From positions 248,001-312,000 of the forward strand of contig JAADJZ010000016.1 of the NCBI GenBank assembly GCA_011032825.1: a DNA stretch of 64,000 bases, in the 5' to 3' direction. The notes under the pieces are model-generated. The model was not told the origin of the DNA. It made no database searches and saw only the letters and a program-made list of their open reading frames with translations. The stretch comes from Massariosphaeria phaeospora. Lineage: Eukaryota > Ascomycota > Dothideomycetes > Pleosporales. The position numbers and the translations under genes are program-made. Shown here in pieces: positions 1 to 64,000 of this stretch (positions are counted from its first letter, which is position 1; each line of letters opens with the position of its first letter).

Positions 1-821
1 GATCGTATCGATACTCTAGAGTTGAAGAGCATATGTCTGGATAGCGCCAGCGATCATGGGGAAGCCACATACATACACGCTATGCACAGCGCGAACACAT
101 TAGCTTGTTAACTAACAGGCGGGTCATCCGGGAATCCACAGCCAGGCATGCAAGAATGATTCCGAAATTCAACGTCGGGGTCATGTCGTGTAAAGGAGCC
201 GAAGCTCGGGAATCGTGAATGATATGTTTGTTACACCGCATTTTAGACGTATCTCCCTATCTTCTAGGTAGATAGAGACTACCTGCTGCGCCGATTCACC
301 ACACTCTGAAAGGGACAGGACAGACACCTTGCTGGCTGTAGCGTAAGCGTAGGCAACCCCGCATTGCCCTTCCTGTCCATGTTGTCGTGGCCACTAGAAA
401 CCTCCTGCATGCACTGTGCTCAATCCTATCTGCAAGTTGCAGTACCCTTCCTGCGACATAGCGCACGCTTCCCCCACAAGGGCCGGCAATGCCCAATAAA
501 AAGTGAGGCTAGAGGTCGGCGACCACCTTCCCGTTCCATCTGAGCCCTCGTTCCCCTCCTCCCCGCTCTTGCACCAACAACACAAAGTGGACGCCGCCCC
601 AGGTATCACACGAGCGAAATTGGTCGGGATTTTTTCTCCAATGGTGGACGCCAGACTGCTCCCAGACTAGGGATCTTTTCTGGCGGCCGCGCAGTATGCT
701 ATGGCGGCTGCAGGTGGAGCAAGCCGGATCGTCGGTCGGCGAACATCAATCTGCCTCGAAACGCGGGCCGGCAAACGCAACATCGGACTCTCGGCGAGTG
801 GAGTGGACACGACATGTCATT
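1..821. other. Intergenic, left edge
   Basis: No convincing gene. Short open frames here lack family motifs and overlap each other on both strands. The right part must contain the 3' UTR of the histidine kinase gene that ends at 822 on the minus strand. Confidence 0.6.
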
Positions 822-3800
822 TCATCTCAGAGTCCGCGTCGTAATAACGGTGCGCTCACTGTCGCGCAAGCGCTTATCTCCCAGCGATGGTCTCGTAGAT
901 TCTGCACCTCTGCTTTTACTCCGGCGACGCGTTTCTCTAGCCTCGTTTGACTTCGTAACGGGTCCATTGGATCTTGGGCTGAGGGCAGGCTCGTCGTCTT
1001 GTTCGTGCGCTAGTTTCTGCATGTTTGCCTGCGTAAGCGCATGCGTTGGTGCCCCTGATTCTTGGTAGCTGCTTTGGCCGTGATTCTGCGACCCCGTGAG
1101 CCCAAGCAATCTATCGTCCCGTAGGTCAGAAGCCTTCTCGGCTTGATTGATTCGTCGCATCGCGCGTTCGGCACCGGTCTCCGAGGACTTCGCCAAGGCA
1201 GTGCTGCTTTGGTAGTGGATGCGGTCAAGCTTAGCCGTCAGCGATGGAGATTGCGCCGCTGTTTCAGATCCGACCGGGCGCTGAGCGATTTGCAGTTGAT
1301 CATTGAGCCTTTGGGCAGTGGTGCTAACGCTTGCATTTGACGGGGCTGGCGTGGAGGTGCGGCGTTGTAGATCCTCCTTGGCGGACTTCGGCCCTTGGAT
1401 TGCCCACTTGACAAGCATCTTCTCCAGTAACTTCCCTCTGACGGGCTTCGCCAAATAATCCTGAAAACCTTTAGCATCTCCGAGAGGGTGATAAAGGAGT
1501 CACTTACATCCATTCCAGCCTGCTGGCATTTCTCTTTGTCCCCGTGGATGGCGGACGCGGTCATGGCGACGATAGGAACGTGCCGAACATCGGGCATATC
1601 CTTGAAACGGTCTTCCGTTCTAATGGCCTGCGTGGCACTATAACCGTCTAGTATGGGCATCTATGGTAGATTATCAGCAAGCGCTTTATGCGAACCTTCA
1701 ACCGACTTACCTGTACATCCATGAGGATGATATCCGGACGGGGATGATCGTGAGATGGCTCCTGCACTAGATACTCAAGAGCCTCCTGACCATTCCAGAC
1801 AGCACTAACATTGAAGTGCAATTTCTGGATCGTTTTCAGGGCAATAAGTTGATTGATTGGACTAACACACCCAATTAGAATCGGCTGGAGGAACATGGCA
1901 TTGCGGAAGAGGTACTTACTTATCCTCAACGACCAAAATGTTGATTTTCTGCCTTTCGGTCTCCGATAGATCGGTCGAATTATCTGAAATATTTGCTGTC
2001 AGTTGAGACGCTGGGAAAGACTGTTGTGATGCCGAGACGCCCCGCCCACGAGTGCTCGTGGTATTTCCATCCTGGAGCCTAGGAGTTACCGGTGGTGTGT
2101 GATCTTCAGAACTTCCGCACGATACCGACACATCAGACTGCAGTCGATCAGGGATGGCGTCGAGATCGATCAACGGTGATCCGCCATCGTGATGAGGAGC
2201 TTTGATAAATGGTATCCAGAATGTCGCAGTTGTGCCGTGGCCAAGCTTTGACGCAAGATTGATATCCCCCTTCATCAATTGAACGAGATGTTTGCTGATC
2301 GTTAATCCCAGGCCTGTCCCGCCAAACTTGCGCGCTGTTGATGAATCTGCTTGACTGAAGGGCTGGAACAGCCGTTTCCGCACCTCCTCTTCGATTCCGA
2401 TTCCCGTATCTTGAATCACAAAATTAACTGTAGCGGTCTCCTCCGATTGCGTAGTGATCCAGACCGCAAGCTTCACTGTCCCTTGGCTCGTGAACTTGAT
2501 ACTGTTGGTCAACAGGTTTGTCAAGATCTGCCTTAATCGCCCGGGGTCGCCTATTACTCTCAAGTCCTGCTCCACCTCGGGCTCTACATGACTCTCATAT
2601 TTGATATTCTTCCTCTGTGCAGCAAAAGACATCATTTTGTTAACATCTCGCAGCACGATCGACAAGCTAAATTGAACTTCCTCCACGTCCAAGCGTCCTG
2701 ACTCTACTTTGGAGAAGTCCAAAATATCATTGATCACTGTGAGCAGGCCATTAGCCGATCGTTGGATATTCTCGGCACACTCTTTCTGTTCTTCGTCCAG
2801 GTCCATATCCAATAAAAGTTCGCTCATTCCAATCACACCGGCAATGGGAGTTCGGATCTCGTGAGACATATTGGCCAAGAATTGGGATTTCATCCTTGAC
2901 GCTTCCTTTGCTGCAGCAGCGTTAGCCATCAGCCTGGAATTTTCCTGCTCTTGCTCTTTCAGTCGTATCTCTCGATCCCTCAGCTCTGTGACATCCATTG
3001 ACACTCCGATGACTCCGTCAATGTAGTCCCTCTCAACTCCACTGGGGCCGGAGGTGCTCCAGAGCGGAACCAAGCGGGTACGGTAATACCGGCTCTCCTG
3101 GATAGATCGTTCGACGGTTTCATCTTGTGTGTGGCCCTGAAGTATCTCCTCAATAGGCCTCCTCCATCGCTCTTGGTCCTGCTTTCCGGTTCCTACAAAT
3201 TCATAGATGCTTCTCCCAATAGCCTTTCCTTCCTCGTTTTTCCATTTCATGTCGCCTTCGAGCAAAGTCAATTCGCTTCGCTTATTGATCGCCCACAAGG
3301 TGACCCGCGCGTGTTCAATGACCCGGAGCAATTGCGCTTTTGTTTGCCGAGCTTCCTGTCGGGCCTCAACCAGATCATGTATATCAGTACAAGTACCAAA
3401 CCACTTAACGATCCGATTTTCGTCGTCGAGAAATGGCACAGCTCTGCCGAGCATCCAGCGCCACTCGCCATCGTGACGTTGGCATCTGTATTCGGTATTG
3501 TACTCGTCTCCAGTTCGCAGCGAATGACGCCATCTCTCGGCGGTCGCTGGGATATCCTCCGGGTGGAAAGGTAATCGCCAGCCTTCACCCAACGACTCGT
3601 CCTCCGTCAAGCCAGTAAAATCGTACCATTTTTGATTGAACCAGTCGTGTAATCCATTTGGTGTTGTAGTCCATACCATGACGGGCATAAAGTTTGCAAT
3701 GTATTCAAACTGCTTTTCGTTCTCTTCGATTTGAGCTGCGATGCGTTTAGTGTACTCAGTAACATCCTTGAGTATCACAATCCCACCCAAGAACTCGGCC

Positions 3801-5192
3801 GTCTCGTCATGAAGAACTGGTTCCGCAGTGACATCAAATACAATACGATTTCCTGTAACGGGATTGCGCATGCCTACACGGCGTCCAACGATCCGCTGTT
3901 GTGTGCGACAGAGCTCAATGATAGGATATTCATCCAACGGTAGTTCGCGCTTGAAATCTTCCGTCCATAGACGGAACTGGGCTAGAAAAGCTCGCTGACC
4001 ACTAGGAGCGTTTGTACCAGCTCTCGATACTAATCGGAGTAGTGCTTCATTGGGAATACCAAATCCTTCGTCCTTCCACATTGCTGACGGTTTGTTAGTG
4101 ACTAAAGTGGCACACTGGACACGCAAATACTGACCGTATGCGGGCATGTTGATAGAATTGAGAATCGCATCTTTCAGTTGAGTCGCCTTTTGGAAAATCG
4201 AAGCAGATGATGAGATGTTGCTCTTATTTTTCAACGGTGGTCCACGGGGAGGGAATTCGGGTGATTGGAACGTGGGAGTCACTACTTGTATGGAAGAGTA
4301 ATTCGATTTTCTCCCGCGCTGCCCTGATGAGGAGCTTGAACCAGAACTGCGAGATTTGTTCAAATATAACTCAGTATTCGTCCGCGCTACTGTGCGACTT
4401 GAGGGACGAGGTTCGTCGGACGAGGTCGCAGTCGTAGCGCTTGTGAAGGTTAGTGTAAAATACTGAGTATCTTCAATACTCCAGACCGAAACAATCAAAG
4501 TCGACTGGACTGCATCATGGCACGGCGAAGATTTGCTAGGGTTGGGGTTTTCTTCGTTTACTCGTTGTGAAGGGGCTGATATGACGACATCCACGGACAC
4601 GTCATGTACTGTAGTTCTAGTCAAGTTTGAACTACTCAACTGCGGCAGTCGCTTCTGCCGGGAGCCTGAGCTGTCAGACTCGTCGTGTGCTCTGGTGTTT
4701 GTAGTCGGTGTGCTCTCGCCGCTCTCGCCGCTCTCGGATAACCCAGCATCCCCACTTCGGTGGTCTTCGATGGCCTTACGGGAGTCTTCTAGCACGCAAT
4801 CTAGGAAGGCCTGGTAATGTTAGTTATCGACACGGCCCTGTTTCCATTACACTCACCCTCCAGGACACTAAGATCGGTGAGCCGTTCTGCAAAATGTCAA
4901 TGCCCAGCTCCCCTATGTCTTTCCCCTGTAGAACCTCAGTGATCGAGGAGCCTTCAGTAGCAGTGCTCTCGAAGTCAATACCAAGAAGGCGCCCCATATA
5001 TTCGTTCGCAAGTACGACAGTCCTAGCCGAAGACAGAACAAGGAGCGGAATCGGCAGATACTGAAGGGCAGTCAGAGACGCGATAAACGTATTCGAAGGG
5101 ATGTCTATCGAGATAGCATCATGGCTACGGCTCGGGCTGGGTGAGCGCGCAGACCTATCCTCCAAATCGAAGTATGAATCGGGTTCAGCCAT
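822..5192 (-). CDS. PAS-domain hybrid histidine kinase (two-component sensor)
   Basis: Five exons, complement of 822-1460, 1508-1660, 1711-1861, 1920-4810 and 4857-5192, encode 1389 residues. The joins are phase-consistent and rebuild the receiver motifs VVEDNPINQ and LMDVQMPILDGY. Order: a Ser-rich N terminus, a PAS-like region near 60-110, a long low-complexity stretch, a PAS fold near 480-600 (FHPEDIP, WFGTCTDI), a further PAS-like segment, HisKA with phospho-acceptor H762 (SHEIRTP), HATPase_c with DTGIGI and GGTGLGL boxes, and a C-terminal receiver with D1124 and a YLAKPV lysine. A Ser/Thr-rich tail of about 180 residues follows. Hybrid kinases of this type autophosphorylate on His, pass phosphate to the receiver Asp, and signal through Ypd1 to Skn7/Ssk1. 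There is no clear membrane segment, so it is probably cytosolic. I cannot name its fungal class from sequence alone. It is divergent from YOS1. Confidence 0.93.
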
Positions 5193-6435
5193 TACGAATA
5201 GAGTACTGCAGGAACAATGGAAGGAGGTGTCGTCCAGAGTCGGACCTTTACATCCAAAGCCGAATCCAAAGCAGAGGAGTTATTGTTCCAAGAGGTTCTC
5301 GGGTGTGGGCAAGTTGGACCATGCACCTTGCTCCCACTGCAATCATAAGGCAATTACACCGCTGGGAGAGCAAGGCCACGCAGAATGCTAGAATTGCGTA
5401 AAGGAAACGAGACCATCGAGTCGGCACCCAAGTCGAGGGCGTGCGACGCGCCCTGAAGTTTTGACGCTGCGCCGTGAGAAGGAAGGGAGCTACGGGTTCG
5501 ACTGCTGCTGAATTCGTGGAGGGCGATGTTGATCTTAGAGTTGTTCTAGACCGCTCGGTGAGATGCACGGCTTCGGTGTACCTCGGTAGGGATCAGGGCG
5601 GCACAAACTTGATTGCAACAGACGCAGAGAGGTGAGGTGGAAGGACGCAAGGTCAGAAAGTTGTTGCGAAGTGTGACGGGCCGCGGGTTGGACGTCGGCG
5701 GCATGACGTCGTCGTGGGACGCGGCGCGCGGTGAAATAGTCTGAGAAAGCGTTCGGCGGGCGAGACGATGACACCCACCAGCAGATTCGCTGGCTCGCTT
5801 TGCCATTCGATGAAACGTTCGAGTCGGTAGCAAGCGCTGCGGCCGGAGATGGCACCAATTTATGTAGGCAGCCTGGGAGGAGTGGCCTGACCTGGCCGAT
5901 CTGCAGCGATCTCCAAGACGACCTTCAATGCCCTTTCTCGCGCAACTCTCTTAATTGTTAAACGACGTGGAGCGAAATCTACATGGATCTGTTCGCCAGA
6001 AGACGGGACATCTGGCTGGTCGCGTTCGAAGCTCCCAAACTGCCTGTCTTGCTGGCTGATTGAAGCTAAGCACAGAAGCTGGAGGTGATCAGAATACCCC
6101 GGCATGCGAGGCTCGCGATCGAGACCGGCCCATCGTATCAGAGGTTGCACAGCGCTGAGGTATTGAACATGTTTGGAAACTCTGGAGATTGCACATGATG
6201 CAGGAAATGGGCCCTGTACTCCGTATGTGGTAGTAAACCATCTCATCTCAAAACAAGAACGACGCATACTCGATGCGGGGTCACGTGCGCAACTCTTGGC
6301 ATAGGCATGTGGAGCTCGGAACTACAGCTGTCTTCCTGACTGCCAATCGCAACATCTCCCCCGAAGCCCCACGACCACCACACAATTCTTCGAGCGGCGC
6401 GCAAGCCTTGATTCCGCGCGCGCAACCCTCACAAG
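5193..6435. promoter_or_regulatory. Divergent intergenic region, histidine kinase / YOS1
   Basis: This 1.24-kb stretch separates two divergent genes and should hold both promoters. A minus-strand open frame at 5860-6267 (135 codons) has unremarkable composition but no domain I recognise and no clear exon partner. I do not call it a gene. Confidence 0.5.
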
Positions 6436-6915
6436 ATGATGCTCTTCGGTCTGGGGAGTCTCCTCTACGGTACACTGCAGCCCCTCCCCCAAGGCTCCCA
6501 AGATTGAAGCCGCTGACATGCCCAGTCTCCGTCCTGCTCATAAACGCAATTGCCATCCTTTCCGAAGACCGGTTCCTCGCACGAAGTAAGCTCCTCCCGT
6601 CGATGCGGCCCTGCGAAAACCATACATCCCCCTCAACTGTTCTCAAAAACCCACCAAAATCCACAATCCACATGAGAGACTGACTGACGCTCGCAACAGT
6701 CGGCTGGACCACAGCCGGAGACCCCGGCTTCGGCGGCCAACGCGACGACAGCGTGAAAGCACGTCTCATAAACCTAGTGTCCTCGGTGCGCACACTGATG
6801 AGGAGTAAGTGCCGGGCGCTTCGGTTCGGTTCGCATGGCCACGCGCTGATGCTCGACAGTACCGCTCATGTTCATCAACACGGTCATGATCGTTTACCTG
6901 CTAGTCCTAGGGTGA
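6436..6915 (+). CDS. YOS1: Yos1-like ER-to-Golgi transport protein
   Basis: Four tiny exons (6436-6469, 6526-6585, 6700-6804, 6860-6915) join in phase to an 84-residue protein. It begins MMLFGLGSLLY, continues VLLINAIAILSEDRFL and a GWTTAG loop, and ends with IPLMFINTVMIVYLLVLG. This matches the Yos1/IER3IP1 family in length and in its hydrophobic N- and C-terminal segments around a short polar loop. Yos1 acts with Yip1 and Yif1 in forming COPII vesicles at the ER. The second ATG, three bases on, is an equally plausible start. The first intron begins GTACAC, a weak donor, but has a CTGAC branch site 10-15 nt before its CAG. No single exon is long enough to be found as an ordinary open frame. 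Confidence 0.92.
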
Positions 6916-7329
6916 GCGCGCGGGAAAGCCACGAAGAAAACTACACGCCGAGTATGGACGACAAGAGGAAGCACCGAGTGTGGGGGGGGGAGCAAAGACC
7001 GGCCGTTTGACGTCGGGGTGGTGGTGTGCGCTACCTGAGCTGAATGTCTACTCGGCGAGTAAGATGAAACTATACGACACCGCCACCGCCACCAGGCTCG
7101 CATCGGTCATCTTGTGTAGAAACGCACACAGGCCCGGCACACGACTCGCAAACAATGAATCCGGTTCGGTTAGGCAGAGAGTATCTCCGGGCAGACATGT
7201 CGACGGCTACCAGAAAAGCCGCAAGACGTACAACCTAGACACATCATAATCATAGCATATACACATACATCACAAACACTCTACGCTTCCTACCAATACC
7301 AGTATCTTCTAAACACATTGACGTGACCT

Positions 7330-7410
7330 CATCTTTCTCTCTCTTTCTCTCTCATGCATCACTCAATTCAGCCACCCGCCCAGTCCTATCTCTCTCTCTC
7401 TCTCTCTCTA
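7330..7410. repeat. CT microsatellite tracts
   Basis: Two near-pure CT runs, about 7333-7356 and 7389-7409, lie in the convergent intergenic region. Confidence 0.8.
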
Positions 7411-7572
7411 TTCATCCCCACTCAGAACTAACCAACCGACCGACCAACCAACAACCGCTATCAGAGTGCGCACATCGTTCATTCAGTCTGCAAAAACCCC
7501 AAAAGTGCATGAACAGACGCACACAAAAAGGTAGATAAGCACACCAGATTTTCCGCACCAAGAAAACTTGGA

Positions 7573-7635
7573 AGTAGGTAAGTACTAGGTAGACAGGTAG
7601 ATAGATAGTAGGTAAATAGTAGGTAGGTAAATACA
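7573..7635. repeat. TAGG/TAGA tetranucleotide-like repeat
   Basis: An imperfect repeat of GTAGGTA, AGGTAGA and GATAGATAG units spans about 60 bp. It probably lies in the 3' UTR of the minus-strand ubiquitin protease. Confidence 0.7.
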
Positions 7636-7796
7636 AGTAGTAGGACTCGAACACTCGAACCCTCTATTTATATTTGAAGAATAAACTACACGAAAGCTCG
7701 AAGCTCAAACGGTAACAAGAAGAAGCACAAAAACCCCGCACCTCGACGAACGCCCTACTGTGCCCTGCCTGCCGACCACGAGCTCAAGAAAAGCTT

Positions 7797-10249
7797 TTAC
7801 AGATGGAAAGTCGACTTCTTGCGGCCCAGACTGAACCGGTTCTTCGACTTCTCGGGCTTGTCCGGCGTCGTCGTGCCCGCAGGCATCGTATGGTCTGCGT
7901 CCGCACCGCCCGGCGTGCTCGGCATCTCGTGCTCGGCATCGTCGTGCTTGTCCTTGCCACCGGGCCAGAACTTCGGCTTGTGCCGTAAGCTCATGGATGC
8001 AGGCCTGAATCTGCTCAACCCGCTCTTACCCGCCGTGCCATTCTCCTTCAATTTCTCAGGCGGCGGCGGCGGCAGCAGCTCGGGTTCCGAGCCAGCGTGC
8101 GAGTCCGGGCGGCGTTTCTTGTCCTCTTCGGATTTGGAGGCGCGGGAGGCGGCGAGGGCGGCTTTGTAGTCTTCCTCTTGCTTGCGGTAGTTTTCGCGGC
8201 GCTGGATTTCCATTTCCTTGCGCTTTAGGCGCGCCTGTTTTTCGAGTTCTTTGTCGGCGGCTTTGCGCTCTTTTTCTTCTTTGGCCCTGTCGGCTTTTTC
8301 CTTTTTGGATTGGAGGTTGCTCTTGCGGCCGCTGAGCATGGGGATGCTGGTGGTGAAGTTGTCTAGTAAATGGTGCTCGCTAGTAGGCAGAGGTGGTGCT
8401 GTGGCGGCGTGGTTGAGACTTGCGAACTGGTCATCGAGTTCCATGACTGGCGTGACAGCTGTCGCAAGTGGATGTCCATTTGTGTGGCCGTTCGCAACAC
8501 CGTTCTGTTTGGGCGAAGACGCGACAATGGGTTCCGGGTTCTGTTCTGTAGCTTGCTGAGCAGCTGCTAGATTTTCGGCCTCCTGTTCCCGCTCCATAGC
8601 TTCCAGTGTCGTTTCCTGGTAGAAGAGCACATAAGCGCAGGCCAGGACGTTCTCACCCCCGAAAAAGTTCTGAACATAAGCTTTATCGACCGGCTCCACC
8701 ATCTCGTCATCAAACAACAACCAACCCCTATCTTGTGTTTTGATAATTGATACATAGTGGCCGTGGTAAGGCCCACCTCCTATATGGATCACGACGGCGT
8801 ACAGTTCGTAGAGGCGGTCCGGGTCATCAGCATCGTCTGTTGTGTTAAATAGTCGAAGATAGTATGGATAGACAACTCGGTGAAACAGTTTCTGTAGCCG
8901 CTGCAGATCTTCCGTGTACTTAAATCGCTTCAGATGTAACGCTAATATCCTCGGTAACCGCTTGATCTTCATCCTTTTCTCGGCTTCTTGTAGACCGCCG
9001 CAATTGTCGCAATGGAATTTATTACGCTCGCAAAGCATCTCCTCTTCCGAAAACTTCCGCAGGCAGCTCGTTACCGAAGAATGCTGTTCGAGATCGACCG
9101 AAAGATCCAGGAACGCTTCATCGCGCTGCGAAGTATTCTCACACGTGAGACATCGTGTTTCAGATGTCAGCGTGCCCTCGAAAAGTTCGTGTACCCAGCC
9201 CGTGTTATTCGACATGGAGGACCGATCTGGCACTACCACGCCTGAGTTCACCGTGAGACCCTTGGATGCTGGTTCGCCTATTTCTGTTATCCGTGATTTC
9301 GAGAACTGCTCCACATTTTCTACCACCTCGTTCAACAGAAGATTCAGGAACTCGTGAGCATCCTGGTGCATCGGGGTCCGGAACATCTCGTTGTCCCGCC
9401 GCAAAATTTCCAGAAACTTGTTCGGTCGGACGACACCGATGCGTGACCTATGAGCGATGACAGCTTCGAAGATGTCTTTCATCGCCGTGAACAGAGATTC
9501 GGACATGCCGTATGTGTTGGAGTTCTCGTAGTCCATGTCGAGGACTGGACCCACTGCTATCGCCTGCTTCTTCCTCCATTCTGGCGATTCCTTATTGTCC
9601 TCGGGCTTGGGGCCTTGGGGGCTGTTGACGCCTCCAGGGGTCGTCACAAGTTTCTTCGGCGACGCCGCACTTGGGCTTGACAGTGAGTTGCGGCCTTTCG
9701 GCGAGAGGGCTGTATTCTGGCCATTGGTCGAGGGCGACAGGTCCGTGTTCAGGCGGGGCAGAGCTCCCTCTGCCGGTCGCTCGAGGGCTTCCGGCGGCGA
9801 TCTGGCAGGGAAGTTGATGACCTGTTCCCGGAAGGGTACCGAGTAGTAGAGACACTGGACTATGGAGTTGCAGTAACTAGTAGCGGCCATGTTAGCGCCC
9901 GCTCACGTCGAGAGTGGAAGAGGGAGGGCCAACGTACCATGTGCTGCCAAACTGCAAACAATACGGTCAGCAAACACAGTGTCGGGGTTGCGGCAGCAGC
10001 ACTCACGTTTTCGAAGCCGAAGAACTTGTCGCTGCCGTCGCCGCGAATGGGCCCGGCGTCGGCGAGCAGTTTCTCGAGCGGGGTCGGCTGCGGTGCGTTG
10101 GGATCCTTCTTCGCGGGCGGGTTGCTGGACGTTGGGCTGGTCGGGTTCTGTATCGCGGTGACGGGTCAGCCATTGCGGAGCGGCGCAGTGGCTCGAGGGG
10201 CGGGACAACTGACAGTGCCCGGCTTGAACCTGCCGAAGAACGACGACAT
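7797..10249 (-). CDS. creB: Ubiquitin carboxyl-terminal hydrolase, CreB type
   Basis: Four exons, complement of 7797-9876, 9938-9951 (14 nt), 10007-10147 and 10214-10249, give 756 residues starting [12 protein letters not shown]. The N-terminal sequence ([20 protein letters not shown], then FGFEN) and a Cys box reading [20 protein letters not shown] are those of the UBP9/UBP13/USP12-46 group that includes Aspergillus CreB. Cys64 is the predicted nucleophile; the His box is [11 protein letters not shown] near residue 440. The C-terminal third is rich in Lys/Glu coiled-coil and proline and ends in a basic tail, as in CreB. CreB with the WD40 partner CreC removes ubiquitin and affects carbon catabolite repression in Aspergillus. 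The usual GNTC is GSTC here. The first donor is GTCAGT, the least certain join. Confidence 0.9.
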
Positions 10250-11492
10250 GGTAGGGGAACGGCGGAGGCCAGCTAGGGAGCGGAGCGGCGGTGGGGTTCC
10301 AGGGTTGCGCCGCGTGTGGAGGGTGGAGGGCGGAGGAGCATGCGGCGGCGGCGGCCAGGCGGTCACGAAGCAGTGGCGGGCGACAGGCGCGAGGTTGCGG
10401 GTGCGGTTGACGGGCGATTGCCCAGGCAGCGGACTTGGAGCGGGTGCAGGTGCAGCATGGAGAAAGATGGAGACGGCGACGGGGCTCGCGCGAAGAACGA
10501 CGCAGGGTGGCTGTCGGCCCAGAGGCTTGGGCTTTGGGTGGTGACGGAGCTAAGAATAACGCCTGGGGCATGGGGGCTGGGGCATGGGCAGCCGGCGGCG
10601 GCGGTGGTGGTGATGCGCCATTCGACCAGGTTGCGGGAGTTCGCAGCGGCGGTGCTCGGTGCTCGGTGCTCCCCACCCTGCCCTGCCCGCCGCACCGCTG
10701 GCCCAGGCCTGGCGCGACGTCGAAGCTGTCAGACATCCCATCGCCTCGCTGCAGGGCTCCACCAGTTCGCCGGTTCACCTGTCCACCTGCGCTGCTCACC
10801 GGCCGCTCCAGCGCCGAAGCAAAAACGTCGCCATATGTACCGCAAAATCCCGCAGCAGCATTCTCGCGCACTCTCCGCATCAGCACACGCGCCCGGACCT
10901 TGGGGCCCATTGTCTATGTTGATCCAACACGCTGCCTGGCTAAATTCCCACCAGTCAAGCGCTCCGCCCGCAGAGAATCAAGCGTCGGGACAAGCATGGT
11001 GGCGCTGGCAACAACTGCTGCGGAGGCGGAGGCGGAGGCCATGCGCCGGCGCTAAGTCGTTCAGTGAACTCAACTGGAAACCCTCATGTGTAACAGTAAG
11101 CCGAGCAGTGCACCGCGCAGGACACGTCCTTCTATAGCATTCTCAACACGCTCCATCGAGCTCTATATACCTGTCTGCGCTGCTGGACCCTCATAATACC
11201 GCAGCCGATGCGTGCTGTGCCACAGCCGGAGCAATAATCGTGCCGCTATGTGATCCGGCAGCAGTTCCCCGCTTTCGTCCGCCATCCGGAAGCACTCACC
11301 CCTCGCATCGTACATCCCGCCACAAATCTGGGAATACACAGTACAGTGGACCGAGCCCTTTTACCTAGACAAGAATGGTACTAGATGATGGATGGGAGAG
11401 TAAACAAACGCCAGTCGAAATGCTGATGCCGCGCACTGAATGCTGGAGGAATCCGTAGGAGAAACACAAAGAGGAAAAGGGGACTCCGCAGC
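10250..11492. promoter_or_regulatory. GC-rich intergenic region between two minus-strand genes
   Basis: This holds the 3' UTR of the LSD1-like gene and the promoter and 5' UTR of the ubiquitin protease. The sequence is GC-rich with GGC/GGA runs, so several long open frames occur by chance on both strands (for example 10316-11137 +). They have low-complexity composition and no recognisable domain. Confidence 0.6.
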
Positions 11493-14400
11493 TCATATCC
11501 GTCGAGGGCGCTTTTCAGCTCCCAACTCAATCGCCGTGCGGCTGTTCAGCATCTGGGCTTCGGTGCCGGCAGGCGGAGGGTGCTTCTGGATGTATTCTTG
11601 CCGTATGCGCACCGCATTTGTGTCCCAGGTAGCCACGCGCTCTTTGTATGTCGCGGCATTTGCCGCAGCATCTTCTTTTGCGTTCTGTGTTTGGTTCACA
11701 TACGGTTGCCTTACTGCTGCGCTTGCAGTCCGCCACTTGAGGCCAATTGCCGTGCGGATCTCCGTCTTGGAAGCCTTCGCCTCCGCGCCGCCCGTTGCAG
11801 TCCTACGCGCCTCGTCGCATTCTTTCTTGCAGATGTACCATTGATCCTTCGTGAAGAGCAGAAAAGGGTTTATTCCCGCTCGTCCAGGCTTGATTGGCCG
11901 TTCGCCAATCTCATTCAGGATTGCTCCAATGATCGAGGCTTCGTAGTCCTCGTCAGGCATAATGTCACTGTCTTGCTGTATTGGTACTGTGTCAGTCTTG
12001 CGTTTAGGCGTTGGGTTAAAGCTTGGAACAGGAATATCGACCTTCGCCTTCTTTTCCACCAACGGGCTTGGGATTTCGATGGGTCCTATCATCGTCTGCA
12101 CAACTTCTGCCGCAACACGAAGGCCCGACAGATAGGCACCGTGGACAGTCGCCGGATGAGTTCCGCACGTAGCTTCTCCCGCGAAATGTAATGACCCATG
12201 CGGACGAGCCATAACATCATAATCTCCAGCTTGCGTCTTAGGACCAACGTATGAATAACTGCCACGAGCAAAAGGATCTTTGCTCCATCTCGTCACGATT
12301 GCTTCCGAAGGAAGAGGAACCATGTTTGGCGCAAACATCTCATCTAACCGGTCTGTGACCTCATGGATGAGATGGTCATCGGTGCTTGTCTCAGCATAAT
12401 GAGCCGCCTCGCCCGCCATGAGTGCGACGAGGGTCGGTTTGCCGCTGGTTTTGATGCAATTCCAGAAGAGGTAGAACCGGCCCCTCCGAGCAGAATAGTC
12501 GTCCGGGTTTAAGCTCGCTTGGTGCTCTGCCTCGTTCAATAACCCAAACATGTCTCGATCCGGCTCCCAGAACGCTTCTTCATAGACGAGTATCACCTGG
12601 CATGTTGTTAATAAACGTAAACCTGTTACATTTGTTATACCATACCTTGTTCAGAAGGCCGAATCCCATGCGCTCAATAACACTCTGCTTCCAGTCCGGG
12701 AGCGGAGGCTGGAATGTGATCGATCCTGATTTCAGAACGCCCAAGGGCGTAGTTATGACGAGCTGGTCTGCCTCAAACACTTCCCCGCTGTTGCATTCAA
12801 CTTTAACAGCCTTTCCGAAGCCACGGCTCTCGTCTTTGTGATGTATAGCTCGGACGACAGAATTGAAACGCACGTCGAGTTTACCAGGACATTGCCATAG
12901 CCCTCGCGGGACTTGTTGGTAACCACCTATTATCTCAGTATGCTCGCCTTCAAACTCGTTACCGATATCCTGGTCCCAGCCACTGAGGCTGAGCTGATTG
13001 ACGCTTGCCGCATTGGCATATTCAAGATTTGCATGGTGCCAGCTCAGAAGTCGCAAGTCTCTAGGCTTCATCTCGATGAGATTTTGATACTGCTTGATGC
13101 CATCGTCCATCGTTTGTCCTAGAGTAGGGTACTCAAGTGACTTGGTGATCGGATCTAGGTCTAATGATTGTCCAGTCGGTGCGCCGGGTCTTAAACGCCA
13201 GCCCATATTTTGAACGGCCTCCGCCGCTGAGATGTTTGGGTTGAAACCGGCACTAAGTTGATAAGCCCGTCCAGCCAGTTTTTCCACTCCGGTCGACGGC
13301 TTCTCCTCCGTTGTCGATGCCGGAGTCTTCGCGTTCGCAGGCAGCGGAGTGGGTGAATTCTCAAGGGTTGCAATGGTGGCTCCAGGAGTATCGCTCGGGT
13401 CTCGTCCAAAGAGAATGAGGTTCCGGTCGCCTTCGACTGTTCTCTGTGCCGTAGGTTTATGCCGATAGACGCTTGCACGTTCTAAAACATCGTTGTACAG
13501 CTTCTCCACAAGCAAATCTTGACTTCGTTCAACGATTGTACCGTCATAGTCGTAGAGTATAGTGTTGTCTCGAAGACCATGGTACGGGATGCCGAGCTGT
13601 CCTCGAATGATCGCATTTAGAGGATTTCCGTGTTCAAATCCCGTGACTATCTGTGCACCCATTTCAGCGGTACAACGATGTCCAGCAGGAAGGTTAGAGC
13701 CAGTCTGGTCTCGCAATGGATGCGAATACACCCGGCCACCAACCCGAGGTCGAGCTTCAAGCACAATAACTTTCGGCGGTTGCTCCCCAGTGGTCGTCCA
13801 GTGGTCACTCAATTGTGTAAACAAGCCTTCCAGATGTCTCGCGCACCCAAGGCCTGCCATACCAGCCCCGATCACTATTACTGTCCGCCGGCCATTGTTC
13901 TTTGCCTTCGATCGTGGTGGCGCACTCGTAGTATTGGGAACGTGAACGCAGCCAAAGTTGATATAACCGTTTCTCAACAGCCAAAAGTAGGCGACTTGGG
14001 CAAGGTTGAAATGTCGTTTCTCTCGAGCACACCCAGCGGCTTCTTCTATCGTCACAACAAGTAGCGGATTCCGTGTCCACAACCTCAGAATCGCGTTCCT
14101 GATATTCAAGTATATCGTAACCTGAGCTTGCGTGATGTGGTCTCGCAACAATCTGTACTCCCCAGGATGCAACGCGAAAGGGTTGAGACGCGAGCTTTCA
14201 GCTGCCAGGATACACTGTCTGGCAAACTCTGACCATGAAAGAGCGGCTGGTATGGACGAGTTGGCTTTGAACTCAGACACTTTGTGATTGCTGGTCACCA
14301 CGCGATGCGCGTTGGAAGATTCTTGAGAGTGAGTGCGTTCGGGGATCAACGAGGTTTTTGATCCGCCGTTGCGATTATCGACGCTTTGTGCCATAGGTAA

Positions 14401-14949
14401 TTCTGTGTTTGATGCGCCGTTGAGGTTATCGACGCTTTGTGCTATCGGGAAATCGGTGTTCGATGGGTTGGTGTTGGCATTTGGTGGCGCAATCGGTTGC
14501 ACTGGGGTGGTCCCGTGGGTAGTATGAAAGGTTGGGGCAGTAGAATTCATATGAATAGCCGCGTTGTAGTAGTGTCCGTTCGGAGGGCCATTCACTCGTG
14601 AGTTCCGTAGGGGATGAGGGTAATATAGTGGGGAAGGCGCGTGACTGCGCTCATAACCATTCATATGTCCACTAGAGGCTGACCCATCTCGCTCGTCCCT
14701 ACCGCTAATATAACCCCCGTATGGCTCCGACAAGTCGTGAGCGTTGGACGATGATGTAGTGGATTCACTGTAATGCCCATATATCAAGCTGTTGAGCCCA
14801 GTTATCGGGACCGTGCCGGGGGCTTGGCCCTTCAAATGTACGCTCTCGTGAGACATCGGCATCGAGAGGAGGTCATTGTGAGCGTGCTCGAAGAGAAACG
14901 TATCTTGATCGAGCGCATCGTCGGGGCTGGCCGCAAAGGTTGAGAACAT
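11493..14949 (-). CDS. LSD1: LSD1/KDM1-like histone demethylase with C-terminal HMG box
   Basis: Two exons, complement of 11493-12596 and 12646-14949, join in phase across a 49-bp intron (GTATGG...CCAG) to give 1135 residues. After a Ser/Asn/Pro-rich N terminus of about 230 residues comes a SWIRM domain (about 235-350), then the FAD Rossmann motif VIVIGAGMAGLGCARHLEG, the amine-oxidase fold through GFGLLNKVILVYEEAFWEP, and the closing FAD segment (HFAGEATCGTHPATVHGAYLSG). A C-terminal HMG-box-like region near 1000-1090 (INPFLLFTKDQW, IGLKWRTAS) follows. SWIRM plus amine oxidase plus HMG box is the layout of filamentous-fungal LSD1 homologues such as HdmA. LSD1 enzymes remove methyl groups from histone lysines with FAD as cofactor. 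The TOWER insertion of animal LSD1 is not evident. Confidence 0.93.
14357..14460 (-). repeat. In-gene 51-bp tandem duplication in the LSD1-like N terminus
   Basis: Two copies of a 17-residue unit of the type NT(D/E)-x-P-x-AQSVDN-x-NG-x-S are adjacent. The shared core acgctttgtg occurs at 14381 and 14432 on the plus strand. Confidence 0.8.
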
Positions 14950-16443
14950 GTCGGGTAGAGAACGGCATGAGCCACCAGAGAGTAAGCTGGAAATAGTGCC
15001 TAGGAATTTTCACCGAACCATTCGCTTCGCCCTGGAGGGATGAGCTAGAAGGAGAGCAGCTAGTGCATGTATAGGAAGCATGGGCGATTCCGTTCTTTGC
15101 GAGCTGATGTCGTGGTGTGCAAACAATTGGCTGCCCCTCAGGAAATGATCGAGGTGAGGTTGAAAAGCCTGGGCCACGGGTTTTTTAGGGTTAGCGTTCA
15201 AAGCGACCCCTGTTCCTTTCCAACCTCCGGTCTTCCACCACCTCCCGGCGCTCCAGCTTATCATCCAACACATCTGCAATTATTATATCCACGATAATTG
15301 CAGCAGGCGACATATCACCCCTGGCTTATATACGCTGCTTCGGCGTGACCTGAGCAGGTCGAAATTTTTCCGCTCTTCATAGTAATGTCAAGACCGCGTG
15401 AGTAATCTGCTACAGTGAATTCTCATCGTGCGCTCTAGATGCATGCGATATGACCCTGGCTAATTCCCTACACAGCAAATTACGCAACACACTGGAGCCA
15501 TGGAAACAGTTACAACCAGTTCCGTGCGCCAGGTTGTTGTCTAATACAGGAACTCCTAGCTCCCTACTCGATCACACACGTAGCTCATTGTAAGTTTGGG
15601 TTTATATAGCTGCACGGTCCTGGCATCTTTCAGGTATGTTGAAACGCTTCCTACCGCCACAAGCCAATATCGTTGGTTTTTCGCAATTCTTTTCCAAGTT
15701 GTAAATGACTAACATATGCATAGTTTCCACAACGCATAGGTCATCTCTGTGATAGTCTAACGTCGCATTATCCGCGCCATCACGAACCAGACACCCTACC
15801 GTCCGTATAACGATAATGAATTTTGGCACTACGACAGCTTAGACATGAGGCTGCTAATGCGGAACACATTTGGTGGATGGGCCGATGATGACACCAAGGC
15901 CCTTGTACACCTTCGCTTCATCGTACAGAAGGGTTTCAGCGATGCCACGGACACTCATAGTGTATCACGGAAACGCAGACTACGTCATAATAGGTAAGGC
16001 AGCGGGGATAACTGGCCATAGCCCAGAAGTGCTCTCGATACAAAGGACAATGATGCAGGGAAGGTTATGGGCATGTGTGCTTCAACTCTAATGAGCTGAG
16101 AATAGTATGTCGGCGGTGTAGAGTCTAATCATCCGGGATACTTCCATTGCGTGAGGGCTAGGAAAGACTCGGGGAAGGGTGTCAGTAGCAGTGTGCCTGA
16201 GATAACAAAATTGCTTCACTTCATTTTAGCTGAATCACTATTATCATAAGTACTTGAGCTGCACTCTCAGAAGGGACGGCCAGCGAGGCGGCCCCGGGGT
16301 GATCTGCTGGTCACGTGATATTGGCGGGTGGCCCGCGCGCAACTAGGTTGCCCAGGGCTGAATCTTGGAATTCGGCGTTACCAGATCAACGATGATGTCT
16401 CCACCAAACCCAACAACAACAAGGCCTGTTCGCCTAACCGACG
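14950..16443. promoter_or_regulatory. Divergent intergenic region, LSD1 / LCL3
   Basis: 1.5 kb between two divergent starts. Short open frames near 15600-15830 (-) and 15870-16090 (+) carry no recognisable motifs. No RNA gene was found by eye. Confidence 0.5.
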
Positions 16444-17335
16444 ATGCGATGGCCTTGGACAGGCGCCGACGATGATGAGCAGAGCGACAGGCTTGCGTCA
16501 GGGCCCAAATCGATACGCACGACGGATTGGGCGCACGCTCTGACTGAGCCTCGCACGCTCATCCCTTCAGTCGCGTTGACCATAACCACGATTGCTGGAG
16601 TGCGTCTCTATAAATCATACCTACGGCGCATACCAAACGTAAATCACATTAAGCCTGGGTACTTTCGTCGGCGCAGTCTGTTTGGGCGAGTCACGAGTGT
16701 CGGAGATGCAGATAACTTCAGGATCTTCCACATTCCGGGAGGAAGATTAGCTGGATGGGGTTGGCTACCATGGAAGAGTATTCCAACGACAAGAGATGGG
16801 TTGGCGAAGAACACAGTGAGTTTTTCTCGGCCAAGACCTCCTGTCGTAAGTATCTTCCGTGAATGACAGTCGCTCACGCCGTCCACAGATACATGTACGG
16901 ATCGCTGGTGTCGATGCACCGGAACTTGCACACTGGGGAAGAGAAGCGCAGCCTCATTCAAAGGAAGCCCTTGATTGGCTCACCAACTACATTCTCAACA
17001 AACACGTTCGGGTGTACATTTACAAGCGGGACCAGTATGACCGAGTAGTTGCTCAGGTCTTCGTGAGGAAATGGCTTCTCAAAAAAGATGTTGGGTTGGA
17101 AATGCTGAAGACCGGTTTAGCAGCAGTCTACGAGGCAAAGACTGGCTCGGAATTTGGAGATTTTGAGCAACGATATCGCGATGCTGAGAAGAAGGCCAAA
17201 GAGCAGCAGGTTGGCATGTGGGCGAAGCCGACCCTACTAGGGCGATTGCGCGGAGAAAGCACGAACAGCGCAGAGAGTCCCAGAGAATACAAGAACCGGC
17301 ACACAGCAGCAGACAAGCAGAAGAAAGCATCATGA
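16444..17335 (+). CDS. LCL3: Lcl3-type membrane nuclease (SNase fold)
   Basis: Exons 16444-16815 and 16889-17335 join in phase 0 to 272 residues. The protein starts MRWPWTG, as fungal Lcl3 proteins do, and has one hydrophobic segment near 38-58 ([18 protein letters not shown]) followed by a staphylococcal-nuclease fold. The join rebuilds [18 protein letters not shown], which carries the catalytic Arg and Asp of the SNase site. DQYDRVVAQ, with the second catalytic Arg, follows. The C-terminal part is Lys/Glu-rich. Length and single N-terminal anchor agree with the family, which is placed in the mitochondrial or endomembrane fraction in yeast. It shares a divergent region with the LSD1-like gene. 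Confidence 0.92.
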
Positions 17336-18046
17336 AGGGATGTTTGCACCAGGTGGGAGATCTGATTTGGCATGAAGCATTCGGGCTTGATTGGCCCTGG
17401 GAGTTGGGAGCATATGCGCCGGTGTAGGAATTTTTGCAAGCACCTTGTGATGCTGCAAAGACCTAGGGTAGTTCCCCGCGCTGCGGCGCCGAGTGATGCA
17501 ATGCCATGCAGCGCCACTATCGCGTACAAGCAATAATCTTCGAAAAGTTCTTGCCAGACCACGTTCGCTGCCGATCTCCAATGGCAGCAAACCTGTACCT
17601 CTGCAGAGATTTCCGTTGAGCGCAAAGCTCTCTTCAACAGCGCTTGCCGTGCTTTTGGAATTGATTCTCGAATCAGTCTTGTGGTCCGGCTGGCTGTGAT
17701 CCTTTCTTTGAACTAGAGAACAGCTTTGGTCGCAGTCGTTTTCTGCCGTCTCTCTCACCGCCCGGTCTTATCAGTCCTCTGCGGGATCGGCTGCAACGTG
17801 ATTGGCGCGCCAGCGAATCGTCGAATTTTTGGCTTTGGGCCCGCAGCTCACCACCGTCCCCGCAACATATCGAATATTTTCTTGTCGAGAGCCCTCACAC
17901 GCGGCACTGCTGAGCAGACGCTCCAGCAGCATCCAATTGCGCCCACCAACCCCCGAGAATCGCCTTGGTTGCACTCGACGCTTCGGTCTCCTCTGCGGGG
18001 TGTCAATAGAGCTTCAAAGCTCTCCGCTTTCGCCTGACCGCCTAAG
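17336..18046. promoter_or_regulatory. Intergenic region upstream of the CPSase gene
   Basis: About 700 bp with no gene I can support. It should contain the 3' UTR of LCL3 and the promoter and 5' UTR of the carbamoyl-phosphate synthase gene. Confidence 0.5.
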
Positions 18047-21000
18047 ATGGCTCTCTGCGGGCGTCTGGCACGTCGCGCGCCAACACTTCCAGCAAACTTT
18101 CGCACCATAAATACCTCGATCACAAGTCGAACCTTCACTTCCCGAGCTTCAAGGCCACTTCTCTCTTTGCGGACGCACCATGAGTCATCCGCAGTCCACC
18201 GACAACTACGAGCTTTCACAAAGGTCTCGGCAAATTGGGACAAGACTCAGGAAGCACCTAGTGCCAAAGCATACCTCGAAAGCGGTATAATAGCTGGAGC
18301 TCGCGACCTGGTCGACGTGAAAAAGGTTCTGGTTATTGGCAGCGGTGGTCTCAGTATCGGTCAAGCTGGAGAGTTCGACTACTCCGGTACAGATGCCCGA
18401 GTACACCAACCACGCAAACTCCATGAATACTAACGTCCTGATTAGGTTCGCAAGCGCTAAAAGCCCTGAAGGAGGCTGGCGTTCACTCGGTCCTTATCAA
18501 CCCCAATATCGCTACCATCCAAACATCGCACGTGCTCGCTGACGAGATCTACTATCTTCCGGTGACCCCCGAATACGTCGAATATGTGATCCAGAAAGAG
18601 AAGCCGGATGGCATCTTCCTCAGTTTCGGTGGTCAGACGGCTCTGAACCTTGGTGTGAACATGAACAAAATGGGCATATTCGATAAATACGGTGTGAAGG
18701 TGCTGGGAACCAGCATCAAGACTCTGGAGACTAGCGAAGATCGCGACTTGTTTGCCCGAGCATTGAAAGAGATCGAAATTCCCATCGCCGAATCCATTGC
18801 TGTCTCTTCCGTCGACGACGCTCTTGACGCGGCAGAGAAAATCGGATATCCTATCATCGTGCGTGCTGCGTACGCACTGGGTGGGCTCGGATCTGGTTTT
18901 GCAAACGACCCGGAAGAGCTTAGAAATTTATCCTCTAGGTCACTGTCGTTATCCCCCCAGATCCTTGTTGAGAAATCACTGAAGGGCTGGAAAGAAGCCG
19001 AGTATGAGGTTGTGCGTGATGCAAGCGACAACTGCATCACGGTCTGCAACATGGAGAACTTCGACCCTCTCGGGGTACACACTGGTGACAGTATCGTTGT
19101 GTCACCCAGTCAGACGTTCAGCGACGAGGAATACCACATGCTTCGATCCGCGTCGATAAAGATTGTCCGGCATTTAGGGGTTGTCGGAGAGTGCAACGTA
19201 CAGTATGCTCTGCAACCGGATGGGCTGGACTATAGGGTTATCGAAGTCAATGCTCGTCTGTCAAGGTCTTCTGCTCTGGCGTCTAAAGCTACCGGATATC
19301 CCTTAGCGTACACTGCTGCAAAAATCGGTCTCGGCCACACATTGCCTGAACTGCCAAACGCTGTCACCAAGACCACAACGGCCAACTTCGAGCCGAGTTT
19401 GGATTACATTGTCACTAAGATGCCCCGATGGGATCTTAGCAAGTTCCAGAACGTGAAGCGGGACATCGGTAGCTCCATGAAATCTGTCGGCGAGGTAATG
19501 GCAATCGGGCGCACTTTCGAGGAGTCTTTCCAGAAGGCCTGCCGCCAAGTCGATCCCAAGTTCCTAGGCTTCCAAGGCGACAAATTCGACGACCTTGACG
19601 ATACGCTAAAGAACCCCACCGACCGCCGATGGCTCGCTGTCGGCCAGGCTATGTTCCACGAGGGATACTCTGTTGACAAAGTGCATGACCTGACAAATAT
19701 CGACAAGTGGTTCCTGTACAAGCTCCAGAATATCGTCGACTTGACGCACGAGCTCGAGGATATCGGCAGTCTTTTCGGTCTGAAGAAAGATGTGATTCTA
19801 CAGGCTAAGAAACTTGGGTTCTCGGACTTGCAAATCGCGAAGGCTGTCAACAGCACCGAAGATGAAGTCCGCGCCCGCAGGAAGAGCTTTGGAATCCGGC
19901 CGTGGGTCAAGAAGATCGATACACTTGCTGCTGAGTTCCCCGCTGATACTAACTATCTTTACACGACCTACAATGCTTCCTCTCACGATGTTACCTTCGA
20001 CGACCATGGTATCCTTGTCCTAGGGAGTGGTGTATACCGCATCGGTAGCTCCGTGGAATTTGATTGGTGTGCTGTCAATGCTACGCTCTCTCTTAGCAAG
20101 CTTGGAAAGAAGACTGTCATGATTAATTGTAAGCTCAATCTTTCCTATCCCTATTATCACATCTGTTACTCCCGTCATATGCAAATCGACAGAGGGGTAA
20201 GAGCGGTGGGGTGGTAGGTACTTGTTTCGGCAGGTTGGCTGGAGCTTGAACCAAAACCTTCCTACTCTAGCTACGAGGGCCTCACTGCGCAACACCTCAT
20301 TACACACAACACAACCAAAACAACTGAAACCCCTCCGCAAGCACAAGGAGGCGAGCGATCCGTTCAAAGCCGCCTCTGTGATCTCGAGTTCTACGACCAG
20401 AGCATCCCCAAACTGCCGCTAAAGGAGACTTTTCTTTTCTTTTCTTTTCTTTTTTTTACTTGTCTTCAACTTTTTCAGAAGCCTCTACTGACAGCCTAAA
20501 ATACAACCCTGAAACCTATTCGACCGATTTCGACGTTGCCGACAAACTCTACTTTGAAGAGCTTAGTTACGAACGTGTGATGGACATCTACGAATTGGAA
20601 ACCGCAAGTGGAGTTGTGGTATCAGTGGGAGGTCAGCTTCCACAGAACATGGCTTTGAAGCTTCAAGAGTCTGGCAAAGCCAAGGTGCTTGGAACTGATC
20701 CTGAAGATATCGACAAGGCTGAAGACCGCCACAAGTTTTCTTCTATCCTGGACTCCATTGGCGTTGACCAACCTGCGTGGAAGGAACTCACGTCATTCGA
20801 AGAAGCGCAGAAATTTGCCCGTTCGGTGAGCTACCCCGTACTTGTCCGCCCGTCTTATGTTCTCTCTGGTGCTGCCATGACTGTTATCCGTAGCGAGGAT
20901 GAGCTCAAGGATAAACTCACCGCGGCCTCGGAAGTTTCCCCTGATCACCCTGTGGTTATCACGCAGTTCATTGAAGGTGCTCAAGAAATCGACTGCGATG

Positions 21001-22031
21001 CTGTAGCATCGAGTGGAAAGCTGCTGGTACATGCCGTCAGTGAGCACGTCGAAAACGCTGGTGTTCATTCCGGAGACGCAACACTGGTTCTGCCACCCAA
21101 CAGCCTTGACGAGAGTATTAAAGCTCGTGTCAAAGAGATCGCCGAAAAGGTGGCCGAAGCCTGGAAGATCACTGGTCCCTTCAACATGCAAATCATCAAG
21201 CAAGATGTCGAAGGCGCCGAGCCCAACCTTAAGGTCATCGAATGCAACCTCCGTGCCTCTCGCTCGTTCCCCTTTGTTAGCAAAGTGCTCGGCACAAACT
21301 TCATCGACGTAGCCACCAAGGCCCTCGTTGGCCGCGAGGTCCCAGAACCCGTCGACTTAATGGCTGAGAAGCGTGACTATCTCGCCACTAAGGTCCCGCA
21401 ATTTTCGTGGACTAGATTGGCTGGCGCAGACCCGTATCTCGGTGTCGAGATGGCTTCTACCGGTGAAATGGCCTGTTTCGGCAAGAATCTGGTAGAGGCA
21501 TATTGGACTTCCATGCAATCAACAATGAACTTCCGCCTTCCCGTCCCCGGAGAGGGGCTCCTGTTTGGCGGTGAACCGACATCCGATGCGCTCGTCCAGA
21601 TCGCTAAATACGTCCACCCGCTCGGCTACAAATTCTTTGCTGCCAACAAGGACATCAAGACCTTACTAGAGAGCAAAGCCGACGGTGTCTCGGTCGAAGT
21701 CATCGAGTTCCCCGTAAAAGACAAGCGTGCCTTGAGGGAAGTGTTTGCGAAATATGATATCCGCGGAGTCTTCAACTTGGCCAAGAGCAGGGCGAGTTCG
21801 TTGGTGGACGAGGATTACGTGATGCGAAGGAACGCAGTCGACTTTGGTGTGCCGCTGTTCATGGAGCCCAAGGTGAGCACTAGTTGAGACCCTCATTGAA
21901 AACAGATGCTGACAATACGACAGACCGCCGTCCTCTTCGCCCAGTGCATGAGCGAGAAGCTGCCCAAGAAAGAGGGCATCCCAAGCGAAGTCCGATCGTG
22001 GAGCGACTTCGTCGGAGGCCGCACTATATAA
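18047..22031 (+). CDS. CPA2: Carbamoyl-phosphate synthase, arginine-specific large subunit (mitochondrial)
   Basis: Exons 18047-18386, 18446-20128, 20482-21872 and 21924-22031 give 1173 residues. The N terminus is Arg/Ser/Thr-rich and free of acidic residues for about 50 residues, as in a mitochondrial presequence. Two ATP-grasp halves follow: the first with [32 protein letters not shown] and [10 protein letters not shown]; the second with [15 protein letters not shown] and ECNLRASRS. The C terminus is the MGS-like domain, ending FVGGRTI. The enzyme makes carbamoyl phosphate from bicarbonate, ATP and glutamine-derived ammonia with a separate small subunit; there is no fused glutaminase or ATCase, so this is the arginine-pathway form (Neurospora arg-3 type). 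Intron 2 is abnormal: 353 bp, and the only in-frame acceptor (AAG at 20479-20481) adds seven residues (675-681) just before the conserved YNPET motif. Confidence 0.93.
20429..20459 (+). repeat. TTTTC repeat in CPSase intron 2
   Basis: Several TTTTC units followed by a T run lie just upstream of the 3' splice region of the long second intron. They form an extended polypyrimidine tract. Confidence 0.8.
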
Positions 22032-22939
22032 GAATGAGGAAACAAGGCAGACCCCTCTAGACAAGCCGAGATAAGACTGACATAAATCAACATCTCATAA
22101 CACATCTGCACAGTGGGAACATACACGCCACAAAACAAGAAGAGCGCGATACCCCTACACGGCTATGGCGAAATCAACACGGAGCTAAAGAGAGACACGG
22201 GAATCCGGGGGCGAAACTGACAATCGTATTTTGTGTATATAGCTTGTGTGGAGGGAGAGGAGGTTTAACGTCGATCTGATGTGGTGGGAGTTATTTTGGT
22301 TCCTGCTTCGAAATCGAAATCGACATCTTTTGCACGTCCATCTCGCTCGCTCTCTGTGTAGACTGGCTGATGTTTGCAAAATGACACTACACTTCACTTA
22401 TCAATTCAGGTTTATATTCGCATCATCGTTATTGACTCTGAACAGGGTATTGCCCAAACCAGTGTGCCACATATTGCAAAGGCCCCAATCCCAATCCTCG
22501 TAAACGAATGCTGATATATCATCATATATACATTGAACCACCGCACTGATTTGGAAATTACTCGCTACGCTCCAAACGGTTGCGTTACACTTTGCTAGCT
22601 TCACGTTCTAACAGTGTCCTAGGAAGTCCAAAATACACGCTAAGACCCTGTGTACAAACAGTAATTCGTTCATACGTTATGTGGTAACTGCCAAGTTCGA
22701 TATATAGCGGTATATATGTAACAAGGCAATGCAAAAGTTCCATCTCGCCTGCCTGTAGATGATGCACATCCGGCCGGCTATGCTTCCTATGCAAAAAAAG
22801 AAGAAGAAAACAGACGCTCGCACGAACGTATATAAGAACTCGCGAAAAGAATGCGCACATGGGTATGGGTATCCGCCTATACAAAAAACAACCCGACGCC
22901 TCATCCATCCGTTCTCCCAACTCAACCGTCAAAACCACC
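22032..22939. other. Convergent intergenic region, CPSase / SCM3
   Basis: 900 bp between two 3' ends. It is AT-richer than the flanking coding sequence, with short purine runs near 22795-22815 and no supported gene. It is presumed to be the two 3' UTRs. Confidence 0.6.
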
Positions 22940-25270
22940 TCAAAGCGCGAGCTCATCCTCGCTATTCCCCCCATCATCCTCCCAAAGCCTCTTCCGCGGC
23001 GAGATCTGGAAACTGCGGCGCTTTGACAACGTCTTGGGCGCTGGCGTCGACTTGCGGCCTTTAGTGGCCCAGGACTGTCGGATCTCCCTGTGGTCTGACC
23101 TGCGGGGTTTAGGCGTGGACTGCGCCGCCGAAGAGTTTGCATGTCTGGGATGTGGGGCGGACCGCGGGGTGTGGTGGTGGGGTATGGAGAGTAGGAACGA
23201 GGCCGGCGGAGTCGAGTGTTCGCACTTTATTTCGGGTGTTTGGGGGATTTGCAACTCGTCTTGGCCCACTAGGTCGGGAGAGGGTTCGGGGTTCGGTTCG
23301 GGGCGTGAGGTGGTAGCGGTATTGTGTGAAGAGGGTGGGTTCCGTTGGTGTCGGTGTAGAAAGCTTATGGACTTGAAAGATTTTAAACAAATATCGCAAG
23401 TAGTGGTTCCAGTTTGTGGGTTTCCCGACGGAGACGACCCAGTGTCTACGAGATTGAGCTCGTCGTCGGATTCAAAGTTCACTGGAATCGGCTTGCGCTT
23501 CGGTTTGCTTGCCGAGGAGAGGATAATAGGGCCAGCCGACTTCTCGTGTGGTCTGATAGTGGTTGAATCCGGTATGTCTGTTGGAGGTAATTGTGGCTGC
23601 GGTTCATCGTCTTCCTCGACCTCTTCCATAACAGCGTTAACTTCGATCGAGGGGAGCACAGTGTTGTCTGGTGGAGGGCTAGACGCGATTCCATTGTCGT
23701 CGCCATCGTCCATACCGACCAATGACAACAATTCCAGATCTTCTTCATCGTACTCGGTAATTGCTGAGGTGGGTGGCACATCCCCATGACTCGTCCGGAT
23801 AGCATCCTGTTGAACTCCGCCAGCCTCGAGATACTCGAGGGAACTTGGTGTAGGTAGCTGGTGGGCTCCGCTCGATGACCTATGATCCTCGTGGATCAAA
23901 TTCACAGACGGCTCTTGGAGTGACTCGACCGTCATCAAACCACATTCTGCTGTCACCAACGGCCCATCTTCTTGGAGATCCTCATTCTGGATATTTGTAT
24001 TACCAGCATCGGGTTCGATATCTATGTTATTACTTGTTGTCTCGCTCCTATGTTTCAAGTGGTTGTTCCACCGGTTATACAACGCGGATACCGGCCACTC
24101 TTGCCAGTGCTTTCGATCACATTTAATCTCCATAAAGGAGCGATTATGGACTGTCCTCTGCTCGATGATATATATATCATCTTCGTTGGAGAACTGGTAT
24201 TTTATGCCCCTTGTTCGTCGAGGAATAACGGGGGTAACAGTGATATGGTCTACGTTCCCATGGTTGGAGTCGTCAATTTCGCGAGGCTCCGTAGCCGTGT
24301 TGGATCCACGTGGTATGGAATTGTTCACTAGCGTAGGTGTTGTAGAAGGTGGCATACGCGGTGTAGGCCGGTTGCGTCCTCTCCCCAAAAAGGAATCCCG
24401 GGGTTTCCGCACAGAGGCCGGATTGGAGAGAGGGCTTGTCCGAGAGACTGGAGATAGGGACGGACGATGCTGCGGTAATGGCGGGAACATCCATTTTGGA
24501 TTCGTTGCCGGCGGCACTGTGTCTGTGGCCACGGATGGAGTGAAAGGGGCCGAAGTCGCTGGAAGTTCAGTAACAGTCGAAGCGTCACCTGATAGTCTTG
24601 CTATGGAAGTTAACACGGCTTGACTGACCGCCAAATTGATGCTTTGGGTCAACGTCGACAGAAACGTATTCTGGGCTTGTTGACCAGCTGGTGTCTGTGG
24701 AAATTGCACCAGCTGCATTAGGTTCGCAGTGGGCGTCGCGGGGTTCGTCGCTTCCACGTGTTGAAGCTGCTGTACCGGCATGCTCGCACTGGTGTTTGCT
24801 TTTAGTGGGCCTGCATCTTGTGACTGCGATGCTTGCGGTGGTTCGTTGTGGGATATGACGCTCTGTGCCCCCTGTTCTTCGACCGGTTTGTGCAGCCTCG
24901 GTTCCGGTGATCGCGGCGCGAGTTCGTCCCGGTCGTCTTGGTCGTCTTGATCGTCTGCGATGTCTTGTGCGTAGGTCTCACCCGGTGTATCGCTCAGGTC
25001 ATCGGCCACCAGGTCCTCTAGAAACTGCGACGCTTTCCACCGTCGCTTCTGGAGACCCCGGAGGTGACCTCGGTCGACTACGAGCGTGCCGGTCCTCATG
25101 TCGATTTCGTCGCTCATCGACTCGGGCATGTTCGCATATTTCTTGAAGATGGATTCAAAGCGGCTCTGCAGCTTCGCCTGGCCTTCTTGTTTCTTGCGCA
25201 TATAGTCGGGGTTGGCTTCGTCGACTTCGACCGACTGCAGGATGCGCAATCGCTTCGCGGGAGGCTCCAT
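22940..25270 (-). CDS. SCM3: Scm3-type CENP-A chaperone with Myb and C2H2 modules
   Basis: A single open frame of 776 codons. I start at ATG 25270 (MEPPAKRLRI) because the Scm3 core follows at once; the same frame stays open to two in-frame ATGs at 25444, which would add 58 low-complexity residues. Residues about 15-75 carry the Scm3/HJURP signature (LQSRFESIFKKYANM, then DEIDMRTGTLVVDRGHLRGL). A Myb/SANT-like segment lies near 355-410 (YQFSNEDDIYIIEQRTV, WPVSALYNRWNNH), a C2H2-like finger near 635-660 (CDICLKSF, H-R-H), and a basic C terminus. Filamentous fungal Scm3 proteins are known to add Myb and zinc-finger modules to the core. Scm3 loads the centromeric histone CENP-A at centromeres. 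It is divergent from ATG6. Confidence 0.88.
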   Translation of the reverse strand: MEPPAKRLRILQSVEVDEANPDYMRKKQEGQAKLQSRFESIFKKYANMPESMSDEIDMRTGTLVVDRGHLRGLQKRRWKASQFLEDLVADDLSDTPGETYAQDIADDQDDQDDRDELAPRSPEPRLHKPVEEQGAQSVISHNEPPQASQSQDAGPLKANTSASMPVQQLQHVEATNPATPTANLMQLVQFPQTPAGQQAQNTFLSTLTQSINLAVSQAVLTSIARLSGDASTVTELPATSAPFTPSVATDTVPPATNPKWMFPPLPQHRPSLSPVSRTSPLSNPASVRKPRDSFLGRGRNRPTPRMPPSTTPTLVNNSIPRGSNTATEPREIDDSNHGNVDHITVTPVIPRRTRGIKYQFSNEDDIYIIEQRTVHNRSFMEIKCDRKHWQEWPVSALYNRWNNHLKHRSETTSNNIDIEPDAGNTNIQNEDLQEDGPLVTAECGLMTVESLQEPSVNLIHEDHRSSSGAHQLPTPSSLEYLEAGGVQQDAIRTSHGDVPPTSAITEYDEEDLELLSLVGMDDGDDNGIASSPPPDNTVLPSIEVNAVMEEVEEDDEPQPQLPPTDIPDSTTIRPHEKSAGPIILSSASKPKRKPIPVNFESDDELNLVDTGSSPSGNPQTGTTTCDICLKSFKSISFLHRHQRNPPSSHNTATTSRPEPNPEPSPDLVGQDELQIPQTPEIKCEHSTPPASFLLSIPHHHTPRSAPHPRHANSSAAQSTPKPRRSDHREIRQSWATKGRKSTPAPKTLSKRRSFQISPRKRLWEDDGGNSEDELAL

Positions 25271-25567
25271 GGCGGCCGCTTCGACGGGAGCATGTGGGAG
25301 ATGGGGGAGCGGGTGGTGGTCGTGGTTGTGGTGGAGTGGGCGTGCTGAGGAGAAGCGGGCGGGCTTCTGTTGGGTGTTTGCGACGCGATGGCTGGGGCGC
25401 GCTTTCCCCTCGGCAAGCTCCCCGCCGCGCGATTGCTGCATCATGGGGGGTCCGTGCCCGCCCGCAGATGACCCTCTATCACTTGCCTTCCCTTCCGTTC
25501 ACCACCCTGCCTCTCTAACGTTTAAGATTCTCACTCTGAGCATGCACACGGACATCCCTCAGCGAAC
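25271..25567. promoter_or_regulatory. Bidirectional promoter SCM3 / ATG6
   Basis: Only 297 bp separate the chosen SCM3 start (-) and the ATG6 start (+), or 123 bp if the upstream SCM3 ATG is used. Both promoters must share this segment. Confidence 0.6.
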
Positions 25568-27215
25568 ATGGCGAACGACCGGAAACCCTCGTCGCTCTAC
25601 TGCCAGAAGTGCCGCACGCCCATCGATGTAGATGCTTCCATCGACCAGCTGAATCCAGCTGCCTTTAAACTGCTCACTGGTGTGTTCCGTTCTCGAGCCA
25701 AACTCTCGCCATAAATACTGACCTGTAGACTCAACTCTTCCCGCCCAGCAGCAAGCGGCAAAGGCCACTCCGCCCCGCCAGTCGCGCCAGTCGCGCCCAA
25801 CTTTCCCGTCCGCCCGCCATCAGACGTACGACTCCGCAATTAAGTCGGCCAGAAACCCTACTTTCAAGCGCAATGTACCTTCCTCGAGGTTCCCCAAGCA
25901 TGGCGCGCACAATCCTGCCATGTCCTTCGTCAACGTTCACATGTCCGAGTCGATGCTCGACCCGCCCGCTCCGTCGCCAGTGTCGTCACGGAGCCCCGAA
26001 CCCGCAGCCGCGACAGAGGATACGCAGTCAAACGGGCCGGAAATGACAAGGCGAGCAAGTGTGACGGGTAACTCGGCAACCCCAGGAGGAGCTAGCATGG
26101 CAGACGGCTTAGAAACCACGAACCGCATGTTCGAGATACTATCAGCGCGCTCCGACATCGACCATCCCATATGCGTAGAATGCACCGAACTTCTCGTGGA
26201 TGGTTTACAGAAGCGTCTGGGTGTAGCGACTCGAGAACGCGACGCGTACGTAGACTATCTTCGCCGGGCGAACACAGACGTCCCTAGCAACGAAGAAATC
26301 AAAGCGGCAGAGACTTCGCTCAAGGCCTTGAAGAAGTCAGAAGTGGCCGCAATTGCGACACTCGAGAAACTCGAGGCGGAAAAGTCAGAGCTGGATACCC
26401 AGCTAGCAGCTCTGGAAGTCGAGGCCCGCGAACTTGATCAGACAGAAAATGTTTTCTGGAAGAACAGGAACGCTTTCTCATCTACGTTGAGCGGTTTCCA
26501 GAATGAGCGGGATGCGCTCACGACGAAGCACGCTCACGACGCGCAGATACTAACGCACCTCCAGCGCCGCAGTGTCTACAACGACGCCTTCAACATAAGC
26601 CACGACAACAATTTCGCCACTATCAACGGTTTACGCCTAGGCCGGTTGCCCACGCCATATGTTGACTGGCCAGAAATCAATGCTGCATGGGGTCAGACCT
26701 GCCTACTCCTGGCCACTCTCGCCGAACGCCTCGGATACAAGTTCCAAGGCTACGAGCTGAGCCCCATGGGCTCCACCAGCACAATTCACAAACTCGAAAT
26801 CAAAGGTGGAAGCTCCACGGCCGAAACACGAAATTCTACAGCAACCAACCCCGCAGTAACGAGACAGCGCCTCGAGCTCTATTCCTCCGGCGACTTCCCC
26901 CTCAACTTTGGCTTCCTCCATCGCAAGTTCGACACCGCCATGGTCGCATTCATCGAATGTCTACGCCAGTTGGGCGACTTTGTCGAGAACCAAGGCGTGC
27001 ATGCGGGCAGCGGCTTAGGCATGGGCGTCGGTGGCGGAAGCGTGAAGATGCCGTATGAGATCCGTAAGGACAAGATCCACGACCAGAGCATTAAGCTGGC
27101 GCTGAACAAAGAAGAAGCGTGGACTAAGGCGTGCAAGTATACACTGACCTGTTGCAAGTACCTCCTTGCGCATGTGAACAATGTGGAGAGTTCGTCCGGG
27201 CGGAGAACAAGATAG
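25568..27215 (+). CDS. ATG6: Atg6/Vps30 (Beclin 1) autophagy and PI3-kinase subunit
   Basis: Exons 25568-25679 and 25729-27215 join in phase (GTGTGT...TAG, 49-bp intron) to 532 residues. The N terminus has a CxxC pair (YCQKC), and the segment DHPICVECTELLVDGL near 180 carries a second CxxC. A Glu/Lys/Ala-rich coiled coil runs about 215-310. The evolutionarily conserved Beclin domain follows (SVYNDAFNI, INGLRLGRLP, VDWPEINAAWGQTCLLL) to a C terminus with YTLTCCKYLLAHV. Beclin/Atg6 bridges Vps34-Vps15 to Atg14 or Vps38 in autophagy and vacuolar sorting. The domain set and length are complete. Confidence 0.95.
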
Positions 27216-30200
27216 AAAATGTTTGGGTCTCGGACATCTCGAGTGTAATCGTATGATAGATAGATACCCTTGATTGATCTTAGACTGGCGTTATGGGGCT
27301 ACAAGACGGGATGCATTGGGCTGGCGTCTGGTGTCTGTCTATCTTGCCGTGTTTACCAATATACCAGTTCAGATAGACGGATCACACAGCTCTATCTTTA
27401 TCACGGTGTGACGAACACACGAGCTTATCTGTGCCTACGACATGTATACCTACATACACACTATTACATGTGCTGCCACTGTATGCGCGTGCCTGGCAGC
27501 ACAAAGCGGCCATCACATACGAAAACCTAATCTTGACGGTACTTGCAATGCACGGTGATTGTGACTCCATGGTCTGATAAGCTCTACAGGTCTCATTCGT
27601 GTCTACAGCGATTATCCGTTTTATAGTAGATAGCGAGGTGATATCATCGTGATGTGTTGCAATCGTTGGTGGGTAACAAATGGCAGATACCGATGCCGAT
27701 GCCGATGTGAATACTCGTTCTAGTGTAGAGGCACGGGTTGTTATCAGTGATGGGCGTGGTTGGGATTATGTGGTGCTACTTTGACACTGCCGTTTTCCGG
27801 GTCGTGAATTTATTTTGACGCAGTGGGCTGAAGTGGCCATGTCAGAGTACTGTGCCTAGTCCGCGGTAGCATTCTTCCTGCCCCTACCTTTCTTTGTCGC
27901 TGAAGTGTGGCACAGTGATGCGGCGATTGAGCGGTGTTGGAACGGGCTTCTGCCAAAGACTGTGTGATCGTTGCTCAGTACCTTTGTAATTGGCGGTGGG
28001 TCCTTGTAAGGAGTGGATCCGTCCCGGACAAGTTGTTCGACGTTACACGGTGGTTTCTAGTAGGTAGTGGATCCTGCCAGAAACTGCTTGTTTGTCTTTG
28101 TTACGCTGTGGTTTTTACGAAGTGGCAATCAAGGCTTTTTCTTCTTTGTTGGTATCCTGGGGGGCGAAGTAAGAGAGACATCGCTACCACGGGCTCTTCG
28201 CTACACACGACGAACGAACAACCAGTACTGGACCAGTCTCCCCGTATCGAGTTCAAATCCACGTCACACAGGTCGTTTCTGCTGTCCGGACCCTAGCGGC
28301 TCAGGCACCATTGACGGAGATATGGCGTTGGGCCGCTGTGTCCGTCCGGAGGCGTACGGCAACCAGCTGATTGTCCGAATGTGGCGAAACACCGAGAGAG
28401 GCGAGCTTAGAAAAGGGTCACGATGGTCGTCTGTGGTGTTGTCCGGCGCTTCGGATAAGGACCGAGCGTTTTCCGTCCGGCCCGGACATGGGCAGGTGAC
28501 TTTCACCATGTGACCAGCGCAGGGCCCGGGGCAATTTAGACTCCAGAACCAGAGCCGCCATTGAGGCGACAATACCCGTCGCGCCACCAGCACTAGCATC
28601 CTAATTTTCTTGTAGTTGACGGCACCTCTCCCACTATTTCATCGGTTCTACTGGAGCTAGTGTTGCAGGCTGTGAATATTTGCTAGTAGGTTAGCTAAGT
28701 CTGTGTGCGAAGTCTGGGGTCAATGTCCGATTGCGGGGTATTAGGTTATAAAAATCCGTAGGTGCGTTGCCATCAGTTTAGAGAAGTGCTTGATCCAGTT
28801 GCGAGCTAGGAGCCAGGGACCGCATCGTGTTGGTTGGCGTGTTCTGCGAGATGCTGCAGGTGCAAGCGTACTGCAGATGTCCTGTAGCCGTCACCCGGAC
28901 AAGCCTCGTCTGCCTTCAATGTTCGTTAAAGGCCCGCATTGACAACGGCTCGAAGGGACAGTTGGTCGGCGTTGCAACAAACGTACACTATGAAGGCGTG
29001 CTCGGCTGTTGTCAGGATTAGAGCAGTCCCCGCACGCGTTGTTGGTGTCAACGATGGTGAGCAAGCTTGGGAGTAGGAGCGTGCGGGGAAGTGCAATTCG
29101 AAACGTAACAGAATGCCAGAAACAATTCGACAATACGGAGTACTTTAAAGTACCAGAGGTGATCCGGTGCAGGAGCTTGAATACGTGTGTCAGCGCTCGA
29201 ATTGCGAACAATTGCGGAAGCTTCGAGTACGTTGCCGCAATCATCCAAGCCTCGCATGGTGACGATATCGGATATTAGACGGCCTTGCACACACAACGTT
29301 GCACAGGTAGATGAAGGGTCCAACGACAAGTTACTCGCAAGGATAAACAGTTGCTCTCGGATCCCAGCGTCAGGGAACGGGGCCCGTGAAGAATTTCCCA
29401 GTCCGAGGAAGAAGGCGTGAGAGTGGCATTGAATGGCGCGAGTCGACCACGGAAGCACACTCGCACAGTCTCACGATGTACTCGTGGACGCGAAGGATGG
29501 CAGCCAATGCAATGCGGCACGCTGTCCGGTGGCACAGCCAGCAGCGGAATCGGGCAAGCCACGTCTCCGCACAGGACGAGACTGTTTGCTGGTGAGGTGA
29601 TGCGTAACTGGTCGTCGATGCGATGATGGTGGGAATGAGCATAGCTGCACAGCGGTACCGCGGTGGCTATCCGCAGCGCACGCTCTGGGTGCACCCGGAC
29701 ACGACAGGAAGCCGCAGCTGCAGTCAGAGAGCGCGCCGGTGCGCGCAGGCGTGATGGAGCATCATCGGCTGCTCGAGCGAGTCGCCGTCAATTGATGTGT
29801 CAAAGCAGGTCAGCTGGCGGACCAAATTCGTTTCCTGAGGGTAACAGATTGCGCGGAACAGGGCCATCAGGCGGAGCGTCGCCGCACGTGATGCAGACTT
29901 TTCTTTCAGGCGCTGGGCATTGGCGCTTGGCGGCCGTCTAGCGAAGTGTGATGTAAGAGAAACCAGGACGAGCCCAGGCGCTGGGACCGCGTCTCCTTCA
30001 CCAGCGCGCAACGTGCCCGCCAGCTGCCTCCGCAATCCCCTCGACTCATGGTGTCATGTACACGCTGAGGAAATGACCCCTCCTAGCGGCGCTCGACTGC
30101 CAGCTCTGCGCCCCGGCGCGCGATGCCGTGCGCTGCCGCTTGGTACGGGGAAGGCGTTAGTAACAATATCGATGGCAACCACGGGGCCTTCTTTGTCTGG

Positions 30201-30428
30201 TTTTGCGGGTGAAGTTTTCGTTCGCTGCTGCTATAAGAAGCCCTCGCCGCCCACTGACCTCATAGTTGACTTGCACTGACCTAAGAAACCGTTGGCTCTC
30301 TCACCCACGTCCCCTACGCACCACCACGTCACCACCACAAACGCGCACTGAAGTCGTCCCATCGCCTGCTTCCTGTTCTGTTCGCGCAGACAACGAGCAT
30401 CACCTTCGCGACCACCTCAACAACTTCA
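27216..30428. other. Long gene-poor intergenic region
   Basis: 3.2 kb without a gene I can support. Open frames are short, overlap on both strands and show no family motif. A tRNA B-box-like string occurs near 28250 but with no partner A box. TATAAG at 30233, about 195 bp before the F-box gene ATG, is a possible TATA element. Confidence 0.5.
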
Positions 30429-31926
30429 ATGCACATCAACGACTTTCCCTACGAAATCCTGTCCAAGATCCTCGACGAGTCCGCCAAAGCCCACGTCCGC
30501 GATGCCCCGACCTACACCTTCGGCTTGTCGCAGGCCCCGCTCCCCCTCCAGCCGGCTCGTCTCCAGCGCTATGTGCGAGGCCCTGTGCCGCCGGAGATGC
30601 TGAAGTGGGACGCCACTGCCGCAATTCGCCTCGTCTGCTGGAGGTGGCACGAGTGGGCCTTGGGGTATGCCCTCAAGGACGTTTATATCCGTCGGTGGAA
30701 GGGTGGCGAGGTGAGCACACTCCATCACTCAGCATCAACAGCATATACTGACTATCTTGCAGAGATGGGCCGAGCTCTCAAACCGGCGAGAAAACTACGC
30801 GCTGTATGAGCTGGTTGACCGGCCGACAGGCACGGCCGTCTACCGTGACCCGTTCGCTTCTCTGCGGCACACTGTGCGGACCTTCAACCAGTTTCCTGCG
30901 ATAGCTTCCAGGATCAAGCGTATGTGGTTCCATGGTTTCTACACTGCCGAGACCGACCACTTGATCTTCGAGTCACTCAAGAGTTGCCAGAATCTTACCT
31001 CCGTCTCGCTTCCGTGGACGACTCTTCGCCACATGGATGCAAAGGCGTGGCGCAACTTGCTGCTAGGCAATGGGAAGCCGCTTGAGTCTCTCGAGATCCA
31101 ATGCGTCGACCCGACCTCGCAGCAGCTGGAAGATAAGGACAACCAGGTGGATTTGGACCCGCTGCTCTCGGTCAATTTCGGAGAGCTCCGCCGCCTCAAG
31201 TTCTTCGGCGACACAACCTTCATGCCCGTCACCGACCGCGATTTGTATGCCATTGCGCGCACTGCAACACGGCTTGAAGAGTTTCACCTGACTTGCATTT
31301 CCACCGTCACCATTGACGGCCTTGTGGCCATTGTCAAGTCCTCGCGGTCCACTCTCCGGGTTCTTGAGCACAGCCCTCGGTCGCAGGATGGCTTCTGGCA
31401 CCCTCACCCCGGTTCTCCGAGTGACTCTGAGCATCTTTGCGAGCTCCTTCGAAGCTGTCCGAAGCTCGATACTCTGTCTATTTCCCTTCCCTCCGTATGC
31501 TCCGATCTCTTCTCCAATGAGAATGCCAAGTTCCAGGGTGACCTACAAGTGCGCGCTCTGCATTTGTGTGGCCACGAGCACGGTCGCTCTACCCATGAAG
31601 CCACCGACGCTCTTCGAAAGGTACTCGCACAAGCTCGGAGCCTCATTCATTACCGTGCGAATAGCGTCATCCCGACAGAGCTTTACGTCGAGCTGTTCTT
31701 CGCCGACTGCATTTTCGAGCCATCTTCGAGCGCTGTCCACGGCGATTTCGCTCTTGCACAACTCTCCTCGGACGGCTCTTGGCCCGATACCATCACCTCC
31801 AGCGGCAAAGGCCCGTACGGAAGCACTGGTCTCTACGAAAAGGAAGAGGAGGGTCCGTTCCAACGCATTGAAGAGGATGAGTTTCTGGATGCTGTGCGCC
31901 GGAAGCGCTTGTCCATCTCGACCTAA
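30429..31926 (+). CDS. F-box-like protein with leucine-rich C-terminal region
   Basis: Exons 30429-30710 and 30763-31926 join in phase 0 (GTGAGC...GCAG, 52-bp intron with a CTGAC branch) to give 481 residues. The N terminus (MHINDFPYEILSKILDE) is an F-box-like motif, and the conserved Trp-rich LVCWRWHEWAL follows near residue 72. The rest has Leu-rich segments spaced like degenerate LRRs (LKSCQNLTSVSLPW, RLEEFHLTCIS, LRSCPKLDTLSISLP). Proteins of this kind are very common in filamentous fungi, where the F-box binds Skp1 and the C-terminal region selects substrates for an SCF ubiquitin ligase. I cannot name the substrate or an orthologue. The C terminus is acidic then basic, without a known motif. 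Confidence 0.85.
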
Positions 31927-33340
31927 ACATGGATCGAATCATGAATTACGAATAACGGCCTGTTTTCTTTTCTTCAAACTGCGTGTACACGGCTCACCGG
32001 ATGAATTACGATAACCTGCATTGGCAAAAGGGAGCCTGGAGTCAGAATACCAGGCCAAGTAGCCATATTGGATCTGCTGCTCTACAAAAGTTCGTTACAA
32101 AAGGGATTCACCTCACGGGAGAGGTCTGGATGGGCATCTGCATAGGACACCACTTATCTTCCACTCTATCAGTCTAGTACAGTCTACACAGGCCGGACTT
32201 AGCTAGGTATCATGTACAATTGAAACATTTCCATGTTCGAATCTTGGTTGCCGGTTTTCCCCGTTCATGCTTGGTGAAGCCAGAAGTTAATTGATCGCAG
32301 TAATCCTGTCTCGCTCCGTGTAGCCGTAACATCCAGGTCACTATGCTCGGTTCTCCAGGCACCGTGAGGGAACTATCGACACTTTTGAAGCTCGAGGTCG
32401 ACCCCACCACGCGGGCATAATTCCTAAGGTCATTGCTGACAAGACTTCAGGCGACCCTTTTCACAGCCTGGGAGATTTTAGCAACAGGTAGACTGTCCAC
32501 CTCTGTCTTTACAAAACTCTATTATATCTTTGGTATTGTCTAAAGAGAGAGAGGAACGAGAGTAGTTATAGTAGATGGGTGCGCGCGAGGAACGAATTAT
32601 GCCAGGGCGGTGAAGCGATCGGCCTGTGTGACCCCGCACTTAGTGCGACGCCAACGCCGAGAGTGGAAAAGTCCAAGGTACAGATGTGAGCCAGCCGTGC
32701 TTAGTGGATTTTAGTCAGACTGTGCTCCTCTTTCCGTAACCGACGCAGCGCTTTGTTCTTCGCCCGGATGTCGAGGGGTCGTTGCTCCATTAGGCTGTCT
32801 AGCCCGGAATCAAAGCATCTTGTCATCATTGCCAATCACTTAGACGGACGCGGCTGACGAAACGCTACGCACGGAACGAGGCCGTTATTCTTGGACGATT
32901 AGCAAGAGCTGACATCCGCTGTCACGACGTCGTACAAGAATAAACACACACAGAAGGTTTAGGTCTAGCTTCATCTGGGTACACAAGGCTAGACTCCAGT
33001 AACTTCAATCGTGTGTAAGAAAGCTATCAGTAATAGGAGATTTTGTAATTGGGCTTGTCGCCAGTATCCAAGAGCGAGATGAACGTGCTGCAGGATCTCC
33101 CATTACACAACAGTTACGCAAGATCGAGACGCCTGCAAGCGGGCAAGCCTACATGGGAGACTGCAGCAAGTTCCAGGCGAGTGGGTCTAGCGTGGTAGTC
33201 CATCGGATCTAGGAAGACCGGGAAGGAGGGGTGCCTGCATAGATAAAGAGATCTGTGCCCCTCACCTTTACCTTGTCCAACACGGTACCATTGAGCTTCA
33301 ACAACCCACACTACACTACACAGCTCCATCACTTCCAATC
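31927..33340. other. Intergenic region, F-box gene to flavodoxin-like gene
   Basis: 1.4 kb with no supported gene. The right end must hold the promoter of the flavodoxin-like gene; a GATAAAGA string near 33242 lies about 100 bp before its ATG. Confidence 0.5.
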
Positions 33341-34192
33341 ATGGCTCCCAAGGTCGCTATCGTCTACTACTCCATGTACGGCCATGTCAAGACATTGGTA
33401 CGTGTTTGAGCTTCTTGCGTCTCTTACAGAGTCCATGTTTGCCTATGGACCCGCGTAGAGAAGCTGCTAACAATTCCATCATAGGCCGACGCTGAGAAGA
33501 AAGGCATCGAGGAGGCCGGCGGTACCGTGGACATGTACCAGTAGGTTTTCCCAGCCCAGTTCGATATCAGCTACTACTCCAGGCGGCTTTCTTCCATTAC
33601 GGCCGATGTCGTCATCATCGACTAACTTTGCTACAGGGTTGCCGAGACCCTTTCCCAGGAGGTTCTGGGCAAGATGCACGCCCCACCAAAGTCTGAAGAT
33701 CCCGTGGTCGAGGATCCTAGCATCCTCGAGAAGTACGATGCCATCCTCTTCGGTATCCCTACGCGCTACGGAAACTTCCCAGCTCAGTTCAAGACTTTCT
33801 GGGACATGACTGGAAAGCAGTGGCAGCTTGGCTCCTTCTGGGGCAAGTACGCGGGCCTGTTCATCTCGACCGGTACCCCAGGTGGAGGCCAGGAGTCCAC
33901 TGCCATCGCGGCCATGTCCACTCTCGCTCACCACGGCTTCCTCTACGTACCCCTTGGCTACAAGAACGTGTTCGGTACGTCTCTCCCCTTCGTAACAATT
34001 ACGTCATGCGTACTAACAAGCCGTCCAGCCCAGGTCACCAGACTAGACGAGGTTCACGGTGGCAGCCCCTGGGGCGCCGGTACTTTCTCCGGCGGAGACG
34101 GTTCGCGCCAGCCGACGCCGCTCGAGCTCGAGATTGCCCAGTTACAGGGCAAGGGCTTCTACGAGCAGATTTCCAAGGTCAACTTCGCGTGA
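33341..34192 (+). CDS. Flavodoxin-like NAD(P)H:quinone oxidoreductase (Pst2/Ycp4/WrbA family)
   Basis: Exons 33341-33397, 33485-33540, 33637-33974 and 34029-34192 join in phase to 204 residues. The N terminus ([12 protein letters not shown]) is the FMN phosphate-binding loop; [18 protein letters not shown] and [13 protein letters not shown] are the other flavin-site segments. The family includes yeast Pst2, Rfs1 and Ycp4, fission-yeast Obr1 and the minor mould allergens Alt a 7/Cla h 7. Members carry out two-electron quinone reduction, limiting oxidative stress, and in yeast sit at plasma-membrane domains. The reading frame ends at TGA (34190-34192), directly followed by CTA, and the same frame remains open for 67 further codons to a CaaX box; see the next entry. 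Intron 2 (96 bp) is the longest of the three. Confidence 0.93.
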
Positions 34193-34396
34193 CTAGATGA
34201 CGCGGACGCAACGGAAGCGGGCACACAAGCAGGGGCACCGGCTACCGCACCCGCAGGAATAGAAAACGAATCGAAAAAGACAACGGCAGCTACTGCAACA
34301 ACACCAAATGTTACGACGGCATCGGGACCACAGCGCAAAGAGGAGATGGATAGTGAGGGGCCTTGTGGGCTGCCTGCTAAGTGTGCCATTCTATAA
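34190..34396 (+). other. Predicted stop-codon readthrough extension ending in a CaaX box
   Basis: Directly after the TGA of the flavodoxin-like gene, in the same frame, lie 67 sense codons and then TAA (34394-34396). The junction is TGA-CTA, the best-known leaky stop context in eukaryotes, used in fungi and animals to add peroxisomal or other C-terminal signals. The extension starts LDDADATEAG, is rich in Ala, Thr, Gly and Pro (a disordered linker), and ends PCGLPAKCAIL. CAIL is a CaaX box, with Leu in the last position favouring geranylgeranylation; a second Cys six residues upstream of the CaaX Cys could be palmitoylated. The isoform would have 272 residues with a lipid anchor. Alternatives are a recent nonsense mutation in a formerly longer gene, or an in-frame splice (GT at 34189, AG at 34353) that also reaches CAIL. 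Confidence 0.65.
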
Positions 34397-34900
34397 GATC
34401 TTCATTTGGCTTATTAGACGAATTAACATATTTTGGGAATTTAGTCTGGCTATTGTCCATCCGTTGTGGCGCACCTTCGCTCCATTGCGTTGATGATGAG
34501 CAGCACACCTCATCACTGCTAATCACCATGCATTAGAGACCGTCCCTCTCGCCCATGGCCTTTGCTCGAACCCATTTGTGGATCCTCACACCAATATCCT
34601 TTCACACACGGAAGAAGAGCCATTTCTCATACAAAAGCACATCATCTCCATGTCGTTGCCCTCTCCGCCATCCCGATGTCCTTCACCTGTTTCACTACAT
34701 CTGTTCAGGCCTCTGTCGAACATCTTACATACCCCTCCCTCGACATAGTAGAATCCATCACCGCTTTTGTTTAGCCGTTTTTGTTTTCGCCTGGGTATAG
34801 TACCAGAGAGACGCACAGGTTCCCCATGGAAAGTCACATTTGGACTTTTGTTGATTAGAGAGGAACAGCACGGCATGTTCATGCCGGTTGCTGCCTTCTT
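34397..34900. other. Intergenic, no supported gene
   Basis: 3' flank of the flavodoxin-like gene. No gene motif seen. Confidence 0.5.
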
Positions 34901-37900
34901 TTATTCGAGGGGAAACTGGACAGCGTCGTCATGGGATATGATTGGTATCTTTTTGGAGAAGAGCACCAGGACAGCGTCGTCATGCAGGTGCTTGAACTTA
35001 ATTTCGGAGAAGAGAAGGTGCTTGTTCATTGAATTGGCTGGCCTGTACTCTTCATTTTTCTGAACGCTCGAACGTCGCATACCAGGCTCTAGCATAACAT
35101 CTGTCCTCGTACGAAACATACATGAGTGTTTCGTACACGTAAAATTTGTCCTGCGACACTGTATATTAATCTCTCGTATAGTAGCTGGATAAAGCATGGA
35201 TAAAGCCTTCAAGGACTTCCCGTATATCCGACGCTCTTTTCCCAACGGAACAGGACACGACTCCATGTTAGGAGCAGCTTGTTTATTTAATCAGGCGGGG
35301 AGGCAGGACCCGGCATGTGGACCGTTGTCAGTGGTCTTTTAGCAAGCTGAAGATTAGGGAGTTTCCTTTGGTGTGTGGAGTGTATGGAGTGTATAAAGAG
35401 GAGGACAGAAGAGGAGGCAACGTGCTAATGAATAACCCTGACAGTGGATTGTTACGCACACCAGCGCGGACGGAAACTCCATGGTGTCCTTTGGTTCGGA
35501 ATTCTCATTCCAACAGCGCGAGCGAAGGCCCATCGAATTTGCAGGAGTTGTCTTTGCCGCAGAGGGTCGCTCGCGGCTCGCCATCATGCGTTTTAGCAAT
35601 CTTTTATGTGAGTCGTGTTTTCATTTGTACGAATCAGTTTTCGTTTCGATACTTCGCAGACGAGGCCACAGTGCTCATTTGCCTTGATTGTAGCTTTTTT
35701 TTTAACGGACAACAGCGGATACCGAAACACCATGACACAGGCTTTGACCTCGTTCTTTTGATTCTCATAGCGCGAACGAAGCTCATGAGTGACTGCGAGG
35801 CAGTTTTTGCCCCGGAGCCTCGCTCGCGGCTCGCCATGTATCGATCCCTTCAAGCTTTTGATGGGAGTTGTTATTTTCATGTTACGAATACAATTTCGTT
35901 TCGATACTTTGCAGAGCACGAAGCCGCTCATTTGACGTGATCATAATGGGTTTTACGGACAACAGCGCGGACCGAACTCTATGGAACCCCTTGTGTGTGG
36001 TTTTTCAATCCTAACAGCGCGAGCGAAGGCCTATTCAACTCTTTCTCTACATTTTCGCTGCAGAGGGTCGCTCGCGGCTCGCCATGAGCTGATATTTTCC
36101 AGCTTTTAATGTGAGTCGTGTTCTTATTTGTACGAATACTGTTTTTGTTTCGATACTTTGCAGAGGAGGAGGACACAGTGCTCATGTCTCGATGGCGAAT
36201 TCTTTTTTAGGCAGCGAGAGCAGAGTCTCATACTAATCATAGCTCTTGGTTTGCAAAGAGAACACGCTGCTCATTTGCGTCGATGGAGAGCAATTTTCTT
36301 TTCCCGAAAAGCGGGAACACAAATAACAAGCGTGCGTGTTTTGAGGTGTAGGGAGTTTGCTTTAAGATCGCTATACTCAATGTCCGTTGCGTCTATTTTC
36401 TGTAGAGGTCTTTTCCGTACGGATAATGTAGTGTTGTTTGGAAAGAGGAGGACACAGTGCTCATGGAACAGCTACGTAGACATTTTTAGGCAGCAAGAGC
36501 GGAGTCCCCATGCCCAGTTCTGCTGCTGTTTTCACAGAGAACACGCTGCTCAATAACCCTAATAAGGGGAGTTTTATTTGGAGAGCGAGAGCATAAATAA
36601 CGAGGGTGTGTGTTTTTAGGCACAGGGAGTTGGTCCAAGCTCGTCATGGAGCCCATGTTTCTACTCTTTATTTCATTTCATGTAGGGGCTTTTCCTATGG
36701 AGATGATGTTTATGTGCTTGAGGAGACAGTGATCATGCTGGTTGACTCTGAGGATTTTTCTCCAGGCCACGAGAGCAGAGTCATGGGTATGGCGTGGGTC
36801 GGTTTTTGCAAAGCGGACACGCTGCTCATTCGCGTCGATGGAAAGGAATTTGATCTAGAGAGAGACCGAGAACATACGCCGTTGCGTTGTGGTTTTGGGT
36901 GTAGCGGGTTGCTCGCCATGAATTCGAGTTTAGTGATGTTTGTTTATTTCGAGTAGAGAGGTTTTCCATAGACATGACGGTTCCGTGCTTCAGGGACGGA
37001 AGAGGACGCAGTGCTCATTGACAGGATGGCCAATGATGTTTTTGAGCAGCAAGAGAAGAGTCTCATATAAGTCGGTGGTAGCTACTTTTTATTTCGACAC
37101 AGAGGACACGCTGCTCATTAGCTATGAGTTGGGCAGTATTTTATCTGGAGAGCGAGAGCATGTCAGATTCGCGATGTTCTTTCTAGGTGTAGAGGGTTGC
37201 TCGCCAAGATTTTTGGTCAACATGTGTTTTTTTAGTTGGGGTTTTCCATGGAAATGATGATTCCGTGCTTCAGGGACGGAGGAGGAGGACGCGCAGTGCT
37301 CATAATCCTGTAGACAGAGTGTTTTGTTTTAATCTGTTGTGATTTGGATAGCGAGAGAAGCGTCCCATAAGTACCAAATCACTATTTCTATGGACTTTGG
37401 TGAGGTTGAAAGACTTGATGTTTGGTGTTCAGCGTAGACAGCAATTCTCCCATAACTGCGAGCTGGAATGGTTTTTGTAATCGAGGTACGGTTTCGATGC
37501 TTCAAAGGAGAGGACATAGTGCTCATGTTGATGAAGCCTTTCGATTTTGTTCTAGCAGCGAGAGCAAAGTCCCATGAACGCATAGTTGTAGTGTTTAGTA
37601 AGGTCTATTTGATTCGCCATAGGCTTCAGTTCTTCCATGAATTCGATGACAGTGGGTTTTTTTACAACTGAGTTTTTGTTTGATGTTTCGAAAAAGAGAC
37701 GGTGTTCATGATCCAGCTTGGAAAGGGATTTTATTCGAACAGTGAGAGCAAAGTCCTATCGATTGAGCGACTCCTATTTTTAATAACGATATTTCCTTTT
37801 GACAAAGACTCGAGGGTTTCTTTGTGCGGTTTGTGAGCAACTTTTACTCCATGCTAGCGATGCAGTTGGATTTTTCGAAGAGCCGGATACAGTGCTCATT

Positions 37901-38010
37901 ACAATATTGCGTAACGTTTTTATTCGAATAGCGAGCGGAGAGTCTATGATCCGTGGCGGAGTACCCACAATCCTATCGGTATGGACTCCGGTGGCTCGCT
38001 ATGCGCAGCG
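34900..38010. repeat. Degenerate ~250-bp tandem repeat array
   Basis: About 3 kb consists of diverged repeat units. Three motifs recur in fixed order on the plus strand: (a) gggtcgctcgcggctcgccat (35562, 35818 and 36065 are the clearest, about 250 bp apart; weaker near 36905, 37190 and 37990); (b) ggacacagtgctcat or close variants (near 35665, 35915, 36170, 36260, 36450, 36820, 36995, 37110, 37290, 37510, 37885); (c) agcgagagcagagtctcat variants (near 35510, 35770, 36015, 36215, 36490, 37050, 37345, 37555, 37735, 37925). A tttcgatacttygcaga string precedes (b) in the first copies. Decay grows from left to right. No long open frame crosses the array, and I do not recognise a transposon family. 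Confidence 0.8.
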
Positions 38011-38182
38011 AAGAAGGCGTCGAGCATATTCGGGGCATCCTGAGCAATAAGCATCTTGTTGCGGTGCCTAGTAGAAGGTCGGGGCTGCGATCGGAGTACA
38101 TCTCAGCGCGCGGAAGCACTGAAAGGGGAATAGCAAAGACAGGACAGTACAGTGTGCTGTAGAGGGACGGTAGGTTGGAGCG

Positions 38183-38312
38183 GAATCATTGCTCTCAAGG
38201 AAGGTAGAAAGCAAGCGATACAAACATTACTTTCCGCATAATCGCACCTTCCACTATGGTTGCTTACGAATCATTGCTGTCAAGGAAGGTAGAAAGCAAG
38301 CGACAAAACTAT
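38183..38312 (+). repeat. Direct repeat pair, ~36 bp units 85 bp apart
   Basis: The string gaatcattgctntcaagg continuing into aaggtagaaagcaagcga occurs at 38183 and again at 38268 with a single mismatch. It lies between the tandem array and the secreted-protein gene. Confidence 0.85.
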
Positions 38313-38807
38313 TGCCATTAAGCCGCTACCTTTGCTGTTCACCCTTCGCGGGTCAGGTCCTTCACGTCAAAACCGATATCGGGAGCAGCCGGATTTAAGC
38401 GACCCTCGAGGGGTTTAGTGACAGCGAAGCGGAGGCCTTGCAAGAGAACTACAACACGATTTATGAGAAAAACATGGAATGATTGGGAGGCGGGAAACAG
38501 AATTGGACTGGATAATTGGCTGGCTGGATCAACAGACTACAACCTATGATAGGTAGCGGAACAACGTGGAAAGACAGGAAACGAAGTCATTAGACGCAAA
38601 AAAGGCCGTAGCCATGAACATTATATCATCAGGCAAAGCTAGAACCAACGAAGGCTAAAGCCATTCATGCACGCATCAACAAACGCAGCATACATACTTA
38701 CCGTGTGCTTACAGCTCAGCTCACCTCTGGAAAGAGAGAGTAAGTCGCGATGCCCATCTCCTATGGATGGATGGATGGGTGATATGATAGGGGAACTAGG
38801 TGTCTAT
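38313..38807. other. Intergenic, 3' flank of secreted-protein gene
   Basis: No gene seen. A short ATGG tetranucleotide run (38764-38779) lies just beyond the 3' end of the minus-strand gene. Confidence 0.5.
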
Positions 38808-39602
38808 TTAAACACCCAAAACCTTCTTCGCAGCCGTCCACAAGACATCGCGATCAGGCGTATGCGTCGTCTTAACACACCCGGTAAGATACGCATCCCA
38901 GCCCTTCGCGTCTCCGGCGGCCAACCCCTTCTGAATCTCGGGACCACACTGCGTGGTCAAGTGCCAGGCGGCACTCCCAAACGACTCGTTATCGCCGCTC
39001 ACGAGCTGCAGCACGGCCTCGGGCGTCGTCGCGCCGGCGATCTTGTCCGGAAACAGGGCCGCAGCGTACAGCTTGTTGTTATCGGGCATCTGCATGTTCT
39101 TGGTGCCCTGGCCGGGACGGCCTGGGTAGTGGTTCTTGTTGTAGACGAAGGAGCCCGACTCGAACATCATGATGGCGATGAGGGCCGCTTGCGTGCCTTT
39201 TTCCGTGATCTCGTATTTGGCGAAGGAGGCGCTGATGGCGGGGCCCGCGCGCGCCGCGTCGGCGCACTCGTTGGGGAATTCGGCCGTCGCGCAGGATTTG
39301 GTGGCCGGTGTGATACTGAGGATCGTGTCGGCTGTGATGGCGCCGCCGGCGCTGGGTGCGACACTCTGGGCTGGGGCCGCGGGGGTTTGGGCTGGAGGTG
39401 CGGAGCTTAGGGCTGGAAGTGCGGAGCTTAGGGCTGGAGGTGCGGAGCTCTTCGCCGGAGGTGCGGAGCTTGGGGCTGCAAGCGACGGAGTGGCGACGGG
39501 GGCGACTGGAGTGGCGGGGGCTGGGGCGGTGGAGCCACAGGGGAGAGCAGATGCCGAAAGTGCAAAGGCACTAGCCAAGAGGATAGCAGATTTGAAAAGC
39601 AT
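38808..39602 (-). CDS. Small secreted protein with Pro/Ala/Ser linker and a conserved fungal domain
   Basis: A single-exon frame of 264 residues. Residues 1-19 (MLFKSAILLASAFALSASA) are a clear signal peptide. Residues about 20-90 are a repetitive Ser-Ala-Pro-Pro linker with units such as SSAPPALSSALPALSSAPPA, typical of O-glycosylated spacers. Residues about 90-264 form a compact domain with four Cys (KSCATAEFPNECADA, TTQCGPEI, LTGCVKTT), MMFESGSFVYNKNHYPG, GTKNMQMP and GSAAWHLTTQCG. Similar domains occur in secreted proteins of many ascomycetes; the Glu in an amphipathic helix and the overall pattern recall lysozyme- or transglycosylase-like folds, but this is only a structural guess. Length, secretion signal and proximity to the repeat array fit an effector or cell-wall-active protein. 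Confidence 0.85.
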   Translation of the reverse strand: MLFKSAILLASAFALSASALPCGSTAPAPATPVAPVATPSLAAPSSAPPAKSSAPPALSSALPALSSAPPAQTPAAPAQSVAPSAGGAITADTILSITPATKSCATAEFPNECADAARAGPAISASFAKYEITEKGTQAALIAIMMFESGSFVYNKNHYPGRPGQGTKNMQMPDNNKLYAAALFPDKIAGATTPEAVLQLVSGDNESFGSAAWHLTTQCGPEIQKGLAAGDAKGWDAYLTGCVKTTHTPDRDVLWTAAKKVLGV

Positions 39603-41149
39603 TTTGGCTGTTGATGTTGAGGTTGATGCTGTAGTAGTTCTTGGTATGTTTCTTTCTAGGTTCGAGGAAGGATAGGAATCGCAGATTCGAGAAAAGACTC
39701 AAGTATAAGGACTGTAATGACCGTTGTAATGAGTGAATGTCGACGTGAAGAGCTTCTCGGGCAGAATGTAATGACAGTATTGTGACTAGAGCGAGGGGGT
39801 GTGCAAGGGGATTTATACAACGCACACCTAGACCTATCAGCAAGAAAGGGAAACACTCGCGTGAAAGGCGCACAATGCAAGGCAGCCCAATCAAAGGCGC
39901 GCAGCGACGACAAATACAATGAAACAAAAGAATACTAGTCCTTCAGAACCGATGTTACCTTGCACTAAACACTCAGATTATGGGCAGCCTGGCCAGTGGA
40001 ACCCTGGGCTGAACAGAGAACGCGTTTCACAGGCATCAGGCGGCTATCCGAATGGCCGCCTCTCCTACAAAGGGATAGTGGTATAGTCCGATGATGCGGG
40101 CCGCGATTTTCGACCCAGAAAGCTTAACTTTAGAGCCAGTTGATCCCCTGGAATACGATCAGCGGTGATTTGGGGCAATACGCTATCTGGAGCCATGCGT
40201 TGCCTCGTATGTAGGTGAAGTCCGGTGGCGGCGAAGAAAACCCTCGAGACGCGCCTTGCTACCACATCGAGGCGACAAAAAAAAACCTCAGTGTCGTGGA
40301 GCTGCATGAAGCTATCACGGCAACCTCAAGTCCGTGAGTTTTCCAAGGAAGGGGAGGCTCCTACGGGGGAGAACATGGAGGACCGCAGGAATCCAGGGCG
40401 ATCATATGATGAGGCTTCCACGGTCTCTGATTGGTCGGATCGACACTGCGCGGCCGTCGCACGTCTGTTTGAAACGAGGCGGTTGTGTCAAGCTTTTGCC
40501 AATGCCAGCCCCACAGTCGTTGGTGGCAGAGCTTAACGAGCGCGCGATTGGTGATGGGACGTACGCATAAACGTCGTCAACGTGCATGTTTTATCGTGCG
40601 GTGGATGTCGAGACGAAGAGAGAGAGGATGTGGCCAGTATCTAGTGGGCTCTGCGAAGCATTCGCGCTAGGTCCACACACCAACTGCCGCTGCCCAGCAG
40701 TCGCTCCAGTGGACTTCTGGCAAGAGGACACAGACAGCCCCACAGTCTCGGTGGATCAAAGTCCTACTAGAAGCGCGGCTATGCTCAGTGGCAACGTTAG
40801 CTGTAGCGCTTCTGCACAAAATTGCCTGTTCTGTCAATAGAAGCACCCTCCATGACGTCGCCTGGAAATCAACAGGGTGCCACCCCGCTACTCATCAGGC
40901 ATGCAGTATCGGGACCTGCCCCTTGTCCTTCACTATACCCACTCCCACCTCACCTTTTTCTGTAACCACTCCATATTGTTGTAGTTTCACCCTCCGTCCT
41001 ACCTCACCTGCCAACACCGCGAAGACCTGCTCTACGACAAACTCAGTCCTATCTCTATAGGTAAATCCTCCTATAGCTCTGACCCGGCAGTGAACGCGGG
41101 GTATCCTTACATGACCTCTGCTAATTGACAGTCCAGAACTCACCTCACC
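39603..41149. promoter_or_regulatory. Divergent intergenic region, secreted protein / aldo-keto reductase
   Basis: 1.5 kb between divergent starts. Short frames near 40225-40840 (+) and 40895-41314 (-) carry no motif and are not called. Confidence 0.5.
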
Positions 41150-42424
41150 ATGCCGGCCGTCGAATCCAAGTTCGATCCGAAGGATATGGAATTCCGAAGG
41201 CTCGGCCCGGCTGGCCTCAAAGTCTCGGTTTTCTCCCTGGGCGGTTGGTTGACGTATGGTGGAACACAGAAGGGCAACATTGTGAAGGACTGCCTCCAGA
41301 CGGCCTGGGACCACGGCATCAATTTCTTTGATACGGCTGAGGTCTACGCTCAGGGCCAGTGCGAGATTGAGATGGGCCAGGCCCTGAAGGAATTGGCTTG
41401 GCCAAGGGATGAATACGTGCTGTCGACCAAGGCGAGTGACATTCTTCGCATATCCTTGGTGGGGTTGAGGTCAATGCCGGCTAACTGCTCCACAGGTATT
41501 CTTTGGAACCGGACGGAAAGAGCCAAACACGAGGTATGTTTCATGCCCCGTGCGATGTGTCGTGCATTACGTCTAACAATCGTGGATAGAGGGCTTAGCA
41601 AAAAGCATATCGTAGAAGGCCTAAAGAGCTCTTTGGCCCGCCTGGACCAGCGTTACGTCGACGTTGTCTTCGCTCATCGATCTGACCCCGAGTATGTGCT
41701 CGACGCTTGCGGACGGCAAACTGCTTGCTGATTGATGTGCATTAGTGTTCCAATGAAAGAGATTGTTGAGGCCTTTACGCAGACCATCCAACTCAATTTG
41801 GCATACTACTGGGGAACGTCCGAATGGTCGGCGCAGCAGATCCAGGAGGCCAATGACATTGCTGAGAAGTATAACCTCATCGCGCCAATCGTCGAACAGC
41901 CCCAATACAACGCGTTCCACCGCGAGCGATTCGAGAAAGAGTACGCTCCGTTGTTCGAGAAGTTCCAGTATGGTACCACCATCTGGAGTCCCCTTGACTC
42001 TGGTATTTTGACGGGCAAATATGACAATGGCATCCCCGAGGATTCGCGTTTCGCCAACAACCCGGACTTCTTCAAGAGCACAATCGAGAAGCTCAAGAGC
42101 GACGAGGGCAAAGCGAAACTGGAGAAAGTGAGACGTCTTGGGAAGGTAGCCGAAAAGCTCGGAGCCAACACTGCCCAGCTGGCTCTTGCGTGGTGTGCCA
42201 AAAAGTAAGCTTAACTTCCGGATCGTCCCGAGCAAAGCTTGTAAGGTCAGCCGTTCCTCCTGATACTAACTGCGCCCAGCAAAAACGTAAGTACGGTCAT
42301 TCTCGGTGCATCGAAGCCAGAGCAGATCGTCGACAACTGCAAGGCGTTGCAATTGCTGCCTAAGCTGACGCAGGAGGTCATGGACGAGATCGAGGGTATC
42401 CTGGACAACAAGCCAAAGGCGTAG
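41150..42424 (+). CDS. Aldo-keto reductase, voltage-gated K+ channel beta-subunit type (AKR6-like)
   Basis: Exons 41150-41431, 41496-41533, 41590-41691, 41746-42204 and 42280-42424 join in phase to 341 residues. The TIM-barrel AKR features are in order: [19 protein letters not shown], the catalytic Asp-Tyr pair in [12 protein letters not shown], Lys in YVLSTK, His in [10 protein letters not shown], then [27 protein letters not shown] and the NADPH-site [12 protein letters not shown]. The segments around GTSEWSA and QPQYN are those of the Kv-beta group, which fungi use as NADPH-dependent reductases. Intron 1 starts with GC (AAG/GCGAGT...CACAG), a GC-AG intron; exon 2 is only 38 nt. No channel gene is nearby. 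It is the last gene before the AT-rich island. Confidence 0.92.
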
Positions 42425-42810
42425 CTATGAAGCGAGATGTGATGACGACGCCGAGACGGGATGGTGTAATGTACATGTACCAGGAGCAATCCCCTGGCAG
42501 AATTTATTACCGATAAAGACAGACTTTGGGCCATGCTCTTGACAGTCATGTTCTGATTCGTGAGTTGTTGGTAAGGGTGGTAGACTGGAAAGAGTGGACA
42601 GCGCGGACAGTTCCCCATTGGAGACTTCTCCATAGAGAACTCGCTTGACCTCTAGTAGAACCCCTTATACTCGCCTTTTTCGCTTTAACGCTATTAGTCT
42701 ACACTAATACTAGATTACCTAATAAACTTTACTATAAATTATCTTTAGGCACTAGCGCTTTTTTAGCTATAAAAAACGCTTTTTTTTTTTTTTCTCTCTT
42801 TGCTTTTTAC
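42425..42810. other. Boundary of the AT-rich island
   Basis: 3' flank of the aldo-keto reductase. Composition changes abruptly near 42650 from balanced to strongly AT-rich, and a run of T (42779-42793) precedes the foldback element. Confidence 0.6.
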
Positions 42811-44137
42811 TAACGTAAAGCACTACCGAGTAACCCAAACCACCGAGTAACCCAAAATTGCTTGGCATTAAATCCTTACGTTCAAAGCTTAATAACTTTA
42901 CTAATAGTAGAGCTATCTAGATAAATCTTACACTGTTTTAAAGCCTTAGTCTAGCACTTTAAAACGCGCTAAGAATTACAACTACAGCTTACGTAATACT
43001 AATTTTATTAAGCTTTGAAGTTTAACTACCTCGCTTAAGCTTTATACCTAGTATGTACTACTTAACTACTATAATAAAGAATAATACTTTCTTATATTCT
43101 TTTATATAGTTATTTTTAAGTATTTGCACAACTCTTATAGCGTGTAGCTTAGAATTACAGCTAGTATAAAAGTTAGAAAGTTACTAATATATTTTTACTT
43201 CCTAAGTAAAAATATCTATATATAGATTATTTAATCTATATAAAACTATTAAGTACTTTAATATATAGTTGAACTTAGCTATATTAGGTATAAAAAGTAG
43301 TAAATACTTATTATTATAAATAATATTATTATTCTAAACTAACGTACCTTACGAGTTCGCCGCCTACTGAATTTTACTAAAGAAAATCAATAATCTAGAG
43401 CTTAATAACTCTTAACCTACTTAATAAAATTCTCTAAAAATTTTACTACTAAGCTGCATCTATATAAACTTTTAGATTTCTAGATTACTAAGCTACAACT
43501 TTAGTATTTAGAAAGTTATTAAAGAAAAGCTTAAATTATCCGTGCGCTCTAAGCTATCTACTTTTCTAGACTAGCTAGAGCTTAGTAATCTTAGAACTAG
43601 AAAGTTTATATATACAGAAATAATATATTAAATTTTTAGAGAATTTTATTAAGTAGGTTAAGAGTTATTAAGCTCTAGATTATTGATTTTCCTTAGTAAA
43701 ATTCGGTAGGCGGCGAACTCGTGTAGGCAGCGAACTCGTAAAGTACGTTACTTAAATTTGTATATAGAATCTAACTTTATATACTAGCTTTTAATCTAAG
43801 CTGCACGCTATAAAATCTAAATAAAACTATAGTTTAGAGTTTATAATAGATAGTTAAACAATTTTACTATTTATTATAGTAGTTTAGTACTAGAAGTAAA
43901 AGTTAGAAGCTAAGCGAATTTCTTTATATTCAAACTTTAATAACTCTAGCGATATTAGTCCTAGCTAAGTAAATTTTAGTAAATTGAAAAGCGCTAGATT
44001 AGAGCTTTAAGACAGTGTAAAATTTATCTAGATAGCTCTACTATTAGTAAAGTTATTAAGCTTTGAACGTAAGGATTTAATGCCAAGCAATTTTGGGTTA
44101 CTCGGTAGTTTAGGTTACTTGGTAGTGCTTTACGTTA
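42811..44137. mobile_element. Long-inverted-repeat (foldback/MITE-like) element
   Basis: The outer arms are 42811-about 42945 and about 44008-44137, starting taacgtaaagcactacc and ending in its inverse; over roughly 125 bp they differ at only a few sites. A second, inner inverted pair (43341-43445 and 43629-43750) is also nearly identical, with a short ggcggcgaactcgt duplication in the right arm. Weaker inverted similarity continues between the two pairs, so most of the 1.3 kb can fold on itself. No transposase frame is visible. Confidence 0.85.
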
Positions 44138-45059
44138 AGTAGTTTACTACAACGAGAATAAAGTTGTATACTTGTTTTATGTACTTTAATAGTTAAAGTT
44201 TTGTAATAAAGTTTATTATAACATTATACTATAGGCTATTAGAAACTAGCAAAAGTATAAGAAGTTTGTAAAAGCTATGTCTAGCTGCTACTAATTTACA
44301 ACACTTTAAACAGTTGTTGTAGTACTTTTTAACGTTTTTTTATTATGCTTTTTTACTCGTATTAGCGTTTAACTTTTTCTAAAGTTTTTTTAACGCCGAA
44401 GTAACTAGCTATCGAGCTATTATAACTTTTTTAGAAAGCCTTTGCTTTTTTTTCTATTATAACGAGGTAGATTTTATCTAACTACTTTGTTGCAGCTAGT
44501 TCTAGTTTATTCTAGGCTACTATAGGTTTTACTAGTCTAAACTCGTTTTCTAAGTCAAAGTTTAAGTCTAAAAAGTTCGCGAAATTGCTTGCTAAATTAC
44601 TTAAAAAGATTTTATTCTCTAAGAGCCTAAGCTAGAGTGCTTAAATTAGTTCTTTCCTAATGTGCATTTTTAAGTCTAAAGCTTTTATTTTCTTTAGAAA
44701 AGTTAGCAAGCTTGATTCTTTTGCAAGTTAGCTAGCTAATTTTGTAATTGCTGCTACTAAAACGAGCTTACTATAGACACTACAAGTTATTAAAGCTTGT
44801 AATAACTCTACGTAGATTTTATTGCTTTTTTACGCAAAAGCATAAGCTTTCTTTATGTAGTCTAGTCGTTAGAAAAGGCTATTAGCTAGATTTGTCTTTT
44901 TAGGTTAATAAATTATAACGAAGTTGTACTTTATTAACTTTTTGTAAGCGCAAACTTGATAATAATTTAAAGTGCTTGTTTTTATAAACTATCGTAGGTT
45001 ATTGTAGTTTGTATAAAGATTAAACGAGATACCTAAAAAGAAATAGCAAAAGTATAACA

Positions 45060-45975
45060 AACTTTTGTTAATTGCTAATAGTTAGCTTTTTATTATAAGT
45101 ATTATAATTGTACTTCGCTTTGTTTATTTTTTACGAGAAAAAACTAATTGAGCGCTAATAAGCACTTTTTTTGCTATTTTTACCGTTAGAAACTTTCTAG
45201 CTTAGAATTCTACTAATAGCGCTTTTAAAAGCGTTAGTTTCGAGCTTTGTAAGCTATTCTACTTTATAATAAGCTAGAATAGAAATATTTAAAAAAGTAC
45301 TCTTAAGTTTTCTAAACGCTTTCTTAGCTTTAGTTCTAAAGTTAATTCGCTAGCTTTTTTCTTTTCTTTGAGCGTGCTCGCTTTAGGCTGCTTCTAGCTT
45401 TTTCTAAGTTAGTTTAGTTAATAGTAGAGCAAGCTTAGAGAACTTAGTAATAAAGCGCTAATAATAGTTTATAAAGCTTATAAATACTCGAATATTTTAA
45501 ACTATGTTTAGCATTAGCTACTTCTAAATCGTTCTAATTCGTTTTGAGTTAATTTTAACTTTTTTTGAGTATATAATGTAATCTAGGTACTTCGTTTACC
45601 GTATGTGCTACTCGTACTTGCTAAGCTTTAAATATAGCTTTGCTTTACGCAAATGTTAAAAAACCTTTTTAACCTAGCTTACATAAGCTTTTTCTATGTT
45701 AGAAAATACTAGAATATTATTAAAATACATAATGCAAGTTACGTTAACTAATCTAGCAAAAGCTTAGTTAATATATGTTTAAAATGCTGTAGAAGCATTT
45801 GTAAAACTAAATAGCATAACAAAGTACTTAAAATAACTATATCGAGTTCTAAAAGCTGTTTTCTATTTGTTTTTTTTTTAATTTGAATTTTGTAATAGGC
45901 TTTACGGATGTTAAGCTTAGTATAAACTTTTGCCTTAGCTAACTTCTTCAAAAACTTTGCAATAAAAAGCAAAGA
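45060..45975 (-). pseudogene. Reverse transcriptase / RNase H relic (gypsy pol)
   Basis: At 45748-45972 the frame reads LAKAKVYTKLNIRKAYYKIQI, a decayed copy of the AKVFTKLDxRxAYxxIRI block of Ty3/gypsy reverse transcriptase. Further on, in a broken frame near 45580-45660, the string HLRKAKLYLKLSKYE and then KYLDYIIYSKKVKI corresponds to the LxKLSKCxF...FLGxIIS block. The RT/RNase H junction lies near 45060-45150. Stops and Cys/His-to-Tyr type changes fit RIP. It is not functional. Confidence 0.82.
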
Positions 45976-46009
45976 ATAACAATTTTTAATTGTAATCTTG
46001 TTTAGAGTA

Positions 46010-46595
46010 GTAAATAAGTATAAGTTGAGTTAAAGTTAAGTTAGTTTACGTAAAACTCTAGTGCTAACCTAACTCATACTATTAGTTTACAAGTGTAAAA
46101 AAGAAAACAAATGCACAAGTAACTAATTTTTGTATATTAGTTCGTATGTGTTTTATCTACGATAGAACGAAATAGTTTTATATACTTTTTCTAAGCTTGC
46201 TTTATGTTTGCTACTACATAAAGTAGTAGTAAAAAAAGTTGCATACTTGCGTTGTATGTACGTTACACAGCACTTCGCTATGCAAAAGCAAAAAGTACAA
46301 ATACAAAAGTAAAAGCAAGAAAAGTACAAACATATACCTACGCTAAAACTAAATAGCATAGGTTAAAGTTGAGTTAGCATAGACCTCTACAATTCTATAT
46401 TTTAATATAATTTTTTTTATAATTATAATAGCTAGTTATAATAAGTTTATTAACTTAAAAGTAGTACTTATAACTCAACTTTAACCTACGCTTTAATTAC
46501 TCTAACCTAATTTTAACTTTAAGTTTGTGCAACTTTAACTTAACTTATACCTAACAATAAGTACTTTCTACCTATTCGCTAGCGTAATCTTGTTA
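46010..46595. mobile_element. MITE-like element, copy A (interrupted)
   Basis: It begins agtagtaaataagtata and ends taagtactttctacctattc followed by gctagcgta. Its sequence matches, in inverse orientation, copy B at 49563-49885. Internally it is made of repeated forms of aagttaagttaaagtt and its inverse. Compared with copy B it has about 250 extra bases near 46080-46333. It sits inside the gypsy relic. Confidence 0.7.
46080..46333. mobile_element. Insertion within MITE-like copy A
   Basis: Absent from copy B, and flanked by ATAC on both sides. CA and TG dinucleotides are frequent here (acaaatgcacaagtaac, gtacaaatacaaaag), unlike the surrounding sequence. It is therefore likely a younger or less mutated insertion. 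No coding capacity is recognised. Confidence 0.5.
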
Positions 46596-47472
46596 AAGCT
46601 TTAATAGTTAACGCAAAGTTTTAAAGTGCTGTTTTTTTTCTTCGCAAAAAAAATTAGCGCACTAGCTAAAAACTTTAAGCGCTTTATTTATTTTTTATTA
46701 AAGTACTCGTCTACGTATTTGCAAAAATGCTTTAATTTTACTATTAAAATATTGTACAGAGGTTAATGCGAAAGAGTTGTACTAAGCTAAAGTTTAATTG
46801 CGAAATTCTGCTTTTTATAAGACGCTATTACTAACGAGCTATTAAAGCTTGCTACGTTTTAGTACTTCTAATATCTAAGTTGCAAACTAGAGCTTTGCTT
46901 TTTTTAGTTGCTTACTTTAAAAAGTGTACTAATCAAACAAACATAAAGCTTTGCATTAGAACTATTTAAAGTTTAAACAAACTTTACTACGTTTTTTATA
47001 GCTACTTTAGCATAGTTTAGTTTATTTAGGTTTTTTATACTTCTAAAGAGTATGCAGCAACGCGAATAGTTTAACTTCGGCTAAAACTAATCTATTCAAG
47101 AAAGTTCGAGATACATTAAAAGCTTTTTAAGATTAGCTACTACAAAAGAAATTCTATAGGTTTGTACTTTGCTTTTAGAGTTTGTAATACAAACTTTTGC
47201 TATAGTACAACTATAAATAGTATAACTTAATCTACTTAGCAATATAAAAAAAACATTAGAAATTAGTTAAAGTACTAGATTCTATTCTTTCGCTACAATA
47301 GTTAAAAGAATATTAAAATAAGCTCTACTATTTACAATTGCTTTTAAGTTTTTTAAACTTTTAATTTTCGCTAACGTAGTAAAAGACGTTAGGTTTTTGC
47401 TCGTTAGCATTTTACAAAAAGTACTTACTTCTTTTAACTATAACAAGTTAATATAGGCTACAAAGTAAAAAG

Positions 47473-47703
47473 CTAATTTTTTAAGCTTTTACTTTTTTCT
47501 TTTCTCTTTTTAAAGTAAGCGTTTTTCTTTGCTTTATTAGAGTAAGTAGAAACGAAATAGCTTAGTTTGTTACATGCGTAGCAAACTAGCTTGTTAAAGC
47601 TTTTGTTTTTCTTGTTATTACTTTTTTTAAGCTTAAAGCAGCTGTTGCGTTCTTTTTTGTGCCGTTTAGCATTAGAATAGGTTAATCTATGTTCTATTGG
47701 CAA
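47473..47703 (-). pseudogene. Gag zinc-knuckle relic
   Basis: A 76-codon Lys/Asn-rich frame contains CYACNKLSYFVSTY, aligning with a CCHC knuckle (CxxCxxxGHxxxxC) in which Gly, His and the last Cys have become Ser, Tyr and Tyr. These are the outcomes expected of RIP. It lies upstream of the pol relic on the same strand, as gag should. Confidence 0.65.
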
Positions 47704-49269
47704 CGCAGCTCGCTTTTTGTTTTTCTTAGTTTTCTTTTAGATTTTGCTATTCTGTTGGAAGCTACAATAGATTTAATTAGCTTTTTGCTTTACTTAGTAG
47801 AAAGTAGTGCAACTTTATAGCGCAAAGTAACGTAGTTGCTTTTTTACTTTTTTAAAAAGTGCCGCAGTGAAATTCGCTGCTATGCTAAATAAACTTATTT
47901 AGTTAATCTTAGTTTAAAAAAGTTAAAGAAGTAAAAGTAAGTTTGAAAAAGTTTAAAATAGCTTTTAACGTAAAGCTTTGATAAAATTGTATACTTACTA
48001 CTTACGTTTCTTAAAAGTACTTAAAGCACTTAACATTTGTTTTTTAAGCAATGCCTAAGTAGGAGACTATAAAGAGAATCGCATTTTTTTATAAATTTTA
48101 TAGGTTTTTTAAAGCGTACAAAAGTTTTTAGTAAAGTACGTTAACTTAAAAAAACTCTTTTAAAGTTTGCTAAAGAAGTTAAAGCTTTTTGTGTAGTAGC
48201 CTTCGCAATCGCGAACTTATTAATTGTAGTTTGCGCAATTTTTCTTTGAATAGCAGTGTAGTAGCTTAAAGCGAAGCAAATTAACTTAGTTGAAAACAGT
48301 TTAGGCGAGTGCTAGCACGACTAGTTACCTAATAGCTTTAGCAAGCGCTGTTTTGTTTTCGTTCTAGTATAGAGCTTTTAACGCTTTAAAGCGAATAAGT
48401 TCTGTACAGTTTTACTTATTCTGCTACTAAGTTTTTAGCTTGTTAAAAGCTCGCTTTGTAGAGAGCTTTAGTAGTGCGTTGTTATTTTTATCGTTTAAAA
48501 GTAAAGTGTTAGAATTTCTTTTGAAGCGAACTAGGTTATTTTAGCTTAGTTTAACGCTAGAAGCGCAACTACGCTCTAAAACGTTAGCACTATTACTAAT
48601 CTAGACTTCTTTATTAGCATTTTTATTCTATTCGATTTTATCTACGACTAGAAGTTAGAAAGTGCTTAGTTGCATAATAGAACTTTTATTTAAGTATTTT
48701 AAAAGCAACGTAGCTTAATTGTTAAATAAATTAAACATTGTAAACGAGGTAATTGATTTATCGAAAGTATTTTAATAGAGCAATTTGAATGTAAGACTGC
48801 GTTTAATCGTAGGTTTAATAACACTCAAGATAAATTAATAGTATAGTAATAAAAATAATATATTCGTGTAAAAAAAACGAATTGCTGTTTTGGTAGCAAT
48901 TTGGTGCGAGGTATTTTTAAAAGCTTTGCAAGAAACTAGTCTAGCTCGTTATAGTCTATAGTAGCTATTAATTAAAAAAAAACAAATACGTAAAGCTACT
49001 TAGTTTTACAGTACGTTTTTAAAAGCTTATAACAACTTTTATAAACCTAATTACGCTTATTTAAAAACTAGTTTTGTTAAAGTTATGCATATTATTGTTG
49101 TAAATGCTGTACGTAGCTTTAGTATTCTTAACAAGTTTAAACTACTTGCTAATTACTTTAGAATTATTATTTTGTATTTTTTGCTAGTTCTTTGCTTAAT
49201 TAAAAGCTATTTTAAGCTCGCTTAAACGCGTTACAAACTTCTTAGCCTAGTTTTTGCCTACTAGCTTTT

Positions 49270-49562
49270 TACTTTGCGCTAGGCTAGTAAATAAGTAAAA
49301 GTTAAGTTAGAGTTAAGTTAGCTTACGTTAAACTCTAACTTAACTTTAGCTTTAACCTACGCTAGTTACTAAGCAGCTTAAGTTAAAGTTAAGTTAAAGT
49401 AGTTAAAGCTTAAAGTTGTAGTTAAGTTTTACATAATATTTACAACTTATATTAATATTAAGTTTTCTATGTATATTTATTACATTTATTTATTATAGTT
49501 TTTTAACTATTTAAGTAGCTCTAACTTAACTTTTAACCTAGAGCTTTAACTACTCTAATTAC
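49270..49562. mobile_element. Related MITE-like element, diverged copy
   Basis: It starts gctagtaaataagtaaaa and uses the same aagttaagtta / taacttaactt vocabulary as copies A and B, but its centre differs. Confidence 0.5.
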
Positions 49563-49885
49563 GCTAGCAAATAAGTAGAAAGTACTTATTGTTAAGTATA
49601 AGTTAAGTTAGAGTCGCACAAACCTAAAGTTAAAATTAAGTTAGAATAATTAAAGCGTAGGTTAAAGTTAAGTTATAGATACTACTTTTAGGTTAATAAA
49701 CTTGTTATAACTAGCTGTTATAATTATAAAAAGAAAATATATTAAAATATAGAATTGTAGAAGTCGGTGCTAACTTAACTTTAACCTACGCTATTTAGTT
49801 TTAGCGTAGGTATAGATTAGGTTAGCACTAGAGTTTTACGTAAGCTAACTTAACTTTAACTTAACTTATACTTATTTACTACTCT
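49563..49885. mobile_element. MITE-like element, copy B
   Basis: Inverse of copy A without the internal insertion: it begins gctagcaaataagtagaaag and ends cttatacttatttactac. The middle segment (cataattgtagaa-type core, 49740-49790) aligns with copy A at 46395-46440. A partial third copy follows at 49886-50010 and ends in the same gctagcgta string. Confidence 0.7.
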
Positions 49886-50087
49886 AACTCTAACTTAACT
49901 TCTACCTACGCTAGGTTAACTCTAACTTAATTTTAACTTAAAGTTTATGCGACTTATAACCTAACCTATACCTATTAATAAGTACTTTTTACTTATTCGC
50001 TAGCGTAAAAAAGCGTATAAAGCAAGCTTAAGCGCTTTGTTTTAATAAATTAAAAATATTGTAGTACGTAGAGTTATATTATCCGAA

Positions 50088-50159
50088 AAGTTAATAGTTA
50101 ATGCTAAGAGAATTTTGGCGCACTTTGTAGTATAGCGCACTTAGTAGTGCTTTACGTTA
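50088..50159. repeat. Third copy of the foldback terminal repeat
   Basis: The end tagtgctttacgtta and the upstream ttaatgctaagagaatttt are a diverged copy of the right arm of the 42811-44137 element (tagtgctttacgtta, ttaatgccaagcaatttt), in the same orientation. It is inverted relative to the left end at 42811. Confidence 0.7.
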
Positions 50160-50340
50160 ATTAACTATTTTTTAAAACTTAAACTATGCTAAAATAAATA
50201 TAAAAGCTTGCAAAAGTAGATTATAAAAAAAGCTTAATATAAATTCTAATTAAACTAGTTAGTAAAACTAATCTACCTAAGGATAGCTCTAGGTTAAGCA
50301 CTTTTCTGTAGAGAGTTTTAATGTCTATGCTGTATTTCTA

Positions 50341-52100
50341 TCTACGGTTTGCTAGGGATCGGCGGCCTCGGCAGGCTCCAAGGCGGTGTGACCCGAGCAG
50401 GTGGGATAGCGCAGCTGACCGCGGAAAACGGCGGGTTGCGTGAAGCTGGTGAAGACTTATAAGCGGGAGTGGCGGGAGTGGTGGTGCAGCTTCCAGGTAC
50501 TCCCGAGGTGGGCACTAGCGTGAACCTCGGGACCTTGGGACTGGTCACGTGTCCACCTGGGCACCTGCCTGCAACCTCCAGGGCTGTACCTGCACCTGCA
50601 CCCGCACCCGCACCCGGGCGAAAATGCCTTAGTTATTATAGTTGCGGACGTCGCCGGTCCAGACTCCAGAAGCAAGCTGGCGCCCATTGCTTCACGGCTT
50701 CATCTCCAGATTGCCCAGGTGTGCCGCTCTTCGGTGCGACGACGACTGCACCTGTGCTCTTTGCTTGCAGCCCTTCTGGCTCTCCCGAGGTCTGCTCCGC
50801 TCAGCCGCCACACCTACCACAGCAAACTGGTTATAACGTCCTTTCCGTTCGAACGTGTTTGCACAGACACAGATTGATTGCCCGGCGCAGGTCGGTCCTC
50901 TCTGCACGACTGGCGTGCGGTCCGCTGCAACGTACAGCATTCCAAATAGCCAGTCTGGGGCTGTGCAGACCTTTGCACATCATACCTAGGTAGTAGGTAC
51001 GTACCTCTGGAGTCTGCGCCCAACAGTCGACTCGAGCGGTGCATTAATGCCAGCCGGCACCCAGCGACCACCACGCTGCGTTGGCAATCATAAACAGAGT
51101 GTTCGAGACTTCGAGTCGCGCCGAGTCCCACCGGTCGCGCTTGGCCTCCCGAATCCCTGTCCACTGCCCATCAGCCATCCGCCATCCGCCATCACCTGAC
51201 ACACCCACTGCCGTTGCCATTGTTTGGCCCCCGCTGCAAGGTGGTTGCAACCTGCGACTGGAAGCGCATCACTTCACGTCTCATCAATTGTACGTCAGCC
51301 ACTCGTGGCTCTCGCCTCTCGACTCTCGTCACCTCCCCGACGTTGGGCTCCTCCTCCGAAAGTGTCGACTTGACAGCCTCTGCCATCGATACCTACATAT
51401 CACTCATCCATTCATCGAGTCTAGCACTCACCTGGGGTGCGTACACTGCAGAACATGCGCGCAGGCTTGGAACAGTCGACTTACTCGCGTGCAGCTCCGT
51501 GCCCCAGCCAGCAGGTAACGAACGCGTGGTGCGAGTGTTTAGAACCCCGGCGTGCACGTTGATCAATGCGAGCCTCATAGCATGGCCGATTTCTCGCCAG
51601 ACCCCTCGCTGGGCGACTCTCGATATCACAATGGCTCCAGTGAGTTCAGCTTTCTCCTTGGCACTTCTTGCTTTGATCTTTTCACCTTTGACGTCGGTTC
51701 TGTTTTGTCCCCACCCTGCCGCAACTCTCGTCTGGACTCCTTTGGCCTTGGCTGTCATGCACGCGCCTGTCAGTAGGCTGTTCCTGCAACACTTGCTCTC
51801 CTCTCTTAGCTCATCGTCCGAAAAAGGCCCACAGAGACAGATCAGGTCTCGAAGCCAAAGACGGGCACAGGCAGCATGATCGTGTGCCCAGTTCCCCGCG
51901 GCACATCGACCTCCCGAACGTTAACAATAGTGCATGGACCACTTCAACTTCCTCTAGCACCAGCACAGGCCTGCACCTTCATGGAAATACATATACAGGC
52001 CGTGCAACCCTCTTACCATGTCCAAGCTCTACAAACATACATACACCTATTGTAATTTCTTTATTCCAGTTTCTTGCCCAACTCATCCCCTCTCGTCAAT
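50341..52100. promoter_or_regulatory. GC-balanced region upstream of the bZIP gene
   Basis: Composition returns abruptly to gene-like values at 50341. About 1.7 kb precedes the bZIP ATG, with a short GCACCC/TGCACC minisatellite near 50590-50620. Overlapping open frames here lack motifs. It probably contains a long 5' UTR, common for fungal transcription-factor genes, but an unseen upstream exon cannot be excluded. Confidence 0.45.
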
Positions 52101-53615
52101 ATGACGCACAATCGCTACATGTCCTGGTCGGATGTGCTGACCATGACGCCCGCTTTCCCTCCCTCCGGCACTGCCGCCGAGTACCCTTCGCCTGTCTCTC
52201 GTCGGCCTTCCGAGTGCTTCTCTGAGATGAGTGGCAGTCGGAGGTGTAGCTCGGTCGGTTTCGTGTCGGATGTGGAGAGTAAAGGGCAGTGGCAATTGTT
52301 AGGCAGCGAATCCAACAACCCAAAAAGCCCTTTAACCAATTTTGGGTTTTTCAAGAACCTTGGTGAGAAGAAGACGACTCGAGGTGCGCATTCGGCTGTC
52401 TCAGCTGTACGAACTAGACTAACAATGGCTAGATGGACAAGCGCCGAAGAGGAGAGGCCCCAAGCCCGACAGCAAGCCTGCTTTAACTCGGAGGCAGGAG
52501 CTCAATCGCCAAGCGCAAAGGTATCACTGTTGACGAGAGTACCGTGCTTCTCACAACTGACTACTGGCACAGGACGCATCGGGAAAGAAAAGAGATGTAC
52601 ATCAAAGCACTAGAGCAGGAAGTCCTGCGCTTGAAGGACTCGTTCGCTAACACCACACGCGAACGCGACGCTTTTGCAGAAGAGAATAGGAGGTTGAGAG
52701 AGCTGCTCATAGCACACGGCATATCATTCGAGCTCACCAATCCAAGTAACGTCGGCATGCCGACCATGGGCAGCTCAGCATATGGTGGAAGTTCCAGAGG
52801 TAGCATATCTGGCGGTTACGGAACTGGAACCGGAAGTAATTCCACGGGCTACACCTCCCCCCCTACAATGACCCATCGAGGATCTATCTCTCATGACGTC
52901 AAATTCAGTCAACAGCAACAACAACAGCCGCAGCAGCAGCAGCAACTCAACAGTGGACTGGACTATGATCAGATCGGGATAGACTTCGTTTTAACGTACG
53001 ACCGATCGCCCTATCTTTCTCCTCCACCCCAGCAATAATATTTCCCCTCATTCTTCTTTTGCTCTTTTCCTTATGCCCTTCGTATGTCTCACAGTTCAAC
53101 TTGACACGCTCTTTTCTGACTCATCGCCTCAGACTAGAGCGCCCTTGCATGGACCATATGCAGCCACTCATGGTGAGGGCCTTCGACGACGAAGAGAAGA
53201 TTAGCGGTCACGCGCTCATGGCAACTGCGCCGCCCGACTCGCATATCGCCAATAAGCCGGAGGAAGAATATCCGCACCAAATGCCGGATATCGGGATGCC
53301 GGATCTTTTGAAGTTGTTAGACCTCAGCAATCGTCTTCCACTGGAAGGGGAGATCACGCCAATCATGGCGTGGGCAATGGTCTTGCGAAACTCAAACCTG
53401 GGGCACCTGACGAAGGAAGATATAGAGGGAATCAAAGAGGAGCTCTTCCCCAAAGTGAGGTGCTACGGGTAAGTCATTAACTTCCTGTGTTATGCTTGCG
53501 TGCTAAAATATCTAGTTTCGGCGCCGTTCTCGAAGAGTTTGAAGTCAGGGATGCTCTCATGACAGTCCTCGCTGGCAAGAGTGCTAATGGAAACGGACCA
53601 ACGAATACGTCCTAG
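52101..53615 (+). CDS. AP-1/YAP-like bZIP transcription factor
   Basis: Exons 52101-52383, 52433-52520, 52573-52995, 53133-53468 and 53516-53615 join in phase to 409 residues. The bZIP basic region spans exons 2-3 (RRQELNRQAQRTHRERKEMY, about 114-133) and is followed by a leucine-zipper-like helix (ALEQEVLRLKDSFANTT) to about 175. NRxAQRTHRxRKE is the fungal YAP/AP-1 type. A Gly/Ser-rich and poly-Gln stretch (about 190-250) follows, then DFVLTLERPCMDHMQ, rebuilt only by splicing out 52996-53132, and a conserved C-terminal domain (PDLLKLLDLSNRLPLEGEIT, then CYGFGAVLEEFEVRDALM). The C terminus lacks the Cys-rich domain of Yap1, so an oxidant-sensing role is not supported. It is a sequence-specific DNA-binding regulator of unknown targets. 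Confidence 0.9.
52910..52950 (+). repeat. CAA/CAG trinucleotide run (poly-Gln)
   Basis: About a dozen CAA/CAG codons in exon 3 of the bZIP gene encode a glutamine-rich segment broken by one Pro. Confidence 0.85.
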
Positions 53616-53827
53616 CTTAATGATGCCATGCACGAAGATTGAGGCTGCTTTGGAAATCAAAACGGTCTAGCTGCTTAGGTAATTCTAATAACACTCACTC
53701 AAGTAGGAGTAATGATAATGTTGACCTGCTATGTGCTATGTTCTCTGATGATTTCAAGAGAATTCAGGAATCATACCAACCAGATCTAGGATTTCATGTC
53801 GAAACGCACGGTTCTGCACTTTGAGCC

Positions 53828-54322
53828 TTACGCCAAAGACCCTCCCAGAGAACCCAGACTCTGGAACAACCAGCCCTCGGGATCCATCCCATCCACAAGG
53901 ATATTCTTCTCCTTGAACAACCACCGCCCATCCTCCTGCCTCCGCACCACATCATCCCACCTGCCCCAATGATCCGGCATCTTAACATCCGTACACGCGA
54001 TAATGTACGTCTGGCAATGCGCCTCCTCGGGCGACACGAACTGGATGTCCACAGTGGTGACGTTGTGGCGCAGCAGCTTCGGCGCACCGCCGCTGGACTG
54101 CGCGGCGATGTCGTTGATGTGGCCGGGCGCGAAGGACCGGCCGTCGGGCAGGTTGATGGTGCCCGAGGCTTCGAAGAGCGGCGTCGTGAGGCTGGCATCG
54201 GTGGTTTCGCGCGCGAGAGAGGCGTAGCGGTGGATCAGGGCGTGTATCAAGGTGCGGGAAGTGGCTTCTTCGTGGGAGGTCGTGGGGAGGGAGGGGCCGG
54301 GGGGGAGTGTTTGGTGGGTCAT
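53828..54322 (-). CDS. SnoaL-like (NTF2-fold) protein
   Basis: A single-exon frame of 164 residues starting MTHQTLPPG. A helix-rich N terminus (LIHALIHRYASLARE) is followed by strand segments ending ...HNVTTVDIQFVSPEEAHCQTY, then DHWGRWDDVVRRQEDGRWLFKEKNI and GWLFQSL. The pattern of an N-terminal helix pair, a short ASGTINLP-like strand and a terminal DxxVRxxDGRWLFKxKxI strand is typical of the SnoaL_4/NTF2-like superfamily, whose small alpha+beta barrels act as isomerases, hydratases or binding domains in catabolism and polyketide tailoring. There is no biosynthetic cluster here, so I assign no reaction. It is convergent with the bZIP gene (212 bp apart) and divergent from the thioredoxin-fold gene. 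Confidence 0.82.
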   Translation of the reverse strand: MTHQTLPPGPSLPTTSHEEATSRTLIHALIHRYASLARETTDASLTTPLFEASGTINLPDGRSFAPGHINDIAAQSSGGAPKLLRHNVTTVDIQFVSPEEAHCQTYIIACTDVKMPDHWGRWDDVVRRQEDGRWLFKEKNILVDGMDPEGWLFQSLGSLGGSLA

Positions 54323-54975
54323 GGTTGGGGGTTGGGAAATGGAGTTGGGGGTTAGGGAAATGGAGTTTTGGGTTAGGGATGATAGTATTGGATTGTTTAT
54401 GTACTAGATGAAATACTTATACTGTTGAGGCTCGGCGTTTACGGTGTTATTGGATGCAAGATTGAAGATGGTATTTGAATGGGTTTGGTCTGCATCCGTG
54501 GACCTCCGATTGCGATGGATGGACTGTGTTCATGATCAGGCACTGGTTTTCCGGACCGGAGTAGTCGGCCTAGGGCGTGGACAGGAACAATAATCTTTCT
54601 TCTACCCTTAGGACGCAAGCTTTGGGAGTTCGAAGTGTCTTGCCCAGATAAGAGATTGTTCTTCTGTCGAAGTCCACGGATGTCCGGAGACAACCTTCTT
54701 GGTCCAAGATCTCACCTGTAGCTCCTACGTCACGTGCGCGACGCCGAGACGCAGGGACCTCGGACCCACTTCACTCGCGTCGCCCTGCGTCTGCCAGCGC
54801 TCCGCTCCTTCGAGGACACGCACTTTCTTGTCCAGCGCTGGCCGCAAGCAAGCTCCCACCCCAGATCAGCACACCGATCCGTTTTCTTTCTCTGGCATTG
54901 TTGCCGCTTTCCTCCAACCTCCGTGTGCTTAACTCCGCCCAACCCAACAGCCCCGCATCCAACTCAGCACGCGCC
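54323..54975. promoter_or_regulatory. Divergent intergenic region, SnoaL-like / thioredoxin-fold gene
   Basis: 653 bp shared by two divergent starts. No gene inside. Two near-identical strings of the type ggagtt-ttgggttaggga occur at 54340-54380, just upstream of the SnoaL-like ATG. Confidence 0.55.
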
Positions 54976-56722
54976 ATGTCAGAACTCAGTGTCTACGACA
55001 AAGATCCGACACTGTACCTCTTCACCTCGCTCACAGCTGGCTCTTCGCACATAATAACCGCTACCTCGCGCATCGACACTATCCTCAAAGCGAACAAGCT
55101 TGCGTTCAAGTATGTGGACACCGCAACCGATGACCTGGCACGGAAGCTGTATGGCAGGAGGGGCAAGGGCAAGAAGCTCCCGCTGCTGGTGAAGGAGGGT
55201 TTCGTACTCGGCGTGCGTACATATACAGATGCTGGCAGAAAGGGATGGGGCTAACATTGCGGTGTAGGACCTCGAGGAGATCGAGGAGTGGAACGAGTAT
55301 GGCGAGCTCAGGGAAGCCCTGGGGTTCGATGATACACCTGCCCCCTCGAAACCCACCCCGAAGGCCCCAAATGCAGCACCGGCAGCAGCATCGGCACAGA
55401 AGGAGAATGTCCCGGCTGTCACTGCGGAACAGAACCTGGCAATTCGACAGCTCGGCGCCGAAGCTGCAAAAGTCGCGGCGGCGAAGAAACAGACTCCCGC
55501 GAGCATCTCGACGACAAATCCGCTGCTTACGGAGAAGACTAACTCACCTGCTACTGCTACACCGACTAAGGGAACGAAGTCAGACCTAAGCGGTATCCTC
55601 TCGCCCCGCTCAATTGCGCTACCCGCGACACCGAAACCATCCACTACAAGCAAGGATAAGGGCAAAGACATGAGCAAGGATAAGAGCAAAGATAAAAGCA
55701 AAGATCAGGCCAAAGACGAGGCCAAAGATAAGGCTAAGGACAAGAGCAACGACAAGAGCAACGACAAAATCAGCGACAAGAGCAAAGACAGGGGCAAAGA
55801 CAAGGCCAAAGACAAGGCCAAAGATGAGGCCAAAGACAAAGTCAAAGATAAAGCCAAGGATAAAGCCAAGGATAAAGCCAAAGACGAGGCCAAAGATAAG
55901 GCCAAGGACAAGAGCAAAGATAAGGCCAAGGACAAGAGTAAAGACGAGAGGAAAGACAAGAGCAAAGACACGAGCAAAGATAGGAGTAAAGACAAGAGCA
56001 AAGATAAGAGCAAAGACAAGAGCAAAGACGAGAAGACGATTGCAGAGAAGTTCGGTATCCCGAAGCTGACGTCCGCGCCTGTGAAGAACCCGCCTTCAAT
56101 GCATGTCGACGCCGCACATCCGGAGCTCGCAGCCCCGCCGAAGTCTGTGTCACAGAAAGCGCCGCCTGTAGGTAACGAGAAGCTCAAGAAGGTCGAGCAG
56201 AAACCGACGACTGCGGAAGAAGCTAGTAGTGAGGAGGACGAAGAGGAAGATGATGATGATGAGGAGGAGGAGGAGGAAGATGAAGACGAGAGTGACGATG
56301 ATGCGGACGAGGAGGAGAATGACGATGATGAGGAAGAGGAGAGCGAGGACGAAAGTGAGGAGGAGAGCGTGCCAGTTATCGTGAAAGGAAAAGAGGCGCC
56401 GAGTTCTGCTGAGAAGAAAGTAGAGACTCCTGCGGCCAACAAAGCGAAACCTCAGGAGCAGAGCGCCAAGGAGGAGAGCGACGATGATGCGGATGAGGAG
56501 GAGAGTGATGATGATGGGGATGAGGAGGAGAATGACGACGATGCGGATGAGGAGGAGAGTGACGAAGATGACGAAGAGGAGAGTGAGGAGGACAGTGAAG
56601 AGGAGAGCGTACAGAATACTGTGCAAGGAAAAGCAGCGCCGAGTTCTGTGGAGAAGAAAGTGAAAACTCAGGAGCAGAGTGCAAAGGCTGCTGATAAGGC
56701 TGGCGATAGTGTGGAAGATTGA
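54976..56722 (+). CDS. SH3BGR/glutaredoxin-like fold protein with KD-repeat and acidic tail
   Basis: Exons 54976-55212 and 55268-56722 join in phase 0 to 563 residues. Residues about 8-100 form a thioredoxin-like domain of the SH3BGR/glutaredoxin-related type (LYLFTSLTAGSSHI, KANKLAFKYVDTA, KKLPLLVKEGFVLGDLEEIEEWNEYGEL); there is no CxxC, so it should not be redox-active. An Ala/Pro-rich linker leads to a run of about 130 residues (around 215-345) of alternating Lys-Asp with Ser/Ala (SKDKAKDKSKDK), encoded by 12-bp units. After a short non-repetitive segment comes a tail with two long Glu/Asp blocks separated by a repeated segment (GKEAPSSAEKKVET, GKAAPSSVEKKVKT). The tail should be disordered and highly charged. 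The function of fungal members is unknown; a scaffold, cortical-actin or chromatin-binding role would all be guesses. Confidence 0.85.
55650..56035 (+). repeat. In-gene 12-bp tandem repeat coding (S/A)KDK
   Basis: About 30 imperfect copies of a 12-base unit of the type agcaaagayaag/gccaaggayaag. Period and coding frame agree, so length changes by whole units keep the frame. Confidence 0.9.
56230..56610 (+). repeat. In-gene GAG/GAT-rich acidic repeat, duplicated block
   Basis: GAG/GAA/GAT/GAC runs encode poly-acidic tracts at about 56230-56365 and 56475-56610. They are separated by and followed by two similar stretches (56380-56460, 56625-56690), suggesting a duplication of one roughly 250-bp block. 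Confidence 0.8.
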
Positions 56723-57180
56723 ATACGGGCCTACTATGTGGTTTACATTCTGGCCTGAGCAAGCAGGAGAAGTGGGATTCGTCTACATCATCAATGGGGT
56801 GATACACGAGCTGTTGTTTCCAGGATTGTAGTACAATACAACGCTGCTGATGATGAAGATGCCGTTGCGCATCATTCATCCAGCGTCCCAAACAAAATAA
56901 ACAAAAATCACCTCACTGAACTCTCCATATCGTTCATCCGCAACGCAATCCTGCTCATGGTTTTTTCTAATCGAAACTTTACTAATAGGCGAGTAGACTT
57001 CGAAGTCTTTCTGTCGTCCGTACAAGACATCTCAGCGGTATCATTGGTATTTGTTTAGGTTTTGGCGATCACAGCTTCCACGCATGGAACTAGTACAAAC
57101 CATCTTCGAAAGAGAATCGTCATCATCTGGATATCTTTTAGAGGTTGCAGGTGCGAGGGTTGTTGTGAGGTGGAGATGGG
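56723..57180. other. Intergenic, 3' flank
   Basis: No gene seen between the end of the thioredoxin-fold gene and the second repeat array. Confidence 0.5.
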
Positions 57181-59110
57181 GTAAAGAGGAGGGGGCTTAT
57201 ATATTGTGAGTATGGTGAGGGAGGAAGATGCAGGGGAGGAGAATGCAGGGAGGGAGGAGGAAAGTAATGGTACGGAGTTGGAGAGTTGACTGCGGCAGAG
57301 TGATCATCAGCATCATCACCAACGCAATTGTCTGAGTCTCATGATATTCTACACATCCCCGTGCTGACTGAGTGTGTTTTAGCAATCGTTTCGAGAGCGC
57401 GTAGACATAGTGAGATGTCAGTCGAGATTTGGAGAAACACAACTCTATAGATAGGTTATTGGACGTATTAGACCAACGCCATGCAGGTATTTTTCGCAAT
57501 TTTCTTACGAACGATAACGTGGGAGAGAGCGTGTAGGGAGGAAGATATAATGGCGGGGAAAGAGGTAGGCTATATACTAGAGGAAGGGATTTGGAGGAAG
57601 CAAGGAAGAGTAACGAAGATGGTGAGCGGCATCGCTATCAGCTCGCATACCGCTTCTATTCTCCATGACTTTTAGATTTTCGAGTCTGCTGGGTCTGTAT
57701 GTGTCTCTACTCCAAACACGGGCACAGCTATGGTATTGTAGAAGCAGAATTTTTAGATAAGGACTCTCGGAACTCCGTGTGAAGAACAAAGAAAAAGCAA
57801 AGGAAAGGAGGGCTTATATACTATTACTTCTGGTGTAGCTAGTACGAAAGACAGCGGATAATAAAGATAGGGAGTGACGAACGTCTCCACCACTACCTTA
57901 CAATGATGCTCTAGCGCGGCAGTGTAGTGCGTGTAAGGTCCTGTTTGCTCTCTTCTAGACACACAGTTTTGGAAACGGCGACATCTTTTAAAAGGACGCC
58001 GACAACGCCTACAATATACTATGTAACTATGTAGCTTTTTAGAACTCTCAATAGTAGTGTTGAGAGGAGGAGGTAAAGAGTCCTAGATACGAGGGGGCTT
58101 ATATACTTGATTACTGCGCATTTATCGAAATATCTTCGCGATGTAGAGTAGAAGCATATATGTTTTTAGAAGCGCTTCTTATAGCGCCCCAGATACACCG
58201 CCATTCTCTAAGATCTACTACCTTTTTTACGAAATTTATACCAGCTTGATTTATTTTAGGCTTCGAAAGTTGAAGAGCTATCTCGTGAGGATAAATGGAT
58301 GATACCGAAAGAAGGGGGTCTATATACACAGACTACACGCGCGATTACAAAGTTTGTAAAAGGGTTTTGGTGGCTGAGAATGAGAAGGAGACATGGCCAC
58401 TTTTAGTGCGTAGTTTTTAAACCCGGAGGTACCGTGTATCACTGGATCTGGCGAAAACAGGAGACACTATATCGGGAAGAGCATGCTATTTTTTTATTCA
58501 TTCGACACAGACGGATGCTTGTCGAGAGAAGTAATGAATGTAGGAAGGAGACTTTTATACCCACTGGAAGCGACGAAACATAAGAGAGACATAAAGACTA
58601 CGTGGATAAGATTTTGAATAGAGGGAGTTGTGTTTATTCAAGTTCAGCGAACATGTCGTAGTTGAACTTCGATTTCTTAACATTCAGAGTAATATTTATC
58701 ATGCTTCTCTACACATGTAAAGAGCCCCGGTGGTTTTAGATAATGCTAATTTTAGAGATCGTGTAGAGGAAGGAAGAGGAGAGGAGAGAAGAGCTATGTT
58801 ATATCCCCTGCGCGCCGTGACATGATCTAGCTTGAGTTATCTAACAAGAAACTTGCTTGAGCTATGTGATATCGAGTGACTGTCTCGTACTGGACATATT
58901 CCATGGACTATAATGCGGCCAATTCTTTTCAGATAGGCGCAGCCACCATCGTTTGAGTATCCCAACATCTTTTTTCCAGTACCATGCGTGCTAGTATTGA
59001 TGATTTTGGAGACGATGCAGACACAGCTTGTGAGAAAATAACTGGGAGATATCAGGCAAAGTAAGGCTTAAAAGTCTGCCTGTGGGAGCGAGAAATAGTA
59101 CATGAACCAT
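57180..59110. repeat. Second degenerate ~250-bp tandem repeat array
   Basis: A purine-rich string followed by a TATA-like string recurs: gaggagggggcttatatat (57190), gtaggctatatactag (57565), ggagggcttatatacta (57804), gagggggcttatatact (58088), gaagggggtctatatac (58312), gaaggagacttttatac (58543), then decayed forms near 58795 and 59060. Spacing is 220-370 bp, mostly near 250. Read on the minus strand each unit carries GTATATAAGCCCCCT. There is no long open frame and no transposon hallmark. Unit length resembles the 34.9-38.0 kb array although the motifs differ. Confidence 0.7.
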
Positions 59111-61158
59111 CGGCGCCTTAGACAGCAAGGGGGAGTCTTTTGACTACTACAGGAGCATAGAACTGCTTTACTCGTACTCGAAGCAATGTGTTCCCGAATA
59201 GGCTATGCATTCTCATGGCGCATGACACTGGCGATTTTCGAAAGAAACCATAGGCCGATATTGTAGGCTCTCTAGAAAACGGAAATGCAGAGATCCTTGG
59301 TAATGATGAGGAAGACACAGTGGAAAGATAATAGTTTGTTTAGCCAACTAAAGGCGCCCGAACCATACTCAAGCCCAGACAACAACTTATCCGTGGCCCT
59401 TACATTGGAAAACCGGTTACGTTCCATCCGCTTCTCACACTCATACAAAAGTTGGATGGGAGTCTAGACGAAATCGCCCAGCCTACGCTCAGGCCAAAAA
59501 AGCACATTTTCGAGTGACATTCTTTATTGTATGCACGGCTTGTCAACGCTCTGAGTGTCGCGTCAAGGAGAAGTATAGGGTGGGGTCACTGTCACAACTC
59601 TTTGATGTAGTGTTTCCGAGACGATAACGGTGCACACGACAACATCGAGTGTTTAGGCCCCGTCTTACAGAGTGGCTTCCCGTTACAACGTTTTCCAGGC
59701 GAAGGAGACGATGATTGTGCATCCATGATAGTTTAGCGAGCGAGAGGCTAAGTTTCGAGTTACTGATAGTGTCGGGGATTGTGGGCAACGCGCATGTGCG
59801 GAATATTGAAGGATTGAACTGAGGTTGTATTGTGTGTAGCTACGAACGGTAGATATACATGGGTGGCTGTAAACAGCGCTAGTGCAGGATGGGTAGTCGC
59901 ACCACACCGAAGGTGAGGCGCGGGTTACTTCATGAGGCAAGAGAGCCTCAAACCTTGACAGATAGAGATGAGGTTCCGTGTGACATGGTGGTGCTGAATA
60001 GAATAGTCTCGGGCTATCGTGTGGTGATGGTGGTGATCGCGTAAGATTAGCTAAGCAGAAGTCACAGCGTCTGATTGGGCAACGGTACGGTAACCGAGAC
60101 TTCCCAAGTTCAACAACTCCACCGTCAACGTCGCTCCTCACTGCAGCTCTTGCATGGAACCTTTGAAAAGTGCATATCGCTCGACACGCGTCACAGTCGA
60201 TATGGGCGTTTATATTTCGTAATGGCCATATACCGTATACCGACGACTCGTCACCAGCTCGCATGCTTTCCACGCCGAGCCTCAGGACCAGCCAGTCGCA
60301 AGCTCAGTCCATCAGAACCACAACCCTCCATCGAATGACATCGTGTCGGGCCATTACAAAAGAGGACTGTTTGAGCTCATCTCCTACACCTTTGATGCTG
60401 CTTAGCACTTGGCGGAGTTCAGCCCGGATCCGCTCCTGTTTCAGGAGGCCAGGATGCGGATGCCGATCTCAGCTCCTCTTACCGCCACCTGAGGCTCAAT
60501 TGGCCATCCCCGGTGTCGTCGCTCCGTCCAGTTCGCCGCGGAGAATTTTTGAGCCAGGATGCACTCGTATCAATCGTCGGGAGCGGCCGCACACGAAGCG
60601 CGCTCGGAGCTTGGCCTGTCTGGAAGACAGCCGCAAAACACTAGTGTCGACCGTGTCAACCGTGTCGACGGGCATCCAAAGGTCGTTTTAGAAGATTTCT
60701 GGCGCATTTGGCTTCCTCTGTGACGTTTGTGACAAGCTCTTGTACAAACTAGGGACCCACGTGTGATCCATTGAACCAGTACGAGACCACTGCCTAGCGC
60801 TCGGCGGCCCCAGGCGTGCGTAGGCACGTACGATTTCGGTAAGGATGTCGCTGAAAAGCGTGTCTTTGACCACTGTGCAGCGGTGTTGCGTCTAGCTTGC
60901 TCTTGCCGTACTCCTGATCCGAAGGTAAGTGGGCCACTGTGGAACGCGCAGGTCACAGCTCAGGTGAGAGGCTTGTGGAGAAGGGCAATAAGAAGATCAT
61001 CTAGTCTCATTTGCCCAAAATGCTATGCTGAGCGTCTACTTCTAATTCTGTTCTATGAACTTATTTTCTAACAAAGTCCTGAGGCTATTTTCTCTACCTC
61101 TTAATACCGCGCCGGTCGCAAGCTTTACTTTCTATTTACTGTAGACCAGCTACTGAAA
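59111..61158. other. Intergenic region upstream of the dioxygenase-reductase gene
   Basis: About 2 kb without a supported gene. A 196-codon minus-strand frame (59683-60273) and a 173-codon plus frame (60170-60691) overlap and have no recognisable motif. The right end should hold the promoter of the fusion gene. Confidence 0.5.
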
Positions 61159-64000
61159 ATGTCCGTTCGAGCTTGCCCTGTCAGTGGGCGGAACGGTCCT
61201 GCTACCGGAGGAGCTTGTCCAGCAGGTCGTGTTGGACCAAGAGGTAGAGACTTGTATCAACCATGAACTACCGCGCTAATACAACGTAGGTTGCGCCTTT
61301 GCTGCGTTTCAACCAAACCTGGGTGCAGCCACGGTCTATTCTGATGTGAGTCGAGTCCTAGTTGGCTAGAGTAGCCTAGTCGAAACTGATACCTAACGAT
61401 CCGTAGGGCTCTGATGATGCGGGCGTACTTTATGAGAAAGAACGAAAGACGCTGAACGAGATGCTCATGCCTGAAGCTCCCGCCCGGGAGGTTACACACG
61501 GCCTCAGGAACGCAGACAACCTCCAGCCGGCAGACACCGACCTCCTCGCAATGGCACTCGGGGCACCAGCACGTCGTGTCCTGATGCGAGCAGAAGAGGT
61601 GGGGCCCCAAACGGGATGGAAGGATGGCTATCTGTCCTCAACATACGGCTTTCTACCACCCGACCCTAGCGATAGTCCTGTGGCGCTTCGAGGTTCGCCG
61701 GGGAGGATCTGGAGCGATCTCTGCGAGAGAATGCCCGGTGTCGTGGCCCGAGGAAATGTCCGAAATTCAATTCTTGCTCTCCCTATGGTCTACGGTACAC
61801 GAGATCTCATTCCGGATCGAGCATTGTGGGCAGCGACAGTATGTTTAGGCATACTGGCGAGTGTGTATCGCTACGAGGAAATGAACGATGGTAATGAGGG
61901 AGTCAGCGTCGTCCCACCACAAGGCGCCTTCAAGAATATTGCAGGCGAGGAGGACGAAGAAGAAGAGACGAAAGGAATTCCCCGAAATATCGCAATCCCT
62001 CTTCGACAAGTGTGCACAAGAATGGGCCGCGCGCTTCCACATCTTACCCAGTTTGATGTCTCCATTTACAACTACAAACTAAGGGATCCGACAAGCACTC
62101 AGCCTTACCTCGCCCGAACAGAAAACATGGACCTCCGGTGGCCAGTAAGTCATGTTCCATCCACTCTGCGGCGTATACTGACAGATTAGGTGTTTAACGA
62201 CCGTGGTGAAGCCATGTTCCTGCTATGTATGGCTGAGGTACACGGCTGCTTCCAATCTGGTGTGGAATCAGTCACACGATGCCAGGAAGTAAGTGGATTG
62301 GTGAGATCATTGGTATACATATACTGACTGACTAACTAGGCTGTGATGAATCGCGATCCGGAAACTCTCCTCCGGGAAATGGTCCAGCTCAAATCAATCA
62401 TCGACCAGCTCCCTTACGTCTTCCACAAAATCAGCGTCAACCCAAACGCCGGAGAACAGTTCGCGAACCCGGTTGAGTGGGGTCAACGATATGCCAAGTT
62501 CAGCGCACCTCTTTCGAAACGAGTGCCGGCCCTCTCTGGACTTGCCTTGCCTTTGTTCCTTCTTATGGACGCGTTCATTGGCCGAAAAAATTACACATCT
62601 TTCCTCGGAGTAGAAGCAGTACATCTGAGAAGGTGGCTACCATTGAACATTCGGGCATTCATTTCTGCGATCGAGACGCATTACCTAGTGCCAGAGTTTG
62701 TGAAGGCTAGCGGCGATCCGAGGCTCGAAGGTGTCCTTGAAGGCCTTATCGAAAGTTACGCTGGTGAGCGCGGATTCATGGGTACTCACAGATGCAAGTG
62801 AACCTTCTTTTATTGGCGGTTCTTTGTACTAACTCGACTAAGACAAGGTATACGGCTTCCTCGAAGTAGTCGCTAAAACCGGTCGTGCCGAGACCAACGG
62901 AAACTCTGGTGCCACCGACTCGGATGGACGTCCATGGGAAGAAGTCCACCGCACTCTATCGGATGCCATGAAGGAAAGACTTAGCCCATACCGTGGTGAT
63001 GTCAAGGTCCAGCCTCATGAAATGCGCGGTTCGTTCGAAGAATGCCGATTTCAAGCTCGGATACTAGAACGACAGGTTGTCGATCATGATGCTGATCGAT
63101 CGACTAGTATGGTCACGTTTGATTTGCATAATACGGGTATCACATTTCAACCAGGTAAGTGACTTCTCAGAGAACTGGAATTTACAGTGCTAACATACGC
63201 ATAGGTGATCGTCTGGCTGTAATGCCAATGAACCCTTCATACGAGACAGCCAAAGTAGCCGCCGCTTTAGGGTTGGAAGAACTCCTCGATAGCATTGTCC
63301 CAGTCGAACAAGGCTCAGAGTGGGCGAGATTCTCGAAACATATCGAAGTCGTATCCAAAAAGCCGAATGCAGGGCTTACCGTACAGGATGTGCTGAAAAG
63401 AGGTCATCTAGCACCCTTGACAAAAGACCTCGTAAATACGGTGAGTTGCTTGCGGGGATTGGCGTTCCTCTGGACTAACTCATAAGCAGATTCACCACAT
63501 CTTCCACGCTTCCTCTCAGACCACCCTACAACTCCTTTCTTCAGAAGAATGGCCGGTTAAAGGCAGTGTCGGCGACTTGCTGCAAACTGCCATTGCGGAA
63601 GTACCACAGGAAATCTGGGATCATGCCTTTGACCTTTCCAACCTGGCTTGGCTACCGAAGCTTCTCAAACTTGAAGTGCCCCGGACATACTCAATTTCGA
63701 ACTCGAGTAACGAACTTCTTCCCAGCTTGATAGATCTTACTGTGACACGTTCAGAGACGGCTCGTGACCCCGCCTTCCGCTCTGTTCAGCCCTCGCTACC
63801 ACTCTATGGCGTTGCAAGTGGGTTCCTCAATCCGGCACCTAGCCTGATGGAATATCCTCATGATGACCCCGATGATGCCGCGGTCGTAATCGGAGTATCG
63901 CGCCCAATTCAATTTCAACTTCCACCTTCGACTACTGTTCCGGTTGCCATGTTCGCTGGTGGTTCTGGCATCGCACCTTTCCGAGGATTCTGGCAAAAGC
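61159..64000 (+). CDS. Indoleamine 2,3-dioxygenase-like / FAD-NADPH reductase fusion (5' part)
   Basis: Eight exons so far: 61159-61243, 61290-61345, 61407-62144, 62190-62288, 62340-62793, 62843-63154, 63205-63440, 63490 to the window edge; about 830 residues, C terminus missing. Residues 1-47 carry two Cys-Pro motifs (RACPVSG, GACPAGR). Residues about 100-490 resemble the IDO family: IAIPLRQVCTRMGRAL, NYKLRDP...ENMDL, QLPYVFHKISVNP, WLPLNIRAFISAIE, SGDPRLEGV and the heme-proximal His segment GTHRYKVYGF (H476). After a short linker comes a CPR/sulfite-reductase-type flavin domain: SFEECRFQARILE, PGDRLAVMP, PRTYSIS, YGVASGFLN and the NADPH-site MFAGGSGIAPFRGFWQ. No flavodoxin (FMN) domain lies between. 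Intron 5 is GC-AG. A heme dioxygenase carrying its own electron supply is inferred; the substrate is unknown, and N-terminal IDO similarity is weak. Confidence 0.85.

What the first reader, a model, noticed from the sequence alone, without database searches (positions are those of the whole stretch)
33341..34396. TGA-CTA readthrough predicted to make a prenylated isoform of a flavodoxin-like quinone reductase
Seen: the 204-residue protein ends at TGA followed by CTA; the same frame is open for 67 codons and ends CAIL-TAA, a CaaX box, preceded by a second Cys (PCGLPAKCAIL). Established: UGA-CUA is the best-characterised leaky stop context, and fungi use it to add targeting signals to a small fraction of an enzyme pool. 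Inference: most protein is soluble and a few percent carries a geranylgeranyl anchor, placing the quinone reductase at membranes, where yeast relatives are found. Readthrough to a lipidation box, rather than a peroxisomal signal, would be unusual.
Basis: partly seen in the sequence, partly recalled or inferred. Interest (0 to 1): 0.88.

Follow-up and report, generated by a model that had tools for sequence, protein, structure and literature searches.

The report
Leaky stop adds membrane anchor tail
A fungal antioxidant enzyme gene ends in a leaky stop signal, and the protein tail hidden behind that stop, which ends in a membrane-anchor tag, is conserved across many fungi, so the gene probably makes both a soluble and a membrane-bound enzyme.

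Summary
Observation confirmed. The gene (3 introns, 204 aa, Pst2/Ycp4-type quinone reductase; Massariosphaeria phaeospora) ends TGA CTA G; 67 open codons follow, ending EGPCGLPAKCAIL-TAA. The tail is real protein: 66 retrieved homologues, from seven classes of Pezizomycotina by those looked up, share its GPCGLP-like core, and 65 of 66 continue to a Cys box with aliphatic a2. Five homologues from metagenome/archive sources read Trp-Leu at the stop site; in two, a second Trp follows the CaaX box, so Trp there is almost surely TGA. An annotated Halenospora protein, nearly identical to one of them, lacks exactly the 13 residues around the stop. Splicing is poorly supported here: no YTNAY branch-like motif in 34100-34396, weak donors. 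Candida Ycp4 has a fixed CAAX tail and lies at the plasma membrane, but so do its paralogues. Most likely, UGA-CUA readthrough makes a minor prenylated, perhaps also palmitoylated, isoform. Neither was measured, and no other fungal DNA was available. In the papers searched, the only comparable case found is one predicted signal (fly Syx17). New variant of a known kind.

The parts
33341..34192 (+). Flavodoxin-like NAD(P)H:quinone reductase gene (Pst2/Ycp4 type), 204 aa; introns 33398-33484, 33541-33636, 33975-34028
34190..34196 (+). Leaky stop context TGA CTA G
   Evidence: Sequence; UGA-CU shown sufficient for readthrough in U. maydis (PMC4207609 section 6)
34193..34393 (+). In-frame readthrough extension, 67 codons: variable Ala/Thr/Pro-rich linker, then conserved end
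34355..34393 (+). Conserved tail EGPCGLPAKCAIL: upstream Cys (possible palmitoylation site) six residues before the CaaX Cys
34382..34393 (+). CaaX box CAIL
34394..34396 (+). Second stop, TAA
34189..34353 (+).
   Evidence: In frame, but no YTNAY in 34100-34396 and GTGACT not enriched before branch/acceptor anchors

Best explanation
One mRNA gives two isoforms of one quinone reductase. Most ribosomes stop at UGA 34190-34192 and release the soluble 204-residue enzyme (stop shown by sequence; rate inferred). A minority read UGA in the leaky UGA-CUA-G context as a sense codon (Trp, Arg, Cys or Ser) and add 67 residues ending GPCGLPAKCAIL (inferred). The CaaX Cys is then prenylated (CAIL: geranylgeranyl-type) and the Cys six residues upstream may be palmitoylated, which tethers a small pool of the enzyme to a membrane, most likely the plasma membrane, where it can reduce membrane quinones such as ubiquinone (inferred from Candida and yeast Ycp4). 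The tail is old in Pezizomycotina; lineages seem to reach it by different routes: readthrough here and in several unnamed fungi, perhaps splicing or a sense codon elsewhere, and a separate gene with a fixed CAAX tail (Ycp4) in Candida.
For: In-frame 67-codon tail with CaaX directly after TGA CTA G. GPCGLP and the CaaX Cys invariant in 16 aligned long forms including the window's; 65 of 66 tailed homologues have the Cys box, a2 is I, V, M or L in 65 of 65, and the upstream Cys is exactly six residues before it in 64 of 65. Seven classes by look-up of one or more species each. Trp-Leu at the site in P0087, P0123, P0124, P0173, P0178; a second Trp after the box in P0087 and P0123; only 1 Trp in 3563 residues of the same region in 61 annotated long forms. 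P0126 equals P0123 except one substitution and the loss of exactly VNFAWLAEGSAKE in the shared stretch. No branch-like YTNAY and no strong donor around the stop. UGA-CU readthrough is established in a fungus. Candida Ycp4 ends in a CAAX box and is at the plasma membrane; yeast Ycp4 is listed among Erf2 palmitoylation substrates with Ras1 and Ras2.
Against: Readthrough, prenylation and location not measured. DNA of relatives not seen: in P0124, P0173 and P0178 the Trp could be TGG, and CTN against TTR is unknown. P0171 may have a sense Trp there. Many close Pleosporales orthologues are annotated as 203-206 aa short forms and whether their DNA keeps the tail is unknown. Annotated long forms may come from real alternative splicing. 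No positive control in this genome: PGK ends TAG, GAPDH ends TAG, RPE ends TGA GTG. In Candida the paralogues Pst1, Pst2 and Pst3 are also at the plasma membrane, so the tail may not be needed for that. No special RNA structure follows the stop (z -0.18).
Confidence: 0.8

Rival explanations
1. Alternative splicing makes the tailed isoform: a facultative intron spanning the stop (for example GT 34178 or GT 34189 to a downstream AG) joins the enzyme to the tail, and the unspliced mRNA gives the short form.
For: In-frame GT..AG pairs exist. 61 annotated long forms from other species are gene models that continue past this point, and in most the residues VNF before the stop are missing (3 of 61 match [KQ][VI][NS]F), as if an intron began after the Lys codon. 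Two gene models of Colletotrichum tofieldiae differ by four residues at the junction (P0155, P0160), as alternative acceptors would give. PGK of this same genome has a splice-type layout, and fungi switch between the two mechanisms (PMC4973966 section 4).
Against: No YTNAY in 34100-34396, whereas the gene's three introns each contain CTAAC. Donors GTCAAC (0 seen, 2.5 expected) and GTGACT (1 seen, 1.7 expected) are not enriched before CTAAC...YAG anchors, GTACGT (10, 1.7), GTAAGT (8, 1.8) and GTGAGT (7, 2.0) are; the method is coarse, since some non-donor hexamers (GTTATA, GTCCCA) also rise, and GTGACT was 5 against 2.4 with the control anchor. P0123 reads through the site without a gap.
Confidence: 0.12
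2. A-to-I editing of the mRNA turns UGA into UGG (Trp), for example in sexual tissue, so the long form is a stage-specific edited product.
For: Editing of stop codons exists in filamentous ascomycetes (PMC4817773, start of abstract in the listing). Trp at the site in P0171 would be the edited residue.
Against: The edited stops in that abstract are UAG; G before the edited A is disfavoured (recalled). Editing does not explain Leu after the Trp in all six Trp-bearing homologues.
Confidence: 0.03
3. The tail is an untranslated relic: the stop arose by a nonsense mutation in a gene that used to make the long form only, and the tail is no longer used.
For: GC3 of the extension is 0.42 against 0.77 in the body, as in rarely or never translated sequence; annotation gives only the short form.
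Against: 67 codons free of stops with core and CaaX intact; Trp-for-TGA at the same site in P0087 and P0123, which resemble a leotiomycete (P0126) rather than the window's order.
Confidence: 0.05

Closest known systems
Fungal UGA-CU readthrough adding a peroxisomal signal (Stiebler 2014, PMC4207609: abstract, section 6 and passages seen; Freitag 2012: only cited in papers seen)
   Same: UGA followed by CU(A), conserved extension carrying a targeting signal, soluble enzyme as main form, mosaic of splicing and readthrough among species
   Different: Here the signal is a CaaX lipidation box with a second conserved Cys, not a PTS1
Ycp4 of Candida and Saccharomyces
   Same: Same enzyme family; C-terminal extension ending in a CAAX box in C. 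albicans, plasma membrane; palmitoylation substrate in yeast
   Different: Separate gene with the tail fixed in the reading frame; no stop codon in between according to the passages seen. Homology of the tails themselves was not tested
Drosophila Syx17 readthrough extension (PMC3840789, passages)
   Same: Readthrough extension with a predicted farnesylation signal
   Different: Animal SNARE; one predicted signal in that screen, and lipidation not tested in the passages seen

Membership tests
Pst2/Ycp4 (WrbA-like) NAD(P)H:quinone reductase | Flavodoxin-like/WrbA domain over the whole protein | tested here: met
   FMN_red, Flavodoxin_1 and Flavodoxin_2 above cut-off; yeast Pst2 structure 5mp4 E 5.2e-80 over residues 3-200
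Pst2/Ycp4 (WrbA-like) NAD(P)H:quinone reductase | Quinone reductase activity with FMN | not testable with these tools
   Needs enzyme assay
Functional translational readthrough gene | Leaky context UGA CU(A) | tested here: met
   TGA CTA G at 34190-34196
Functional translational readthrough gene | In-frame extension conserved as protein in other species | tested here: met
   65 of 66 tailed homologues with core and box
Functional translational readthrough gene | Stop and leaky context conserved in other species at DNA level | tested here: inconclusive
   Trp-Leu at the site in five proteins, certain as TGA only by inference in P0087 and P0123; no DNA seen
Functional translational readthrough gene | Measured readthrough product | not testable with these tools
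   Needs reporter, ribosome profiling or mass spectrometry
CaaX-prenylated protein | Cys fourth from the end, aliphatic a2, permitted X | tested here: met
   CAIL; a2 is I 48, V 12, M 3, L 2 in 65 homologues; X tally
CaaX-prenylated protein | Prenyl group on the Cys and membrane binding | not testable with these tools
   Needs labelling or localisation
Alternative-splicing dual targeting (as for some fungal PGK and GAPDH) | Usable donor, branch point and acceptor around the stop | tested here: not met
   No YTNAY in 34100-34396; GTCAAC and GTGACT not enriched as donors

The most novel reading that the evidence does not exclude
UGA-CUN readthrough at this site is the ancestral way in which Pezizomycotina divide one quinone reductase gene between a soluble and a doubly lipidated plasma-membrane form. 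It has been replaced repeatedly by splicing, by a UGA-to-UGG sense change, or in yeasts by gene duplication into Pst2 and Ycp4, and annotation pipelines have hidden it behind invented mini-introns. Since oxidative stress is reported to raise stop codon readthrough (PMC11616006, passage), the switch may itself be a stress response that sends the antioxidant enzyme to the membrane.
Probability: 0.35. Interest if true: 0.87.

Novelty: new variant of a known kind. Interest (0 to 1): 0.74.

Why it matters
It would extend functional readthrough in fungi from peroxisomal signals to lipid anchors, with a tail conserved over a whole subphylum, and show a translational switch that other lineages seem to have turned into splice forms or separate genes. 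It is directly testable: one stop context, one tail, one location. It also suggests that standard gene models hide readthrough by inserting short artificial introns, and bears on how fungi place antioxidant quinone reductases at membranes.

Tried and rejected
Tail-only protein search (residues 203-272 of P0001): 177 candidates, none at E 10 or better, although tailed homologues exist; the tail is probably too short and too simple for a database of that size. DNA pattern for GPCGLPxxKC: 4 loci in genome contigs (bacterial records) and 1 in viral contigs, taken as chance and not examined. Alignment scan of viral contigs: one weak relative, L036, matching residues 4-43 only. RNA structure around and after the stop: z -0.18. 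Positive controls for readthrough in this genome: PGK ends TAG ATC with a splice-type layout, GAPDH ends TAG GAG, RPE ends TGA GTG as worked out from the three frames; none helps. TIM was searched but its end was not read. Structure prediction was not run. A first idea that the 39-base gap in the Halenospora model could hold no branch motif was dropped: depending on the Ala codon, CTGAC could occur at the stop itself, about 11 bases from the donor.

Bias: the 120-row list was ranked by a profile that includes the tail, so 66 tailed homologues is not a frequency. Some rows are not independent: P0122 and P0027 come from one species, P0155 and P0160 from one, P0147 and P0153 from one. P0150 is a partial record and the one of 66 without a Cys box. 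Literature listings were capped: one search showed 20 of 45 papers, 15 of 6,395, 20 of 188, 12 of 201; others (2; 14; 12; 13; 11) were listed in full. 'Readthrough' in PMC12609287 and PMC3405040 means fused transcripts.

Full report
What is there. The window lies on contig C8 (1,104,394 bases) of a 42-Mb genome. The 204-residue product is identical to a Massariosphaeria phaeospora protein whose longest contig has the same length; the species is a Pleosporales ascomycete. The gene has three introns, each with a CTAAC motif. Its product is a flavodoxin-like quinone reductase by family, close to the solved yeast Pst2 (5mp4, E 5.2e-80). The gene ends TGA CTA G; the same frame runs for 67 codons to MDSEGPCGLPAKCAIL-TAA.

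Is it more than chance? In 264 kb of this genome, both strands, 1 of 60 TGACTA sites leads to an open frame ending in a strict CaaX (2 of 60 with a permissive pattern), and 1 of 8101 TGA triplets with a closed downstream frame has 67 or more open codons plus strict CaaX; both are this site. The patterns are mine and were written after seeing the tail. Open frames of 67 codons after TGA are common by themselves (746 of 8101).

The tail is conserved protein. A search with the read-through protein returned long homologues of 243-281 residues that align over the whole query. In 16 aligned long forms, the window's included, G261-P266 and C269 are invariant. A second search with a seven-row profile brought more. 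Of 203 proteins held, 67 including P0001 have [GA][PS]CGLP. Of the 66 homologues, 65 continue to a Cys box; a2 is I in 48, V in 12, M in 3 and L in 2; the upstream Cys is exactly six residues before the box Cys in 64 of 65. X is L in 32, Q in 13, M in 12, S in 5, and T, A and V once each. Species looked up place these homologues in Dothideomycetes, Eurotiomycetes, Leotiomycetes, Sordariomycetes, Lecanoromycetes, Geoglossomycetes and Pezizomycetes.

The stop looks old. Five long forms come from metagenome or archive sources without an organism name (JGI, 'lgn'). All five read A-W-L at the site of the stop: NFAWLDG, NFAWLAE, HGAWLDG, SSAWLDG, PKAWLHG. The 61 annotated long forms hold 1 Trp in 3563 residues of the same region, in P0171. 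In P0087 and P0123 a second W follows CAVL and CTIL, where a CaaX protein should end; this is what a gene caller gives when it reads TGA as Trp (inference). For P0124, P0173 and P0178 the W could be TGG; P0178 has a further W three residues on. P0123 and the annotated Halenospora varia protein P0126 differ, over the shared stretch, by one substitution and by a gap of exactly VNFAWLAEGSAKE in P0126. As an intron this would be 39 bases, shorter than is usual in fungi (recalled); the simplest reading is that the annotation pipeline inserted an intron to avoid a stop. Leu after W in all five, and in P0171, fits selection for CTN after TGA, but the DNA was not seen.

Splicing. In-frame GT..AG pairs that would remove the stop exist; the pairs of 40 bases or more have no CTNAY inside, and no YTNAY occurs in 34100-34396. 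Before CTAAC...YAG anchors in 264 kb, GTACGT (10 seen, 1.7 expected), GTAAGT (8, 1.8) and GTGAGT (7, 2.0) are enriched; GTGACT (1, 1.7) and GTCAAC (0, 2.5) are not. With a control anchor these three were not enriched (3 and 2.4, 2 and 2.5, 2 and 2.8), while GTGACT was 5 against 2.4; some non-donor hexamers also rose with the real anchor, so the test is coarse. By contrast the PGK gene of the same genome has GTAAGT over its TAG stop and a 51-base candidate intron that would end the protein in SRL, a PTS1-like tripeptide.

How it most likely works. UGA followed by CU is sufficient for readthrough in Ustilago maydis (PMC4207609, section 6); UGA CUA (G) alone gives readthrough in the range of 4% in human cells (PMC4973966, passages). 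A few percent of long form is therefore plausible but was not measured. C. albicans Ycp4 has an extension of about 90 residues ending in a CAAX box (PMC4556627, passages), and GFP-Ycp4 lies at the plasma membrane; but Pst1, Pst2 and Pst3 do so too (section 11), so the tail may strengthen rather than create membrane binding. Yeast Ycp4 is listed as an Erf2 palmitoylation substrate with Ras1, Ras2 and Ste18 (PMC5364179, one passage), and Cys243 appears in a table of palmitoylation sites and predictions (PMC3929663, one passage). The invariant Cys six residues before the CaaX Cys suggests prenyl plus palmitoyl (inference). The core gene was found at one place in this genome, though only the best candidates are scored; Alternaria brassicicola is credited with two family members (PMC6916069, passages). 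The lower GC3 of the extension (0.42; body 0.77) fits rare translation. Oxidative stress is reported to coincide with more readthrough (PMC11616006, passage), which would suit an antioxidant enzyme.

What is not shown. Readthrough, prenylation and location were not measured. Many close Pleosporales orthologues are annotated as short forms; whether their DNA keeps the tail is unknown. Annotated long forms elsewhere may come from real splicing; in 58 of 61 the VNF-like residues before the stop are missing. PGK, GAPDH and RPE of this genome give no positive control for readthrough.

Literature. Searches, some with capped listings, showed no report of fungal readthrough leading to a CaaX box. The nearest is one predicted farnesylation signal in the Drosophila Syx17 extension, with a PhyloCSF score of 290.83 (PMC3840789, passages). 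Mammalian extensions were screened for prenylation sites (PMC4359377, passages). The mosaic of splicing and readthrough for PGK and GAPDH is in PMC4973966, section 4. The library holds only open-licence papers.

Verdict. Observation confirmed; interpretation supported, with the lipid type and the routes in other lineages qualified. New variant of a known kind.

Noticed in passing
L031 (G000:C19, PGK gene, minus strand): The PGK stop TAG lies within GTAAGT; a 51-base candidate intron would give an in-frame end SASSRL, a PTS1-like tripeptide: a likely alternative-splicing peroxisomal isoform, as reported for A. nidulans PGK.
   Followed up: partly
P0126 (Halenospora varia) against P0123: The annotated model lacks exactly 13 residues around the stop; probably an invented 39-base intron. 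Readthrough genes may be hidden in this way elsewhere.
   Followed up: partly
P0171 (Sarcosagium campestre): Named record with Trp-Leu-Asp-Gly at the stop site and an intact tail: possibly a fixed sense codon (TGG) that makes the long form constitutive.
   Followed up: no
window 55649-56581: Tandem repeats: 12-base unit AGCAAAGACAAG, 32 copies at 55649-56033, and a 27-base unit, 4.2 copies at 56469-56581; perhaps a repetitive acidic protein.
   Followed up: no
window 39355-39490: GC-rich tandem repeat with a 21-base unit, about 5 copies.
   Followed up: no
window 14353-14465: 51-base unit repeated 2.2 times.
   Followed up: no
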